Positions 1 through 64,000 of a stretch of DNA of 64,000 nucleotides are shown here, one piece after another. Within the stretch, counting starts at the first letter, position 1. Every line of letters begins with the position of its first letter. The position numbers were made by a program, and so were the translations under genes. This stretch comes from Pseudomonas maioricensis (lineage in GTDB: Bacteria; Pseudomonadota; Gammaproteobacteria; Pseudomonadales; Pseudomonadaceae): the NCBI RefSeq assembly GCF_022790535.1, contig NZ_LOHG01000004.1, forward strand, positions 393,890 to 457,889, written 5' to 3'. Below the pieces are notes generated by a model that was not told the DNA's origin, made no database searches, and saw only the letters and a program-made list of their open reading frames with translations.

Positions 1-75
1 AGAAAATGCATTTCAATCCAGTAATGAGCGCCGTGTGTCCACGACACACCTCTCTCGCGAAACAAACACTGGATT

Positions 76-101
76 TGTAGGAGCAAACTTGTTCGCGAGG
101 C
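76..101 (+). repeat. single REP-like half element
   Basis: A TGTAGGAGC...TTCGCGAGGC stretch resembles one arm of the REP palindromes found throughout the window, but no inverted partner follows. The first 158 bases hold nothing else that I can support. Confidence 0.45.
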
Positions 102-158
102 GGCATCAAGGACGCCACGCTTCGCCAATAATCAGCGCCTACAGGACACGCAAACCCC

Positions 159-977
159 TCAGGATTTTGGAGCAGCGTTATACAACGGCATCACCTTGGG
201 AATCGCCGCCTGCAACGATGCAATACGACTCTCCGAAGCCGGGTGAGTGCTCATGAACTCCGGCTGCGAGCCACCGGAATTCTGAGTCATTTTCTGCCAC
301 AGGGTAATGGCGGCATTCGGGTTGTAACCGGCTCGTGCCGCCAACTCCAGACCGAGTAGATCTGCCTCGTTTTCGTTACTGCGACTGTTAGGCAAGGTCA
401 GACTGTAATTAACCACGGTATCAGCCAGCGCCATGCTGTCCTGCCCTAATCCGAGGATGGCGCCCGCCCCTTGCTTGGCCATGGCAACGCCGTACGCTTT
501 GGACATCGACTCACGTCCGTGCTCACGCAAGGCATGGGCAATTTCATGACCCATCACCGCAGCGATCTCATCATCTGTCAGCTTCAACTTATCGATCAGG
601 CCAGTGTAGAAAATGATCTTGCCGCCCGGGCCACAGTTGGCGTTCAGCTCATCACTCTTGATCAGGTTCACTTCCCACTGCCACTGCGCAGAATCCGGAC
701 GCAGCTTGGGTGCCTGACCGATCAGGCGGTCGGCAATCGCATGCACACGTTTGGCATTGGCGCTGGTTGTATCCAGCACGCCCTTGGTCGACGCCTCGCC
801 TACGGTTTCCTTATAGGACTGGGCATACATCTGATTGACCTCATCGGTCGAGAGCATGCTGAACATGTACTGCTTGCGCTCGACACCGACCGAATCGCCG
901 CTGGTGGTATTCACGGCCTGACAGCCGCCGAGCAGGATGGCTGCGGTCAAGGCACATAGAGCAAACTTCTGACGCAT
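159..977 (-). CDS. M48 family metalloprotease, predicted lipoprotein
   Basis: Predicted zinc endopeptidase of the BepA/LoiP-like M48 class, probably acting in periplasmic protein quality control. The zinc motif HEIAHALREH is seen around residue 145, with a downstream glutamate ligand in the NENEADLLG segment. The N-terminus carries a lipoprotein signal ending in LLGGC, so Cys19 would be lipidated. I chose the ATG at 977 rather than one at 1007 because AGAGGGAGA sits at ribosome-binding distance and the signal peptide then starts directly with MRQKF. It is a lone gene, divergent from the chemoreceptor gene at 1209. The family is clear; the substrate is unknown. Confidence 0.9.
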   Translation of the reverse strand: MRQKFALCALTAAILLGGCQAVNTTSGDSVGVERKQYMFSMLSTDEVNQMYAQSYKETVGEASTKGVLDTTSANAKRVHAIADRLIGQAPKLRPDSAQWQWEVNLIKSDELNANCGPGGKIIFYTGLIDKLKLTDDEIAAVMGHEIAHALREHGRESMSKAYGVAMAKQGAGAILGLGQDSMALADTVVNYSLTLPNSRSNENEADLLGLELAARAGYNPNAAITLWQKMTQNSGGSQPEFMSTHPASESRIASLQAAIPKVMPLYNAAPKS

Positions 978-1208
978 GATAAATCTCCCTCTGAACATGG
1001 CGCTCATCCTAGGCGGTGAACGACTTATGCGCCAGATGCTGGCTGATAGGCGCTTTGTCCGCTTAAAGCGGTGATGGTTCCCCGAATGGACGCATATCTA
1101 TAAACGACACTTCAGCACGATTAGCGCCCCTTGTCCGGCGTAGCGTTCATGATTCTGAAAGTAAACGCCGATAGCCTTAGATAGCGCAACGCCACGTCTG
1201 GAGCTCTC

Positions 1209-3350
1209 ATGAAGTTCAAATCGATTCAGTTTTCCATCGCAGCGCTGGCGGGCGCCATCGTGCTGTCTGTTGTTGCCGCCCTGGTCCTCTACTCGCTCTT
1301 CGCCAGCGAGCGTACGCAAACACTGGTCGACGAAAGAACCCAGTCATTATTTGAACAAGTCATGGAGCAGCGCCTTAGCGCACTGGTTCAGACTCAGGCC
1401 AGCGAGATCAAGCGCGAGCTCGAAGTACCTTTGCTGATCACCGCAGGCCTGGCCCGCGTCAATGCGCTGCTGGCGCTGACAGACAGCAAGGGCGAGCCGC
1501 AGTTGAAAGCCACCCGTGAACAACTGCTCAACCTGCTTCGCCACAACGTGGAGCAGAACCCCAAAGTGCTCGGTGCTTATATAGGCTGGGAGCCCAACGC
1601 ACTGAATAATGATGACGCGGCCTACACAGGCTCATCCGACACCGGCAGCGATCCGGCGACCGGCCGCTTCATGCCCTGGTGGTATCGCAATACCGATGGA
1701 ACGCTGACCCTGGAAAAGCTGGCCAGTCTTGAGGACACCAAATTGCTCTCCACTGGCGTACGTGCCAGCGAGTACTACATCTGCTCCCGCGAAAACAAAA
1801 AGCCTTGTGTGATTGACCCGGCCCCCTACAAGGTCGGCGACAAAATGGTGATGCTGTCTTCGTTTATTGAACCGATCATGGTCAACGGCGCATTTCAGGG
1901 CATCGTCGGCGCGGACCTGTCAGTCAATTTCATTCAGGACATGCTCATTTCCGCCGACAAGAAACTGTACGACGGTGCAGGCGAGATGGCCTTGATATCC
2001 AGCGGCGGGACCCTAGTGGCCTACACCCGGGACGCGACAAAGCTGGGTGAAAAAGCGACGACTATTCTCGATGCCAACGAAGTCGACAACTTGAAGAAAA
2101 TCGCCGCTGGCGAGGTGCTTTACGACATAGACCGCGATCACGGTCACATCGAGGTTTACATGCCGTTCGGCATCGGTGCCACCGATGCGCGCTGGACCCT
2201 GATGATCCAGGTACCGCTCAGTGCAGTCATGGGGGACGTGGACAAACTTCGTGGCGAACTGGATACCCAGCGCAAAGAGGACATCTTCGGTATGACAGTG
2301 GTCGGGCTGCTCATTGCAGCGCTGGGCCTGGTGGTCATCTGGCTGGTCGCACGTGGCATCGCCAAACCACTCAAACAGATGGTGCTGATGCTCGACGATA
2401 TTGCCCAGGGCGAAGGCGACCTCACCCGTCGCCTGAAGAGCGACCGGGTCGATGAAGTTGGCCAGATCGCCATACGCTTCAACACTTTCTTGAGCAAGCT
2501 GCAGGCCATGATCACTCAGGTCGTCGCCTCGGTGCAGAAGGTCAGCGACTCTTCGGAACATACCGCCGACATTGCTATCCGCACCAATCAGGGCGTGCAC
2601 AAGCAAATGTCTGAAATCGAACTGGTTGCCACGGCCGTCCACCAGATGACAGCCACCGCGCAGGACGTGGCACGCAATGCCACCCAGGCAGCGCAAGCGG
2701 CGAGCCATGCCGACGGGGCTGCCAATCAAGGGATGCAGATCGTACAGAACACCTCTAACTCCATCAGCGCCCTCGCATCGGAGATCGGCCGGGCGGTGAC
2801 CGTCGTTCAGGCGCTCGCTGCCGACAGCGAAAACATCAATGCGATCCTGACGACTATTCGGGGTATTGCCGAGCAAACCAACCTGCTGGCGCTGAACGCA
2901 GCGATCGAAGCGGCGCGTGCTGGTGAACAGGGCCGAGGCTTTGCCGTGGTCGCCGACGAAGTGCGCAATCTGGCACAGAAGACTCAGCAGGCCACTCAGG
3001 AAATCCAGAACATGATCCAGCAACTGCAAAATGGCACTCGCCAGGTGGTGCAGGTGATGGAAGACAGCCAGGGCAAGACTGAGGAAAGTGTCGGCCATGC
3101 CGCCGAGGCCGCACAGGCACTTGAGACCATTACCAAAGCGGTTTCGGTCATCAACGACATGAACACCCAGATCGCCAGCGCCGCCGAGGAACAGAGTTCG
3201 GTCGCCGAGGACATTAACCGTAACGTCACCAACATCGGCGAAGTGGCCAACGAAGTCGCGAGCGGTGCCGACGAATCCAGCCAGGCCAGCGCAGAGCTGA
3301 CCAAACTGGCCGAGCAGCAGCGGCGGTTGATCAATCAGTTCAAGGTGTAA
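1209..3350 (+). CDS. methyl-accepting chemotaxis protein with dCache sensor
   Basis: Transmembrane chemoreceptor of 713 residues. A first membrane helix lies at about residues 8-30, a periplasmic sensor of about 300 residues with dCache-like features (GWEPN, RFMPWW, GADLS) follows, and a second helix lies at about 360-380 before a HAMP domain. The cytoplasmic signalling domain contains the conserved hairpin [20 protein letters not shown] near residue 555. GGAG six bases upstream supports the ATG. dCache receptors of pseudomonads often sense amino acids or amines, but the ligand cannot be read here. Monocistronic, followed by a large palindrome. Confidence 0.95.
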
Positions 3351-3406
3351 AGGGAGCGCATTGTCGCGCGGAAAATGGCTTTAATCTTCCAGATTGAACC
3401 CAATCC

Positions 3407-3497
3407 TGTAGGAGCTCACCGAGGTTACGAGGCCAGCGATAGCGGTGTATCAGACAAATCGCTATCGCTGGCCTCGTAACCTCGGTGAGCTCCTACA
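3407..3497. repeat. 38-bp perfect inverted repeat, 15-base loop
   Basis: The arms 3407-3444 and 3460-3497 are perfect reverse complements, starting TGTAGGAGCTCACCGAGG and closing with GCGATAGCG. The outer ends resemble other REP elements here but the inner arm sequence does not. It lies between the 3' ends of the chemoreceptor gene and the convergent SRAP gene, so it could stop transcription from either side. Confidence 0.85.
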
Positions 3498-3525
3498 AGT
3501 CCTGTGTATGTTCCGGCAGCACTTA

Positions 3526-4155
3526 TCACAACGGCGTCAGGCACTCAGGCGCATTGAGCTTCGGATCGTTGACCAGATTTGCCAGTGGGCGCTCGCGCAG
3601 AGAGGTTTGCGGGGCGGCGAGCAACGCTTGCAAGGTCGGCAATGGGGTATCGGCTGCGAGCCAGTCCTTCTGCCCTTGAGCGTCGAGAATCAAGGGACGG
3701 CGCTGACTGGCAGCCAGTTGAGTGACCACCGCAACACTCAGGTACGTGTGCCCCTGCACCGGATACGCTTCCCAGATCGCCGCAAAAAACAGCGCAGAGC
3801 CCTCTCCCGGTGTCAGCCAGAAAGGCCGTTTGCGGGTAGTACCGCGCCATTCATAAAAACCGTTGGCAGGCAGCAGACAGCGGCGCAGGCGAAACGCCTC
3901 GCGAAACATCGGTTGCTCGGCCAGGGTCTCGGCACGGGCGTGAGCGGGGGTACGAGACAGATCAGTCAGCCACGGCGGGGTGAGCCCCCAACGCGCACGT
4001 GCCAGTTCAAGATCGCCCTCAGTCCCGGCAACGGCACGTAACATGAGTACCGAATCCGCTGGCGAGATATTCCATTGCGCTTGTTGGTCAGCCGGAAAAC
4101 CCGGCAAGGCCGCAAAAGCGGGCGTCCAACGAAACAGCGCATAACGTCCACACAT
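3526..4155 (-). CDS. yedK: SRAP domain protein, YedK/HMCES family
   Basis: SOS-response-associated peptidase family member, 209 residues. Family proteins form a thiazolidine crosslink between Cys2 and abasic sites in single-stranded DNA. The MCGRYALF start places Cys2 after Met removal, which fixes this start even though no good ribosome-binding site is visible. The ARAET and LPANGFYEW segments (asparagine and catalytic glutamate) are present. The position equivalent to E. coli His160 (IHDRMPLVL) reads ASQRRPLIL, so the helper histidine appears absent. Convergent with the chemoreceptor gene; a DUF2007 and a CPXCG gene follow upstream on the same strand. Confidence 0.9.
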   Translation of the reverse strand: MCGRYALFRWTPAFAALPGFPADQQAQWNISPADSVLMLRAVAGTEGDLELARARWGLTPPWLTDLSRTPAHARAETLAEQPMFREAFRLRRCLLPANGFYEWRGTTRKRPFWLTPGEGSALFFAAIWEAYPVQGHTYLSVAVVTQLAASQRRPLILDAQGQKDWLAADTPLPTLQALLAAPQTSLRERPLANLVNDPKLNAPECLTPL

Positions 4156-4212
4156 GGGGCTATAAAACTCGTTTGGACGCGCTGAACCGTGGAGACAAGG
4201 CCATTAAGCCGC

Positions 4213-4485
4213 TCAACACACCAGCACGTCAGGGAAATTGTCCGGCTCATCACCGGGCTCGCCTCCAGAGAAAGGCAGCGCCGCATTGTACTCAGTGATC
4301 AACTGTCGCGCCTGCTCCACCTGATCGTTGTCCACCAGCAGCCCCAGCAGGCCGAGGGCTGGCAACTCGCCAAGGGCGCCCAGCAAGTGCTGGCCGGTGA
4401 GGTGCGCTTCAATACCTTCGCTGGCGAGCATGCCCTGTAGCAGCTCGCCTTCCATCAGGTTTTCCGGCTCGTAGACTTTCTGCAT
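4213..4485 (-). CDS. DUF2007 domain protein (putative signal-transducing protein)
   Basis: Small cytosolic protein of 90 residues beginning [20 protein letters not shown], the DUF2007 pattern: a short alpha/beta fold that recognises N-terminal ENL and a later LLVDNDQVEQARQLI helix. Its ATG overlaps the TAA of the upstream CPXCG gene by one base (taATG), so the two are translationally coupled. Family members are called putative signal transducers, but no biochemical role is established that I know of. Confidence 0.85.
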   Translation of the reverse strand: MQKVYEPENLMEGELLQGMLASEGIEAHLTGQHLLGALGELPALGLLGLLVDNDQVEQARQLITEYNAALPFSGGEPGDEPDNFPDVLVC

Positions 4486-4667
4486 TATTCGTTCTCGCTG
4501 CGAACGTCCAGACGCCAGTCTTCACCATCGGTTTGCAAGTCGAAGACAATGGGCCGACAACAGACCGGGCAATCCTCTATGTACTGCTGGTCACCGCCCG
4601 ACAAGTCCAGTACCGCCTCGACCGGCTCACCGCAGTAAGGGCAGTCGTAACTCTGAATTTCCTGCAT
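4485..4667 (-). CDS. CPXCG motif-containing cysteine-rich protein
   Basis: Protein of 60 residues with two zinc-ribbon-like cysteine pairs, CPYCGE near residue 10 and CPVCCRP near residue 34, followed by an acidic C-terminus. The starting ATG has GGAG seven bases upstream. It forms a coupled pair with the DUF2007 gene. This pair is common in gammaproteobacteria; the function is unknown and metal binding is inferred from the cysteine spacing. Confidence 0.88.
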
Positions 4668-4784
4668 CGCGGTCTCCGGGATCAGTTGTGCGTATAATCG
4701 CGGTCTTTCAAGGCTCTGCTAGAGTCTGGACGTGTTTTCCAGTCTTGGCCTCCCCTATTACTTTGTCACCCCCTACAAGAGAGC

Positions 4785-5951
4785 ATGATGGGCGAATTTG
4801 ATGCCATCCGACCTTACAACGACGCTGAAGTCTCAGCGGTGCTTGAGCGTTTGCTCAGCGACAAAGAGTTTCTCTCGATCCTGACCCGCTTCCGCTTCCC
4901 GAAACTGGCAGGCGCTTTAGGCTGGGCACTGCAACCGATCATTGCCCGCAAGCTACGCCGTCAGTTCGTGGGTATCAATTCGGTCGCCACCTTGCAGGAC
5001 AAGGTCGAATACTACGTCGACCACACCATTGAGCGCGCTACCGACGGTGTGACCTACACGGGTGTCGAGCAGTTCAAATCCGGCAGCGCCTATCTGTTTC
5101 TGGCCAACCACCGCGATATCGTAATGGACCCGGCGTTCGTCAATTACGCCGTGTACCACGCAGGCCTGCCGACACCGCGTATCGCGATTGGCGATAACCT
5201 CCTGCAAAAACCTTTTGTCAGCGATCTGATGCGCCTGAACAAGAGCTTCATCGTGCACCGTTCCATCGCAGGGCGCCGGGAAAAAATGGCGGCGTACCAG
5301 TTGCTGTCTGCCTACATCAACCACTCGATTCGCAACGACTGCCAATCGATCTGGATTGCCCAGGCAGAAGGTCGCGCCAAGGACGGTGATGACCGTACCG
5401 AGTCGGCAATCCTCAAGATGTTCCATATGAGCCGCAAGGACGAACCGTTCGCCGAGGTGATCCAGTCACTGAACCTGACGCCGGTGTCCATCAGCTATGA
5501 ATACGACCCTTGCGATCATGCCAAGGCGCGCGAGCTGTACATTCGTGCCACCACCGGCACTTACAGCAAGGTGCCGGGCGAGGATGACGTCAGCATCGCC
5601 TTGGGCATTACCGGCTACAAGGGCCGCGTCCATGTGAACTTTGCGCCCCCCATCACCGAGCTTTTCGAAGACACCAAAGCGCTGGCTATTGAAATGGACC
5701 GGCAGATTCTCGGTGGCTACCGCTTGTTCCCCGTCCATTACCTGGCTTACGCACAGTGGGCCGATGCAGATTCGTCGCTCAATGTGCCGTTGGCCAAGGA
5801 TGTGTTTGCCGCGCCCGAACTGGCCAAGGCTCAGGAAGAATGGCAACGCCGTCTCGACGAGTGCCCGGCAGAGCATCAGCCTTACCTGATCCAGCAGTAT
5901 GCGACGCCTGTACGCAATCAATACCGGGTAAAGGCTGGCATCCCGCTCTGA
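4785..5951 (+). CDS. 1-acyl-sn-glycerol-3-phosphate acyltransferase-like (PlsC domain)
   Basis: Membrane-associated acyltransferase, 388 residues, longer than classical PlsC (about 240). The HX4D catalytic motif is seen in NHRDIVMDPAF near residue 108 and the substrate-binding FIVHRS and AEGR blocks follow at about 150-205. The C-terminal 130 residues are outside the core fold. Two in-frame ATG codons (4785, 4788) sit behind AGAGAG; either could start. It is monocistronic and ends in a strong terminator. It may acylate lysophosphatidate or another lysolipid. Confidence 0.85.
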   Translation: MMGEFDAIRPYNDAEVSAVLERLLSDKEFLSILTRFRFPKLAGALGWALQPIIARKLRRQFVGINSVATLQDKVEYYVDHTIERATDGVTYTGVEQFKSGSAYLFLANHRDIVMDPAFVNYAVYHAGLPTPRIAIGDNLLQKPFVSDLMRLNKSFIVHRSIAGRREKMAAYQLLSAYINHSIRNDCQSIWIAQAEGRAKDGDDRTESAILKMFHMSRKDEPFAEVIQSLNLTPVSISYEYDPCDHAKARELYIRATTGTYSKVPGEDDVSIALGITGYKGRVHVNFAPPITELFEDTKALAIEMDRQILGGYRLFPVHYLAYAQWADADSSLNVPLAKDVFAAPELAKAQEEWQRRLDECPAEHQPYLIQQYATPVRNQYRVKAGIPL

Positions 5952-5964
5952 TCCTGCTGACGGT

Positions 5965-5996
5965 AAAAAAGGCGCTGATATCTAGCGCCTTTTTTA
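5965..5996 (+). terminator. intrinsic terminator after the acyltransferase gene
   Basis: The stem AGGCGCT / AGCGCCT is followed by a run of six T residues just after the stop codon of the acyltransferase gene. Confidence 0.9.
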
Positions 5997-6102
5997 TGCC
6001 TGAAAATTGTCAGACAATTTTCTTCGTCGTCACGGTTCCGTAACCTGACCCAGGCACTCTATGGCTCCCTCGAGGCAGAACCTCGACCCAATGGAGCTCG
6101 TC

Positions 6103-6309
6103 ATGCTGCACGCCAAAAACCAGGACCGCCTTTATCTGATCGCTCCGAGCGACGAGCAGGAAGCGTTGATCGACGCCTGGTCGTTCAACGTTCAGGACCG
6201 CAGCTGGCTGGTGTATTGCGCGCTTGGCGGCCATCAGCATCCCGACCTGCCGGACATGGATCTGCAGACGGGCTTCAGTTTTCTGGACTTTTATCAGCAG
6301 GCGGCTTGA
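6103..6309 (+). CDS. small conserved hypothetical protein, 68 residues
   Basis: Starts MLHAKNQDRLYLIAPS and contains a WLVYCALGGHQHPDLPDMD segment, ending in a DFYQQAA helix. I chose the ATG at 6103 because GGAG lies seven bases upstream; an earlier in-frame ATG at 6061 lacks a binding site. No domain is recognised. Codon use matches the neighbours and the next element is a REP doublet. I cannot assign a function. Confidence 0.65.
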   Translation: MLHAKNQDRLYLIAPSDEQEALIDAWSFNVQDRSWLVYCALGGHQHPDLPDMDLQTGFSFLDFYQQAA

Positions 6310-6362
6310 GACGCATACAGCATTCGCAACAAAAGCAGGCCTCAGAATTGAAACACATTCCC

Positions 6363-6451
6363 TGTGGGAGCTGAGCTTGCTCGCGATGAGGCTTGACGCG
6401 GTTCACTTTAGATCGCGTCCAGCCGCATCGCGAGCAAGCTCAGCTCCCACA
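6363..6451. repeat. REP doublet (REPIN)
   Basis: Inverted arms GTGGGAGCTGAGCTTGCTCG and its complement enclose a spacer containing GACGCGGTTCACTTTAGATC. Near-identical spacers occur at 13551 and 49456. Confidence 0.9.
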
Positions 6452-6488
6452 AGAGACTGTGTTCGCAGCGCAACAGAGACCTGCCCAC

Positions 6489-6527
6489 AAAAAAGCCCGG
6501 CATCTCGCTAGAGAGCCGGGCTTTTTT
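6489..6527 (-). terminator. intrinsic terminator of the YajG-like gene
   Basis: AGCCCGGC / GCCGGGCT stem flanked by A and T runs, immediately downstream of the minus-strand lipoprotein gene. The A run upstream makes it potentially bidirectional. Confidence 0.9.
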
Positions 6528-6542
6528 ACAACAGCGCGGGTG

Positions 6543-7124
6543 TTACTGAGCCAGTGTGTTGCCGATGGTCTGGTCCTGGAACAGACGCGTCAGAGCGTCG
6601 CTCAACACATCGCTGACCAGGCGGGTGTTGGTTTCCTGGTTCGGGGCCATGCCGAAGCGCTGGTCCAGCGAAGCAGCATAGCGACCTGCGTAGTTGCGAC
6701 CGTTGTTCTGCACCTCGGCACGGAACGTGGCGCTGATGGTTGCCTCGGTCACGTACAGGCCTTCTTTCGGCGACTGATATTTCAGGTCAGCCAGGGTCAC
6801 CGTCAGCTGTGGACCGCCGCCGCCCTGTGAAGGCGTGAAACCCAGCAGACGCACTGCGGCTTCGGCCTGTGCCTGCAACTTCGGCACAACGTCTGCGCCA
6901 GCAACGCTGACTGCGCTGGTTTCCGGGTACATACCACCGCGAGTCCCCAGCGTCGGGCTTGGGCGACCATCGACCACGCGCACGACCACTGGCTGACCAC
7001 GGCCTACCGGCGCCAGCTGAGCGTTCAGCTTGGGTTGCGGGCTAAGTTGTTGCGGGCTGTGGGCACAACCGACCAGAGTCAGACTCGTTACAGCAAGCAA
7101 ACCAAACAAAATGCGACGCAGCAT
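6543..7124 (-). CDS. YajG-family lipoprotein
   Basis: Predicted outer-membrane lipoprotein of 193 residues. The signal peptide MLRRILFGLLAVTSLTLVGC ends in a lipobox with Cys20. The mature part has the YajG-type arrangement of a VVVRVVDGRPSPTLGTRGG strand, a helical segment and LTVTLADLKYQ. GGAGAG lies six bases before the ATG at 7124, so this start beats the ATG at 7130 and the much longer upstream extension. YajG homologues are uncharacterised. Monocistronic with its own terminator. Confidence 0.85.
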   Translation of the reverse strand: MLRRILFGLLAVTSLTLVGCAHSPQQLSPQPKLNAQLAPVGRGQPVVVRVVDGRPSPTLGTRGGMYPETSAVSVAGADVVPKLQAQAEAAVRLLGFTPSQGGGGPQLTVTLADLKYQSPKEGLYVTEATISATFRAEVQNNGRNYAGRYAASLDQRFGMAPNQETNTRLVSDVLSDALTRLFQDQTIGNTLAQ

Positions 7125-7299
7125 GCTCATCTCTCCAATGGGCCAGGCACTAAATGTGCCGCAGTATAGCGGCCTCCCGGCGCCGCCAACCAGTGAAAAT
7201 CGGACCGCGTCGGTCATGCAATGGTTCAGCAACACGCACGTCACGACGGTGTCATGTGTGCCGTGCAGACTTGCGCCTAAACCAACCGGGAGCCACACC

Positions 7300-7533
7300 A
7301 TGGACTTTATCTGGTCACTCTTCAGTTCTCGCCCCAAGTACCGTCACTACGCACGCATTGATCAGATCGGAATCTGCCGCGCTTTCAAGCAATGCAGCCA
7401 GCCTCCTGTGGGTCAGGGCTGGGTGGAAGTCGCTGAGCAGAATCTGTCCTGGCTGAACCAGCCACTGCCACTCACCGCCCGCCTCGTGCGCCGCTCCGGG
7501 CAACCTGCAGCCCGCCAGCTGCGCATGGCCTGA
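7300..7533 (+). CDS. small hypothetical protein, 77 residues
   Basis: Starts MDFIWSLFSSRPKYRHYARI, contains a GQGWVEVAEQNLSWLNQPLP stretch and ends in a basic segment. GGGAG precedes the ATG by eight bases. Divergent from the YajG-like gene. Tryptophan and arginine rich, with no recognised domain. I think it is a real gene because of the ribosome-binding site and codon pattern, but I cannot name it. Confidence 0.55.
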   Translation: MDFIWSLFSSRPKYRHYARIDQIGICRAFKQCSQPPVGQGWVEVAEQNLSWLNQPLPLTARLVRRSGQPAARQLRMA

Positions 7534-8267
7534 CCGAAAAGCGAATAAAAGTCACTTAAGCCGATCAATTCCTGTCGTTTCATCGCTATAATCTCCCCCC
7601 GATTATAAGGACGTCTCCTGATCGGGCCTCGCAGCATGGCTAATCTCCGGATTAGCGCCTCCGTAATGCCCACAGAGAGCCGCCCACACAGGTCATATGC
7701 ACGCAGATTGCGTGTTGGTCAGTGCCCTATGGCTCGAATATTTCGAACCTTTCGCTCGCCAACACCTCAGGATGCATGCAGTTGATCTGCCGGTGCTGTG
7801 ATCGTGCAGCCCTTTTTGAGGTTGAGGTTCGCGTCTCCAAAAGAGCGCGAAAAAAACGGGTTTCACTACTTCACAAGAGTGTGGCGAGCAAATGAACAGG
7901 TACGCGTTTGTAAATGCACCATTAGCATCAGACCCAGCCCTTTTGAACAGGATCGATTGCTGCTGCGCAGCCTCCATGACTGGAGTCTGAAGCCTGTCCG
8001 CTACGGATTTGGTTGCATAACCGGATGCCTTGACGATAGTCGAATGGCTGACCGGGCTGAAAAATGCGTTCATGCTGCCCTGATGAACTCGTGATTAAAG
8101 TCCGTTTGGTGGCCTCCGTTGATGATGCGAAGAATTGCGAAGAATCGGACATGCAGATCCTGGCCAGGGTTATCGGGGCACAACTTTGAACAAAGCCCCG
8201 CTACCAGGCATCTGACCTCAGGATCGTATGCCGTCAATTTGGTGCTGCAGATTTTGGAGACGCGTTA
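7534..8267. other. 734-base gap with leader-like short ORFs before mqo
   Basis: No long gene is supported. A TATAAT hexamer at 7587-7592 could be a -10 element, although no good -35 is seen. Two short ORFs follow on the plus strand: 7697-7801 (34 residues, MHADCVLVSALWLEYFEPFA...) with AGG upstream, and 7892-7990 (32 residues, MNRYAFVNAPLA...) behind GTGGCGAG. Nothing recognisable links them to mqo. Confidence 0.4.
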
Positions 8268-9776
8268 ATGGCGCATAACGAAGCAGTCGATGTGGTATTG
8301 GTTGGAGCGGGCATCATGAGTGCCACTCTTGCCGTACTGCTCAAGGAGCTCGACCCCGGCCTCAAGCTGGAAGTCGTTGAGCTGATGGACTCTGGCGCTG
8401 CGGAGAGTTCCAACCCATGGAACAACGCCGGTACCGGCCATGCCGGGCTGTGCGAGCTCAATTACACCCCACCGGCAAAAGATGGCGCCATCGACATCAA
8501 AAAGGCCGTGCAGATCAATACCCAGTTCGAAGTCTCCAAACAGTTCTGGGCTTATCTGACGCAAAAAGACACCTTTGGCTCCTCGAAGAATTTCATTAGC
8601 CCGGTGCCGCACCTGAGCTTCGTCCAGGGCGAGAAAGGCATTGCCTTCCTCAAGACCCGTTTCGAAGCCATGCACAAACACCATGCTTTCTCGTCCATGG
8701 AATACACCGAAGACAAGGCCACCCTTGCCGAGTGGATGCCGCTGATGATGCCCGGCCGCCCGGCCGACGAGCAGATCGCCGCTACTCGCGTGATGAATGG
8801 TACCGACGTCAACTTCGGCAACCTGACCAATCAACTGCTCAAGCACCTGAGCAGCAGCCCTGACGCGCAGGTCAAGTACTGCAAGCGCGTCACCGGTCTG
8901 AGCCGTAAAGGCGCAGGCTGGAGCGTCAGCATCAAAGACGTGAACAGCGGCACCACCCGTGAAATCGATGCGAAATTCGTATTCCTGGGCGCGGGTGGCG
9001 CGGCGTTGCCGCTGCTGCAGATGTCGGGCATCGAGGAAAGCAAAGGCTTCGGCGGTTTCCCGGTCAGCGGTCAGTGGCTGCGTTGCGACAATCCCGAAGT
9101 GGTCAAGCACCATCAGGCCAAGGTCTACAGCCAGGCAGCGGTCGGCTCGCCGCCGATGTCAGTGCCCCACCTAGACACCCGCGTGGTCGACGGCAAGAAA
9201 TCCCTGCTGTTCGGACCTTATGCAGGCTTCACCACCAAGTTCCTCAAGCACGGCTCGTTCCTTGACCTGCCGCTTTCGGTACGCATGGCCAATATCAAAC
9301 CGATGCTGGCCGTGGCTCGCGACAACATGGACCTGACCAAATACCTGGTCAGCGAAGTCATGCAGTCCATGGAGCAGCGCCTTGAGTCACTGCGCCGTTT
9401 TTATCCACAGGCGAAAGCAGAAGACTGGCGCCTGGAAATCGCTGGCCAGCGGGTGCAGATCATCAAAAAGGACGCCAATAAAGGCGGTGTCCTGCAGTTC
9501 GGCACCGAGCTGGTCTCGGCTAAAGACGGGTCTCTTGCAGCGTTGCTGGGTGCATCGCCAGGTGCTTCGGTAACCGTTTCGATCATGCTGGACCTGATCG
9601 AGCGCTGCTTCCCGGAAAAAGCTCGCGGCGAGTGGGCAAGCAAGCTCAACGAAATCTTCCCGGCTCGCGAAAAAGCACTGGAAACAGACGTGGAGCTCTA
9701 CGAGCGTGTCAGCGCCCAGAACAACGAGCGTCTGGAACTGGTAGAGAAACACAGCGAAGCGCACAGCATCGCCTGA
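8268..9776 (+). CDS. mqo: malate:quinone oxidoreductase
   Basis: FAD-dependent, membrane-associated enzyme that oxidises malate to oxaloacetate and passes electrons to quinone, serving the TCA cycle in pseudomonads. The 502-residue length is normal. The dinucleotide-binding motif [17 protein letters not shown] is at residues 9-25 and the typical [20 protein letters not shown] block at about 48-67. TTGGAGA seven bases upstream marks the ATG. Followed by a strong terminator. This is the MqoB-type copy by synteny with the adjacent PA4642-like gene. Confidence 0.97.
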
Positions 9777-9787
9777 TTCTGCTGGTC

Positions 9788-9819
9788 AAAAAAAACGCCC
9801 CTCGGGGCGTTTTTTTTTT
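9788..9819 (+). terminator. intrinsic terminator after mqo
   Basis: ACGCCCC-TC-GGGGCGT stem with a T9 tail and an A8 run in front, so it may act for both mqo and the convergent minus-strand gene. Confidence 0.92.
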
Positions 9820-9833
9820 ATGACTGCAACGCC

Positions 9834-10121
9834 TCAACCCCGAGCTTTCTCGATCAGCTCAATGTACTCATCGGCGTTACGCTGGTCCTTGATCGTCGCA
9901 ATGAAGTCATTGCCGTGCTCGTCCTTACCGTCCAGGTCGTAACCGGCTTCGAGGAAGAACACCAGAAACCGTTCGAAATCATTGACCCGCAGACCACGGT
10001 AAGCCTTGATCAGCTTGTGCAACGATGGCGACGTAGCATCAACCGGTTCGAAGATCAGGAACGATTTAACCTGCTCATCGCCGATCTCATCACCAATCAA
10101 CTGCTTCTTATCTTTACGCAT
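9834..10121 (-). CDS. PA4642-family protein
   Basis: Cytosolic protein of 95 residues, MRKDKKQLIGDEIGDEQVKS at the N-terminus and acidic overall (GYDLDGKDEHGNDFIATI near the middle). GGAG lies six bases before the ATG at 10121; an upstream in-frame ATG at 10244 would add 41 residues of unlike composition and has no binding site. It sits next to mqo, as PA4642 does in PAO1. Function unknown. Confidence 0.85.
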   Translation of the reverse strand: MRKDKKQLIGDEIGDEQVKSFLIFEPVDATSPSLHKLIKAYRGLRVNDFERFLVFFLEAGYDLDGKDEHGNDFIATIKDQRNADEYIELIEKARG

Positions 10122-10188
10122 TGCGTGCTCCAACTGAATCGCTGACGTTTTGTCCGGCGGGCAGTTTACCCCCGGCCCGACAAAAGGC

Positions 10189-10677
10189 TCAACGAGTACG
10201 AACGGCCCCAGTGTGCAAATCCGCCCATACATGGCCGTTGGCATAGCTCAGGAACTGGCAGTACAGCTTCTCGTTGCGCAGCAGGTCCATCAGTGTTCGG
10301 TATTGCGCGACCGGGTAATACAGATTCAGCACTCGGGTCTTGTCATCAAAAACCGGCTTTTTAAGGCTTTTGCTCTCACTGTCGAAATGAATCAGCACCT
10401 CATTGATCGTGGCGCCCTTATTCATCGGCTTGCCTTTGAGGCGAAGCAGTACCGGTGCCGTGACAGGAATGGGAGTCTGATTGGATTGACGCTGATTACC
10501 CACCACCACGGAATACTCGGTGATCTGCAGCAATTGTTGCTGCTCGGGTTCGCCTTCACGCAGATTAAGGTCGTCTGGCGGCAGGTATTGGGCGTGCATG
10601 GGTTCAGCTGAAACAGGCGCTGCAACTGGCAGGCAGCACAGCAGCGCGAGTGTTGCGCTACGGATCAAAAGCTTCAT
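10189..10677 (-). CDS. secreted or periplasmic hypothetical protein
   Basis: Protein of 162 residues with a cleavable signal peptide (MKLLIRSATLALLCCLPVAA, likely cut after VSA). The mature part is polar with a QQQLLQITEYSVVV strand and a central VLLRLKGKPMNKGATINEVL segment. GGAAG precedes the ATG at 10677. No domain recognised. Lies between the PA4642-like gene and hpt, where PAO1 also carries a small conserved gene. Confidence 0.7.
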   Translation of the reverse strand: MKLLIRSATLALLCCLPVAAPVSAEPMHAQYLPPDDLNLREGEPEQQQLLQITEYSVVVGNQRQSNQTPIPVTAPVLLRLKGKPMNKGATINEVLIHFDSESKSLKKPVFDDKTRVLNLYYPVAQYRTLMDLLRNEKLYCQFLSYANGHVWADLHTGAVRTR

Positions 10678-10732
10678 TTCGACTTCCCGCAAGGACAGGG
10701 CTGGCACTTTAGCACGCGGAAAGACTCGGTCC

Positions 10733-10807
10733 CTGTAGGAGCTGCCGCAGGCTGCGAACCGCGGTGCATCTGAAAAATCGCCTCGCAGCCTTCGGCAGCT
10801 CCTACAG
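10733..10807. repeat. REP doublet, GTAGGAGCTGCCG class
   Basis: Arms CTGTAGGAGCTGCCGCAGGC and the complement of CTGTAGGAGCTGCCGAAGGC differ at one base. Same class as 47617-47689. Confidence 0.9.
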
Positions 10808-10827
10808 AGAATGGTGTCGGACCTTGA

Positions 10828-11385
10828 TTACATCCCTTTAACCGCATAAATCCCGGCAGCATTACGCCAGTAGCCTTTGTAATCCATGCCATAACCGAAG
10901 ATATAGCGGTCAACGCACGGCAGGCCTACGAAGTCGGCTTTCAGGTCAGGGCGTGCTTTGCGGTCGTGGTCTTTATCGATCAACACCGCGGTGTGCACAG
11001 CGCGGGCACCGGCATGTTTGCAGAAGTCGATGATCGCGCCCAACGTGTGACCTTCGTCAAGAATGTCATCGATGATCAGCACATCACGGTCGATAAACGA
11101 GACTTCCGGCTTGGCCTTCCAGAACAGATCACCGCCGCTGGTTTCATTGCGATAGCGAGTGGCGTGCAGGTAAGACGCCTCCAGCGGGAAGTTCAGGTGA
11201 GTCAGCAGCTTGCCCGAGAAGATCAGACCGCCGTTCATCACGCAGAACACCACCGGATTACGCTCGGCCAGTTCGGCATTGATGTGTGCGCCAACGCGGG
11301 CGATGGCCGCTTCGACTTCAGCTTCTGTGTACAGGCAGTCAGCCTCGCGCATGATTTGACGGATATGCTCGAGATCAGCGGACAT
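10828..11385 (-). CDS. hpt: hypoxanthine-guanine phosphoribosyltransferase
   Basis: Salvages hypoxanthine or guanine with PRPP to IMP or GMP in the cytosol. The PRPP-binding motif VLIIDDILDEGHTLGAI lies near residues 104-120, with the VVFCVMNGGLIFSG loop near 47-60. The 185-residue length is normal for the family. GGAGAG six bases before the ATG at 11385 supports that start over one at 11454. Divergent from upp across a 182-base promoter region, consistent with shared nucleobase-salvage function. Confidence 0.93.
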   Translation of the reverse strand: MSADLEHIRQIMREADCLYTEAEVEAAIARVGAHINAELAERNPVVFCVMNGGLIFSGKLLTHLNFPLEASYLHATRYRNETSGGDLFWKAKPEVSFIDRDVLIIDDILDEGHTLGAIIDFCKHAGARAVHTAVLIDKDHDRKARPDLKADFVGLPCVDRYIFGYGMDYKGYWRNAAGIYAVKGM

Positions 11386-11567
11386 GACGCTCTCCAGGGG
11401 GCAGTGTAAGAAAAGCGGGCAAAGGTACGCATCCGCTTCAGTCAGAGCAAGCAATTCTGGACTAACGTGTCAGGAATTGTCTGAAAACACCGTAAGGCAC
11501 GTAGGACAGTAACAGCTGAATAGATTAACCTAGGCCGTTTTTTTGCCCCCCGCCGGAGCTTTTTCCT

Positions 11568-12203
11568 ATGCCTATTCGTGAGATCCGCCATCCGCTGATC
11601 CGCCACAAGCTCGGCCTGATGCGCCGCGCTGACATCAGCACCAAGAATTTCCGTGAGCTCGCTCAGGAAGTCGGTGCCCTGCTCACCTACGAAGCCACCG
11701 CCGATCTGCCGCTGGAAACCTATGAGATCCAGGGCTGGGCCGGTACTGTGCCGGTCGAAAAAATCGCCGGAAAGAAGATCACTGTAGTGCCGATTCTGCG
11801 TGCTGGCATCGGCATGCTCGACGGCGTACTCAGCCTGATCCCGGGCGCCAAAGTCAGCGCCGTGGGTGTAGCGCGCAACGAGGAAACCCTTGAGGCGCAC
11901 ACGTATCTGGAGAAACTGGTTCCGGAAATCGACGAACGTCTGGCCATGATCATTGACCCGATGCTCGCCACCGGCGGCTCGATGGTTGCCACAATCAATC
12001 TGCTGAAAAAAGCAGGCTGCAAGGAAATCCGCGCCATGGTCCTGGTCGCTGCGCCAGAGGGCATTGCCGTGGTCGAGGCCGCGCACCCTGACGTGATCAT
12101 CTACACCGCGTCCATTGATGAGCGCCTGAACGAACATGGCTACATCATTCCGGGCCTGGGCGATGCCGGTGACAAAATTTTTGGCACCAAGCAAAAGGAT
12201 TAA
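11568..12203 (+). CDS. upp: uracil phosphoribosyltransferase
   Basis: Converts uracil and PRPP to UMP. The 211-residue protein contains the PRPP motif [20 protein letters not shown] at about 126-145, the [15 protein letters not shown] block near 73-87 and the conserved C-terminal [17 protein letters not shown] uracil-binding loop. The stop codon overlaps the start of uraA by one base, so uptake and salvage of uracil are co-expressed. Confidence 0.98.
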
Positions 12204-13483
12204 TGATGAGGCAGGACGAGTTCAACGATCCACTGTGGCGCACCGTGCTGTCCGGTGCGCAGATGCTCTTCGTGGCGTTCGGCGCGCTGGTGCTCATGCC
12301 GCTGATCACCGGGCTGGATCCTAACGTCGCACTGTTTACCGCGGGCCTGGGTACATTGCTGTTTCAAATCGTCACCGGACGTCAGGTGCCCGTCTTTCTG
12401 GCATCGAGCTTTGCGTTCATCACGCCGATCATTCTTGCCAAGGGCCAGTTTGGCCTTGCGGCGACCATGGGCGGCGTCATGGCAGCGGGTTTCGTCTACA
12501 CCTTTCTCGGCCTTGCCGTGAAGATCAAAGGTACTGGCTTCATCGATAAGCTGCTGCCACCTGTTGTGATCGGCCCGGTGATTATCTCCATCGGCCTGGC
12601 CATGGCGCCGATTGCGGCCAACATGGCGATGGGCAAAAGTGGCGACGGCGCGGAGTTGATCCCGTACAGCACTGCGATGCTGATCTCGATGCCTGCGCTG
12701 CTGACCACCTTGGTCGTAGCGGTGTTCGGCAAAGGCATTTTCCGCCTGGTGCCGATCATCTCCGGCGTGCTGGTGGGCTTCGCTCTGTCGTTCTACTTTG
12801 GCGTGGTCGACACCGCAAAAATCGCGGCCGCTCCGTGGCTGGCACTGCCAGCGTTCACGGCACCGGAGTTCAACTGGCAGGCGATTCTGTTTATCGTGCC
12901 GGTAGCCTTGGCGCCCGCTATTGAACACATCGGAGGTGTGATTGCGGTCGGCAGCGTGACCGGGCGTGATTACCTGAAGAAACCTGGTCTGCATCGCACG
13001 TTGTTTGGTGACGGCATAGCGACCACCGCAGCAGGCCTGTTCGGCGGTCCACCCAACACGACCTACGCCGAAGTGACTGGCGCCGTGATGCTGACCAAGA
13101 ACTACAATCCGAAGATCATGACCTGGGCGGCAGTTTTCGCGATCACTCTGGCGTTCATCGGCAAGTTCGGCGCACTGCTGCAAAGCATTCCGGTGCCAGT
13201 GATGGGCGGGATTCTCTGCCTGTTGTTCGGCTCGATTGCAGCGGTCGGCATGAACACCCTGATTCGCCACAAGGTCGACCTGGCCGAAGCCCGCAATCTG
13301 GTGATCGTGTCAGTCACACTGGTGTTTGGTATCGGCGGCGTCTTGATCGGCACCGGCAACGGCCCCGACGATTTCGGCCTCAAAGGCATCGCCCTGTGCG
13401 CTGTAACCGCTATCGCATTGAACCTGCTGCTGCCGGGTAATGACGGCTGGAAGAACAAGCATCTGGATGATCAACTGCCGTAG
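12203..13483 (+). CDS. uraA: uracil permease
   Basis: Inner-membrane uracil:proton symporter of the NCS2 family, 426 residues with about 14 hydrophobic segments. The signature region APAIEHIGGVIAVGSVTGRD is near residues 235-254, including the essential glutamate, and the GGPPNTTYAEVTGAV block with its second conserved glutamate is at about 279-293. It begins inside the upp stop (taATGATG). A REP doublet follows the operon. Confidence 0.95.
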   Translation: MMRQDEFNDPLWRTVLSGAQMLFVAFGALVLMPLITGLDPNVALFTAGLGTLLFQIVTGRQVPVFLASSFAFITPIILAKGQFGLAATMGGVMAAGFVYTFLGLAVKIKGTGFIDKLLPPVVIGPVIISIGLAMAPIAANMAMGKSGDGAELIPYSTAMLISMPALLTTLVVAVFGKGIFRLVPIISGVLVGFALSFYFGVVDTAKIAAAPWLALPAFTAPEFNWQAILFIVPVALAPAIEHIGGVIAVGSVTGRDYLKKPGLHRTLFGDGIATTAAGLFGGPPNTTYAEVTGAVMLTKNYNPKIMTWAAVFAITLAFIGKFGALLQSIPVPVMGGILCLLFGSIAAVGMNTLIRHKVDLAEARNLVIVSVTLVFGIGGVLIGTGNGPDDFGLKGIALCAVTAIALNLLLPGNDGWKNKHLDDQLP

Positions 13484-13550
13484 GGCAACTGCGCTGCAGA
13501 TGCAGAATCTGTTGGAGATTCTCTGTTTTTTCCGCAAGCTGATTGACTCC

Positions 13551-13636
13551 GTGGGAGCCGAGCTTGCTCGCGATAAGGCTGGACGCGGTTAACTTAAAAC
13601 CGCGTTGCTCTTATCGCGAGCAAGCTCGGCTCCCAC
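13551..13636. repeat. REP doublet (REPIN)
   Basis: Arms GTGGGAGCCGAGCTTGCTCG(CGATAAG) are perfect reverse complements over 27 bases. The spacer carries its own smaller hairpin, ACGCGGTT / AACCGCGT. Confidence 0.92.
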
Positions 13637-13671
13637 AGGGGAAAACGTTTCAAGTCAGGAAATCAATCGAC

Positions 13672-14697
13672 TCACAACATCACCGGCGCCCGCTCGCACA
13701 GCGTGTTCAGTTGCGCAGCCCAGTTCGGGTCGTCATTCAGGCACGGTATAAGCACCAGCTCCTCTCCCCCAGCAGCCTTGAACTGTTCAGCGCCGCGATC
13801 ACCGATTTCCTCCAGCGTCTCGATGCAATCGGCGACGAACGCCGGGCACATCACCAGCAGCTTCTTCACGCCCTGTGCGGCCAACTCCTCAAGGCGCGCT
13901 TCGGTGTAGGGTTCGATCCATTTCGCACGCCCCAGCCGCGACTGGAACGACACTGACCATTTACCATCGGCAATGCCCATCTGTTTGGCAAACACCGCTG
14001 CCGAGCGCAGACACTGTGCGCGATAGCAGGTGGCGAGTACTTCCGGCGAAGCGTTCTTGCAGCAGTCAGCATCCTTGAAGCAATGATTGCCGGTCGGATC
14101 AAGCTTGGTCAGGTGCCGCTCGGGCAAACCATGGAAGCTCAGCAGCAGGTGATCATGAGGCTGTTCAAGGTGCGGCTTCACACTTGCAACCAAAGCATCG
14201 ATGTATTCGGGCTGATCATAAAAAGCCTGTAATACCGAAAACGTCACGTTCAGTGACCTGGCCTTTACAACCCGTTTGGCCTCTTCGATCACCGTCGTCA
14301 CCGTGCTGTCGGCGAACTGCGGATACAGCGGCGCCAGGGTGATCTTGCTGATGCCTTGCGCAGCCAGTCGAGTGAGCACGGTTTCAATGGAAGGCTCGCC
14401 GTAACGCATCGCCAACTCGACGGGCCCGTGGCTCCACTCTTTGCTCATGGCTTGCTGCAGACGCTTGCTCAACACCACCAGAGGCGACCCTTCATCCCAC
14501 CAGATGGAAGCGTAGGCATGCGCGGATTGCTCAGGGCGCTTGATCAGGATCAAAGACACCAACAGTCGGCGAACCGGCCACGGCAAATCAATGACGTAGG
14601 GGTCCATCAGGAACTGGTTGAGATAACGGCGAACATCAGCCACAGACGTGGAGGCTGGTGAACCCAGGTTGACCAGCAACAGCGCGTGATCGGTCAT
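13672..14697 (-). CDS. hemH: ferrochelatase
   Basis: Inserts ferrous iron into protoporphyrin IX, the last step of heme synthesis. The 341-residue protein shows the active-site [12 protein letters not shown] near residue 180 and the C-terminal [20 protein letters not shown] block. AGGAT seven bases before the ATG at 14697 fits; a longer form from 14802 has no support. Just downstream of the TIGR01777 epimerase gene on the same strand, 13 bases apart, so probably co-transcribed. Confidence 0.95.
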
Positions 14698-14710
14698 GCA
14701 ACATCCTATT

Positions 14711-15613
14711 TCAGTGACGGCCGAGGAAATCGTCCAGGGCAGCGTGCAGTTCGGTAAACCGGAATGTGAAACCCGCCTCTTCCAGGCGAGCAGGTCGAGC
14801 ACGCTGACCGCCCAACAGCAAAACAGACAATTCGCCTAACAGGATTTTCAAAGCCAGTGCAGGCAACGGCATGAATGCAGGGCGATGCAGAACACCTGCT
14901 AGCGTCTTGGCAAACTCATGATTGCGGACCGGGTGGGGTGCGCAGAGATTATACGGACCTTGTGCATCACTCTTGTGCAACAGAAAATCAATCGCAGCGA
15001 TTTGGTCTTTGATGTGTATCCACGGCATCCACTGCCTGCCGTTACCGATAGGCCCGCCCATACCGAATTTGAACGGCGGTAGCAGACGCTGCAACATTCC
15101 GCCGTCCCCGGAGAGCACCAGGCCGGTTCGAATGATCACCACCCGGACACCCTGAGCTTCGGCTCGCTGCGCAGTTTCTTCCCAGGCACCACACAGGTGA
15201 CTGGCGAAATCCTCTTTGACAGGCTGCGACGTTTCATCCAGTTCACGCTCGCCCCCATCACCGTACCAACCCACCGCCGAACCACTGATCAGTACCTGCG
15301 GCTTCTGCGCCCGCGACTCAAACCAGGCCAGCAATTGCTCAGTCAAACCAATGCGACTGTCCCACAACTGAGTTCTGCGCTTACGCGTCCAGGGCCGGTC
15401 AGCGATCGGCGCACCGGCAAGGTTGATGACCGCATCGAGCGGCTGTTCATTCAGCTCGCTGAGCTGGGCAACCCCTCGAACAGCACTGCCACACAGCTTC
15501 GGAACGTCATGAGGTCTGCGACTCCAGACCGTGACCTGATGACCCTGTTGCGTCCAGAGCTGGCAAAGCTGCCGCCCTATCAAACCAGTACCGCCGGTCA
15601 GCAATATGTGCAT
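14711..15613 (-). CDS. TIGR01777 family epimerase (YfcH/SDR39U1-like)
   Basis: Atypical short-chain dehydrogenase of 300 residues. The NAD(P)-binding motif [13 protein letters not shown] is at residues 4-16, the [14 protein letters not shown] stretch near 64-77 and the [13 protein letters not shown] active-site region near 111-123. The C-terminal extension with [12 protein letters not shown] and [14 protein letters not shown] is typical of DUF1731. AGGAAA precedes the ATG. Substrate unknown. In several bacteria this gene lies near heme or photolyase genes, as here. Confidence 0.9.
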
Positions 15614-15835
15614 GGCAGGTTTCCTTGCGTGGCGTTCGCGAGTATTCGGTAGTCTATTTTTTATGGCCGCATCTGTTCACGTCAGCAGATTGCTCTTGAA
15701 CAATAGGTCAAACATCACGAGGGAGCAGACAGCCCATCCTTTCGGATAGTTGCCCAATGCCCTCAAGTGTCGGATTTTAAGCTCGAGCCGTACGAGACAC
15801 ATTGCGCTGGATCCGGACAGTAGATCACAGCTAGT

Positions 15836-15859
15836 TATACCGAAAAACAATATTGTACA
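15836..15859. promoter_or_regulatory. LitR/PplR-type operator candidate before the renalase gene (imperfect)
   Basis: TATACC at 15836 and TGTACA at 15854 are separated by exactly 12 bases, matching the T(G/A)TACA-N12-TGTA(C/T)A pattern I recall for P. putida PplR sites, with one mismatch in the left half. The site lies about 50 bases upstream of the renalase ATG and could also influence the divergent epimerase gene. Confidence 0.6.
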
Positions 15860-15867
15860 GGTTTTAA

Positions 15868-17105
<1,238 letters not shown>

Positions 17106-17211
17106 CGCGCAGGCAGCTGCGTCATGGGAGCCGGGAAGACCGCATCACTGACAGCAGGAATACGCCGACTGTAACCCCCCTCACCGACAGGACTGGAACA
17201 GGGAGCTCTTC

Positions 17212-17234
17212 TCGCGAGCAAGCTCTGCTCCCAC
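17212..17234. repeat. single REP element
   Basis: TCGCGAGCAAGCTCTGCTCCCAC is one REP arm; the left partner (CAGGGAGCTCT) is degenerate. It lies between the Trp-rich gene and the ybgA-like operon promoter. Confidence 0.7.
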
Positions 17235-17276
17235 ATGACCCGCGCTATCCACCCCCCCCCAGCCCGATACAAAACC

Positions 17277-17300
17277 TGTACAAACCATTTGACTTGTACA
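17277..17300. promoter_or_regulatory. LitR/PplR-type operator 1 of the photolyase operon
   Basis: Perfect TGTACA-N12-TGTACA. It covers the putative -35 hexamer TTGACT (17289-17294), as expected for a repressor site. Confidence 0.75.
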
Positions 17301-17316
17301 CCGCTGAACCTATGAT
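17289..17316 (+). promoter_or_regulatory. sigma-70-like promoter of the ybgA-litR-phr operon
   Basis: TTGACT (17289-17294) and TATGAT (17311-17316) are separated by 16 bases, close to consensus. The promoter is bracketed by the two palindromic operators. Confidence 0.65.
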
Positions 17317-17326
17317 GAACCAACGT

Positions 17327-17350
17327 TGTACAGAAAATTAACTCTGTACA
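17327..17350. promoter_or_regulatory. LitR/PplR-type operator 2 of the photolyase operon
   Basis: Second perfect TGTACA-N12-TGTACA, exactly 50 bases downstream of operator 1 (start to start) and 20 bases before the ATG at 17370. It lies just after the putative transcription start. Confidence 0.75.
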
Positions 17351-17369
17351 AGTCAGTTCAGAGGTTCGC

Positions 17370-18332
17370 ATGCTCTCACCGGCAGTCCATAAACCGAAAC
17401 TCGGCATCAGTGCCTGCCTCATGGGCGATGAGGTGCGGTTCAATGGGGGTCATAAAGAATCCCATTTATGCACCCGCGAGCTGACCGAGTACTTCGAATT
17501 TGTCACCGCCTGTCCTGAAGTGGCGATCGGCATGGGCATCCCTCGTGAACCGATTCGTCTGGTCGGCGACGCGCAAAGTCCTCAAGCCGTCGGCACCGTT
17601 AACAAAGATCTCAATGTTACTCAGTCGCTGGCCGACTACGGCGTCAAGATGGCGCAAGAGTTGGGCGATATCTGCGGCTACATCTTTATGCAGAAGTCGC
17701 CGTCCTGTGGCCTGGAGCGCGTCAAGGTCTACACGGAAAATGGCGCCCCCGTTGAGGGGGGAGGACGCGGGATTTATGCCCAGGCGTTTTGCGAGCGCCA
17801 CCCAAACCTTCCGGTAGAAGAAGACGGCCGCCTGAATGACGCGGTGCTGCGCGAAAACTTCATTACCCGGGTGTTTGCCTACGCCGCCTGGCAGGAACTG
17901 CTCAAGGCTGGCATTACCCGCCGCAGCCTGACCGAATTTCACTCGCGCTATAAATATCAGCTCATGGCCAACGACCCCGTGCAATACAAAGCGCTGGGCA
18001 GCCTGCTGGGCAACATGGGCCGCAGTGACCCGAACGACATCGCGCCGCGCTATTTCAGTGACCTGATGAGCGCCCTGAAAAAGCCCGCCACTCGCCGTAC
18101 TCACACCAATGTCCTGCAGCACATCAGTGGCTACCTGAGGCAAACCCTCAGTAGCGCTGACAAGCAGGAAATTCAGCAACTCATTGCGCAGTACCACCAA
18201 GGCATCGTGCCGTTGATCGTGCCGCTGACGCTGCTCAAACACCACTTCCGCCAGCACCCGGATCCGTATGTAGCCCTGCAGGTTTACATGCAGCCTCATC
18301 CGGAAAATCTCAGCCTGCGAAATGCGATCTAA
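17370..18332 (+). CDS. DUF523 and DUF1722 domain protein (YbgA-like)
   Basis: 320-residue cytosolic protein. The N-terminal DUF523 half (about 1-155) has conserved cysteines in GISACLMG, TACPEV and MQKSPSCGLERVKVY; the C-terminal DUF1722 half (about 190-305) is the YbgA domain with YKYQLMAND and YLRQTLSSADKQ. E. coli ybgA is also joined to phr. AGAGG six bases before the ATG. First gene of a nine-gene operon under two LitR-type operators. The activity is not established to my knowledge; the cysteines suggest metal or cluster binding. Confidence 0.9.
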   Translation: MLSPAVHKPKLGISACLMGDEVRFNGGHKESHLCTRELTEYFEFVTACPEVAIGMGIPREPIRLVGDAQSPQAVGTVNKDLNVTQSLADYGVKMAQELGDICGYIFMQKSPSCGLERVKVYTENGAPVEGGGRGIYAQAFCERHPNLPVEEDGRLNDAVLRENFITRVFAYAAWQELLKAGITRRSLTEFHSRYKYQLMANDPVQYKALGSLLGNMGRSDPNDIAPRYFSDLMSALKKPATRRTHTNVLQHISGYLRQTLSSADKQEIQQLIAQYHQGIVPLIVPLTLLKHHFRQHPDPYVALQVYMQPHPENLSLRNAI

Positions 18333-18335
18333 CCC

Positions 18336-19274
18336 ATGACCGACACTCTGATCAAGATCCCCGCACCCGAGCAAAACAGCGAAGAAACCGCTGCGGAAGG
18401 CAACTGGCTGCCCATCCGCGAGGTGGCTCGCCAGACCGGCGTCAACGCCGTCACACTGCGGGCCTGGGAGCGACGCTATGGGCTCATCGTGCCGCACCGC
18501 ACAGCCAAAGGTCATCGGTTGTATTCCCACGAGCACGTCCTGCGAGTGTTGAATATCCTGACCTGGCTTAATCGTGGTGTATCGGTCAGCCAGGTCAAAA
18601 ACCTTATCGACAGCCGTCAGCCCGACACCGGCATCGCCGGTAACGACTGGGACGACCTGCGCCAGAACCTGATCAAATCCATTGCTGAACTGGCCGAGCG
18701 CCGTGTCGACGACCTCTTCAACCAAGCCATGTCGCTCTACCCGCCACGCACGGTCTGCGAGCAACTCCTGCTACCACTGCTGGCTGAGCTGGAGTTCCGC
18801 TGGCAGGGGCAATTTGGCGGGCAGATGGAGCGTGTGTTCTTTTACTCATGGCTGCGCAGCAAACTGGGCGCCCGTATCTACCACAACAACCGTCAACTCA
18901 GCGGTACGCCGGTCCTGCTGGTGAACCACTCCGACCTGCCGCTGGAACCGCAGTTGTGGCTGAGCGCCTGGCTGATCAGCAATGCTGATTGCCCGGTGGA
19001 AGTTTTCGACTGGCCACTACCCAACGGCGAACTGGCACTGGCGGCCGAACACCTCAAGCCGCGGGCAGTGCTGCTCTACTCGAGCAAAGCGTTGCATCAC
19101 GGGCAACTCCCGAAACTGCTGAGCAACGTCCAGTGCCCGACCGTGCTGGCTGGCGCCTGTGTGCGTATTCATTGCGACGACCTCGCCATGACCATCAACA
19201 AGATACAAGGGCTGCATCTGGCTGAAGACCCGCTCGGCGCACTCGCCGCCTTGCAGCTACTGGACCTTCTCTAA
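18336..19274 (+). CDS. MerR-family regulator of the LitR/CarH class, lacking B12 ligands
   Basis: 312-residue DNA-binding protein. The MerR helix-turn-helix is at about 25-95, with WERRYGL and a GHRLYSHEHV wing typical of LitR/CarH. A four-helix-bundle segment (about 110-180) and a Rossmann-like C-terminal domain follow. CarH binds adenosylcobalamin through W-x9-EH and an upstream HxxG-type histidine motif; here the first reads W-x8-ER (RWQGQFGGQMER) and the second is absent. It therefore looks like the class II LitR (PplR) type. Starts three bases after the ybgA-like stop, 10 bases before phr. Confidence 0.85.
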   Translation: MTDTLIKIPAPEQNSEETAAEGNWLPIREVARQTGVNAVTLRAWERRYGLIVPHRTAKGHRLYSHEHVLRVLNILTWLNRGVSVSQVKNLIDSRQPDTGIAGNDWDDLRQNLIKSIAELAERRVDDLFNQAMSLYPPRTVCEQLLLPLLAELEFRWQGQFGGQMERVFFYSWLRSKLGARIYHNNRQLSGTPVLLVNHSDLPLEPQLWLSAWLISNADCPVEVFDWPLPNGELALAAEHLKPRAVLLYSSKALHHGQLPKLLSNVQCPTVLAGACVRIHCDDLAMTINKIQGLHLAEDPLGALAALQLLDLL

Positions 19275-19283
19275 GGAATAAAC

Positions 19284-20732
19284 ATGCAACTGCTATGGCT
19301 GCGCAGCGACTTGCGCGTTCACGACAATACCGCCCTCAGCGCTGCCATGGAGCAGGGTCCTGTTGTGGCTTTGTATCTGATCAGCCCCGGTCAATGGCTC
19401 AGCCATGACGATGCGCCGTGCAAAGTGGATTTCTGGCTGCGCAACCTGGTGGAACTGCAAAAAGCGCTGGGTGCACTGAACGTACCGTTGCTGATTCGCG
19501 TGGCCGACAGTTGGGATCAAGCACCGCAAGTACTGCTGGAGCTGTGTCGCGAACACGATATCCAGACCGTACATGCCAACGAAGAATATGGCATCAACGA
19601 GACCCGCCGGGATGAAGCCGTTGCCGATGCCCTTCAAGACGCCGACATTCAGTGGCGCAGCTATCTGGATCAGTTGTTCTTCAAACCCGGCAGCGTACTG
19701 ACCAAAACGGGTACCTATTTCCAGGTCTTCAGCCAGTTCCGCAAAGTCTGCTACGCCCGCATGCATCAGGCCATGCCGCCGCTGGTTCGCCTCCCTGAAC
19801 CGCAGACTCCGCTGGACATAAAGAGTGATCACATCCCCGAACAGGTAAAGGGTTTCCCAACGCCCACCCAGGCACTTCAAGCCTTGTGGCCTGCGGGTGA
19901 AGACGAAGCCAGTCGGCGTCTGGCCGAGTTCAGCGATGAGCAGATCGACTATTACCGCTCCGAACGTGACTTCCCGGCCAAACCTGGCACCAGCCAGCTC
20001 TCGGCCTACCTGGCCGCAGGCGTGATATCGCCGCGCCAATGTTTGCACGCGGCCCTGAGCAGCAATCAGGGTGAATTCGAAACAGGCAGCGTCGGCGCCG
20101 TCACCTGGATCAACGAGCTGCTGTGGCGCGAATTCTACAAACACATTCTGGTTGGCTTCCCACGCGTCTCACGCCACCGTGCTTTCCGCCCGGAAACCGA
20201 AGCGCTGAAATGGCGGGACGCGCCAGAAGAGTTGGCCGCGTGGCAAGAAGCACGCACCGGTCTGCCGATCATCGACGCCGCCATGCGCCAATTGCTCGAC
20301 ACCGGCTGGATGCACAACCGCCTGCGCATGGTCGTAGCAATGTTCCTGACCAAAAACCTGCTGATTGACTGGCGTGAAGGCGAACGCTTCTTCATGAAAC
20401 ACCTGATCGATGGTGATCTGGCCGCCAACAACGGTGGGTGGCAGTGGAGCTCTTCTACAGGCACGGACTCATCGCCCTACTTCCGGATTTTCAATCCGCT
20501 GTCGCAGTCGGAAAAATTCGACCCTGAAGGACGCTTCCTGAAGCAGTGGTTGCCGGAACTGGCCGAGCTCAACAAGAAAGAAGTCCACAACCCCGCCGCT
20601 GCCGGTGGCTTGTTCGGCGTTGCCAACTATCCAAAACCTATTGTCGACCTGAGCAGCAGTCGCGCCCGTGCCTTGGCCGCGTTCAAGGCCCTGCCTCATC
20701 GCCAGCCCGCAGCCGGAGTCGCTGATGACTGA
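19284..20732 (+). CDS. phr: deoxyribodipyrimidine photolyase
   Basis: Blue-light-driven repair of cyclobutane pyrimidine dimers, 482 residues, class I. The N-terminal antenna-binding Rossmann domain starts LLWLRSDLRVHDNTALSAAM. The C-terminal FAD domain has GWMHNRLRMVVAMFLTKNLL near residue 338 and DGDLAANNGGWQWSSSTGTD near 375, including the tryptophan and asparagine positions of active photolyases. AAGGA precedes the ATG. The next gene starts inside its last codons. Confidence 0.97.
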   Translation: MQLLWLRSDLRVHDNTALSAAMEQGPVVALYLISPGQWLSHDDAPCKVDFWLRNLVELQKALGALNVPLLIRVADSWDQAPQVLLELCREHDIQTVHANEEYGINETRRDEAVADALQDADIQWRSYLDQLFFKPGSVLTKTGTYFQVFSQFRKVCYARMHQAMPPLVRLPEPQTPLDIKSDHIPEQVKGFPTPTQALQALWPAGEDEASRRLAEFSDEQIDYYRSERDFPAKPGTSQLSAYLAAGVISPRQCLHAALSSNQGEFETGSVGAVTWINELLWREFYKHILVGFPRVSRHRAFRPETEALKWRDAPEELAAWQEARTGLPIIDAAMRQLLDTGWMHNRLRMVVAMFLTKNLLIDWREGERFFMKHLIDGDLAANNGGWQWSSSTGTDSSPYFRIFNPLSQSEKFDPEGRFLKQWLPELAELNKKEVHNPAAAGGLFGVANYPKPIVDLSSSRARALAAFKALPHRQPAAGVADD

Positions 20733-21147
20733 TTTCCTGCAGCGCTTTGCTCATGAGTTTGCCGCTCTGGACAAGAACAGTCTTGACCGGCTCGGCGAGC
20801 TGTACAGCGAGGACGTGCAGTTCACCGATCCGCTGCATCAGATTCATGGGCTGCCGCAAATGCGCCGCTACTTCGCCGATCTGTACGCCAACGTGACCGA
20901 TCTGCGTTTCGACTTCCATGGTTTTGACCAGGTCAGTGAAGGCAACGGTTATTTACGCTGGACCATGAGCTACTCACATCCGCGCCTTGTCAGCGGTAAA
21001 ACCATTCAGGTTGAGGGCTGCTCGCATCTGCTCTGGCGCGACAAGGTTTATCAACATCGCGATTATTTCGACGCGGGCGCTTTGTTGTATGAGCACTTGC
21101 CGATCATGGGCCAGCTCATCGGCTGGCTGAAAAGGAGACTGGGATGA
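20725..21147 (+). CDS. SnoaL/NTF2-like protein
   Basis: 140-residue protein of the cone-shaped SnoaL/NTF2 fold: YSEDVQFTDPLHQIHG near residue 30, a GNGYLRWTMSYSHP strand and a WRDKVYQHRDYFDAGALLYE end. GGAG lies seven bases before an ATG that overlaps phr by eight bases, which fixes the start. Members of this family act as isomerases, hydratases or binding proteins for small hydrophobic substrates. Its place in the lipid-modifying operon suggests a lipid-related substrate, but this is inference. Confidence 0.85.
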   Translation: MTDFLQRFAHEFAALDKNSLDRLGELYSEDVQFTDPLHQIHGLPQMRRYFADLYANVTDLRFDFHGFDQVSEGNGYLRWTMSYSHPRLVSGKTIQVEGCSHLLWRDKVYQHRDYFDAGALLYEHLPIMGQLIGWLKRRLG

Positions 21148-21932
21148 GTAATCCGAACGTGCGACGTATCTGGTTGACCGGGGCCAGCAGTGGTATTGGT
21201 CTCGCGCTCGCTGAAGAGCTGCTCATCGCCGGTCACCATGTGGCACTCACGGCCCGGACGCTGCCCCCCCTTGAAGAGCTGGAGCGGCGCTTTCCCGGCC
21301 AGGTATTGCTCGCGCCGGGAGATTTGAACGACGGAGAGCAAATTACCGCCATCGGCGATCGCATCGCTCAGGAATGGGGCGCTCTGGACAGCGCGATCAT
21401 CAATGCCGGGACCTGCGAATACATCGACACCAATCACTTCGATGCTGCGCTGCTTGAACGAGTGGTCCGCACCAATCTGCTGGCCAGCTCTTATTGCGTG
21501 CAAGAGGCGTTGTTGCTGCTACGCAAAGGCAACAAGCCGCATCTGGTCGGCGTTTGCAGTTCGGTGACGTATCTGCCGCTGACCCGCAGCGAGGCCTACG
21601 GCGCGTCCAAGGCGGGTATGCGCTACCTTTTCGAATCCCTGCGGATTGATCTGGCCCACGAACACATTGACGTTACCGTCGTCAGCCCTGGCTTCGTTGA
21701 TACCCCGCTGACCGCCAAGAACGACTTCGCCATGCCCATGCGCTGGCCGGTCAAGAAAGCCGCGAAATATATTGCCGAACGCTTGCAGCGGAATCGTCGG
21801 CCCATGGAAATCGCCTTCCCCGGATTGTTCATCATGACCCTGCGGTTACTGGCGCTGCTACCCACCCGTGTGCAACTCGCGTTAGGAAAACGCATGGCCC
21901 GCTCAGCGGCCCAGACCAAGGATGCCCAATGA
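21144..21932 (+). CDS. short-chain dehydrogenase/reductase
   Basis: 262-residue classical SDR. The cofactor motif TGASSGIGLALAEEL is at residues 10-24, the NAG motif in IINAGTC, and the catalytic YGASKAG with an upstream serine (VCSSVTYLP). The C-terminus is hydrophobic, ending in MTLRLLALLPTRVQ, so membrane association is likely. AGGAGA precedes the ATG, which overlaps the SnoaL-like stop by four bases. The same SDR / FAD / DUF1365 / CFA order is known from photo-oxidative stress operons of alphaproteobacteria. Confidence 0.9.
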   Translation: MSNPNVRRIWLTGASSGIGLALAEELLIAGHHVALTARTLPPLEELERRFPGQVLLAPGDLNDGEQITAIGDRIAQEWGALDSAIINAGTCEYIDTNHFDAALLERVVRTNLLASSYCVQEALLLLRKGNKPHLVGVCSSVTYLPLTRSEAYGASKAGMRYLFESLRIDLAHEHIDVTVVSPGFVDTPLTAKNDFAMPMRWPVKKAAKYIAERLQRNRRPMEIAFPGLFIMTLRLLALLPTRVQLALGKRMARSAAQTKDAQ

Positions 21933-23176
21933 AAATCGCCATTATCGGCAGTGGTATCGCGGGCCTGACCAGCGCCTATTTGCTGAACCGCTCTCACGAC
22001 ATCACGGTGTTCGAGGCAACCGACTGGATTGGCGGGCATACCCATACCGTTGATGTACAGGTGAGCGGTCGCGATTACGCCATCGATACCGGTTTCATCG
22101 TGTTCAACGACTGGACCTATCCAAACTTCATTCGCCTGCTGGGTCAGCTCGGGGTCGCGTTCAAGCCTACCGAAATGAGCTTCTCCGTCAGCGACCCGAA
22201 AACCCGGACCGAATATAACGGTAATAACCTCAACAGCCTGTTCGCCCAGCGAAGCAACCTGCTGTCTCCAGGTTTCTGGGGCATGCTGCGCGACATTCTG
22301 CGTTTTAACCGTGAGGCACTGAGCGATCTGGAAAACCAGCGCATTGCTCAGGACACGACCTTGGGTGACTACTTGCACAGTCGGGATTACGGCACACGCT
22401 TCATTGAACACTACATCGTGCCCATGGGCGCGGCGATCTGGTCCATGTCCCTGGCAGACATGCTCGCATTTCCACTCCAGTTCTTTGTGCGCTTCTTCAA
22501 GAATCATGGTTTGTTGTCAGTCAGCAACCGGCCGCAGTGGTGCGTCATCGAAGGTGGTTCCAGCCGTTACATCGAGCCGTTGACCGCTTCGTTTGCCGAG
22601 CGGATTCGCCTGTCGTGCCCGGTCAATCGCGTTGAGCGGGATGCAGAGGGCGTGACCGTTCATAGCGCCGCAGGCATCGAGCGCTTCGACAAAGTCGTGT
22701 TCGCCTGTCACAGCGATCAGGCCCTGAAAATGCTCGCGCAACCGAGCGCAACCGAACGGGAAATCCTTGGTGCCCTGCCCTACGCCGAAAACGACGTGGT
22801 GCTGCATACCGACACGAGTCTGTTGCCCAAGCGACCGCAGGCCTGGGCCAGCTGGAACTACCGGCTCGGCGGTGGCGAGCAACAACTGGCCGCCGTGACT
22901 TACGACATGAACATCCTGCAGGGCATCGACAGCGAAACGACGTTCTGCGTCAGCCTCAATCAGACCCAGGCCATCGATCCGAACAAAATCCTCGCTCGTT
23001 ACCGCTACGCCCATCCGCAATACAGCCTGGCAGGCGTAGAGGCGCAGGCGCGCTGGTCCGAACTCGACGGTGTCAACCACACCTGGTTCTGCGGCGCGTA
23101 CTGGGCAAATGGTTTCCATGAAGACGGCGTGGTCAGCGGCCTGCGCGTCGCCTCGGCACTGGGTGAATCATTGTGA
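21929..23176 (+). CDS. FAD-dependent oxidoreductase of the amine-oxidase fold
   Basis: 415-residue flavoprotein with the FAD motif IAIIGSGIAGLTSAYLL at residues 3-19, then FEATDWIGGHTHTVDV and a C-terminal WFCGAYWANGFHEDGVVSG block. Closest in layout to the predicted NAD(P)/FAD-binding proteins that sit beside DUF1365 and cyclopropane synthase genes. One published candidate role for such a partner is desaturation of methylated fatty acids on the way to furan fatty acids in Rhodobacter; I infer only that it acts on membrane lipid acyl chains. Overlaps the SDR gene by four bases. Confidence 0.85.
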   Translation: MKIAIIGSGIAGLTSAYLLNRSHDITVFEATDWIGGHTHTVDVQVSGRDYAIDTGFIVFNDWTYPNFIRLLGQLGVAFKPTEMSFSVSDPKTRTEYNGNNLNSLFAQRSNLLSPGFWGMLRDILRFNREALSDLENQRIAQDTTLGDYLHSRDYGTRFIEHYIVPMGAAIWSMSLADMLAFPLQFFVRFFKNHGLLSVSNRPQWCVIEGGSSRYIEPLTASFAERIRLSCPVNRVERDAEGVTVHSAAGIERFDKVVFACHSDQALKMLAQPSATEREILGALPYAENDVVLHTDTSLLPKRPQAWASWNYRLGGGEQQLAAVTYDMNILQGIDSETTFCVSLNQTQAIDPNKILARYRYAHPQYSLAGVEAQARWSELDGVNHTWFCGAYWANGFHEDGVVSGLRVASALGESL

Positions 23177-23973
23177 ACAGCGCCCTGTATAGCGGCTGGA
23201 TCGCCCACCGGCGTTTTGCGCCGCGAGCCCACGATTTCCGCTATCGAATCGGCCTGCTGTATCTGGACCTGGACGAGCAAAGCGCTGTGTTGAATGTGTC
23301 GCCGGTCGCGGGCAACAGTCGCTGGGCACCGTTTTCGTTTCGCGAAACGGACTACCTGCGTGAGCAGACCCGACAAGGCATCCCGCTGATAGACGCTGTG
23401 CGCGAGCGAGTCAAGCAAGCCATCGGTCACGCCCCTGAGGGCAGGATATGCCTGCTGACCCAGGCGCGCAGTTGGGGCCTGGCGTTCAATCCGGTCAGCT
23501 TTTTTTATTGCTTCGAAGAAGACGGCACTCTGGCGGCAATTCTCTGTGAAGTGAGCAATACCCCGTGGCGCGAGCGTTACCACTATGTATTGCCGGCCGA
23601 TGGCGAGGGACATCAGCACTTCGCGGTGGCCAAAGCCTTTCACGTTTCACCGTTTCTGCCCCGCGATCTTGAGTACCGCATGAGTTTCAGTCCACCGGGT
23701 GAGCGTCTCGGCGTACACATGGCGGACTGGCAAGGCGAGCTGAAAATGTTCGACGCCACGCTCAACCTTGAACGTCAGGACCTGAACCGGGGCAACCTGC
23801 ATCGTTATCTGCTGGCCTTTCCATGGATGACCGCCAAGACCTGTCTGGCGATTTACTGGCAAGCCCTGCGTCTGCTTTTGAAACGTATTCCGATTTTTCC
23901 TCATCAGGCCGCTGACGGCGACTACCGCACTGCCGCCACGCAATTGAAGGGTCAACGCCATGAAAAGCAGTAG
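23173..23973 (+). CDS. DUF1365 domain protein
   Basis: 266 residues, starting from a GTG that overlaps the upstream TGA (ttGTGA). Contains the DUF1365 features YSGWIAHRRFAPRAHDFRYR, GLAFNPVSFFYCFEEDG and AKAFHVSPFLPRDLEYRM. The fold and reaction are unknown, but the gene is nearly always linked to an FAD oxidoreductase and a CFA-type methyltransferase, so a step in acyl-chain modification is likely. The CFA-like gene begins 14 bases before its end. Confidence 0.9.
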   Translation: MNSALYSGWIAHRRFAPRAHDFRYRIGLLYLDLDEQSAVLNVSPVAGNSRWAPFSFRETDYLREQTRQGIPLIDAVRERVKQAIGHAPEGRICLLTQARSWGLAFNPVSFFYCFEEDGTLAAILCEVSNTPWRERYHYVLPADGEGHQHFAVAKAFHVSPFLPRDLEYRMSFSPPGERLGVHMADWQGELKMFDATLNLERQDLNRGNLHRYLLAFPWMTAKTCLAIYWQALRLLLKRIPIFPHQAADGDYRTAATQLKGQRHEKQ

Positions 23974-25228
23974 CAGCAGTTTTTCGGCCAATCTGGGCAC
24001 CAACAGTTTGACGGCCAATATCCTGCGACGAGGTGTACTGCGTCAGCTTGCGCGGCTGCGTACCGGCCAACTGGTAGTCACTGAAGGTGGAGAACGCCAT
24101 GTGTTCGGCGCTGCCGGGTCACTGGTCCAGGGAGAAATCCAGGTTCTTGATTCCGCGGTCTGGGGCATGGTCGCCAGCAATGGCTCCATCGGCGCAGGCG
24201 AAGCGTACATCCACGGCTACTGGACTTCGCCCGACCTGACTGCGGTCATCAGGGTGTTCGTCAGTAATCTGGATGTACTGGATGCCATGGAGGGCGGCAT
24301 GGCGCGCCTGAGTCGTCCGTTCATTCAAGGGCTGCATTGGTTGAATCGCAATACCCGTGAAGGTTCGCAAAAAAACATCGCCGCTCACTACGATCTGGGC
24401 AATGAGCTGTTCGAACAGTTCCTGGATCCAACCATGATGTATTCCGCCGCGCAGTTCCTGACACCGGAAGACACGCTGGAACAGGCGCAACTGAACAAAC
24501 TGGAGCGTATCTGCCAGAAGCTGGGCCTCAAAGCCGATGATCATTTGCTGGAAATCGGCACCGGCTGGGGCAGCATGGCGATTTACGCCGCGCAGCACTA
24601 TGGCTGCAAAGTCACCACCACGACCCTCTCCAAAGAACAGTTTGCCTACACAGAGAAGCGCATCGCGACGCTAGGCCTGCAGGACAGAATCACCCTGCTG
24701 CTCAAGGATTATCGGGACCTCACCGGGCAGTTCGACAAGCTGGTGTCCATCGAAATGATCGAGGCAGTCGGTCACCGTTTTTTGCCCACCTACTTCAAGC
24801 AGTGTGCGCATTTGCTCAAGGACAATGGCCTGATGCTGCTGCAAGCCATCACCATCCGCGAGCAACGCTATGAACAAGCCAAACGCAGCGTCGACTTCAT
24901 CCAGCGCTACATCTTCCCCGGCGGAGCATTGCCCTCCGTGCACAAGATGCTGGAAATCGTGGGCCGCGATACCGACATGAATCTACTGCACATGGAAGAT
25001 TTCGGCCTGCATTACGCCCGCACCCTGCGCCTCTGGCACGACAACTTCAAGCACGCACACGGCAACCTCGCGGAATTGGGGTACGACGATTACTTCCTGC
25101 GACTCTGGGAGTTTTACCTGTGTTACTGCGAGGGCGGCTTCCTGGAACGCACCATTGGTACAGCGCAGTTGCTGCTGGCGAAACCTTGCGCAATGCCACA
25201 ACCATTGCTGGGCCGTTTCGATGCTTAA
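23960..25228 (+). CDS. cyclopropane-fatty-acyl-phospholipid synthase family methyltransferase
   Basis: 422-residue SAM-dependent enzyme that would transfer a methyl or methylene group to unsaturated acyl chains of membrane phospholipids. The SAM motif LLEIGTGWGSMAIYAAQHYG is at about 194-213, the EMIEAVGHRFLPTYF stretch near 263 and the IQRYIFPGGALPS active-site block near 313; the C-terminal YLCYCEGGFLERTIGTAQ is conserved. It may be a UfaM-type methyltransferase rather than a housekeeping Cfa, given its SDR / FAD / DUF1365 neighbours. Starts inside the DUF1365 gene. Confidence 0.9.
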   Translation: MKSSSSSFSANLGTNSLTANILRRGVLRQLARLRTGQLVVTEGGERHVFGAAGSLVQGEIQVLDSAVWGMVASNGSIGAGEAYIHGYWTSPDLTAVIRVFVSNLDVLDAMEGGMARLSRPFIQGLHWLNRNTREGSQKNIAAHYDLGNELFEQFLDPTMMYSAAQFLTPEDTLEQAQLNKLERICQKLGLKADDHLLEIGTGWGSMAIYAAQHYGCKVTTTTLSKEQFAYTEKRIATLGLQDRITLLLKDYRDLTGQFDKLVSIEMIEAVGHRFLPTYFKQCAHLLKDNGLMLLQAITIREQRYEQAKRSVDFIQRYIFPGGALPSVHKMLEIVGRDTDMNLLHMEDFGLHYARTLRLWHDNFKHAHGNLAELGYDDYFLRLWEFYLCYCEGGFLERTIGTAQLLLAKPCAMPQPLLGRFDA

Positions 25229-25742
25229 ACAGATAGCCAACGCCGCGCTGTTCCAGCTGGGCTGGTTTGCCTGTGTGATGGGCGGCAACAGCTATTGGTT
25301 ACTGATACCGGTCGGCGTGCTGCTTATTCATTTGCTGTGGATAAGCTCGTGGGCTGCCGAAGGTAAGTTACTGCTGTGGATAACTGCACTGGGTACGGTG
25401 CTGGACAGTGCGCTGATGCTGTTGGGCGTCTTCGACTTCGGCGGTAATGGACTATTGATTCCACTGTGGCTGATTCTGCTCTGGGCAATATTGGGCACCA
25501 CGCTCAGGCATTGCCTGGCCTGGACGGCAAAACCCTGGTGGCGCGCCAGCCTGCTCGGGGCAATAGGTGGGCCGATGTCATATTACGCAGGCTCTCAACT
25601 GGCTGGCGTGCAGTTACCGCTGGGCTTATGGCCCAGTATGGTTTTGCTCGCGGTGCTATGGGCGGCAGTGTTTCCACTCCTGCAATGGCGGGCTGGGCGC
25701 TTGCTCGCCGGTCAGTCAGACAACATGCATGCCTCGCACTGA
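25221..25742 (+). CDS. DUF2878 domain membrane protein
   Basis: 173-residue inner-membrane protein with five or six predicted helices (for example WLLIPVGVLLIHLLWISSWA and LIPLWLILLWAILGTTL). The ATG at 25221 overlaps the CFA-like stop by eight bases, which decides the start. DUF2878 genes occur with cyclopropane-type methyltransferases in photo-oxidative stress operons. Last clear member of the operon; function unknown. Confidence 0.88.
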   Translation: MLKQIANAALFQLGWFACVMGGNSYWLLIPVGVLLIHLLWISSWAAEGKLLLWITALGTVLDSALMLLGVFDFGGNGLLIPLWLILLWAILGTTLRHCLAWTAKPWWRASLLGAIGGPMSYYAGSQLAGVQLPLGLWPSMVLLAVLWAAVFPLLQWRAGRLLAGQSDNMHASH

Positions 25743-25758
25743 CATACACTGCGCGCCT

Positions 25759-26073
25759 ATGACCCCTACCCTGATCCCGACCCGCCCGATCCCTACCGAA
25801 ACCGCTATCACGTGTTCGACCTGCGCAGCCTGCTGCTGCCAGCTTGAAGTCATGCTGATTACCGACACCGGCGTGCCTGAACGCTTTATAGACACCGATG
25901 ATTGGGGCGGCGAAGTCATGTTACGCCTGGACGACGGCTGGTGCGCCGCACTGGATCGCAACACGATGAGGTGCACTATCTATGAGGTACGTCCGCTGAT
26001 CTGCCGTGAGTTCGAAACCGGGTCAGAGGAGTGCATGAATGAAAGGCTGGGGATTGAAAGGGCTTATCTATAG
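25759..26073 (+). CDS. YkgJ family cysteine cluster protein
   Basis: 104-residue protein with the zinc- or iron-binding cysteine pattern CSTCAACCCQLEV near residue 17, a central WCAALDRNTMRCTIYEVRPLIC block and a final EECMNERLGI. The ATG at 25759 is preferred; an in-frame ATG at 25729 would overlap the DUF2878 gene and add ten residues. Only 16 bases separate it from DUF2878, so it may extend the operon. Function unknown; the cysteine layout suggests a bound metal. Confidence 0.85.
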   Translation: MTPTLIPTRPIPTETAITCSTCAACCCQLEVMLITDTGVPERFIDTDDWGGEVMLRLDDGWCAALDRNTMRCTIYEVRPLICREFETGSEECMNERLGIERAYL

Positions 26074-26086
26074 CTGACAAGTAGCC

Positions 26087-26206
26087 TGTAGGAGCTGCCG
26101 CAGGCTGCGATAAGGTCGGAGAGGTCTTCAGCCATACCGCGTTATCGTTCATCGCGAGCAAGCTCGGCTCCCACATCAAGTGTAAGAGCCGAGCTTGCTC
26201 GCGATG
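26087..26206. repeat. mosaic of three REP elements from two classes
   Basis: A TGTAGGAGCTGCCGCAGGC arm (26087-26110), a TCGCGAGCAAGCTCGGCTCCCAC arm (26152-26174) and a GAGCCGAGCTTGCTCGCGAT arm (26186-26206) follow one another. The first has no partner of its own class; the last two form a short inverted pair. Confidence 0.8.
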
Positions 26207-26209
26207 GCA

Positions 26210-26728
26210 TTACAGCGGCATCGTGTAATGCAGCGCGTAGCTTTCGATACCGTCGTTTGGCTCTTTGATACCGGCGTTCGAGTAGTGAGTCGCGCGGATG
26301 CCCACTTCATGACCGCCATTGAAGCGCAGGCCGAAACCGATGCGGTCTTCAAACTGGAAGGCCGAACCCAGCTTGCGGTCTTCAACCTGAGTGTTGGAGA
26401 ACACGGAGACACCGACACCCGCTTCGATGTAAGGCTTCACCGAATCACCGGCGAATTCGTAAACGAAAACCGGAGAGAACGAAAGACTGTTGTTGCTGGA
26501 ACGCTTGTCGCCATCCCAATAAGTGTATGCACCATCAAAGTAGCCAGTCAGGCGACCCACGTCGCTCTGCAGCCAACTCTGATCCCAATCAAACTTCATG
26601 CCCAAGCGGTAAGTCTGGGTCGATTCACTGGTCTGGCCGACCGAGAATTCAACGCCAGCGGCTTGAGTCAGAGAGGTTTGCCCCATCAAGGCGGCCGCAA
26701 GCGCAGCCAGACACAACAGACGCTTCAT
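26210..26728 (-). CDS. pagL: lipid A 3-O-deacylase
   Basis: Outer-membrane beta-barrel lipase that removes the 3-O-linked acyl chain from lipid A, lowering immune recognition. 172 residues with signal peptide MKRLLCLAALAAALMGQTSL cleaved after QAA. The catalytic His and Ser are in the IRATHYSNAGI block near residue 149, followed by EPNDGIESYALHYTMPL. As in PAO1, it lies between the photolyase region and murI. In other pathogens it is PhoPQ-controlled; no PhoP box is evident here. Confidence 0.92.
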   Translation of the reverse strand: MKRLLCLAALAAALMGQTSLTQAAGVEFSVGQTSESTQTYRLGMKFDWDQSWLQSDVGRLTGYFDGAYTYWDGDKRSSNNSLSFSPVFVYEFAGDSVKPYIEAGVGVSVFSNTQVEDRKLGSAFQFEDRIGFGLRFNGGHEVGIRATHYSNAGIKEPNDGIESYALHYTMPL

Positions 26729-26845
26729 TAGAAACTTCCTATTTTCGAATGCAATTATTAGATGTTGTTACAGATAACCGGCTTGCTATAGAAATCTGAC
26801 CTGGAACGTTAGTTCCAACGCCGAGCGAAGCTTTTCACGATTTTT

Positions 26846-27646
26846 TTACAAACCGAAGAATCGCACACTGTCAGATTTTTTCCATAGTGTAGGTAGGATG
26901 TTTCGAAAATTATACGGATCTGCGCTGGTCCAGAACTGGGTTTCCTGAGCGTAGCCGTCGTGCAGCAGGCCCTGCTGAGCCAGCAGCCGCTGGAGCTGCC
27001 GCGCCACGGCGTGGCCGGTGTCAATCAAAACGACCGATTCGGGAATCATTTCCCGCAGCAGCGGCTTGAGGAAGGGATAGTGGGTGCAGCCAAGGATAAT
27101 CGTGTCACACCCCTCGGCCAGAAGCGGTTCGACATAACCCCGCAGCAGGGCACGAATGGTCGGGCTGAACAAATCACCGGCTTCTATTAGCTCTACAAGC
27201 CCTGGACACGGTTGCGTCACCACCCGCACATCGCCCGCGAAACGGTCGAGCAACGCGGCGAACTTGGCACTTTGCAGAGTGCCCGTGGTTGCCAGTACTC
27301 CGACAACGCCACTGCGTGTCGCTGAGGCAGCTGGCTTGACTGCCGGTTCCATACCGACAATTGGCCAATCCGGATAATGCTCACGCAGTTGAGCCGCGGC
27401 TGCCGCAGTTGCCGTATTGCAGGCCAGCACCAAAGCCTTGGCACCCTGCTCGCGAAAGAATTGGGCAATGATCATGCAGCGCTCGCGGATGTATTGCGCA
27501 GACTTCTCGCCATAAGGGATATGTCCACAGTCCGCGACGTAGAGCAGCGACTCATTGGGTAACAGGCTGCGAATCTCACTCAGCACCGACAAGCCACCCA
27601 CGCCGGAATCAAATACGCCGACCGGCGCATCGCTGGGTTTAGTCAT
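26846..27646 (-). CDS. murI: glutamate racemase
   Basis: Makes D-glutamate for peptidoglycan, 266 residues. The catalytic cysteines are in [10 protein letters not shown] near residue 74 and [10 protein letters not shown] near 185; the N-terminus carries [13 protein letters not shown]. The ATG at 27646 overlaps moeB by eight bases and is preferred to a start at 27682, where the added residues are unlike the family. Last gene of the hemA-prfA-prmC-moeB-murI operon. Confidence 0.96.
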
Positions 27647-28397
27647 GTTGCCGGGTACCGCAAACGCTGCATCCAGGATCACGCTTGACCTTCAGCTCGC
27701 GAAAACGCGTAGTCAACGCGTCAATCAACAACAAACGCCCAACCAGCGGCTCGCCAAAACCGGCCAGAACCTTGAGGGCTTCGAGGGCTTGCAGGCTACC
27801 GACAAGACCGACCAAAGGACCGATCACGCCCGCTTCGCTGCACGTCAGTTCAGCTTCGCTGCCGTGACCGTATAGACAGTGGTAGCAAGGGCTTTCAGGT
27901 CGACGCGGATCGAACACCGACAGCTGACCTTCGAGGCGAATCGCCGCACCGCTGACCAATGGCTTGCCTGCTGCGACACAGGCCGCATTGACTGCACCAC
28001 GGGTGGTGAAATTGTCCGAGCAATCGAGCACCAGATCGACATCCGCAACTGCCGCACTCAAGGAGTCAGCGTCCAGCGCGGAGCGATGAGGGACCAATGT
28101 GAGGTCGGGATTGATCGCCGTCAGACGAATAATTGCCGAGTCCACCTTGCTCTGCCCGACAGTCTGGCTGTCGTGAATGATCTGGCGTTGCAGGTTGGTC
28201 AGGTCGACCGTGTCGAAATCCGCCAGGTGTAGCTCACCGACACCAGCCGCCGCCAGGTACAGCGCAACCGGTGAGCCAAGACCGCCGAGCCCGACTATAA
28301 GCACCCGGCTTTGCTTGAGCTTGAGCTGGCCGTCGATATCGACGTGCTGCAACAGAATCTGCCGGCTATAGCGCAACAGTTCCTGATCAGTCAGCAC
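27639..28397 (-). CDS. moeB: MoeB/ThiF/HesA family adenylyltransferase
   Basis: Activates the C-terminal glycine of MoaD (or a related sulfur carrier) by adenylation for molybdopterin synthesis. 252 residues with the nucleotide-binding [17 protein letters not shown] near residue 32, [15 protein letters not shown] and DCSDNFTTR near 128. Some zinc-ribbon cysteines are present (CYHCLYG, CSVCG). Overlaps prmC by seven bases and murI by eight. Could also be a ThiF-type activator; the neighbouring order supports MoeB. Confidence 0.9.
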
Positions 28398-29224
28398 GGC
28401 AGACGCCCGAAGGTAATGCGCTCGTGGTCGCCCAGATCACGACGGGTCTGGATTTTCTCGAAACCATGGCTGCTCAACAAGTCGCGTACCGCCGCGCCCT
28501 GGTCGTAACCGTGTTCAAGCAACAACCAGCCTTCACCGTTCAGATAGGTCGGGGCCTGCGCGATGATCATGCGTATATCGTCCAGCCCGTCCGACCCTGC
28601 AACCAGCGCGCTGCTCGGCTCAAAACGCACATCGCCCGCCACCAGGTGCGGGTCCTCGGCGGCAATGTACGGCGGGTTGCTGATGATCAGATCAAAACGC
28701 TGCCCCTCAAGTGAACTGAACCAATGGCTGCTCAGCACCTTGGCGTTATCCAGATGCAGACGCTGGCGGTTACGCTCGGCGAGGGCAACTGCTTCAAGCA
28801 CCCGATCCACCGCCGTCACCTGCCAGACCGGACGCTCGCTGGCCAGAGCCAGAGCAATTGCACCGGTACCGGTGCCCAGATCGAGTACGCGTGTCGGTGC
28901 AAACGCGGGCACCAGTTCCAGCGCGGCCTCAACCAGCATTTCGGTTTCAGGACGCGGTATCAGGGTATGTGGCGCAACATCCAGATCCAGCTTCCAGAAG
29001 CCCTGCTGGCCCAGAATGTAAGCGACGGGTTCCCCCGTGCGACGGCGTTGCAGGTGGGAGGCAAACGTCAGAGCGGCTTCGCTGCTGACAATTCGCTCCG
29101 GCCAGGTGTGCAGGAAACTGCGCGGTTTACCCAGCGCAGCAGCCAGAAGCAGTTCAGCATCAAGACGGGCAGTTGGTGAATCAGGAAGCTCGGCGCTTCT
29201 TAACAGGCTGGCGATGATGGTCAT
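28391..29224 (-). CDS. prmC: peptide chain release factor N5-glutamine methyltransferase
   Basis: Methylates the GGQ glutamine of release factors RF1 and RF2. 277 residues: SAM motif VLDLGTGTGAIALALA near residue 114 and the catalytic NPPYIAAEDPHL near 184. The ATG directly follows the prfA stop, so enzyme and substrate are made together. Confidence 0.97.
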   Translation of the reverse strand: MTIIASLLRSAELPDSPTARLDAELLLAAALGKPRSFLHTWPERIVSSEAALTFASHLQRRRTGEPVAYILGQQGFWKLDLDVAPHTLIPRPETEMLVEAALELVPAFAPTRVLDLGTGTGAIALALASERPVWQVTAVDRVLEAVALAERNRQRLHLDNAKVLSSHWFSSLEGQRFDLIISNPPYIAAEDPHLVAGDVRFEPSSALVAGSDGLDDIRMIIAQAPTYLNGEGWLLLEHGYDQGAAVRDLLSSHGFEKIQTRRDLGDHERITFGRLPC

Positions 29225-30307
29225 TTACTCACCCAGTGCCGCTAGTTGATCTGCCTGATATTCGGCAAGCAGCGGCTCTATCACTGCATCGACACCACCG
29301 GCCAAAACTTCATCCAGCGAATACAAGGTCAGATTCACGCGGTGATCCGTTACTCGCCCCTGAGGGAAGTTATAGGTTCGAATGCGCTCGGATCGATCAC
29401 CCGAGCCCACCAACAGTTTACGCTCACTGGCGATGGCATTGGCAGCGGCGCTGGTTTGCTGGTCATTAAGCTTCGCGGACAGCCAGGACATTGCACGGGC
29501 GCGGTTCTTGTGTTGCGAACGCTCTTCCTGGCACTCAACGACGATACCCGACGGAAGGTGGGTAATTCGAATCGCCGAATCGGTCTTGTTGACGTGCTGA
29601 CCACCCGCGCCCGATGAACGATAGGTGTCAACGCGCAAGTCCGCAGGATTAATTTCGATTGCCTGTTGCTCGTCCGGCTCAGGCAACACCGCGACGGTAC
29701 AGGCCGAGGTGTGGATGCGACCCTGGGATTCGGTTTCCGGAACCCGCTGCACGCGATGCGCGCCGGACTCAAACTTCAGCTTGCCGTAAACGTTCTCGCC
29801 CTCGACCCGGGCAATCACCTCTTTATAGCCGCCATGCTCGCCTTCGTTTTCGGACAGAATCTCTATCCGCCAGCCGCGACGCTCGGCATAACGCGAATAC
29901 ATGCGGAACAGATCGCCAGAGAAGATCGCCGCCTCATCGCCACCGGTCCCGGCACGAATTTCAAGGAACACGTTACGCCCGTCGTTGGGATCCTTGGGCA
30001 GCAGCATGCGTTGCAACTGGCTCTCCAGATCAGCGAGCAACTGCTTGGTCTCGCGAACTTCCTCGACAGCCATTTCACGCATGTCCGGATCGCTGTCCTT
30101 GAGCAGCGCCTGGGCACCGTCCAGATCAGCCAACGCCTTTAGCAGCTGTTTATAGGCGGCAACGATCGGCTCCACCTCGGCGTACTCACGGGAGTACGCA
30201 CGGAATTTGGTCTGATCCGAAATAATCTCGGCATCGCCGAGCAACGCGGTCAGTTCCTCGAAGCGATCGCTGAGGACATCGAGTTTGTTGAGCAGTGAGG
30301 CTTTCAT
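29225..30307 (-). CDS. prfA: peptide chain release factor 1
   Basis: Recognises UAG and UAA and triggers peptide release. 360 residues with the catalytic GGQ in [17 protein letters not shown] near residue 235. Its start overlaps the hemA stop by four bases. Located between hemA and prmC, as in most gammaproteobacteria. Confidence 0.98.
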
Positions 30308-31581
30308 TGCGGGGGTTTATCCGTCGAGCCCTCACCGAGGGCAAAAAGTTCCTGGGCCATGGCCAGCGCGTCGAGGCGGCCTTCGGCAGAGAGTTTTTTC
30401 AATTGCACGCTGGGTGCATGCAGCAACTTGTTGGTCAACCCGCGAGCCAACTGCACCAGCACGTCTTCGGCATTGCTGCCGTTGGCCAGCATACGCTGAG
30501 CCTTGAGTAATTCCTCGTCACGCAGCCTTTCGCTTTGCTGCCGGTAAGCCCGCAACACATCGACCGCGGCCAGTTCACGCAGGCGGAACATGAAGTCATT
30601 AGTGCCTGCTGCCACCAACTCTTCGGCAGCCTGCGCAGCGCCCTGACGACTCTTGAGGTTCTCGGCGACGACTTCATGCAGATCGTCGACTGTGTACAGA
30701 TAAACGTCGTCCAGCTCACCGACCTCGGGCTCGATGTCCCGTGGTACGGCGATATCAACCATGAAAATCGGCTTATGCTTGCGCAGCTTCAGCGCACTTT
30801 CAACAGCACCCTTGCCGAGAATCGGCAATTGGCTGGCCGTGGAACTGATCACGATATCGCTGTTGACCAGTTCGGCCGGTATGTCCGAGAGCAATACCGC
30901 GTGAGCGCCAAACTCGGCAGCCAGAATACTTGCGCGCTCAAGGGTCCGGTTGGCAACCACGATGCGCTTGACGCCCAGATCATGCAGATGGCGGGCGACC
31001 AGCGTGATGGTTTCGCCTGCACCGATCAGCAAGGCCTGACTGCGTTGCAGATCACTGAAGATCTGTTTCGCCAGGCTGACCGCGGCAAACGCCACGGAAA
31101 CCGGGTTTTCACCGATAGCCGTGTCAGTACGCACCTGCTTGGCCGCACTGAACGTGGCCTGAAACAGTCGCCCCAGCAGCGGGCCAATAGTCCCGGCTTC
31201 CCGGGCCACGGCATAGGCGGATTTCATCTGACCGAGAATCTGCGGTTCGCCGAGCACGAGCGAGTCGAGCCCGGAGGCCACCCGCATCATGTGACGAACT
31301 GCCGCATCGTCGGCGTGCACATAAGCACTGGCGCGCAGCTCTTCGAGGCTCAAATGATGATAATCGGCTAGCCAGGCAAGAATCGTTTCAGAACCAATCT
31401 GGTCCTGCTCAATGTACAACTCGCTACGGTTACACGTAGAAAGGATCGCAGCTTCGCGGCTGTTGGTGAGGCGGCAAAGCTGCTGCAAGGCCTCAACCAG
31501 CTGCTCTGGCGTAAATGCCACGCGCTCGCGGACGTCTACCGAGGCAGTCTTATGGTTGATACCAAGTGCAAGGAAGGCCAT
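30304..31581 (-). CDS. hemA: glutamyl-tRNA reductase
   Basis: First committed enzyme of C5 heme synthesis, reducing glutamyl-tRNA(Glu) with NADPH. 425 residues; the catalytic cysteine lies in [11 protein letters not shown] near residue 50, the NADPH motif [17 protein letters not shown] near 188, and the dimerisation domain is C-terminal. First gene of its operon and divergent from the TPR lipoprotein gene at 31808. The ribosome-binding site is weak. Confidence 0.97.
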
Positions 31582-31807
31582 TCAAGGTCGCTGATGGTGA
31601 CGTGAAGCCGACAATTGTCCTACTTCAATAGACTCAGAACAACCACCGTTGACTATTGTCCTAATAGACTCGCGCTGCAGATGCCCCCATTTGGGGCCTG
31701 CAGCACAAATAAATACGCGTTCCGGCAGTTTTCCAACCGGCTGTGGGTTTGCTCCCAGCCTTGTGTCATGATGCTCAAAACCGCAGGTAAGTCGTCCCTT
31801 CTTATAT

Positions 31808-33535
31808 ATGAATAGATCCTCCGCGCTGTTTCTCGCCCTTGTCTTTCTCAGCGGTTGCCAGTCCATGGCGCCGGTCCAGCCGCAGGCTACGCCTGTGCCG
31901 AAAGACACCGCCCCCGCACCTGAAGCCAAGCCTCAGGTTTACGGCTCGTTCACCCAGGAAACCCTCGTCAGCCTGTTGAGTGCCGAACTGGCTGGCCAGC
32001 GCAATCGCTTTGATATTGCCCTAGACAACTACGTGACCCAGGCAATCAATACTCAGGATCCAGGTGTTTCCGAACGCGCCTTCCGGATTGCCGAGTATCT
32101 GGGCGCTGACCAGGCGGCACTGGATACTTCGCTGATCTGGGCCAGAAACGACCGGTATAATCTTGAAGCACAGCGCGCGGCAGCGATTCAGCTGGCCCGG
32201 GCCGGGCGTTATGACGACTCCATGATTTACATGGAAAAGGTCCTGCAGGGTCAGGGCGACACGCATTTCGACTTCCTTGCGCTGTCTGCCTCTGAAACGA
32301 ACCCGGAAACCCGCAGCGCATTGCTCACCAGCTTTGACCGCCTGCTGGTCAAGTATCCGAACAATGGTCAGCTGATTTTTGGCAAAGCACTGTTGCTGCA
32401 ACAGAACGGCGAGGCTGAGGCCTCGTTGAAGTTGCTGGAAGACAACCCTCCCAAAGACGGCGAAATCGCTCCCATATTGCTGCGTGCCCGACTGCTGCAA
32501 GGCATGAACCGGGGCAAGGAAGCGCTGCCGATCCTTGAAAAAAGCATCAAGAAGTATCCGGATGACAAGCGCCTGCGCCTGACCTACGCGCGCATGCTGG
32601 TCGAGCAGAACCGAATGGAAGACGCCAAAGTGCAGTTTTCCAGCCTTGTGCAGCAATATCCCGATGACGACGAGCTGCGCTTTTCCCTGGCACTGGTCTG
32701 CCTCGAAGCCAAAGCATGGGACGAAGCAGAAGGCTACCTCGAAGAGCTGATTGCTCGGGGTGCCCATGAGGATTCCGCGCACCTGAACCTGGGTCGCATC
32801 CATGAAGAGCGCAATGATCAGGCGAGTGCACTGACCGAGTACGCTCAGGTCGGTCCGGGTCCGGACTTCCTCTCCGCGCAACTGCGTCAGGCCGATATTC
32901 TGATGAGCAACGGCAGTGCCGCCGAAGCCTCCAAACGCCTGGCCGAAGCTCGCGAGGCGCAACCTGACTACGCGATCCAGCTGTACCTGATCGAAGCCGA
33001 AACCCTCTCCAGCAACAATCAGGTCGATCGCGCCTGGCAGTTGCTGACTCAAGCACTCAAGCAATACCCGGACGACCTGAACCTGCTGTACACCCGCTCG
33101 ATGATGGCGGAGAAACGCGGCGATCTGGCACAGATGGAAAAAGACCTGCGCGCGATTCTGAAACGCGAACCGGAAAACGCGATGGCGCTCAACGCGCTGG
33201 GCTATACCCTTTCCGACCGCACCACACGCTACGCCGAAGCCAAGGAATTGATCGAAAAAGCCCACAGCCTCAATCCGGAAGATCCTGCAGTACTCGACAG
33301 CCTTGGCTGGGTAAACTATCGCCTGGGCAATCTGGACGAAGCCGAACGCTTGCTGCGCCTGGCACTTGAACGCTTCCCCGACCACGAAGTAGCCGCTCAC
33401 CTGGGCGAAGTGCTCTGGGCGAAAGGTGAACAACGCGAAGCCCGCAAAATCTGGGGCAAAGCCCTCAAAGAACAACCTGACAGCCCTATTCTGCGCAGCA
33501 CCCTGTTGCGCCTGACCGGATCCGAGACTCTTTAA
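31808..33535 (+). CDS. TPR-repeat lipoprotein (PA4667-like)
   Basis: 575-residue protein with a lipoprotein signal ending FLSGC (Cys18) followed by a proline-rich linker and many tetratricopeptide repeats, for example [20 protein letters not shown] and [20 protein letters not shown] near residue 495. Probably an outer-membrane scaffold facing the periplasm. Same position as PA4667 in PAO1, next to lolB. Function unknown. Divergent from hemA. Confidence 0.9.
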
Positions 33536-33539
33536 TTTT

Positions 33540-34157
33540 ATGTTTTTGCGCCACCTAGTCGTATTCAGCCTCATCGCCCTGCTCGCCGGTTGCGCCGGAC
33601 TCACTTCCCGGGAAGCCGTTGAAGGCAAGGGCGACCCCGCGCAGTGGCGCCAGCACAAAGAACAACTGACCACCCTCGATGGCTGGCAGATCAACGGCAA
33701 AGTCGGCATTCGCGCGCCCAAAGATTCAGGCAGCGGCACGTTGTTCTGGCTGCAACGCCAGGATTACTACGACATTCGCCTGTCTGGCCCCTTGGGACGC
33801 GGCGCGGCACGCTTGACGGGGCGACCTGGCAGCGTAGCGCTGGAAGTCGCCAATCAGGGACGCTATGAAGCGCCGACTCCGGAAACCCTGCTCGAAGAGC
33901 AACTGGGCTGGAAATTGCCGGTGTCGCATCTGGTCTGGTGGGTTCGCGGCCTGCCCGCTCCCGACAGCAAAAGCCGCCTGACCCTTGATGGCGACAGCCG
34001 ACTGGCAAGCCTCGAACAAGATGGCTGGCAAGTCGAATACCTCAGCTATGTCGAGCAAAACGGTTACTGGCTGCCGGAGCGCGTCAAACTGCACGGACAG
34101 GACCTTGACGTCACGCTGGTGATCAAGGACTGGCAGCCACGCAAACTGGGTCAATAA
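33540..34157 (+). CDS. lolB: outer-membrane lipoprotein receptor LolB
   Basis: Accepts lipoproteins from periplasmic LolA and inserts them into the outer membrane. 205 residues, itself a lipoprotein with LIALLAGC (Cys18), followed by [20 protein letters not shown] and a later [11 protein letters not shown] segment. It begins four bases after the TPR gene and has no clear ribosome-binding site, suggesting coupled translation. ispE follows after two bases. Confidence 0.95.
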
Positions 34158-34159
34158 AC

Positions 34160-35011
34160 ATGAGCGAAGCACGTCTGACTCTGCCCGCTCCGGCCAAACT
34201 GAACCTGATGCTGCACATTCTCGGCCGCCGCCCTGATGGCTATCACGAACTGCAAACCCTGTTTCAGTTTGTCGATTACGGCGACGAGCTCAGTTTCGCG
34301 GTTCGCCAGGACGGCGAAATCTGCCTGCAGACCGATGTTCCCGGCGTTCCGCATGACAGCAATCTGATCGTCAAGGCCGCTCGCGCACTGCAAAAACAAT
34401 CCGGCTGCCCCCTCGGCATGGATATCTGGCTGGAAAAACGCCTGCCCATGGGCGGCGGAATCGGCGGCGGCAGCTCCGATGCGGCAACCACTTTGCTGGG
34501 CCTGAACCATTTATGGAATCTGGGCTGGGATGAAGATCGCCTTGCGGCGCTGGGCCTCACCCTTGGTGCCGACGTCCCGGTTTTCGTCCGTGGACACGCC
34601 GCATTTGCTGAGGGTGTAGGGGAAAAACTCACCCCTGTAGACCCGGAAGAACCGTGGTATCTGGTACTCGTGCCGCAAGTATCTGTAAGTACAGCAGAAA
34701 TTTTTTCAGATCCACTGTTGACACGTAACACTCCTCCCATTAAAGTGCGCCCCGTTCCCAAGGGAAACAGTCGAAATGACTGCTTACCGGTTGTAGCAAG
34801 GCGTTATCCAGAGGTACGTAACGCATTGAATTTGCTAGGTAAATTTACCGAAGCAAAATTAACCGGAACTGGAAGTTGTGTGTTTGGGGCCTTCCCAAAC
34901 AAAGCTGAAGCTGATAAAGTCTCGGCCCTTCTTACAGAGACCCTTACAGGGTTTGTAGCAAAAGGAAGCAACGTTTCGATGTTGCACCGCAAGCTGCAAA
35001 GTCTGCTCTAA
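34160..35011 (+). CDS. ispE: 4-diphosphocytidyl-2-C-methyl-D-erythritol kinase
   Basis: GHMP kinase of the MEP isoprenoid pathway, 283 residues. The ATP loop [20 protein letters not shown] is at about 95-114 and the N-terminal [20 protein letters not shown] at about 9-28, including the catalytic lysine. From about 34680 onwards the base composition is more AT-rich than the 5' half, a mild shift that continues to prs. Confidence 0.97.
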
Positions 35012-35049
35012 AAAGGAACCGAGTACTCGGTACTCGTTGCAACAGATAC

Positions 35050-35124
35050 AGGGGCGTCGCCAAGCGGTAAGGCAGCAGGTTTTGATCCTGCCATGCGTTG
35101 GTTCGAATCCAGCCGCCCCTGCCA
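35050..35124 (+). tRNA. tRNA-Gln (TTG anticodon)
   Basis: 75 bases including an encoded CCA. The acceptor stem AGGGGCG pairs with CGCCCCT, the anticodon loop TTTTGAT gives anticodon TTG, and the T arm GGTTCGAATCC is canonical. Lies between ispE and prs, its usual place in Pseudomonas. Confidence 0.96.
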
Positions 35125-35170
35125 TTTTCCTATACTCATCCAGGTTACCCTCAGCCTTCAGGTACTGCGC

Positions 35171-36112
35171 GTGTCCAAGATGATGGTCTTTACGGGGAAC
35201 GCTAACCCCGATCTGGCTCGACGTGTCGTACGTCAGCTGCATATCCCACTAGGTGATGTTTCTGTCGGAAAATTTTCCGACGGCGAGATTTCTACTGAGA
35301 TCAATGAAAACGTCCGCGGTAAAGACGTCTTTATCATTCAGCCGACTTGCGCACCGACCAACGATAACCTGATGGAACTCGTCGTGATGGCTGATGCCTT
35401 CCGTCGTTCCTCAGCGTCCCGAATCACTGCTGTGATTCCTTACTTTGGTTATGCCCGTCAGGATCGCCGTCCGCGTTCCGCACGTGTGGCTATCAGCGCA
35501 AAAGTTGTTGCTGACATGCTTACCGTAGTCGGGATCGATCGTGTTCTCACGGTTGATCTGCATGCTGACCAAATCCAGGGTTTCTTCGATATTCCGGTAG
35601 ATAACATCTACGGCTCCCCCGTTCTGGTGGATGACATCGAAGATCAACGCTTTGAAAACCTGATGATCGTTTCCCCGGACATTGGTGGCGTCGTGCGTGC
35701 ACGTGCTGTTGCCAAGTCTCTGGGTGTTGATCTCGGGATCATCGACAAGCGCCGTGAGAAAGCCAATCACTCTGAAGTGATGCATATCATCGGTGATGTC
35801 GAAGGGCGTACCTGTATTCTGGTCGATGACATGGTCGATACCGCCGGCACTCTTTGCCATGCGGCCAAGGCCTTGAAAGAGCATGGCGCTGCCAAGGTCT
35901 TTGCCTACTGCACTCACCCTGTGCTGTCGGGTCGGGCGATCGAAAATATTGAAAATTCCGTGCTGGACGAACTGGTGGTGACTAACACCATCCCGTTGTC
36001 CGCTGCTGCACAAGCCTGTAGCCGTATCCGTCAACTGGATATCGCTCCGGTAGTTGCCGAGGCGGTCCGCCGCATCAGCAACGAAGAATCGATCAGCGCG
36101 ATGTTCCGCTAA
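35171..36112 (+). CDS. prs: ribose-phosphate pyrophosphokinase
   Basis: Makes PRPP from ribose 5-phosphate and ATP for nucleotide, histidine and NAD synthesis. 313 residues from a GTG start (GTGTCCAAGATG); this gives the length and N-terminus ([15 protein letters not shown]) of the P. aeruginosa enzyme. The motifs [32 protein letters not shown] and [13 protein letters not shown] are intact. Strong terminator downstream. Confidence 0.96.
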
Positions 36113-36148
36113 GGGTTTTCCCTGAGCTGACACCCTGTTGACGAAAAG

Positions 36149-36186
36149 CGCCCCGCCCTGACATTCGGTCAGGGCGGGGCTTTTTT
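36149..36186 (+). terminator. intrinsic terminator after prs
   Basis: 13-bp GC-rich stem GCCCCGCCCTGAC / GTCAGGGCGGGGC with T6. Confidence 0.95.
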
Positions 36187-36250
36187 GCCCATATCGTCCT
36201 GACGTCGGTCGCAAACGTCAGGTCGAGTGTGGCTAATTTGGAGATACAAA

Positions 36251-36856
36251 ATGAACGATTTTACTTTGAATGCTGAACTGCGTTCCGACCTGGGGAAAGG
36301 TGCGAGCCGCCGCCTGCGTCGTCTCGCAAGCCTGGTTCCAGCTGTAGTTTACGGTGGCGACAAAGCCCCTGAATCCATCAGCCTGCTGGCCAAAGAAGTT
36401 GCAAAACTGCTGGAAAACGAAGCTTCGTACAGCCACATCATTGCGCTGACCGTTGATGGCAAAAAGCAAAACGTGATCATCAAAGCTCTGCAACGTCACC
36501 CGGCCAAAGGCCACGTGATGCACGCTGACTTCGTACGCGTTGTAGCTGGCCAGAAACTGACCGCAATCGTACCTGTACACTTCATCGGCGAAGAAGCTCC
36601 AGTGAAGAAAGGCGGCGAAGTTTCGCACGTTACTTCCGAGCTGGAAGTAAGCTGCCTGCCGAAAGATCTGCCTGAGTTCATCGAAGTAGACGTGTCTGCT
36701 CTGGAAATCGGTTCGATCGTTCACCTGTCCGACGTCAAAGCGCCTAAAGGCGTTGAGTTCGTTGCTCTGGCGCACGGTACTGACCTGGCTATCGCCAACG
36801 TCCACGCACCACGCGTTGCACCGACCGAAGACGAAGCAGAAGGTACTGCTGAGTAA
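36251..36856 (+). CDS. rplY: 50S ribosomal protein L25, long Ctc form
   Basis: Binds 5S rRNA. 201 residues, the two-domain Ctc/TL5 form: an N-terminal L25 domain beginning [20 protein letters not shown] and a C-terminal beta domain ([20 protein letters not shown] onward). The ATG at 36251 matches the family N-terminus; an in-frame start at 36227 would add eight residues. High use of preferred codons fits a ribosomal gene. Confidence 0.97.
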
Positions 36857-36938
36857 TTCATTACTCGGTAATACCGGAGTTGCTCGGGAGACCGCTGTAA
36901 AAGTCAGGCAAAACGGGCAGAATCGCGGAGTTTACATC

Positions 36939-37022
36939 ATGGTAAATGAGCAGTTTTCTTCCAGTTTTGCCGCTGCCTGCAGCGGTTTCAACCACAACTC
37001 CAGAAAAGGGCCCCTGTCGTGA
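36939..37022 (+). CDS. 27-residue leader ORF overlapping pth
   Basis: Starts [20 protein letters not shown] behind GGAG at eight bases and ends at a TGA that overlaps the GTG start of pth (GTGA). The arrangement is that of a translationally coupled leader peptide. No homologue is known to me. Its own codon use is unremarkable, so it may be a device for delivering ribosomes to the weakly initiated pth rather than a functional peptide. Confidence 0.5.
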
Positions 37023-37603
37023 CTGCCATACAACTGATCGTTGGCCTGGGAAATCCAGGCGCTGAATACGAACAGACCCGGCACAACGCAGGGGCTCTTT
37101 TTGTTGAGCGTATCGCTGACGCGCAACGAGTCAATCTCATCGCCGAGCGCAAATTTTTTGGCCTGACCGCACGCTTCACTCATCAAGGTCAGGATGTTCG
37201 TCTGCTGATTCCCACCACCTACATGAACCGCAGCGGCCAGTCCGTCGCGGCGCTCGCTGGTTTCTACCGGATACCGGTTGATGCCATCCTGGTGGCGCAT
37301 GACGAACTCGATCTGCCACCGGGCGTTGCCAAGTTCAAACAGGGCGGCGGGCACGGCGGGCACAACGGGCTGCGGGACATCATCGCGCAACTCGGCAATC
37401 AGAATACTTTTCACCGCTTGCGGCTTGGCATCGGCCACCCGGGCGACGCCAACAAGGTCTCCGGTTTTGTTCTGGGTCGAGCGCCGCGCGCCGAACAGGA
37501 AAAGCTGGACGCCAGCATCGACTTTGCCCTCGGCGTGCTGCCGGATATCTTCGCCGGTGAATGGAACCGGGCGATGAAAAACCTGCACAGCCAGAAGGCC
37601 TGA
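37019..37603 (+). CDS. pth: peptidyl-tRNA hydrolase
   Basis: Recycles tRNA by cleaving peptidyl-tRNA released from ribosomes. 194 residues, GTG start, with [20 protein letters not shown] (catalytic His in TRHNAG), [10 protein letters not shown] and [15 protein letters not shown]. The GTG overlaps the stop of the upstream 27-residue ORF. ychF follows after 21 bases, the usual pairing. Confidence 0.97.
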
Positions 37604-37624
37604 CATCACTCGAGGGGAAATACC

Positions 37625-38725
37625 ATGGGCTTCAATTGCGGCATCGTCGGCCTGCCCAACGTCGGCAAATCCACCCTGTTCAACGCCTTGACCAAGTCCG
37701 GTATTGCAGCGGAGAACTTCCCCTTCTGCACCATCGAACCGAACAGCGGCATCGTGGCCATGCCCGACCCGCGCCTTGCGGCACTGGCGGCCATCGTCAA
37801 TCCGAAGCGCATCCTGCCGACCACCATGGAATTCGTCGACATCGCGGGCCTGGTAGCGGGCGCGTCCAAAGGTGAAGGCCTGGGCAACAAGTTCCTCGCC
37901 AACATCCGTGAAACCGACGCCATCGCTCACGTGGTGCGCTGCTTCGAAGACGACAACGTGATTCACGTTTCCAACAGCGTTGACCCGAAGCGCGACATCG
38001 AGATCATCGATCTGGAACTGATCTTCGCTGACCTCGACAGCTGTGAAAAACAGCTGCAGAAAGTCACTCGCAACGCCAAGGGCGGCGACAAGGATGCAGT
38101 GGTTCAGAAGGGCCTGCTGGAGCAGTTGATCGCTCACTTCACCGAAGGCAAGCCAGCCCGCAGCCTGATGAAGAACATGAACGCTGACGAAAAAGCAGTG
38201 ATTCGTGGCTTCCACCTGCTGACCACCAAGCCGGTCATGTACATCGCCAACGTGGCTGAAGACGGTTTCGAGAACAACCCGCTGCTGGACGTAGTTCGCG
38301 CCATCGCCGAAGAAGAAGGCGCAATGCTGGTGCCGGTGTGCAACAAGATCGAAGCGGAAATCGCCGAGCTTGATGACGGCGAAGAAAAAGACATGTTCCT
38401 CGAAGCTCTGGGCTTTGAAGAACCAGGCCTGAACCGCGTGATCCGTGCGGGCTACGAAATGCTGCACCTGCAAACCTACTTCACTGCAGGCGTTGAAGAA
38501 GTACGCGCCTGGACCGTCCGCGTTGGTGCTACCGCACCACAGGCCGCTGGCGTGATCCACACCGACTTCGAAAAAGGCTTCATCCGCGCCGAGTGCATCG
38601 CTTACAACGACTTCATCCAGTACAAGGGTGAAGCCGGTGCCAAGGAAGCCGGCAAATGGCGCCTGGAAGGCAAGGACTACATCGTCAAAGACGGCGACGT
38701 GCTGCACTTCCGCTTTAACGTGTAA
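37625..38725 (+). CDS. ychF: redox-regulated ATPase YchF
   Basis: Obg-family P-loop ATPase that binds ribosomes and limits oxidative-stress resistance. 366 residues: [18 protein letters not shown] at 8-25 and a C-terminal TGS-like domain ([20 protein letters not shown] onward). GAGGGG precedes the ATG. Followed by a terminator. Confidence 0.97.
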
Positions 38726-38782
38726 TCGGAGTGTTCAGTTTCAAGTGTTTCTGAAGCAGTGAGAAACTGACCAACCCTCATT

Positions 38783-38809
38783 AAAACCGCGCCTTTGCGC
38801 GGTTTTTTT
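38783..38809 (+). terminator. intrinsic terminator after ychF
   Basis: AACCGCGC / GCGCGGTT stem with T7. Confidence 0.93.
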
Positions 38810-38951
38810 GTTTCTTCATCACCCATAAACGCCCTCTCCCCAGTGCCAGCGACCAGGCGTGGACTTTTCTCGATACCAAGGTCGAAGGGTACAAAAAAGA
38901 CCGGTCAGGTGTTACAAAAGCTTCTCTTGAACACCATCTGAGGGATCCAGC

Positions 38952-40187
38952 ATGTTCGTTCGTAGTACCGCTCTGGCGGCCGCCGTCGCCGCCACCCTGC
39001 TCTGTTCATCGACATTCGCCGTCGAAGTGCCTGCACAGCAACTCCTCAAGAACGCCGAAGCCGAACAGAAGGCTTATCTGGCGACCGTTGAACAACTCGT
39101 GGATATCGATACCGGCACCGGTCAGGCGCCGGGACTCAAGACCGTCAGCGAAATGCTGGTAAATCGCCTCAAAGCATTGGGGGCAACGGTGCAGATCACG
39201 CCAGCTTCGCCATCTACCGGCGATAACATCGTCGGCACGATCAAGGGCAATGGCAGCAAATCATTCTTGCTGATGATTCACTACGACACGGTGTTTGGTC
39301 CGGGTACGGCGGCCAAGCGGCCATTCAAAGTAGAGGGCGAACGGGCCTTCGGGCCGGGTGTGGCAGACGCCAAAGGCGGCGTAGCCATGGTGCTGCATTC
39401 ACTCAAGCTTTTGCAGGATCAAAAATTCAAGGACTACGGCAGCATCACCGTGCTATTCAACCCGGACGAAGAAACGGGCTCGGCGGGTTCGAAAAAGGTC
39501 ATCGCCGAACTGGCCAGCAAACACGACTACGTGTTCTCTTATGAGCCGCCTGACTCGGATGCGGTGACGGTAGCCACCAACGGCATCAACGGCGTGTTCG
39601 TGGACGTCAAAGGCAAGTCATCCCACGCAGGCTCCGCCCCTGAAGCGGGACGCAATGCGGTAATAGAGCTGTCCCATCAACTGATCCAACTCAAGGATCT
39701 GGGTGATAAGGCCAAGGGCACCACCGTGAACTGGACGGTGATCAACGCTGGCACCAAGCGCAACATCATCCCGGACAGCGCCGTGGCCGAAGGCGACATG
39801 CGCTATTCAGACCTCAGTGAGTCCGATCGTGTGCTGACCGATGGTCAACGCATCGTGCAGGGCAAGCTGATCGATGGGACTCAGGTGACTTTCCGCATGG
39901 ATAAAGGCCGCCCACCACTCGTGAGGAACCCGGCCACCGAAGACCTGGCTAAAACGGCGCAGACGCTGTACGGCAAGATTGGCCGCAAAGTCGAGCCGAT
40001 CGCCATGCGCTTCGGTACCGATGCCGGTTATGCCTATGTGCCCGACAGCCAGAAACCTGCAGTGCTGGAAACCATGGGCGTGGTCGGCGCCGGGCTGCAC
40101 TCCGAAGACGAATACATAGACCTGTCGAGCATCGCGCCGAGGCTTTACCTGACGACGGCGATGATCATGCAGTTATCTGAAAAATAG
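38952..40187 (+). CDS. secreted M20 glutamate carboxypeptidase (CPG2-like)
   Basis: Periplasmic zinc exopeptidase that would release C-terminal glutamate from folate-like or peptide substrates. 411 residues with a signal peptide (MFVRSTALAAAVAATLLCSS, cut after FAV or nearby). Zinc ligands are visible in IHYDTVFGPG, GVADAKGG, DEETGS and GLHSEDEYI. GAGGGA precedes the ATG. It lies just before the LysR/dehydrogenase cluster and could feed it, but is separated by a REP doublet. Confidence 0.88.
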   Translation: MFVRSTALAAAVAATLLCSSTFAVEVPAQQLLKNAEAEQKAYLATVEQLVDIDTGTGQAPGLKTVSEMLVNRLKALGATVQITPASPSTGDNIVGTIKGNGSKSFLLMIHYDTVFGPGTAAKRPFKVEGERAFGPGVADAKGGVAMVLHSLKLLQDQKFKDYGSITVLFNPDEETGSAGSKKVIAELASKHDYVFSYEPPDSDAVTVATNGINGVFVDVKGKSSHAGSAPEAGRNAVIELSHQLIQLKDLGDKAKGTTVNWTVINAGTKRNIIPDSAVAEGDMRYSDLSESDRVLTDGQRIVQGKLIDGTQVTFRMDKGRPPLVRNPATEDLAKTAQTLYGKIGRKVEPIAMRFGTDAGYAYVPDSQKPAVLETMGVVGAGLHSEDEYIDLSSIAPRLYLTTAMIMQLSEK

Positions 40188-40256
40188 GCGTGAGCACACA
40201 TAAAAGCCTCGGTTAACCAAGGACCTTTAAGAGGTCGCGCAGCAAACATCGGGGCT

Positions 40257-40345
40257 TGTAGGAGCGAGCTTGCTCGCGATAGCGGTGGAATGTTGAGAAA
40301 TTTATCGCCTGACCAGACGCTATCGCGAGCAAGCTCACTCCTACA
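40257..40345. repeat. REP doublet, GTAGGAGCGAGC class
   Basis: Arms TGTAGGAGCGAGCTTGCTCG and the complement of TGTAGGAGTGAGCTTGCTCG with one mismatch, spacer with AGCG / CGCT ends. Confidence 0.9.
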
Positions 40346-40393
40346 AAAATCATTTGAATCCTAATAGCTATTCTATTTTTTTTGCGATGGCCA

Positions 40394-41302
40394 TCACTTC
40401 CCGTTAAACGCCGTCATGTCCTGCTGCAACAGCCCCAGCAATCGGCTCGAACCTACGCTGAGTTGCCTGCCTAGCCGGCTGATGATGTGTACCTGGGACT
40501 CACTGAACACCTGGGACTCCAGTGGTAACGCGATCAGCTTGCCACTCGCCAGTTCATCCACCACCACAAAGGTTGGCAACAGCGTTACACCACCGCTCAT
40601 GGCAAAGCGCTTGAGCATGGCGAAGGTGTTGCAGGTCAGAGTTGGCATCAGGGAAACACCCGACTGCTGTTCGGCCTGAGTCAAGATCTGGCGGATGCCG
40701 TAAGAAACCCCAAGCAATCCCAACCGATAACTGTCCAGACCTTTCAGGGGGATCGGCCCGTCATGTTGCGCCAGCGGATGATCGGGGCTGACCATCACAC
40801 AGACCGGCTGTTTCTGGTGGGCGTGGGAGCGAATCTTCGGGTCAGCGGGCGGGTTGAACACCAGGCCGATGTGAGCTTCGTCTTCCACCACCTGACGGAT
40901 CACTTCGTTGGTGCCGCACACGTTCACTTGCAGTTCGACCTTGGGGTACAGCGTCGAGAACTTTGTCAGCGGCTCGGTCAGGCCATCGATAAACCCTTCA
41001 CCAATCGCCAGCACCACAGAACCGCTCTGCAAACCGCGCAACGCCTGCAGCGACTCCAGCAAAACCTCCTGCTGGGACAGCCGCTGGCGGTAATAAGCCA
41101 AGACGCGATCACCCGCCTCGGTCGGTTTCACCCCACGGCGATGGCGCTCCAGCAACGGTGCGCCCAACTCATGCTCAAGCTGGGCAATCTGGCGGCTGAC
41201 CGCAGAAGGCGCTACATCAAGAAAATCCGCTGCGCCGCGCACGCTGCCCAATCGCACGGCCTCGAAGAAATAAAGAATGCGTCGATCCTGAACCAGACTC
41301 AT
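40394..41302 (-). CDS. LysR-family transcriptional regulator
   Basis: 302-residue regulator. The winged helix-turn-helix is at about 18-76 (GSVRGAADFLDVAPSAVSRQ) and the substrate domain begins near 95 (GSVVLAIGEGFIDGL). Divergent from the three catabolic genes at 41448-45022, which it most likely controls. The inducer is unknown. Confidence 0.92.
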   Translation of the reverse strand: MSLVQDRRILYFFEAVRLGSVRGAADFLDVAPSAVSRQIAQLEHELGAPLLERHRRGVKPTEAGDRVLAYYRQRLSQQEVLLESLQALRGLQSGSVVLAIGEGFIDGLTEPLTKFSTLYPKVELQVNVCGTNEVIRQVVEDEAHIGLVFNPPADPKIRSHAHQKQPVCVMVSPDHPLAQHDGPIPLKGLDSYRLGLLGVSYGIRQILTQAEQQSGVSLMPTLTCNTFAMLKRFAMSGGVTLLPTFVVVDELASGKLIALPLESQVFSESQVHIISRLGRQLSVGSSRLLGLLQQDMTAFNGK

Positions 41303-41447
41303 GGGCCACCTGCGTTGCTTTCAACGCAACAAAAATGAATTTGGTGATTATTGCTGTGTGTGCAGAGCGGTGTCCATACTCGGTTCATCTGCCGATAACC
41401 ACTGACGGTGCGACGTAGCCTGTCAAACAGCTGAGCGAGCATTCTGA

Positions 41448-42338
41448 ATGACTTTAAAAGTAGGCGTGATTGGACTGGGCAACATGGGCGGCGGCATGGC
41501 TGCGACCCTGGCCAGCAAAGGCTTCGACGTAAGCGGTTTTGACCTGTCGCAAGCTGCACTGGAAATCGCCGCAAGCAAAGGCGTTAAACCGGTAACTGAC
41601 CGCACCGCACTGATCAAACAGGTCGACGTGCTGATCCTGTCGTTGCCAAAAGCAGAACACGTTGAATCGGTTTGCCTTGGCGCTGAAGGCGTACTGCAGC
41701 ACGGCAACGCTGGTCTGATCGTGGTCGACACCACCACCTCTACACCGGAAGCCAGCCGCAAGGTGGCCGCCGCCCTGCTGCAAAAGAACATTGGCTTCAT
41801 CGACGCACCGGTTTCCGGCGGCCCTAAAGGTGCAGCCACCGGCACTATGTCCATGGTCATCGGCGCAGAAGACGCAGACCTGGAAAAAGTGCTGCCGGTC
41901 CTCGAAGGCATGAGCGGCACGCGGGTTCACGTCGGCAAATGCGGCGCAGGCAACGTGGCAAAGATCGCCAACAACATGCTCGCCGCCTGCCACCTGATCA
42001 GCACCGCAGAAGCCGTAAGCATGGCCGCCAAAGCGGGCGTCGATCCGGAAAAACTGATGCTCGGCCTTAATGCCGGTTCCGGCCGTAGCGGCGCCACTCA
42101 AGTGATGTTCCCGACTTGGGTACTGAACAAAACCTACAACTCCGGCTTCACCATGGGCTTGATGCGCAAGGACGTCGGCCTGGCCAGCGACCTGGCTGCC
42201 AGCCTCGATCTGGACCTGCCACTGGCGCGCATCGTCGCCCAACTGTGGGCCGCCAGCAGCGATACGCTGCCGGATGGGGAAGACTTCAACTGCATCGTCC
42301 AGCGGACCGATGCCCAGTTGTTCGGCAAAGGGGAATAA
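41448..42338 (+). CDS. beta-hydroxyacid dehydrogenase, 3-hydroxyisobutyrate dehydrogenase family
   Basis: NAD(P)-dependent oxidoreductase of 296 residues. The cofactor motif VGVIGLGNMGGGMAATLAS is at 4-22, the substrate-binding DAPVSGGPKGAATGTMSMVI near 122, and the catalytic lysine in GNVAKIANNML near 171. Could be an L-threonate dehydrogenase-like enzyme as well as a 3-hydroxyisobutyrate type. First gene of a three-gene operon; the aldehyde dehydrogenase starts three bases after its stop. Confidence 0.88.
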   Translation: MTLKVGVIGLGNMGGGMAATLASKGFDVSGFDLSQAALEIAASKGVKPVTDRTALIKQVDVLILSLPKAEHVESVCLGAEGVLQHGNAGLIVVDTTTSTPEASRKVAAALLQKNIGFIDAPVSGGPKGAATGTMSMVIGAEDADLEKVLPVLEGMSGTRVHVGKCGAGNVAKIANNMLAACHLISTAEAVSMAAKAGVDPEKLMLGLNAGSGRSGATQVMFPTWVLNKTYNSGFTMGLMRKDVGLASDLAASLDLDLPLARIVAQLWAASSDTLPDGEDFNCIVQRTDAQLFGKGE

Positions 42339-42341
42339 CCG

Positions 42342-43859
42342 ATGAGCACGCAAAAACTGCTGGAACTGATGCGCCCGTACTGGGGCGACCGCAACACTGT
42401 GGCCAGCTACGTCGGCGGCGAGTTCGTCGAAGGCCACGGCGAGCCGGTTGAGGTGCGCAACGCCCACGACGATAGCCTGATGCTGAGCTTCCCCGATGCC
42501 GACGCATCGCTGGTTGCAACTATTGATGCCGCGGCAAAAACTGCCCAGGCGCAATGGGCAGCTCTGACCGCTCAGGCCCGTGGCCGCTTGATGTATCAGG
42601 TCGGCGCATTGATTCGTCAGGAAGCCGCCAATCTGGCGCAGATCGAATCCATCACGGCCAACAAGCCAATTCGCGATGCCAACGTTGAAGTGGCGAAAGT
42701 CGCCGAGATGTTCGAGTACTACGCCGGTTGGGCTGACAAGCTGCACGGCGAAGTGATTCCGGTGCCGACCTCGCACCTTAACTACGTGACCTACGAACCA
42801 CTGGGCACGGTGCTGCAGATCACCCCGTGGAACGCACCGATTTTCACCTGCGGCTGGCAGATCGCACCGGCGATCACGGCTGGTAACGCGGTGATTCTCA
42901 AGCCGTCCGAACTGACTGCTTTATCTTCGCTGGTGGTCGCGGTGCTGATCGAGCGCGCCGGTGTGCCAAAAGGTCTGGTCAACGTCGTGGCCGGTTTCGG
43001 TCATACCATCGGTCAAGCGCTGATCGCCAAGGCAGATATCCGCAAAGTGGTCTTCGTGGGTTCGCCCGCCACCGGTCGTCACATCGCGACTGCCGCCGCA
43101 CAACGTTGCATTCCGTGCGTACTGGAACTGGGCGGCAAGTCGGCGAACATCGTCTTTGAAGACGCTGACCTGGAAGTCGCCCTGCGCGGCGCCCAGGCGG
43201 CGATTTTCTCCGGTGCAGGCCAAAGCTGCGTATCCGGTTCGCGCTTGCTAGTGCAGGAATCGATTTTCGAGCGCTTCACCACTGCGCTGGCGGCAGCGGG
43301 AAAACAATTCAAGGTCGGCGACCCAAGCGACCCTGAAACCCAGATCGGTCCGATCAACAATGCCAAGCAATATGCACACGTAAAGAGCATGGTCGAAAGC
43401 GCGCTCCAGGATGGTGCGAAGCTGGTGGGTGTTGATGCTGATCCGCTGCCGAACGTGCCGGGCTATTACGTCAACCCAACGGTGCTGGCTGGCGACAACG
43501 CGCTGAACTGCGCGCAGGACGAAATCTTCGGTCCGGTGGTCGTGGCGATTCCGTTTAAAGATGAAGCAGAAGCGATCAGCATCGCCAATGACAGCCGCTT
43601 CGGTCTGGCGGGTGCGGTATGGACTCGCGATGTCGGCCGCGCCCACCGCGTCGCCAAACAAGTACGCGCCGGAACTTTCTGGGTCAACGGTTACAAGACC
43701 ATCCACGTAAGCTCGCCCTTTGGCGGCTACGGCGACAGCGGCTACGGTCGTTCGTCGGGCCTCGACGCACTGCGTGAATACAGTGAAGTCAAAAGCGTCT
43801 GGGTCGAAACGGCTGCCGTACCTGCGGTCAGCTTCGGTTACGGCGCGAGCCTGGAGTGA
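42342..43859 (+). CDS. aldehyde dehydrogenase family protein
   Basis: 505-residue NAD(P)-dependent aldehyde dehydrogenase. The catalytic cysteine is in GAGQSCVSGSRLLVQ near residue 292 and the glutamate in VLELGGKSANIVFED near 260; LQITPWNAPIF is the NAD-binding loop. Presumably oxidises the product of the preceding dehydrogenase. The M20 hydrolase gene overlaps or abuts its stop. Confidence 0.93.
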   Translation: MSTQKLLELMRPYWGDRNTVASYVGGEFVEGHGEPVEVRNAHDDSLMLSFPDADASLVATIDAAAKTAQAQWAALTAQARGRLMYQVGALIRQEAANLAQIESITANKPIRDANVEVAKVAEMFEYYAGWADKLHGEVIPVPTSHLNYVTYEPLGTVLQITPWNAPIFTCGWQIAPAITAGNAVILKPSELTALSSLVVAVLIERAGVPKGLVNVVAGFGHTIGQALIAKADIRKVVFVGSPATGRHIATAAAQRCIPCVLELGGKSANIVFEDADLEVALRGAQAAIFSGAGQSCVSGSRLLVQESIFERFTTALAAAGKQFKVGDPSDPETQIGPINNAKQYAHVKSMVESALQDGAKLVGVDADPLPNVPGYYVNPTVLAGDNALNCAQDEIFGPVVVAIPFKDEAEAISIANDSRFGLAGAVWTRDVGRAHRVAKQVRAGTFWVNGYKTIHVSSPFGGYGDSGYGRSSGLDALREYSEVKSVWVETAAVPAVSFGYGASLE

Positions 43860-43864
43860 ACCTG

Positions 43865-45022
43865 ATGAAGCTATCCCAAACGTTGATCGAAGACGCCACG
43901 GTATGGCGTCGCGACTTCCACTCGGCTCCGGAATTGGGCTTTGAAGAACTGCGTACCTCCGAGCGCGTCGCTCAGTTGCTCGAAAGCTTTGGTATCGAAG
44001 TGCATCGCGGCCTGGGCGGTACGGGCGTGGTGGGTACCTTGCGCACCGGTGAAGGCCCAAGCATCGGCATTCGTGCCGACATGGATGCGTTGCCGATTCA
44101 GGAGTTGGGGACACACTCCCATGCGTCCACGCATAAAGGCTGCATGCATGCCTGTGGTCATGACGGTCATACGGCGATTTTGCTGGCCACAGCCCGGCAT
44201 CTGAGCGAGACGCGCAACTTCAAAGGCACGGTGCATTTCGTCTTCCAGCCTGCTGAGGAAAATCTCGGTGGCGCGGGCAAAATGATCGATGACGGGCTGT
44301 TCGAGCGCTTCCCGATGGACGCCATTTACGGCCTGCACAACTGGCCTGGCGCACCTGCCGGTCAGGTGATCATCAATCCGGGGCCTATGATGGCTTCGCT
44401 GGACACCTTCGAAATCACCCTGACCGGCAAAGGCAGCCACGCCGCCATGCCGGATAAAGGTGCCGACCCGATTGTTGCCGCTGCGCAGCTGGTTCTGGGC
44501 CTGCAGACCATAGTCTCCCGTCGGCTTTCGCCACTGGACTCGGCGGTGGTCAGCATCACGCAGTTCAACGCCGGTGAAGCGATCAACGTGATCCCGGAAA
44601 CGGCAGTCCTGCGCGGTACCGTGCGCTGCCTGCAAACCCCGGTGCGTGACAAGGTCGAGAAGTTGATTGGCGAGTTCGTCGAGCAACTGCCAGTCGCCTT
44701 CGGCGTGACGGGCAAGCTGGCTTACAACGTGGGCTATCCGGTTACCGAGAACAACGTCGAGGCAGCGGCCACGATTCGTCGTGCAGCCATCACTGCAGTG
44801 GGTGAGGAAAACGTTCAGTGGGGTTGTAACCCGTCCATGGCGTCCGAAGATTTCGCCTACATGCTTCAGGCGCGCCCCGGCGCTTACATCTGGCTGGGCG
44901 TGGACGGCGAAAAACCATCAGCGGCGCTGCACAACCCGTATTACGACTTCAACGATCAGGTGATCGGCGCAGGCGTGGCGGTGTGGACCAAGCTGGTGGA
45001 GCAGGAGTTGGCTGCGGGCTGA
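43865..45022 (+). CDS. M20 family amidohydrolase (hippurate hydrolase-like)
   Basis: 385-residue metal-dependent amidohydrolase that splits N-acyl amino acids or similar amides. Metal ligands are visible in MHACGHDGHTAILLATARHL near residue 98, FQPAEENLGGAGKMI near 130, and GLHNWPG. The ATG at 43865 has GGAG eight bases upstream; a GTG at 43856 overlapping the aldehyde dehydrogenase stop is the alternative. Third gene of the cluster, consistent with a pathway that starts from an N-acyl conjugate. Confidence 0.9.
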   Translation: MKLSQTLIEDATVWRRDFHSAPELGFEELRTSERVAQLLESFGIEVHRGLGGTGVVGTLRTGEGPSIGIRADMDALPIQELGTHSHASTHKGCMHACGHDGHTAILLATARHLSETRNFKGTVHFVFQPAEENLGGAGKMIDDGLFERFPMDAIYGLHNWPGAPAGQVIINPGPMMASLDTFEITLTGKGSHAAMPDKGADPIVAAAQLVLGLQTIVSRRLSPLDSAVVSITQFNAGEAINVIPETAVLRGTVRCLQTPVRDKVEKLIGEFVEQLPVAFGVTGKLAYNVGYPVTENNVEAAATIRRAAITAVGEENVQWGCNPSMASEDFAYMLQARPGAYIWLGVDGEKPSAALHNPYYDFNDQVIGAGVAVWTKLVEQELAAG

Positions 45023-45068
45023 GAAGCCGGCGATTGACCAGATTGTCTGAATTGAAATGAGATCCCCC

Positions 45069-45157
45069 TGTGGGAGCAGAGCTTGCTCGCGATGCATGAG
45101 ATGCGGCCAGAAGTCATACCGCGTTATCGTTTATCGCGAGCCAGCTCTGCTCCCACA
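45069..45157. repeat. REP doublet (REPIN)
   Basis: Arms TGTGGGAGCAGAGCTTGCTC and the complement of TGTGGGAGCAGAGCTGGCTC, spacer with the CATACCGCGTTATCGTTTATC segment that also occurs at about 26133. Confidence 0.9.
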
Positions 45158-45178
45158 GGGATCGCATTCCAAGCTGGA

Positions 45179-46555
45179 TCAACACTCCACCCACTTCACC
45201 GCCAACCCGCCGCGTGACGTTTCCTTGTACTTCTCAAGCATGTCCGCGCCGGTGTCGCGCATGGTGCGGATGGCGTGGTCCAGGGAGATGAAATGCTCGC
45301 CGTCGCCACGCATGGCCATTTGTGCGGCGTTGATCGCTTTAACCGCGGCAATCGCATTGCGCTCGATACAGGGTATTTGCACTAGGCCGCCAACCGGGTC
45401 GCAGGTCAGGCCCAGATTATGCTCCAGACCAATCTCCGCAGCGTTTTCAACCTGTTCAGGCGTAGCGCCGAGAATCTCCGCAAGACCCGCAGCTGCCATC
45501 GCACAAGCAGAACCCACTTCGCCCTGACACCCCACTTCCGCACCGGAAATCGACGCGTTTTTCTTGCACAGAATGCCCACCGCCGCCGCGCTCAAAAAGA
45601 ACCTTACGACGTCATCTTCAGTGGCATCGGGATTGAATTTCATGAAGTAGTGCAGCACCGCCGGGATGATCCCCGCCGCGCCATTGGTGGGCGCAGTGAC
45701 CATACGACCGCCTGCTGCGTTTTCTTCGTTGACCGCCAAGGCAAACAGGTTGACCCACTCCATGGCGCTGAGCGTCGAGCTGATCACGTTGGGTTTACCC
45801 AGTTCCTGGAGGCTACGATGCAGCTTGAACGCACGACGCCGAACATTCAGGCCACCGGGCAAGATCCCCTCCTCGCGCAGGCCTTTATTTACACAGTCCT
45901 GCATGGCACCCCAGATGTGCAGAATCCGCGAGCGGATTTCCGCTTCGGTACGCCAGACTTTCTCGTTCTCCATCATCAGCGCAGAAATGCTCAGGCCATG
46001 CTTTTTGCACAGGCGCAGCAGCTGGGCACCGCTGGAGAAATCGTAAGGCAGTTCGGTAGTATCGCTGTCCAGAACGCCGCTGGCGGCCTGTTCGGCATCA
46101 ACGACAAAACCACCGCCGACCGAATAATAAGTCTGCTCATACACTTCACCAGTGGCACCATAGGCGCAGAGCGTCATGCCGTTGGGGTGATAAGGCAGGC
46201 TTTCTTCCAGCAAACGCATGTCTCGTTGCCAGTCAAAGGTAATGCGTTGCTCACCGCCGAGCAGCAGAACTTGTTGCTCCAGCACGGCATCTACACGAGG
46301 TGCTACCAGCGCCGGGTCAACCTGGTCAGGCCATTCGCCCATCAGGCCGATAACCGTCGCACGGTCACTGCCGTGACCAATCCCGGTCGCCGACAAAGAG
46401 CCATACAAACGTACCTCGACACGCTCGACCTTGTTCAGCAGGCCCAGCTCGCGCAGTTGCACACTGAAGATTGCAGCAGCACGCATTGGCCCTACTGTGT
46501 GCGAACTGGAGGGGCCGATGCCGATTTTGAACATGTCGAAGACGCTGATAGCCAT
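45179..46555 (-). CDS. sdaA: L-serine ammonia-lyase
   Basis: Iron-sulfur L-serine deaminase converting serine to pyruvate and ammonia. 458 residues. N-terminal [20 protein letters not shown] and the C-terminal catalytic domain with cysteines in [20 protein letters not shown] and [19 protein letters not shown], the likely [4Fe-4S] ligands. The start at 46555 matches the family; extended frames upstream run into the divergent regulator. Divergent from the GcvA-like LysR gene. Confidence 0.96.
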
Positions 46556-46684
46556 ACGGTTAGCTCGATTCGTGAGAGGCTTGTAGGCCTCGAAAGACAC
46601 TTTTTTATGTGCTGGTATTTTTAGGCTCCAGCCAAACGATCCACAAACGAAACTTCCTAAGCCATGGTTAAGCAGAACTGATAG

Positions 46685-47599
46685 ATGAGCAAAATCCTCA
46701 ACGCGCAAATGCACGCATGGCTCCAGGTCTTCGCCTGTGCTGCCCGGCACCTGTCGTTTACCCGCTGTGCGGACGAACTGCATGTAACGCCCGGCGCCAT
46801 CAGCCAGCAAATGCGCCAGCTCGAAGAGCGGCTGGGCTTTGCACTGTTCCATCGGGTGGGTCGTGGTCTAGAGCTGACCGCTGAAGGACAGCGGCTGGCT
46901 ATCGTCGCCAACGAGGTTCACAGCCGTATTGATGATGAGCTGAGGCTCCTGCATTCGGGGCGAATCGGCGGCGTATTCAAGCTGCGCTGTATTCCTTCGT
47001 TCCTGAGCAAATGGCTGATGCCGCGCTTGCCGCAACTGGAACAGGCGTTTCCCGACATTCAACTGCGGATCATTGCCGAGGACAGCAGCGGCTCATTACG
47101 CGATGACGATTTTGACCTGGCCATCGACCTCAACGACGGCAGCTATCCGGGGCTGATGACGACGTCGTTACTGGAGGAAGAGTTGTTCCCGGTCTGCTCG
47201 CCCGCGCTGCAAGCCGGCAAGCCACCGTTGGATACACCAAGCCAGTTGGTGCACTACCCGTTGCTGCACGACATCACTGCGTGGCGCGGCAGCTATGAGT
47301 ACGCTGAATGGGAGTTTTACCTCAATGCTATCGGTGCCTCGGGCATCGACGTGCGCCGAGGCCACACGTTCAATCGCAACCACCTGACCATTGAAGCAGC
47401 GATCATGGGCATGGGCGTGGCGATTGCGCGCAAGGCGCTTATCACTAACGAACTGGAAGAAGGCTCGCTGATCATCCCGTTCGGCCACCCGATTGCAGCG
47501 CGCAAGAAGTATGTATTGGTCTACCGCGAAGGCGCCCTGCAAACCCCGGCACGCCGGGCGGTGCATGACTGGCTGGTGGAGCAGGCGTTGGGGATGTGA
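46685..47599 (+). CDS. LysR-family regulator, GcvA/DsdC-like
   Basis: 304 residues; helix-turn-helix at about 20-70 ([20 protein letters not shown]) and a GcvA-like effector domain ([20 protein letters not shown]). The 129-base divergent region shared with sdaA makes sdaA its probable target. Weak ribosome-binding site before the ATG, so the start is less certain. Confidence 0.88.
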
Positions 47600-47616
47600 T
47601 CTATTTATGGTGCCCC

Positions 47617-47689
47617 TGTAGGAGCTGCCGAAGGCTGCGAAAGCAATTTGCCTGAAACACCGCCTTCGCAGCCTTCGGCAGCTCCTACA
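47617..47689. repeat. REP doublet, GTAGGAGCTGCCG class
   Basis: Perfect arms TGTAGGAGCTGCCGAAGGCT and complement, extending to CGAAGG, the same class as at 10733. Confidence 0.92.
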
Positions 47690-47699
47690 AGGTACATAC

Positions 47700-47737
47700 A
47701 AAAATGCCGGGCAGATTTGATCTGCCCGGCGTTTTTA
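47700..47737 (-). terminator. bidirectional intrinsic terminator
   Basis: ATGCCGGGCAGAT / ATCTGCCCGGCGT stem flanked by A and T runs between the converging LysR gene and the DUF3100 gene. Confidence 0.9.
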
Positions 47738-47755
47738 TTGCCAACTGCTCAATGC

Positions 47756-49084
47756 CTAGTGAAAGAACTCAGCAATCAACACAGCACCAATGAACGTCCC
47801 AAAGTTAGCCAGGAACGAGACCAGCACGATGCGCCAGCCCAGCAGGCGGAACGCTGGCAGGTCTTTGGCCACCGACAAACCGGCGAAAGCCAGCATCGGT
47901 GTGATCACTGCAAGCATGTTGATCGAGCCAACCATCTGCGCAATCTCAGCCGCCCAAGGGCATGCTGGAGAAGTCATGAACATCGCGACAATCGATACGG
48001 TACAAACCGCCGGGATCTTGCGGCGCAAGGCCACACAGATCAGCTCACCGATGAATACCGCCAGGATCATCACCGCGATACCACCAAAGGCGGCAGGCGA
48101 CAGCGTCTTGTAACCCACATAGTTGGCGATCAATGCCAACGCACCCGCCGCCAGCCACGCGCTGATCCGTCCGCCCCAACCCAGCTCCTTGACCTCAAGG
48201 GATACCTGGTCGTGCTTGGGACCATTGTTCATCACTGAAGCTTTGGTGGTTCGGCCGATGATCGGCTCCAGAACCCGGTAGCCCCAGACCGCCAGCGGCA
48301 AGGAAATGAACAGCGTGAAGTAGGTGCCGATAGTGGTGGTGATCAGGTTCGACGCAGCGGCGAGCGCCATGACTTCCTTGGCCACTTCCGGCGTCTGCTG
48401 AGCCGCGATTGCGCCCGCCGCAGCGGCCATCATGCTGCCAGAACCGATGCCCGACCCCATCGCCAGCGAGTTGGGATGGAAAATCCCGAGGCTGGTAATG
48501 AAGCCTGCAACGACGGCAATGAACAACGCACCGAACAATGTCCCGGTCAGGTATTCGGCGAGTACGCCGCGACCTTCGGGGGAGTCCATGCCGTAGCGCT
48601 CACCGATGATCGCCAGGCTTGGCTCACGACCTACCGAGAACGTCGCGCCAATGGCTTCGCGCTTGATACCGAGCATCAGCGCCACCGGCAAACCGAGGAT
48701 CACGGTGCCGACAAAGTGGCCGAATTCCTGGAACAACAACGCCCAACCCGAGGCAAATACCAACGGCAATGAACCGCCAACGACCATGCCCAGCTTGGCG
48801 ATAAACACCAACAGAGCCGGCTGCAGGATTGAAGCGGAACGTACCTGATCACCAAGGCTCAGGCCGATCGGACCTGGCAGACGGCGGCTGAAGATGCCGA
48901 TGCCCGCGCCGATCAACAGCGCCCAGACCATAGGCAGCAGGACTACTTTGCCAGGGCCGAGGGGAATACTGATCGCGCCGATTGCCTCGGCCACCACCAG
49001 AATGACCGCTGCCCAGATGTACAGTTTTACGGTCGATGAAACGGCACGATTTTCGCCCAGTGTCGCAGCGTGAGAATGTTGCAT
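47756..49084 (-). CDS. DUF3100 domain integral membrane protein
   Basis: 442-residue inner-membrane protein with about eleven hydrophobic segments, for example WAAVILVVAEAIGAISIPLG and AVITPMLAFAGLSVAKDLPA, and a long cytosolic loop with GREPSLAIIGERYGMDSPEG. GAGGGG six bases before the ATG at 49084 decides the start; an in-frame start at 49192 would add a soluble tail. The family looks like a transporter and often sits near M20 hydrolases; here it could supply the amidohydrolase cluster, but that is inference. Confidence 0.85.
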   Translation of the reverse strand: MQHSHAATLGENRAVSSTVKLYIWAAVILVVAEAIGAISIPLGPGKVVLLPMVWALLIGAGIGIFSRRLPGPIGLSLGDQVRSASILQPALLVFIAKLGMVVGGSLPLVFASGWALLFQEFGHFVGTVILGLPVALMLGIKREAIGATFSVGREPSLAIIGERYGMDSPEGRGVLAEYLTGTLFGALFIAVVAGFITSLGIFHPNSLAMGSGIGSGSMMAAAAGAIAAQQTPEVAKEVMALAAASNLITTTIGTYFTLFISLPLAVWGYRVLEPIIGRTTKASVMNNGPKHDQVSLEVKELGWGGRISAWLAAGALALIANYVGYKTLSPAAFGGIAVMILAVFIGELICVALRRKIPAVCTVSIVAMFMTSPACPWAAEIAQMVGSINMLAVITPMLAFAGLSVAKDLPAFRLLGWRIVLVSFLANFGTFIGAVLIAEFFH

Positions 49085-49642
49085 GGTTGTCCCCTCACCT
49101 GTTGGCCAATCGTCATGCGGCTGGCCAATAGTTGTTGTTTTTTCAGGAGGTGCCGACGGCACCCAGGGCAGATTCAAATCCATGTCAGGCATGGAAACTC
49201 GCGTGCTGCGAGCGATAAAAACTTGATGCTCTCGCCTGCTTTATGACGCCCCTTGTGAGGGTTGCTCCGTCAGCAGATCCGGCCTTCGCGCCCCCGGCTG
49301 GTGGCGTCGGGGTGCAGTTCGAGTATGGGTAGGGAGAGGACACGCACCAATATTACAGAATGAATTTATTGTTGCCTAAAACAGAACACCAGATGGGTCG
49401 CTAGCTCTGTGAAAAAACTGATGCTTACCCTCGAATTGATGTGCGACGCAAGCACTGTGGGAGCCGGGCTTGCCCGCGATAAGGCTGGACGCGGTTCACT
49501 TTAGATCGCGTTCAGCGTTATCGCGGGCAAGCCCGGCTCCCACAAGGGAAAGCATTCCAATGCAAGGAAGCGGTTAACTGAATTGAATAGGTAATTTACA
49601 GGACAACCCCCGAATTGCTCGGGGGCAGGTCTCACTCAATCC
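49085..49642. other. 558-base intergenic region with one REP doublet
   Basis: Holds the promoter region of the DUF3100 gene (49085-49330), the REP doublet at 49456-49544 and a CCCCCGA / TCGGGGG stem at 49607-49625 without a T tract. I see no other gene. Confidence 0.6.
49456..49544. repeat. REP doublet (REPIN)
   Basis: Arms TGTGGGAGCCGGGCTTGCCC and complement, spacer AAGGCTGGACGCGGTTCACT shared with the doublets at 6363 and 13551. Confidence 0.92.
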
Positions 49643-51700
49643 TCAATCCAGCTGAAAACGCGACGTGTTGTCGCTCAACGCACGGCTGCCTTTACTCAAC
49701 GTGTCGGCCGCCTGATTGACAGCCCGCGCACCGTCAAGCAAGCGCCCGGCAGCCTGATCAACTTGCTGGATATTGCCGCTGACTTCATCAGCAGTACTGG
49801 CCTGCTCTTCAACCGCAGTCGAAATCTGCGCCAGGGTGTCGGTAACGCCCTGCACAGCACTGGCGATTTCAACCAGCCGCTGACCCAGATCAGTCACCGA
49901 CTGCGCATCGTTGACCGCCTGACCGCACGCCGACTCCATCAAGCCTACAGCCTGGCTCACGGTAGAACGCAGGCTGTCGACGGTACTGGCAATTTCCGCT
50001 GTGGAGACCTGAGTACGCTGCGACAGGCTGCGAACCTCATCGGCAACCACCGCAAAACCACGGCCCTGCTCACCTGCGCGCGCCGCCTCGATGGCCGCGT
50101 TGAGGGCCAGCAAGTTAGTCTGTTCGGCGATACCACGAATCGCATCGACTACCGACTGAATCTGTTGCCCCTGCTCGCTGACCCGGCCCAGCGCCGCAGC
50201 GGTATCCGTTAGGCGCTGATTGAGCTGCTGAATACTCGTGGTCGTGCGCTGGCTGTCGCGGCTGCTTTCCTCAGCAATCTGGCGCGTATGCCGGGCGCTA
50301 TCGGAGGCCTGCTCACAACTTTTTGCCACGCCCTGCGAGGTCGCCGCCAGCTCGGTCGCTGCTGCGGCAATCTGACTGATCTGATACTGCTGCTCTTCAA
50401 CTTCGGTCAGCGTGCCGCTCGATTGCGTATTGAGGGTCAACACCGCGCTGCCTAGTTGCTTGGTTTCATGGTTGACGCCCAGCAAACTCGTGCGCAACTG
50501 CACCACGGCAACGTTCAATGCAGTGCTGATCGCGGCCAATTCATCACGGCCCTGCACTTCCACCTGCACTAACAGATTGCCGTCACGCAGGGACTCCGCC
50601 AACGTAGTGATGCCGCTGGCACTGCGACGGATCGACGCCTGCAGACACGCAAACAGATAAAGCGCAGCCAGCAGCAACACACCAAAGCAGATGCCCATGG
50701 GGATGAATTGCATGTTGGACTTGCTGTGGTAGTAAGCCAGGCGACTGTCCAGTGACTGCAACGACTGGTTGCGCAGGCTCGCCAGATCGTTGAGCAAAGT
50801 ATCGACGCTGCGCTCGAACGCAGGCGCGTCAAGCTTGATGGTGCCGTCAAACACCCCGTCATCCAGCACCTTCAATTCGGTCTGTAGACGCTGCATGACA
50901 GCGTCGTAATTGTCCGCCCATGGTTTCATTTCCGCTGGCAGCTTAGCCTTCAGAAAATCCCCGGCTTTGACCAGTTGAGTCTGAGCATCGGCGATGCGCC
51001 CGCGCAGCTCGCGCATCTGCAAGCGGCTTTGCAGGCTGAATTGCCCAGTGACCACCGAGGTCTGACCGATACTGGCCATACGACCGATACGCTCGATCAA
51101 TTCCGGAACCTGCTGGGTCGACATCTGCATCAACAGATACGTCTCCAGCCACGGGTCGAGAATCAGGCCGCTGTCCGTGGCGATCTGCTCGCGCAAGGCT
51201 TGCACATTGCCCAGGGCATTGGTGAATCGGTCGTAGCCGTCCGGCCACCAGCCCACGGTGCGCAGCGATGCGATGTCCATGCCGGTCACCGAGGCTTTCA
51301 GCGTTTCATAGCGTTTGAGCGCGTCGGCGCTGGCGTCCTCGCTTTTGAGCGTTGCGCCCAGCGACTCAAGCGCCTGCGTTATCCGCGGACCTGCGGCATC
51401 CATCGCGCTCATTGCGGCCTTGGCGGCAGGCGTCGGCTCTTTGAGGATATCGGAGGCTTTCCAGCGTGCAGCATTGTCGCGCTGATGAGAAAGCTCGGCA
51501 TCCACCAGATCCAGCGCCAGCAATTGAGTCACGCCCGAGCGTTCGCCCGCGATCGTCGCGAGCTTACTGCGATAGTCCTGGCCGATCATCCAGAGGCTAC
51601 CCACCAGCGGCAGCATGAACAGAAGAAACAGCATCTGAAACTTACGCGCGAAACCAAAACGGCTAAGCATGCGCATACCAGGCGACAAAAGACTGTACAT
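49643..51700 (-). CDS. methyl-accepting chemotaxis protein, helical sensor type
   Basis: 685-residue transmembrane chemoreceptor. A first membrane helix near 20-40 ([18 protein letters not shown]), a mostly helical periplasmic region of about 270 residues, a second helix near 317-335 ([17 protein letters not shown]), HAMP, and the signalling hairpin [20 protein letters not shown] near 530. The periplasmic part looks like a helical-bundle sensor rather than a Cache domain, so its ligand class differs from the receptor at 1209. The ATG at 51700 gives a short cytosolic lead; in-frame codons upstream lack support. Confidence 0.93.
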
Positions 51701-51995
51701 GACCGACCTACTCCCCCAGAACATCGAACAGAAATGGCAGAAACCACCCCGGATGTCTTTGAAAAAACCGCTACCGGCAAAATGCCATGTTATTGATTGA
51801 ATTACGATAGCCACCCAGCGCTTCCTGAATGGCGCCAGTGCAGAAATCGTCAGCTGTACGATCCTCTAGCAATATTCAGACCGTGTAGGCGATTGCTGTT
51901 TTTATCAGTAGGAAGCTTCCCGCTCGGTGGATAGATACTGCAAAAGTACGTCACCAATGGTTACGCTTTGTCATTTCCCGGAGGAGAGATCCCGA

Positions 51996-52194
51996 ATGGA
52001 CGACAAACACCCTCAGGTCCTTCAGGCGCAAGATGCTCTTTAAAGACCTTGATGCGGAACGGAATGCCTGGACCTCGAACAGGACGTCGCCTCCCGCAAA
52101 AGTCAGCGAAAACATTAAGGTCTGGCTGAACGTGCACAGAGAAGGGCATGAAGAATGGCTGGACGATGGCTTGCTCCAGGATCTTTTTTGCTAA
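51996..52194 (+). pseudogene. small ORF with apparent +1 frameshift at CTT-TAA
   Basis: An ATG at 51996 behind GGAGGAGAG (eight bases) encodes MDDKHPQVLQAQDAL and hits TAA at 52041. Skipping one base at CTT-T-AAA continues into a frame encoding KDLDAERNAWTSNRTSPPAK and on to HREGHEEWLDDGLLQDLFC, stop at 52192-52194, about 65 residues in all. The second frame alone has an ATG at 52033 (53 residues) but no good ribosome-binding site. Either a decayed gene, a programmed shift or a sequencing error. No recognised family. Confidence 0.4.
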
Positions 52195-52275
52195 CGGTAA
52201 ACCGGCTTCGTCCTTGCATGACGGGGATGAAACCCTAACCGCTTGATCACACGCATAAATTTTTCAGAACAAGGG

Positions 52276-52304
52276 TTGACACATATCCCTTATCCGCGAA
52301 TAAT
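52276..52304 (+). promoter_or_regulatory. promoter of tRNA-Met
   Basis: TTGACA (52276-52281) and AATAAT (52299-52304) with 17-base spacing, followed by a GC-rich GCGCGCC stretch like the discriminators of stringently controlled stable-RNA promoters. Confidence 0.7.
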
Positions 52305-52315
52305 GCGCGCCACTT

Positions 52316-52392
52316 GGCTACATAGCTCAGTTGGTTAGAGCATAGCATTCATAATGCTGGGGTCCGGGGTTCAAGTCCCTGTGTAGCCACCA
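52316..52392 (+). tRNA. tRNA-Met (CAT anticodon), elongator
   Basis: 77 bases with encoded CCA. Acceptor stem GGCTACA / TGTAGCC, anticodon loop TTCATAA, T arm GGTTCAAGTCC. The fully paired acceptor stem argues for the elongator rather than the initiator form; tRNA-Ile2 with a modified C34 is the alternative. Confidence 0.94.
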
Positions 52393-52432
52393 AGTACCTG
52401 CTTCGTGACATCATCGATGCTCATGAAGCAAC

Positions 52433-52460
52433 AAGAAGCCCGCCTAGTGCGGGCTTTCTT
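52433..52460 (+). terminator. intrinsic terminator after tRNA-Met
   Basis: AAGCCCGC / GCGGGCTT stem followed by TCTTG. Confidence 0.85.
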
Positions 52461-52705
52461 GTTTCTGGGGTTTGCCCCTCACACATCCCAGAACGCCGAT
52501 ACATAACGTATCCAAATGCCCCTCCCTACCGGTCCATTTTCCTCTAAAACTATTGTGCGGCGCCCCGGCTGATGACGCTTTTAAGGGCACGCGGGCATAT
52601 GCATCGCGTAGCTATTTTCAGTTGAACATGCCTCAGTCTCACCGACGAACAGCAGTTGTCAAAAAACACAACCAGAGTAGCATCGACCCATTGACAGGGA
52701 AGCCC

Positions 52706-53038
52706 ATGGATATACTCAAGCCATCTCGTTTTGACGACGCAGCGATCTTATATCCGAACGACAAGGCAGCCCTTGAACGGTGCCTGCGCCTTTTGAGAAT
52801 GGCCCGCCCTAAAGAGTTCGCGGACCTACAAAAGCTGTTCGGTACGCATGGTGTCGACTTGTTCAAGCCGAGAGCCGCGATGAATTGGGTCGTGATTGAC
52901 GTAGGCGGCAACAACCTCAGGGTGATAGGCGGCATCCACTACACCCGGCAAAAATTCTACGTCAAACACATCTATACGCACGCTGATTACGACGTTGCCA
53001 ACGTCTGGTACGCAAGAAACAAAGGGGTAAAACGATGA
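52706..53038 (+). CDS. HigB-type toxin (RelE-like mRNA interferase)
   Basis: 110-residue protein. The C-terminal part MNWVVIDVGGNNLRVIGGIH followed by KFYVKHIYTHADYDVANVW is the HigB toxin signature, an RNase that cleaves mRNA on the ribosome. GGGAAG six bases before the ATG at 52706 supports this start; in-frame ATGs further upstream (52628) are possible. Overlaps the antitoxin gene by four bases. Toxin-first order is typical of higBA. Confidence 0.85.
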   Translation: MDILKPSRFDDAAILYPNDKAALERCLRLLRMARPKEFADLQKLFGTHGVDLFKPRAAMNWVVIDVGGNNLRVIGGIHYTRQKFYVKHIYTHADYDVANVWYARNKGVKR

Positions 53039-53664
53039 GCGCAGCGCGAGCCAACTTTCAAACCGTAGCAGCAACGCTTGGCGAGTTATACGCGGTACTG
53101 GAGCGCCTGCGCGGCGAGTTTGTGCACGGCATCAAGACTCCTGCCGACTATGAGCGTGCGACCTATCTGCTTGATGAGCTCACCGATGGGCGCGCCCTGA
53201 GCAACGTAGAGGAGAAAATCCTCGTCGAGCTTGAGGACGAAATTCTGGCCTATCAGCGTGACTCTGATCAGTTTCGCGAATCCAATGCCAAATTCGAAGC
53301 AACTTGCACCCCCATACAACTGATCAAGGATCTGATGGAAACGCTCGCGCTCAGCGGTTCGGATCTTCCTGAGATAGGTGATAAAACGGCGGTTTCCAAG
53401 GTACTCAGTGGCGATCGTCCCATCAGTCACAAGATGGCTTACGCGCTGGCAGAAAGGTTTGCAATGGAGCCGGGCGCTTTCATATCTGCTGTTCCGGCAA
53501 AGGTAGCTCAAACCAGAAACGCTCCTTCAGCCAAGAAGACGTCTGGTTATTACCCTGCTCACAATAACGCTGAGAGTGCACGCTCAGTGAAGGACGCCGG
53601 TACCGGTGCATACAACGCGACAGTGTCGAAAAGCCGCCGAAAAGGCGGCCTTCAAGAAACATAG
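53035..53664 (+). CDS. HigA-type antitoxin with helix-turn-helix domain
   Basis: 209 residues. The N-terminal about 85 residues are helical and the XRE-type DNA-binding domain lies at about 98-150 (TPIQLIKDLMETLALSGSDL ... AVSKVLSGDRPISHKMAYAL). It should neutralise the upstream HigB-like toxin and repress the promoter. The last 45 or so residues are low-complexity, and their coding sequence contains the terminator hairpin of the convergent receptor gene. The family usually ends near residue 160. Confidence 0.85.
   Translation: MSAARANFQTVAATLGELYAVLERLRGEFVHGIKTPADYERATYLLDELTDGRALSNVEEKILVELEDEILAYQRDSDQFRESNAKFEATCTPIQLIKDLMETLALSGSDLPEIGDKTAVSKVLSGDRPISHKMAYALAERFAMEPGAFISAVPAKVAQTRNAPSAKKTSGYYPAHNNAESARSVKDAGTGAYNATVSKSRRKGGLQET
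53631..53652 (-). terminator. intrinsic terminator of the siderophore receptor gene
   Basis: On the minus strand GCCGCC-TTTT-GGCGGC is followed by TTTTCG, 22 bases after the receptor stop. It lies inside the 3' end of the HigA gene. Confidence 0.8.
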
Positions 53665-53673
53665 CTAGGTGCT

Positions 53674-56100
53674 TCAGAAATCCCAGCGCGTCGACACCAT
53701 TACGTTACGCGGATCGCCATAGTACGAAGATCGGTAGAAGCCGATGTTGGTGAAGTACTTCTTATCAAACGCATTATTCAGGTTCACCGAAGCGGACAGG
53801 TTTTTGCTGATCTGATAGCGCGCCATCAGATCAACCAGCCAGTACGGATCCTGGGAAAACTCTTGATTGACCCCCTTGCCGTTATCGACATCCTGCCAGC
53901 CTGTGCCTTGCCAGCGAGCGCCACCTCCGAGCGTGAGTTTGTCGAGGCTGCCGGTAAGCTTGTAACTGGTGTAGAAGTTGAGCTGATCTTCAGGCTCCCA
54001 GGTTGAAAGCTTCTTGCCGTCTTCACCGCGGATCACCTTGTGGGTGTAGCCCGCCTGCAACTGCCAGCCGGGTGCCAGCTCACCAGATATCTCGGCTTCA
54101 TAACCTTTGGTCTTGGCCTTGACGCCCACATAGGCCCAGTCCACCAGCGAGCCCACCGGAATATTGTTGTTGAACTCGGTATCTTCTTCCGCTCGGTTCG
54201 TCTCGTGAATCTCGAAGTAGGCGAGGCTTGCGTTCAGGCGCCCGTCGTAGAACTCGCCCTTTAGCCCCAACTCATAGTTCTTGCCTTCATCGGGCTCAAC
54301 CATTTTGTTGGTTCGGTCAGGGCGTAGCTGTTGCGGCATGAAGATTTCGGTATAGCTGGCGTACGCCGAGAAGTTGTCGTTTAGGTCATACACCACGCCA
54401 ACATAAGGGATGACCTTGCCGGTCTCCTTCGAGTCGTTGGTTCCAGTCAATCGGTAGTCAGTCAACCGCGAGCCGAGCAACAGGGACAGGTCTTCTGTGA
54501 GGCTAAGCCGTGTTGAAAAGTACACTGCAGCCTGGCGTGTTATGTCGTCTTTCTTGGTCACCGGCCCCCAATCCGGTTCGAGACTGTCACCGTCCCAGGC
54601 ATAGAGATCAAAGTTGTTGCTGTCTCGATACTTCGCGCTGTAGTAATCATCTCCCTTCCAATGCGTACGCGAAATCGAAGACCCCAAGACCAGTTGATGT
54701 TCACGTCCGCCCAGATCGAAGGGGCCCGAGAGATAAAAGTCGCCGTTGTTGCTGATGGTCCGGCCGGAGTACTTGGCGGCATAGACTGCCGCCCTGTCGG
54801 TGCTGTTGCGCAGAGGAGCCGAATAGCCCAAGGGAGCGTCGTAACCGTTCAATTGGTTGCTGTAGTTGGCCTTGGCAACCCAGCCGTTATCCAGGTTATG
54901 TTCCAGCGTCGCAAACAGGCTGCGGCTGTATTGCTGCCACCCACTCCACTTCGGCCCATTGTTATAGGAGCGATCAAAGCTGATGTTGTTGCCCTGCCCG
55001 TCGAACAGGGAGCGACTGCCTGACCAGCTTGAGCCTTTGGGATCATTGTTTTGATAATCGGCGCCGACCGTCAGAAGCGTGTCAGGCGAGAGATCGAACT
55101 CAAGAATGCCGTAATAGACATTGGTCTTGCGCTCGTAGTGGTCCATGAACGAATGCTTGTCCTGATAGACCGTCACCGCGCGCCCACGCACATTACCGCT
55201 CTCGGTCAGTGGGCCACTGACATCAAGCTCCGAGCGGTAGTTGTCCCAGGACCCCGCCCCCAGGTCCACATGCCCCTTGAAATCAGCCGTCGGCTTTTTG
55301 CGAACCAGATTGATCGTACCGCCCGGCCCACCCGCGCCGGTCATTAACCCTGTGGTGCCCTTCAACACTTCGACGCGGTCGTAGATTGCCATGTCGCTCA
55401 GGGTTTGCCCGGCCGCATAACCGTCATTGCGCGTAGTGGGAACGCCATCGTACTGGAAGTTCTGGATAGCAAAGCCGCGGGCGAAATAGTTGGTCCGCTC
55501 AGTGTCGTAGGTCGATACGGTAATACCTGGCGTATGACGCATGACATCGTCGATGGAGTTCAGCGCGAAGTCGTCCATGGTCTGACGAGTCACCACCGAG
55601 ATCGATTGCGGCGTTTCCCGTGGCGTCAGCACCATGCGCGTCGCTGTGGCAATCGTCCCGGGCGTGTATGAACCTGAACCTTCTGTGACCGTACCCAACT
55701 GGTTGGCGCTGACCTGAGTTGCCTGCAGCTCCATCATGCCGATTTGGACTACCGGCCTGGGAACCACGCGATAGCCGCCCGACGCTTGCTCGGCCTGTAA
55801 ACCCAACGGACTCAACAGCCGTTCAAGGCCTTCTTCAACGGCAAAACTACCCTTTAACCCATTGCTCTGGACGCCTGCCGCCAGCGCAGAATCAATACCG
55901 ATCATCACGCCCGCCTGTTGCCCGAAAGCGCCCAGCACGCGGTCGAGACTATCGGCAGAGATGTTATAGGTCTGGCGTTGAGCGCGCTCTTGGGCGGCTG
56001 CCGTGGTCGCCGCCAAGGCGCCATGGCTAGCGGTCGCTACTGATAAACCTAAGATGACGGTGCGCAATGCACAGGCAAGCGGAGTGACGCGGCTGAGCAT
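53674..56100 (-). CDS. TonB-dependent siderophore receptor with signalling (STN) domain
   Basis: 808-residue outer-membrane transporter of ferric siderophores. Signal peptide to about residue 31, STN signalling domain at about 43-112 (YNISADSLDRVLGAFGQQAG), plug from about 150 (RETPQSISVVTRQTMDDF), beta-barrel ending with the terminal VSTRWDF. AGGAGAG precedes the ATG. The STN domain and the fecR-fecI pair upstream identify cell-surface signalling: siderophore binding would activate FecI, which transcribes this gene. Resembles FpvA/FhuE-type receptors; the siderophore is not identifiable. Confidence 0.95.
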   Translation of the reverse strand: MLSRVTPLACALRTVILGLSVATASHGALAATTAAAQERAQRQTYNISADSLDRVLGAFGQQAGVMIGIDSALAAGVQSNGLKGSFAVEEGLERLLSPLGLQAEQASGGYRVVPRPVVQIGMMELQATQVSANQLGTVTEGSGSYTPGTIATATRMVLTPRETPQSISVVTRQTMDDFALNSIDDVMRHTPGITVSTYDTERTNYFARGFAIQNFQYDGVPTTRNDGYAAGQTLSDMAIYDRVEVLKGTTGLMTGAGGPGGTINLVRKKPTADFKGHVDLGAGSWDNYRSELDVSGPLTESGNVRGRAVTVYQDKHSFMDHYERKTNVYYGILEFDLSPDTLLTVGADYQNNDPKGSSWSGSRSLFDGQGNNISFDRSYNNGPKWSGWQQYSRSLFATLEHNLDNGWVAKANYSNQLNGYDAPLGYSAPLRNSTDRAAVYAAKYSGRTISNNGDFYLSGPFDLGGREHQLVLGSSISRTHWKGDDYYSAKYRDSNNFDLYAWDGDSLEPDWGPVTKKDDITRQAAVYFSTRLSLTEDLSLLLGSRLTDYRLTGTNDSKETGKVIPYVGVVYDLNDNFSAYASYTEIFMPQQLRPDRTNKMVEPDEGKNYELGLKGEFYDGRLNASLAYFEIHETNRAEEDTEFNNNIPVGSLVDWAYVGVKAKTKGYEAEISGELAPGWQLQAGYTHKVIRGEDGKKLSTWEPEDQLNFYTSYKLTGSLDKLTLGGGARWQGTGWQDVDNGKGVNQEFSQDPYWLVDLMARYQISKNLSASVNLNNAFDKKYFTNIGFYRSSYYGDPRNVMVSTRWDF

Positions 56101-56208
56101 GAAGACTCTCCTGTCGAGAAGGGTTGGGTGGCCGCTTTTTCAGCGTCTTACCTGTCTTGATGCTTGAGATGAGAAATACTGCCGCACTCGCAGAAAAATA
56201 ATCCGAGG

Positions 56209-57177
56209 CTAGGCCGCAACGACGGTGGCCAGGTATCCAAACACCCTTTGCACACGCAAAGGCAGCACCTTGGCCAACAGGTCCAGGCTAGCGTCCGGGT
56301 GATCCAGTGAGAACGAGCCCGATACCTGCAAACCGGCAACCGCGGGATCACAACGCAACACGCCGCGTCGGTAGCGATCGAGTTGCTCAATCACCTCCCC
56401 CAGTGGCATGCGCTCGGCAATCAGCAGTCCTTTAGCCCAGGCCTCGGCGCTTGACGGCACGTTGTTCGGTTGCCCGCTGCGGAGACTGTCGAAAGTGAGT
56501 TGCTGACCACCATTGAGCCTGATACCGACGCCATGCAGCGGCTCGACCGACGCACTACCCGCGAGTAGTTGCACTTCGGTCCCCGGTCGGCGTGGCAGAT
56601 CCTGGCTGATGATCAACCGTGACAACGCCGTCGGCCGCACCCAGCCATTGGCCGTCCTGATGGACGTCATGTCGTTGGTACCGGTATTCAGTAATACCCT
56701 GCCGAGGTTTAGCGTCATGTCTGCGCCGCGAATGTCCAGCGCCGTGCGCGTATCCAGCTGCAGCTCAACCGCGTTAGCCAGACGCAGTTGCCGCCGCTCC
56801 CCCGTGGCGGTGTGATAGTCGCTGAACAGTTCCGGCAGCAACGCCCGCTCGCGCACGCTCAAGCCAAGGCATGTCGCGACACCCAGGCCGACGAAGCCTT
56901 TGAGCAAGGTGCGACGCGAGGTTGTGCTGCGCGCGTTCAACAGTTGCCGGGCATTGGACGCCGACACCGCATGAGTACTGCTGCGCATATCGCGGCCAAG
57001 CCCGACCAGTCGCTGCCAGGCTAATTCATGCTGAGGGCTTTCATTGCGCCACTGCTGACAGGCGCGCTGTTCGGCAACACCGCTGGTGCCCGATTGCAAC
57101 GTAACCATCCAGCTCAGGGCCTGGTCCAGCACGCTTTCGTCCACTGACTGATCGCGGGCAGCCTGGCCACGACTCAT
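56209..57177 (-). CDS. fecR: FecR-type anti-sigma / signal transducer
   Basis: 322-residue regulator. N-terminal cytosolic DUF4880 part (about 12-80, with LDQALSWMVTLQSG), a transmembrane segment at about 94-110, and the periplasmic FecR domain (YHTATGERRQLRLANAVEL onward). A twin-arginine motif, SRRTLLKG, precedes the membrane segment. The ATG at 57177 overlaps the fecI stop by four bases. It should relay the signal from the receptor's STN domain to FecI. Confidence 0.92.
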   Translation of the reverse strand: MSRGQAARDQSVDESVLDQALSWMVTLQSGTSGVAEQRACQQWRNESPQHELAWQRLVGLGRDMRSSTHAVSASNARQLLNARSTTSRRTLLKGFVGLGVATCLGLSVRERALLPELFSDYHTATGERRQLRLANAVELQLDTRTALDIRGADMTLNLGRVLLNTGTNDMTSIRTANGWVRPTALSRLIISQDLPRRPGTEVQLLAGSASVEPLHGVGIRLNGGQQLTFDSLRSGQPNNVPSSAEAWAKGLLIAERMPLGEVIEQLDRYRRGVLRCDPAVAGLQVSGSFSLDHPDASLDLLAKVLPLRVQRVFGYLATVVAA

Positions 57178-57683
57178 TGGCCGTACACCGCAAGATAGCA
57201 ATGCCGATAGGCTTTGAGCATGGCCTTCTGCACCACGTTCACGCTCAAGTCCATGCGCTCGGCGATCTGTGGATAAGTCAGTCCGTCGAGCTGCGAGAGC
57301 AGGAAAATCTCGCGCACTTTCATGCCGAGCCCATCCAGTACCTGTCCGACAGCATCCAGCGCTTCAAGCACCAGCAAGCGGGTTTCCGGTGAAGGCATTT
57401 GCTCAGGTTCAAGGATTGTCAGCGATTGCTCGTAAGCTCGCTCCAGCGCCTGACGACGGAAATACTGCCCGCACAAGCGGCTGGCAACCGTAGTCAGATA
57501 AGCCCGAGGCTCGCGGAAAATCGGCACGCTGCCACTGCTCAGAATCCGCACGAACGTATCCTGCGCCAGATCCAGAGCCAGATCCTGCCCTCCCAGCTTG
57601 CGCCGCAGCAACTGCACGACCCAGCCATGATGCTGAGCGTAGAGTTCACCCACAACGTGATGAGTAGAAGAGGATGAAGCCAT
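57174..57683 (-). CDS. fecI: FecI-type ECF sigma factor
   Basis: 169-residue iron-starvation sigma factor. Region 2 at about 12-75 (DLALDLAQDTFVRIL, EPRAYLTTVASRLCGQYFRR) and region 4 at about 110-160 (LDGLTYPQIAERMDLSVNVVQKAM). Would direct transcription of the downstream siderophore receptor. Preceded by a Fur-box-like sequence. Translationally coupled to fecR. Confidence 0.95.
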   Translation of the reverse strand: MASSSSTHHVVGELYAQHHGWVVQLLRRKLGGQDLALDLAQDTFVRILSSGSVPIFREPRAYLTTVASRLCGQYFRRQALERAYEQSLTILEPEQMPSPETRLLVLEALDAVGQVLDGLGMKVREIFLLSQLDGLTYPQIAERMDLSVNVVQKAMLKAYRHCYLAVYGQ

Positions 57684-57721
57684 CAGCGCGATATCCAGAG
57701 GGACTAAAGAAAGTCGCGCAT

Positions 57722-57740
57722 GATAATACTTCTCATTCGA
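57722..57740. promoter_or_regulatory. Fur-box-like site before fecI
   Basis: GATAATACTTCTCATTCGA agrees at 12 of 19 positions, by my hand alignment, with the consensus GATAATGATAATCATTATC. It lies about 40 bases upstream of the fecI ATG, as expected for an iron-repressed sigma factor gene. Confidence 0.65.
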
Positions 57741-57872
57741 TGCGGGTTAGGGTTTCTTTTGCTGATTCGATTTGAGCATTGACTGAGCAGCGGTTTCCGC
57801 TTTCCAGCTCAGTTGGCAAACCGCCTGAGTATCGCCTGATAAATCGTCTTCTCTAACAAATTGAAACCAATC

Positions 57873-57962
57873 TGTGGGAGCTGAGCTTGCTCGCGATAAA
57901 CGATGACTCGATTTTTGATTGGAACCGCATCAACCCAATCGCGGGCAAGCACCGCTCCCACA
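57873..57962. repeat. REP doublet, diverged arms
   Basis: Left arm TGTGGGAGCTGAGCTTGCTC, right arm the complement of TGTGGGAGCGGTGCTTGCCC. The arms differ more than in other doublets, as if two REP variants recombined. With the Fur-box-like site it accounts for the 326-base gap before the DUF6124 gene. Confidence 0.85.
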
Positions 57963-58009
57963 GACCCGCTGATGACGTGGGGCCGAGAGACTGAAAGGAG
58001 AAATGCTTA

Positions 58010-58273
58010 TCAGACGTTGAGCTTATTCAGCCGGACTTCCATCAACTCCAGCACATCACAGCTGTCTTGCAGCAACAGAAAAGCGGCCTCAGCGACGTGT
58101 GCCAGCTGGTTTTCATCGGTGTCTTTGGTCGTGGTGCTGGCTAAACAGCTCATCAGGTTTTTGACTGCGCGCAAGCGTTGTGTGGCGCAGAGGTGCAGGT
58201 CAGCCATGGGGGCTTCGGGGTTTATCGAAAGGACAGTATTGGGGAATTGGGACAGCGGAGCATGTTGGGTCAT
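58010..58273 (-). CDS. DUF6124/DUF3077-like protein
   Basis: 87-residue protein of a family expanded in Pseudomonas: a short N-terminal lead ending VLSINPEAPMADLHL, then two predicted helices (QRLRAVKNLMSCL, HVAEAAFLLLQDSCDVLELM). Start at 58273 has GGA seven bases upstream. Function unknown; similar proteins occur in many copies per genome in pseudomonads. Confidence 0.75.
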   Translation of the reverse strand: MTQHAPLSQFPNTVLSINPEAPMADLHLCATQRLRAVKNLMSCLASTTTKDTDENQLAHVAEAAFLLLQDSCDVLELMEVRLNKLNV

Positions 58274-58803
58274 GAAGGAATCCAGAGGGTAATGACTAAA
58301 ACTCACCACCCGTTTCGTCGCCAAACGAAATCAGGTGGCAACTGTGCGCAGGTTGGCGAACCGGTCATACCCACCCGGCAGACCCGAAGGTCTCCCGCGC
58401 ACAGCCGCCATAAATGTCGCCCGCACGAAGTGAAGACAACCAGCAACTGAAGCTGTTGAAAAGGTATGAGCCGGATCGCCAAATCCAGTCGCTGATGTGC
58501 AGCGACGGGGCGAATGATAGGTGCGGGGTTTGCTTGGTGCAACCGCTGTTAAACCGATGTTCAGGCTGGGTGAAATTGCTTCGTTGATAAGCCTGGATCA
58601 GACCTGCCCCCACTTTTGCTGTGCAAGAGTGGCCGTCCCGTCTTCGACGCTGCGCTGCCGCGTAGCAAGCGCGCTCCTACAGGCGAAAAGTATTCCATCA
58701 GAAGGTTAAATCTTGCTTGATGAGGCCCCGGCAATGCGGGCTTGATCCTACCCGCTAAATAACCGCAAATTACTCAAGTAAATGCCCGACCTGCGGACAT
58801 TCT
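58274..58803. other. 530-base intergenic region
   Basis: No supported gene. A single REP arm (complement of TGTAGGAGCGCGCTTGC) lies at 58659-58681. Short reading frames here lack ribosome-binding sites and protein-like composition. Confidence 0.6.
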
Positions 58804-59307
58804 GTGGACGCGCATTTGTTCAATTCACTAAGGCAACCAACCCTGATGGCCTTTGTATTAATTTTCATTGGTTTTCTGGCCTTTGCCTCGGGCTACATTG
58901 TCTCGCTTGAAGAGCGGCTTCAGCGCGATGGAAAGTTTTGCCCGTTCAGTGTGCGAACGAATCTTCAGGCATCTGTACGAGCACGCAAAACCTTGACCTG
59001 GTTGGGAATGCTGATTTGGGCAATAGCGGGTGCATGCTACCTCTGGGGGCCGCCGCTGGAGGCCTCGCCAGATGATCAACTCGGTGGACTGGGCGTTATC
59101 GGGCTGATCTTCGCGTTCATGTATTGGGGCCGTGCAAGAGAGCACGAATTCCGGAAAACCGGAGCCTCGACCGACTCATACGCTTATCAGGAGGCAATCG
59201 AGCCTCATGAATGGTGGCCGATTGCGTTCCGTGCTTTGGTTGATGTCGCGAAAATTCTGCTTTTTCTGATCTTGATGTACGGGATCAAGCGGTTGATCAA
59301 TCTCTAG
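58804..59307 (+). CDS. hypothetical membrane protein, four helices
   Basis: Up to 167 residues with hydrophobic segments at about 15-35 (MAFVLIFIGFLAFASGYIVS), 60-78 (WLGMLIWAIAGACYLWG), 95-112 and 145-165. The start is uncertain: a GTG at 58804 or an ATG at 58846 that begins right at the first helix. Overlaps the convergent AAA gene by four bases. Codon use fits the genome. No family recognised. Confidence 0.65.
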   Translation: MDAHLFNSLRQPTLMAFVLIFIGFLAFASGYIVSLEERLQRDGKFCPFSVRTNLQASVRARKTLTWLGMLIWAIAGACYLWGPPLEASPDDQLGGLGVIGLIFAFMYWGRAREHEFRKTGASTDSYAYQEAIEPHEWWPIAFRALVDVAKILLFLILMYGIKRLINL

Positions 59308-59834
59308 TGCAGAGCAGTCTGGCGGCGGAGCCTCTCAACCACCGCTAACACCGCACTCAACCGGCTCTCCTCCGACAAATCCCCCTCCAGCCTGAGCACT
59401 TCACAGCTGCGCTGTTCAAGCCACTTGCGGTGCTGCAGCAAACTGCGGCCCGGCTCGGTACCGCTGTCGTACTGCGCAGCCCATGCCAGAAACTCAGGCT
59501 TGGCAGCACCGAAGCGTTGCTCTTCACGCACCTTTAATCGCGCAAGGCGTATCTCGCTTGGAACGTAGAGGAAAACCACCAGATCGAAAGCATCTTCCAG
59601 CGCTTTGCCCCACCCCATTACCGAACCTGAAACTACAGCATTCGCGCTGGCACGCAGATCATTCAGCAATGCAGTACCGCGCTGATCCTTGGCGACCATC
59701 TGTTGATAAGGAGGATTGGTGGGCAGCCACTGATAGTCATCACCCTCCAGATGCCGGGCCGATAACGCATGAGACACGTCACGACCTAATGTGGAGGTGC
59801 CGGAGCCTGGTGCTCCAGTAATAAGGATGTGCAT
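59304..59834 (-). CDS. P-loop NTPase, adenylate-kinase-like
   Basis: 176-residue small nucleotide kinase-like protein. The Walker A motif GAPGSGTSTLG is at residues 7-17; the DLVVFLYVPSEIRLARLKVR strand and lid segment follow near 82-101. Resembles shikimate/adenylate kinase-like proteins of unknown substrate. No operon partner. Confidence 0.8.
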   Translation of the reverse strand: MHILITGAPGSGTSTLGRDVSHALSARHLEGDDYQWLPTNPPYQQMVAKDQRGTALLNDLRASANAVVSGSVMGWGKALEDAFDLVVFLYVPSEIRLARLKVREEQRFGAAKPEFLAWAAQYDSGTEPGRSLLQHRKWLEQRSCEVLRLEGDLSEESRLSAVLAVVERLRRQTALH

Positions 59835-59978
59835 ATTTTCGAGCCGATCGAGTATTGGAGCAGAGCCAGGTCTGCATGCTAGTTGATTAGCTCACGGTGA
59901 TCTATGAAACCTAGGCCCGCTTGACCTCCACCTAACTAGAGGTCTGAGACTGTCGGCTTTTCCATCAGGAGTTGTCCG

Positions 59979-60413
59979 ATGTCCAAGCCAGAATTCGCCC
60001 CCGCTTTCGATTTAACCAACCCGCCTGGCCTTTACGATCCCAGTTCAAATGGCTATTCCCATGTAGCCCAATTGCAACCGCAGGCGCAGCTTCTGTATAT
60101 CGCGGGCCAAGGTGGCGAAGACCTAAAGGGTCAACTGTCTCCAGTGTTTGCCGAACAAGCCAGACAGGCGCTCGCCAACCTTGCTATTGCGCTGCAATCC
60201 AAGGGCGCCAGCCTCCATGACGTATTCAAACTGACGTTACTGATCGTCGATCACGACCAGGAAAAACTGGCCACGTGGGTCGGGGAAATAGACCGGGCAT
60301 GGGGCGCGCCGATGAAGCCTGTGTGCACATTGATTCCAGTACCGCGTCTGGCACTGGACGGGATGCTGATTGAAATTGATGCTGTGGCAGCGCTGTTGCA
60401 CGCTCAGCAATAG
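59979..60413 (+). CDS. RidA family protein
   Basis: 144-residue member of the YjgF/YER057c/UK114 family, which deaminates reactive enamine/imine intermediates or acts as a chaperone. Features include LYIAGQGGEDLKGQ near residue 40 and a PVCTLIPVPRLALDGMLIEI end. The usual arginine in the NCRV-type motif (R105 in RidA) aligns with VPRLALDG, so catalytic activity is plausible. AGGAG seven bases before the ATG. Confidence 0.85.
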   Translation: MSKPEFAPAFDLTNPPGLYDPSSNGYSHVAQLQPQAQLLYIAGQGGEDLKGQLSPVFAEQARQALANLAIALQSKGASLHDVFKLTLLIVDHDQEKLATWVGEIDRAWGAPMKPVCTLIPVPRLALDGMLIEIDAVAALLHAQQ

Positions 60414-61177
60414 AAGCGGATCAGTGCGCGCAGTAATGTGGGAGCAGAGCTTGCTCGCGATGAACGATGACTCGGTTCAAGCCTGCACACCGAGTTGTCT
60501 GCATCGCGAGCAAGCTCTGCTCCCACAGAACCCACGCAGTCCCGGCCGGACCTACAAGATCAAGAGCTCGCTTGCAGGCAAACATAGAATCTCCCACAGC
60601 AAATAACGAGACGTTGCCCGAAACCATCAGGATTATCCCCATCATCGCCAAACTGGCCGATATGCCGCATGGAAATAGCACACAAGTACCATCTGCGACA
60701 CCACAACACCTTGACAACAAACCAGAAATAATTTGTCGCATCTTTTTCAAACCTGATAGCATCCCGCTACCCGTGATGAGCAGACGATACTTGAGTATCG
60801 CGCCTCAATGCTGAGCTGGATGAATACTGTTCATACAGCCGCACCTATGCAAACGAATCACAATTAGAGCAACCCTCGAGGTCTGCCAGCCCTGTTCCTG
60901 ATTGCGCGCCAGCGCCTGAGACGATCGCGAGTTGTACGTTGACTGGTAACGTATGCCTTTTACGTTGACCATCGCCAGGTTGGAAGAACCGCCAACCATC
61001 GCGTTTTGTTGAAACGATCCGGAACCTGAAAACGTCGCCGTTAATGTCCTTCAATCGAAGGCGAGTTCGGCTGCGCGCTATTCACGTTGGCTAAGGGGTT
61101 GCACAGCAGGTCGAGGCTTTCGATTTCCGAAAAGCACCGTCCGGGGTTTTCTTGTGAGCATTCATAGGGGCCTCACC
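60414..61177. other. 764-base intergenic region before the gluconate dehydrogenase genes
   Basis: Holds the REP doublet at 60437-60527 and a 16-base palindrome CGATACT-TG-AGTATCG at 60785-60800. Short frames on both strands have no ribosome-binding site or recognisable product. The promoter of the gad operon presumably lies in the last 200 bases, but I see no clear hexamers. Confidence 0.6.
60437..60527. repeat. REP doublet (REPIN)
   Basis: Perfect arms TGTGGGAGCAGAGCTTGCTC and complement, spacer with GATGACTCGG / CCGAGTT ends. Confidence 0.92.
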
Positions 61178-61897
61178 ATGTTGTTGAATAAACCAACGTC
61201 ACGAAGGAAGTTTCTGCTTTCTTCCTTGATTGCATTACCTGCGATAGGCGTCGCCATTAAAGGTCTGAGCGCTGCGGAAGCAGCGGAGATGGTTGCGCCA
61301 AAACTTGAAGAATACCGTCCGACTTTTTTCAGCGCGGCTGAATGGGCCTTCATCATGGCGGCCTGTGATCGCCTGATCCCGGCCGGTGGCCGTGGCCCTG
61401 GCGCGCTGGAAACCAATGTTCCAGTCTTTATCGATCAGCAACTGGCCAGCGATCTGGGCAGCGAGATCTATCTGGAAGGCCCTTTCAAACTCGATGCCCC
61501 GGCAGAGATGGGTTATCAGATCCCGTACCGCCCGCAAGAGATCTATCAGAAAGGCATCAAGAGCGTTGACGCTTTCTGTCAGGACAAGCATCAGAAGAAC
61601 TTCGCATCGCTGGATGCAGCCAAGCAAGAAGACGTGCTGAAGCAGCTGCAGAAAGGCGAAGTGAGCTTCAAGGCGTTTGGCGAGGACGTGCTCAAGTCCA
61701 AGCAGTTCTTTGGCGAACTGTTGAACCACACCAAGCAAGGCTACCTCTCGGACCCGATCTATGGCGGCAACAAGGGCATGAAAGCCTGGATCGCCATCGG
61801 CTTCCCCGGAGCCCGCGCCAGTTACGTGGAGTGGGTGACACAGCACAACGTCAAGTACCCCCTCGGCCCGGTCAGCATCAGCGGCCTGCGCGGTTGA
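61178..61897 (+). CDS. gluconate 2-dehydrogenase subunit 3 (gamma subunit)
   Basis: 239-residue small subunit of the periplasmic gluconate 2-dehydrogenase complex. The N-terminus has a twin-arginine signal, TSRRKFLLSSLIALPAIGVA, so the folded complex is exported by Tat, probably carrying the signal-less flavoprotein. The AEWAFIMAACDRLIPAGGRG block is typical of the family. AGGGGCC before the ATG at 61178 supports it over a GTG at 61154. Followed by the flavoprotein and cytochrome genes. Confidence 0.93.
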   Translation: MLLNKPTSRRKFLLSSLIALPAIGVAIKGLSAAEAAEMVAPKLEEYRPTFFSAAEWAFIMAACDRLIPAGGRGPGALETNVPVFIDQQLASDLGSEIYLEGPFKLDAPAEMGYQIPYRPQEIYQKGIKSVDAFCQDKHQKNFASLDAAKQEDVLKQLQKGEVSFKAFGEDVLKSKQFFGELLNHTKQGYLSDPIYGGNKGMKAWIAIGFPGARASYVEWVTQHNVKYPLGPVSISGLRG

Positions 61898-61933
61898 TCT
61901 CTTTTCGCCAAGCATTTCCAGCATAGGTTTCTC

Positions 61934-63703
61934 ATGGCAAATATTACTAATGACGAAGTCGACGTAGTTGTCGTCGGCCTCGGCTGGGCCGGCTCGTTGA
62001 TGAGCATTGAACTGGCTCAGGCAGGTTTGAAAGTACGCGCTCTGGAGCGCGGTGAAGATCGCAACAACACCGACTTCGCCTATCCAAAGCCAGCCGATCA
62101 GTACGCGTACGGCATCCGTAACAAGATCATGGCCACGCCGAAAGCGGCAGCAATGACCGTTCGCCACACCGCCAACGACGTCGCGCTGCCGACCCGTAAA
62201 TGGGGCGCTTTCGAGCCAGGTACTGGCGTGGGCGGTTCTGGCCTGCACTGGACCGGCGTATTGATTCGTCCAACGCCGACCGACATCAAGCTCAAAACGT
62301 ATGCAGACCAGGCCTACAAGCCAGGCATCCTGCAAGAAGACATGCGCATCGGCGATTACCCGTTCACGTGGGATGAAATCGAACCGTTCCTGGACAAGTT
62401 CGACAAGATCTGTGGCCTGTCGGGTAATACCGGCAACCTGCAAGGTCGCATCATCGAAGGCGGCGACCCGTTCGAAGGGCCACGTTCCAGCGCATTCCCG
62501 CTGCCGCCCCTCGAAAACACCCTGAACTGCAAGATGTTTGCGGACGTGGCGCGCAAGATGGGTTACCACCCGTTCCCGAACCCGTCAGCGAACGTTTCCC
62601 AGGCGTGGACCAACCCGTACGGCAACCAGATCGCGCCGTGCAACTACTGCGGTTATTGCAGTAAGTACCCGTGCCTGAACTACTCGAAAGCCTCGCCGCA
62701 AACCGCGGTGCTGGACTCGCTCAAGCGCATGGAAAATTTCTCGTACCGGGTTAACGCCAACGTACTGAAAGTTGAACTGCATCCGGACGGCAAGACCGCC
62801 AAGGGCGTTACCTACGCCGACGCCGACGGCAACCTGGTATTCCAGCCTGCTGGCATCGTCGTGTTGGCGGGCTTCCAGTTCGTCAACGTGCGTCTGATGC
62901 TGTTGTCCGGTATCGGCAAGCCTTACGACCCGATCACCGAAACCGGTACCGTTGGCCGTAACTACGCGTTCCTGAGCAACGGCGGTTCCACGCTGTTCTT
63001 CAAGGACAAGGAGTTCAACCCGTTCGCCACCGCCGGTGCTACCGGGCAGATGTTCAACGACGTTTCGCCGGGCAACTACGACGGCGCAGCACTGGGCTTC
63101 ATTGGCGGCGCGAAGATTCACAGTTCGCAAGCCACCGGCGCACCTATCGGCACAGCGCTGCCAAGCGGCACGCCGGATTGGGGCCAGGGCTGGAAAGAAG
63201 GCATGCAGGACTGGTACGGCCACTCGATGAAAGTGAGCATCACCACCAGCTGTCAGTCTTATCGCGGCCACTACGTGGACCTGGACCCGACGTACAAAGA
63301 TCCATGGGGCTTGCCACTGCTGCGTATCACCTTCGACTGGAAACAGAACGAGCTGAAACTGCAGCAGCATCTGCGCAAAATCGTGCTGGCAATCACCAAG
63401 GAACTGGGTCCGGACAGCTACAGCGAAAGCTTCCTGTCGATGGACTCGCATTGGGATATCACCAAGTACGTATCGACCCACAACGTGGGCGGCGCGGTCA
63501 TGGGCGACGATCCGAAAACCACCGCACTCAACCGATACCTGCAGAGCTGGGACGTGCATAACGTCTTCGTGCCGGGCGGCAACGCCTTCCCGCAGAACTT
63601 CCAGGCCAACCCGACTTCACTGATCGGCGCACTGACCCTGTTCTCGGCCAAGGCCATTGTTGATCAGTACATCAAAAACCCTGGCCCACTGGTTCAGGTA
63701 TAA
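61934..63703 (+). CDS. gluconate 2-dehydrogenase flavoprotein subunit (GMC oxidoreductase)
   Basis: 589-residue FAD enzyme oxidising gluconate to 2-ketogluconate in the periplasm. FAD motif VVVVGLGWAGSLMSIELAQA at about 10-29; a CNYCGYCSKYPCLNYSKA cysteine cluster near residue 236, usual in this family and possibly an iron-sulfur site; C-terminal active-site THNVGGAVMGDDPKTTALNR and VFVPGGNAFPQN. No signal peptide of its own, fitting export with the Tat-bearing gamma subunit. Confidence 0.94.
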   Translation: MANITNDEVDVVVVGLGWAGSLMSIELAQAGLKVRALERGEDRNNTDFAYPKPADQYAYGIRNKIMATPKAAAMTVRHTANDVALPTRKWGAFEPGTGVGGSGLHWTGVLIRPTPTDIKLKTYADQAYKPGILQEDMRIGDYPFTWDEIEPFLDKFDKICGLSGNTGNLQGRIIEGGDPFEGPRSSAFPLPPLENTLNCKMFADVARKMGYHPFPNPSANVSQAWTNPYGNQIAPCNYCGYCSKYPCLNYSKASPQTAVLDSLKRMENFSYRVNANVLKVELHPDGKTAKGVTYADADGNLVFQPAGIVVLAGFQFVNVRLMLLSGIGKPYDPITETGTVGRNYAFLSNGGSTLFFKDKEFNPFATAGATGQMFNDVSPGNYDGAALGFIGGAKIHSSQATGAPIGTALPSGTPDWGQGWKEGMQDWYGHSMKVSITTSCQSYRGHYVDLDPTYKDPWGLPLLRITFDWKQNELKLQQHLRKIVLAITKELGPDSYSESFLSMDSHWDITKYVSTHNVGGAVMGDDPKTTALNRYLQSWDVHNVFVPGGNAFPQNFQANPTSLIGALTLFSAKAIVDQYIKNPGPLVQV

Positions 63704-63714
63704 GGAGCGAGAAC

Positions 63715-64000
63715 ATGACATCCAAATCCCGCTCCCGGCTGCTGGCATTGCTGGCGGTCTGTGTAATGCTTGCCCTGCTGGCCTGGCTGGTCAGCGTGTT
63801 CCTCAACAAATCGGGTGACGCGTCTGCGCAGATGACTCAGGAAGTGACGCCCGAACTCATCAGCAAAGGTGCGTATCTGGCTCGCGCTGGCGACTGTGTG
63901 GCGTGCCACACCGCTCACGATGGCAAAACCTTCGCCGGTGGCCGTGGTATCGAGTCGCCAATCGGCACGATCTACGCGACCAACATCACACCGGATAAAG
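63715..64000 (+). CDS. gluconate 2-dehydrogenase cytochrome c subunit (partial)
   Basis: Cut by the window end; 95 residues visible. A signal anchor (LLALLAVCVMLALLAWLVSV) is followed by the first heme c site CVACH near residue 62 and the GGRGIESPIGTIYATNITPD segment typical of the triheme membrane-bound subunit that passes electrons to ubiquinone. AAGGAG precedes the ATG. Confidence 0.92.
   Translation, partial: MTSKSRSRLLALLAVCVMLALLAWLVSVFLNKSGDASAQMTQEVTPELISKGAYLARAGDCVACHTAHDGKTFAGGRGIESPIGTIYATNITPDK

Follow-up and report, generated by a model that had tools for sequence, protein, structure and literature searches.

A predicted class II LitR without the CarH cobalamin ligands in the rudS–litR–phrB operon of Pseudomonas maioricensis, and the distribution of short LOV proteins relative to it

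Results

Organization of the litR locus and its promoter

The window (the whole stretch of 64,000 nucleotides of P. maioricensis DNA analysed here) contains a litR gene as the second gene in a run of nine, in the order TudS-DUF1722 (rudS type), litR, phrB, SnoaL-like, short-chain dehydrogenase (SDR), FAD oxidoreductase, DUF1365, cyclopropane-fatty-acid (CFA)-synthase-like and DUF2878. The litR open reading frame is exact, encodes 312 residues and begins three bases past the end of the preceding gene. The promoter region and the genes are as follows.

17277–17300, + strand: predicted operator Site 1, TGTACA-N12-TGTACA, overlapping the −35 hexamer (pattern search)
17289–17316, + strand: predicted sigma-70-type promoter, TTGACT-N16-TATGAT (hexamers identical to the published P6650)
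17327–17350, + strand: predicted operator Site 2, TGTACA-N12-TGTACA (pattern search)
17370–18332, + strand: rudS, TudS-DUF1722, of the tRNA 4-thiouridine desulfidase type, heading the operon (Pfam; PMC11417400)
18336–19274, + strand: litR, putative class II LitR regulator of the PplR1/PmlR1 type, 312 aa
19284–20732, + strand: phrB, deoxyribodipyrimidine photolyase (NCBIfam PRK10674, 530.8 bits, cut-off 506)
20725–21147, + strand: SnoaL-like protein, start inferred (Pfam)
21144–21932, + strand: short-chain dehydrogenase (Pfam)
21929–23176, + strand: FAD-dependent amine-oxidase-like oxidoreductase (Pfam)
23173–23973, + strand: DUF1365 protein (Pfam)
23960–25228, + strand: cyclopropane-fatty-acid-synthase-like methyltransferase, in the place of ufaM (Pfam; gene order as in PMC9758184)
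25221–25742, + strand: DUF2878 protein, ninth gene, start inferred (Pfam)

The P. mendocina promoter P6650 likewise combines TTGACT-N16-TATGAT with two TGTACA-N12-TGTACA sites, one lying over the −35 hexamer and the other between the start site and the ATG, and a nine-gene light-induced polycistron with pmlR1, phrB, an SDR, an FAD oxidoreductase, ufaM and uncharacterised genes has been predicted in that species (PMC9758184). One TTGACT-N16-TATGAT was found in the window, and 0.9 was expected from shuffled sequences; since the hexamer pair is expected about once by chance, it is the agreement with P6650 that carries the weight. RudS takes 4-thiouridine out of tRNA, and PMC11417400 mentions an operon made up of PhrB, LitR and RudS.

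Sites 1 and 2, two exact copies of the class II LitR operator pattern T(G/A)TACA-N12-TGTA(C/T)A at the rudS–litR–phrB promoter, were the sole exact matches to this pattern in the 5.9 Mb genome, and the backward control gave no exact match in the same 5.9 Mb. The neighbourhood was further examined for rudS, phrB and operators in 80 named related loci, the best 80 of 297 found. All 80 carried rudS upstream and phrB downstream on the same strand, together with an exact operator upstream, of which 52 loci had two. The −35 and −10 hexamers could be anchored in 78 of these loci, the hexamer pattern being missing in the other two (L026 and L084); 77 of the 78 have both sites when up to two mismatches are allowed, and 54 have an exact Site 1. 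In addition, a ferrochelatase gene lies on the opposite strand near the photolyase operon (13672–14802), a possible tie between porphyrin and light stress.

Domains and class of the window LitR

The protein encoded at 18336–19274 is divided as follows.

18411–18611, + strand: MerR helix-turn-helix (HTH) domain, residues 26–92 (Pfam MerR_1, 3.8e-18)
18660–18872, + strand: four-helix bundle, B12-binding_2-like, residues 109–179 (Pfam PF02607, 27.7 bits, cut-off 23)
18801–18833, + strand: W156-x8-E165-R166, altered W-x9-EH motif (alignments)
18903–19259, + strand: predicted C-terminal Rossmann-like domain without the axial-histidine motif, about residues 190–308 (AlphaFold2 model, VIA-align, alignment)

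The original prediction held that a LitR-type HTH with WERRYG and a helical bundle had been kept. WERRYG is indeed present, and Pfam matched both MerR_1 (E 3.8e-18) and B12-binding_2 (27.7 bits against a cut-off of 23), with no match to the Rossmann B12-binding domain at E ≤ 1. A MerR HTH and B12-binding_2 without a B12-binding match in Pfam is the domain combination of class II LitR, and PplR1 of P. putida KT2440 and PmlR1 of P. mendocina show the same combination. These two proteins also resemble the window LitR in gene order, operator and promoter hexamers, and it is on gene order and operators that orthology to them is proposed. The product thus appears to be a LitR/CarH-type MerR protein that fits the published class II LitR of the PplR1/PmlR1 type, and it adds a member to a kind already known.

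E. coli MlrA and BluR are likewise MerR proteins, and the window LitR has a weak MlrA_C match (18.8 bits), but its score against the NCBIfam MlrA equivalog was 77.1 bits for a cut-off of 417. BluF, a BLUF protein and not a LOV protein, is the partner of BluR in E. coli. BluR is under the control of this separate blue-light protein (PMC9758184). As a further observation, C141 is invariant among the 42 window-type proteins, and 36 of them share C219. In a plasmid search, all matches were below 60% identity.

Replacement of the cobalamin ligands

Thermus LitR/CarH are the nearest solved structures to the window LitR by sequence (profile E 2.7e-30). In the profile alignment with them, W156 aligns with the tryptophan of W-x9-EH, the E-H pair becomes R166-V167, and E165 stands one position early. 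The axial histidine is replaced by L203 and the glycine of its motif (D/E-x-H-x-x-G) by Q206. Across the four CarH ligand positions, H132 therefore corresponds to Q157, E141 to R166, H142 to V167 and H177 to L203; the CarH residue numbers and ligand roles are general background, H132 alone among these ligand residues being named in PDB titles. The change of W-x9-EH to W-x8-ER and the absence of the axial-histidine motif, both proposed from the sequence at the outset, were thus confirmed, and the differing residues support the accompanying claim that the B12 ligands have been lost. Furthermore, the score against the NCBIfam CarH equivalog was 69.8 bits for a cut-off of 400.

The replacements extend to the relatives. 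Among 47 aligned sequences, position 166 was R, Q, K or W and position 167 was V, T, L, A or I; position 157 was Q in 38, R in 7 and H in 2, and a histidine occupied position 203 in 2 rows. All rows with a histidine at 157 or 203 were PmlR2-like, and all 42 window-type rows held residues other than those of CarH at the positions of H132, E141, H142 and H177. Moreover, W-x8-E[RQ] was found in all 80 named related loci, the best 80 of 297 (76 with R, 4 with Q), which argues for a stable, conserved altered bundle and not for random decay.

Light-dependent derepression without B12 is known for the P. putida and P. mendocina proteins, and PplR-dependent light induction in P. putida needs no B12 (PMC9758184). 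By analogy with these relatives, the window LitR would be B12-independent. Direct B12 sensing by the window LitR was rejected as a candidate on the ligand residues and the published B12 independence. The reverse of the window-type pattern was seen in two PmlR2-like proteins (L122 and L125), which keep a histidine at the CarH axial position (GQCHELE and GQSHELE, respectively) and lack the tryptophan of W-x9-EH.

Predicted fold

The structure prediction was compared with CarH, as the original prediction had proposed. The AlphaFold2 model of the window LitR, built from the same 47 aligned sequences, had a mean pLDDT of 85.8, and its top Foldseek match was full-length CarH (5c8e_B, E 2.1e-13). VIA-align matched residues 103–311 to the cobalamin-binding domain of CarH, with Z 18.6 and 2.8 Å over 195 residues for 8c33_C and Z 18.4 and 2.7 Å over 197 residues for 5c8e_E. 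Photocobilins (8j2x, Z 19.6) and the AppA SCHIC domain (4heh, Z 17.4) matched about equally, and fold likeness by itself proves no function or ligand for the window LitR. In this model, the C-terminus adopts the fold of the CarH cobalamin-binding domain without its ligands. The window LitR is thus like the class I LitR/CarH of Thermus thermophilus (5c8d-f, 3whp) in its MerR HTH, its four-helix bundle and its modelled C-terminal fold, but differs from it in the ligand residues.

A short LOV protein beside a second class II LitR

A genome search for short LOV genes, also proposed in the original prediction, found one 55 kb from the window litR (L008:6618-7064), encoding 148 residues with the adduct cysteine at position 53. 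Its best solved relatives include 7r5n, 7a6p and 3sw1, which we take to be Pseudomonas sensory-box LOV entries. The gene adjoins a second class II litR on the same contig, with one gene between them (L008:6618-8701). The product of this second litR is PmlR2-like, with 39% identity to the window LitR over the match, and the window LitR is the other paralog type. The order LOV, one gene, LitR is that of the published pmSB-LOV, one gene, pmlR2 arrangement of P. mendocina, whose operator type this genome also shares. The guess of a short LOV photosensor was therefore borne out in this genome, for a system already published (PMC9758184).

In P. mendocina, PmSB-LOV that has been exposed to light binds to the HTH part of PmlR2, halts DNA binding by PmlR2 in surface plasmon resonance (SPR) and relieves repression in vitro, and it requires Cys53. 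Gel shifts in the light gave a LOV–PmlR2–DNA complex and no release, the authors favouring the SPR result, and the two-hybrid signal between LOV and PmlR2 was light-independent. In P. putida, PplR-dependent genes remain constantly low in LOV knock-outs, and the three PplR proteins are reported as cooperative (all PMC9758184). Direct binding of LOV to the window LitR type was not found in the published accounts that our literature search returned.

Distribution of LitR and short LOV in Pseudomonas

LitR and short LOV were surveyed in 298 Pseudomonas genomes, sampled evenly from a larger set of the genus. LitR matches were taken at E ≤ 1e-10, and short LOV was called present at a best E ≤ 1e-40 with the LOV of this genome as query; no best LOV E-value fell between 1.9e-32 and 8.7e-53. 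LitR scoring covered at most 7 candidates per genome, and the 24 genomes scored in full (17 of the 36 without short LOV) gave the same match numbers. A LitR match occurred in 295 of the 298 genomes and a short LOV in 262.

Two or more LitR matches were present in 254 of the 262 LOV-containing genomes. The other eight had one, which in six fell within the PmlR2 range (7e-42 to 6e-38). The 36 genomes without short LOV had one LitR in 31 cases, none in 3 and two in 2, LitR being retained in 33. In 30 of the 31 single-LitR genomes, the best E-value was 6.4e-75 or better, in the window-type range, the type being judged by E-value and in 15 also by the listed match (45–72% identity); the remaining genome (G275) had a PmlR2-like match. 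The absence of LOV is unsafe for G222, one of the two LOV-less genomes with two LitR, which is 73% complete. Moreover, the LOV gene lies within 0.9 kb of the PmlR2-like match here and in the five other genomes for which both positions were listed. Short LOV therefore tracks the PmlR2-type paralog, not the window LitR type. Our literature search found no published account of this co-occurrence across Pseudomonas.

Among the 80 named genomes, the best 80 of 297, short LOV was absent from 21, including P. amygdali, P. cerasi, P. congelans, P. cichorii and the leaf commensal P. graminis, with an unsafe absence in L064, a 3.8 Mb metagenome assembly; L071 was counted as containing LOV on a partial match of 1.2e-43. 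Weaker LOV matches in the LOV-less named genomes lay mostly within frames of 450–850 residues, a length that would fit a LOV histidine kinase (LOV-HK), and one P. cichorii genome (L028) gave no LOV match. All 21 LOV-less loci retain the operator, rudS and phrB. Presence and absence of LOV changed seven times on the LitR tree, which is not a species tree, with L064 included. A single exact operator was found at 15 of the 21 LOV-less loci and 13 of the 59 LOV-containing loci. A link between Site 1 and LOV was considered and rejected, as both sites are present at ≤2 mismatches in 77 of 78 loci and the LOV groups are clades.

The original prediction had stated that a separate photosensor must exist or that the signal is not light itself. 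One is present here, but "must" proved too strong, as 33 of 36 LOV-less genomes keep LitR. With a lone LitR in the window-type range and no short LOV in 30 of the 298 genomes, short LOV is not the general partner or input of this type, and since operon and operator are intact at the named LOV-less loci, the window LitR type has another input there, or none. PA4659 is presumably the P. aeruginosa counterpart of the window LitR, and we found no signal for it in the accessible parts of the literature on PA4659. PMC8508746, citing Sumi 2020 (J. Bacteriol.), describes P. aeruginosa as without LOV proteins, so the existence of LOV-less species is at least partly in print.

Discussion

By this analysis, the window falls within a light-response system that has already been described, and the photosensor guessed from the sequence is present in the genome. 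We consider it very probable that a B12-free class II LitR represses the rudS–litR–phrB operon and that the short LOV lifts this repression in blue light, because the ligand residues differ, the model has a CarH-like fold, two perfect operators lie genome-wide only in this promoter, the hexamers and the nine-gene run agree with P. mendocina P6650, and a short LOV with Cys53 lies one gene from a second class II LitR. The window LitR would be a DNA-binding protein of the MerR type that lacks the cobalamin ligands of CarH; in the dark it would bind both TGTACA-N12-TGTACA operators and repress the operon, including its own gene. The light sensor in this genome would be the short LOV 55 kb away, which in blue light, with its Cys53-FMN adduct formed, would remove LitR from the DNA. 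This action may be direct, or may proceed through operators shared, or mixed oligomers formed, with the paralog. The output would comprise photolyase, tRNA desulfidase and a fatty-acid module, which presumably protect the cell from light damage. This model builds on the sequence, operators, synteny, partner genes and predicted fold observed here; we infer DNA binding, repression and light release by the window LitR from its relatives. Several points count against it: the biochemically demonstrated LOV effector is of the PmlR2 type and not of the window type, the gel-shift and two-hybrid results on LOV and PmlR2 are not uniform with the rest, LOV tracks the paralog, and 30 of 298 genomes have a lone LitR in the window-type range and no short LOV.

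In a second explanation, the paralog is the light-released repressor and the window LitR is not a LOV effector; it shares the operators of the paralog and, itself induced by light, acts as a feedback brake by which the operon is reset or tuned. We regard this as a serious possibility, although one short of an even chance. Two or more LitR in 254 of 262 genomes with LOV and in 2 of 36 without, and the LOV gene within 0.9 kb of the PmlR2-like match in this genome and five others, are as it would have them, as is the position of the window litR inside its own operon. Consistently, light induces pmlR1 5.7–10.1 fold and pmlR2 1.4–1.5 fold in P. mendocina (PMC9758184). However, PmSB-LOV contacts the HTH of PmlR2, the part most alike between the two types, so that direct binding to the window type is plausible, and the three PplR proteins of P. 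putida are reported as cooperative (PMC9758184).

LOV and the PmlR2-type paralog co-occur, and the window LitR type, with its operon and operator, also occurs in genomes that lack both; a LitR in the range of this type is the sole LitR, without short LOV, in about one tenth of the sampled Pseudomonas genomes. It is possible, if doubtful, that the window LitR type has a signal other than short LOV and that a second input (another photoreceptor such as LOV-HK, a tetrapyrrole bound in the CarH-like fold, or redox) controls the photolyase/RudS operon. If so, short LOV and PmlR2 would be a detachable blue-light add-on. The input of LOV-less class II LitR is now a testable question in phyllosphere pseudomonads.

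Applied as a full alternative, in which the window type has its own non-LOV signal (redox, another tetrapyrrole, LOV-HK or photo-oxidative stress) and control by LOV is added through the paralog where present, this explanation appears unlikely. It accords with the 30 lone window-range LitR in genomes without short LOV and with the 21 named LOV-less loci that retain operator, rudS and phrB. The matches to AppA SCHIC (Z 17.4) and photocobilins (Z 19.6) and the conserved cysteines (C141 in 42 of 42 rows, C219 in 36) also favour it, although a common fold shows no ligand and the cysteines may be structural. In P. cichorii JBC1, phr rose 1.4-fold after UV-C and 2.4-fold after subsequent blue light, 15 min of blue light alone being non-significant (PMC13274461), and two other P. 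cichorii genomes lack short LOV. However, a single 15-min blue exposure is weak evidence, and JBC1, which has a LOV-HK (PMC11231323), differs from the P. cichorii genomes searched.

Finally, it is extremely improbable that the window LitR binds AdoB12 in another way and senses light directly through B12, as class I CarH/LitR do: the CarH-like predicted fold and W156 are retained, and one passage in PMC11417400 terms class II LitR B12-dependent, contrary to PMC9758184, but the H132, E141, H142 and H177 positions hold other residues in 42 of 42 window-type rows, the CarH equivalog score is far under its cut-off (69.8 vs. 400 bits), and PplR light induction is reported to have no B12 requirement (PMC9758184).

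Candidate operators outside the operon

One further site was predicted near the operon.

15836–15859, + strand: predicted third operator, TATACC-N12-TGTACA, preceding the FAD oxidoreductase gene at 15907 (pattern search)

The site begins 71 bases upstream of the gene; read on the opposite strand, it gives the folM-type site TGTACA-N12-GGTATA (PMC9758184). The FAD oxidoreductase gene is present in 79 of the 80 named loci, of which one further locus was set aside. In all 78 loci examined, the site was found with at most two mismatches, with 2.15 expected from single-base shuffles, and in every one of the 60 loci listed, a site differing by one base from the PplR1 consensus lay at −70 to −73. Part of this conservation is shared descent, the loci being related. 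The FAD oxidoreductase at 15907 is likely a further member of the LitR regulon, as judged from this site.

With one mismatch allowed, the relaxed operator pattern gave 44 matches, counting the exact ones, and the backward control gave 29. One-mismatch sites are therefore near background, and exact sites alone were used; a wider regulon drawn from one-mismatch sites was rejected for the same reason. In 16 kb around the PmlR2-like gene, neither an operator with at most two mismatches (the best has three) nor the published folM-type site was found. Elsewhere in the genome, an exact relaxed site, TGTACC-N12-TGTACA, lies at G000:C11:112336-112359 (L130), about 140 bp upstream of an open reading frame that, judged by eye, we take to encode a HAD-like hydrolase.
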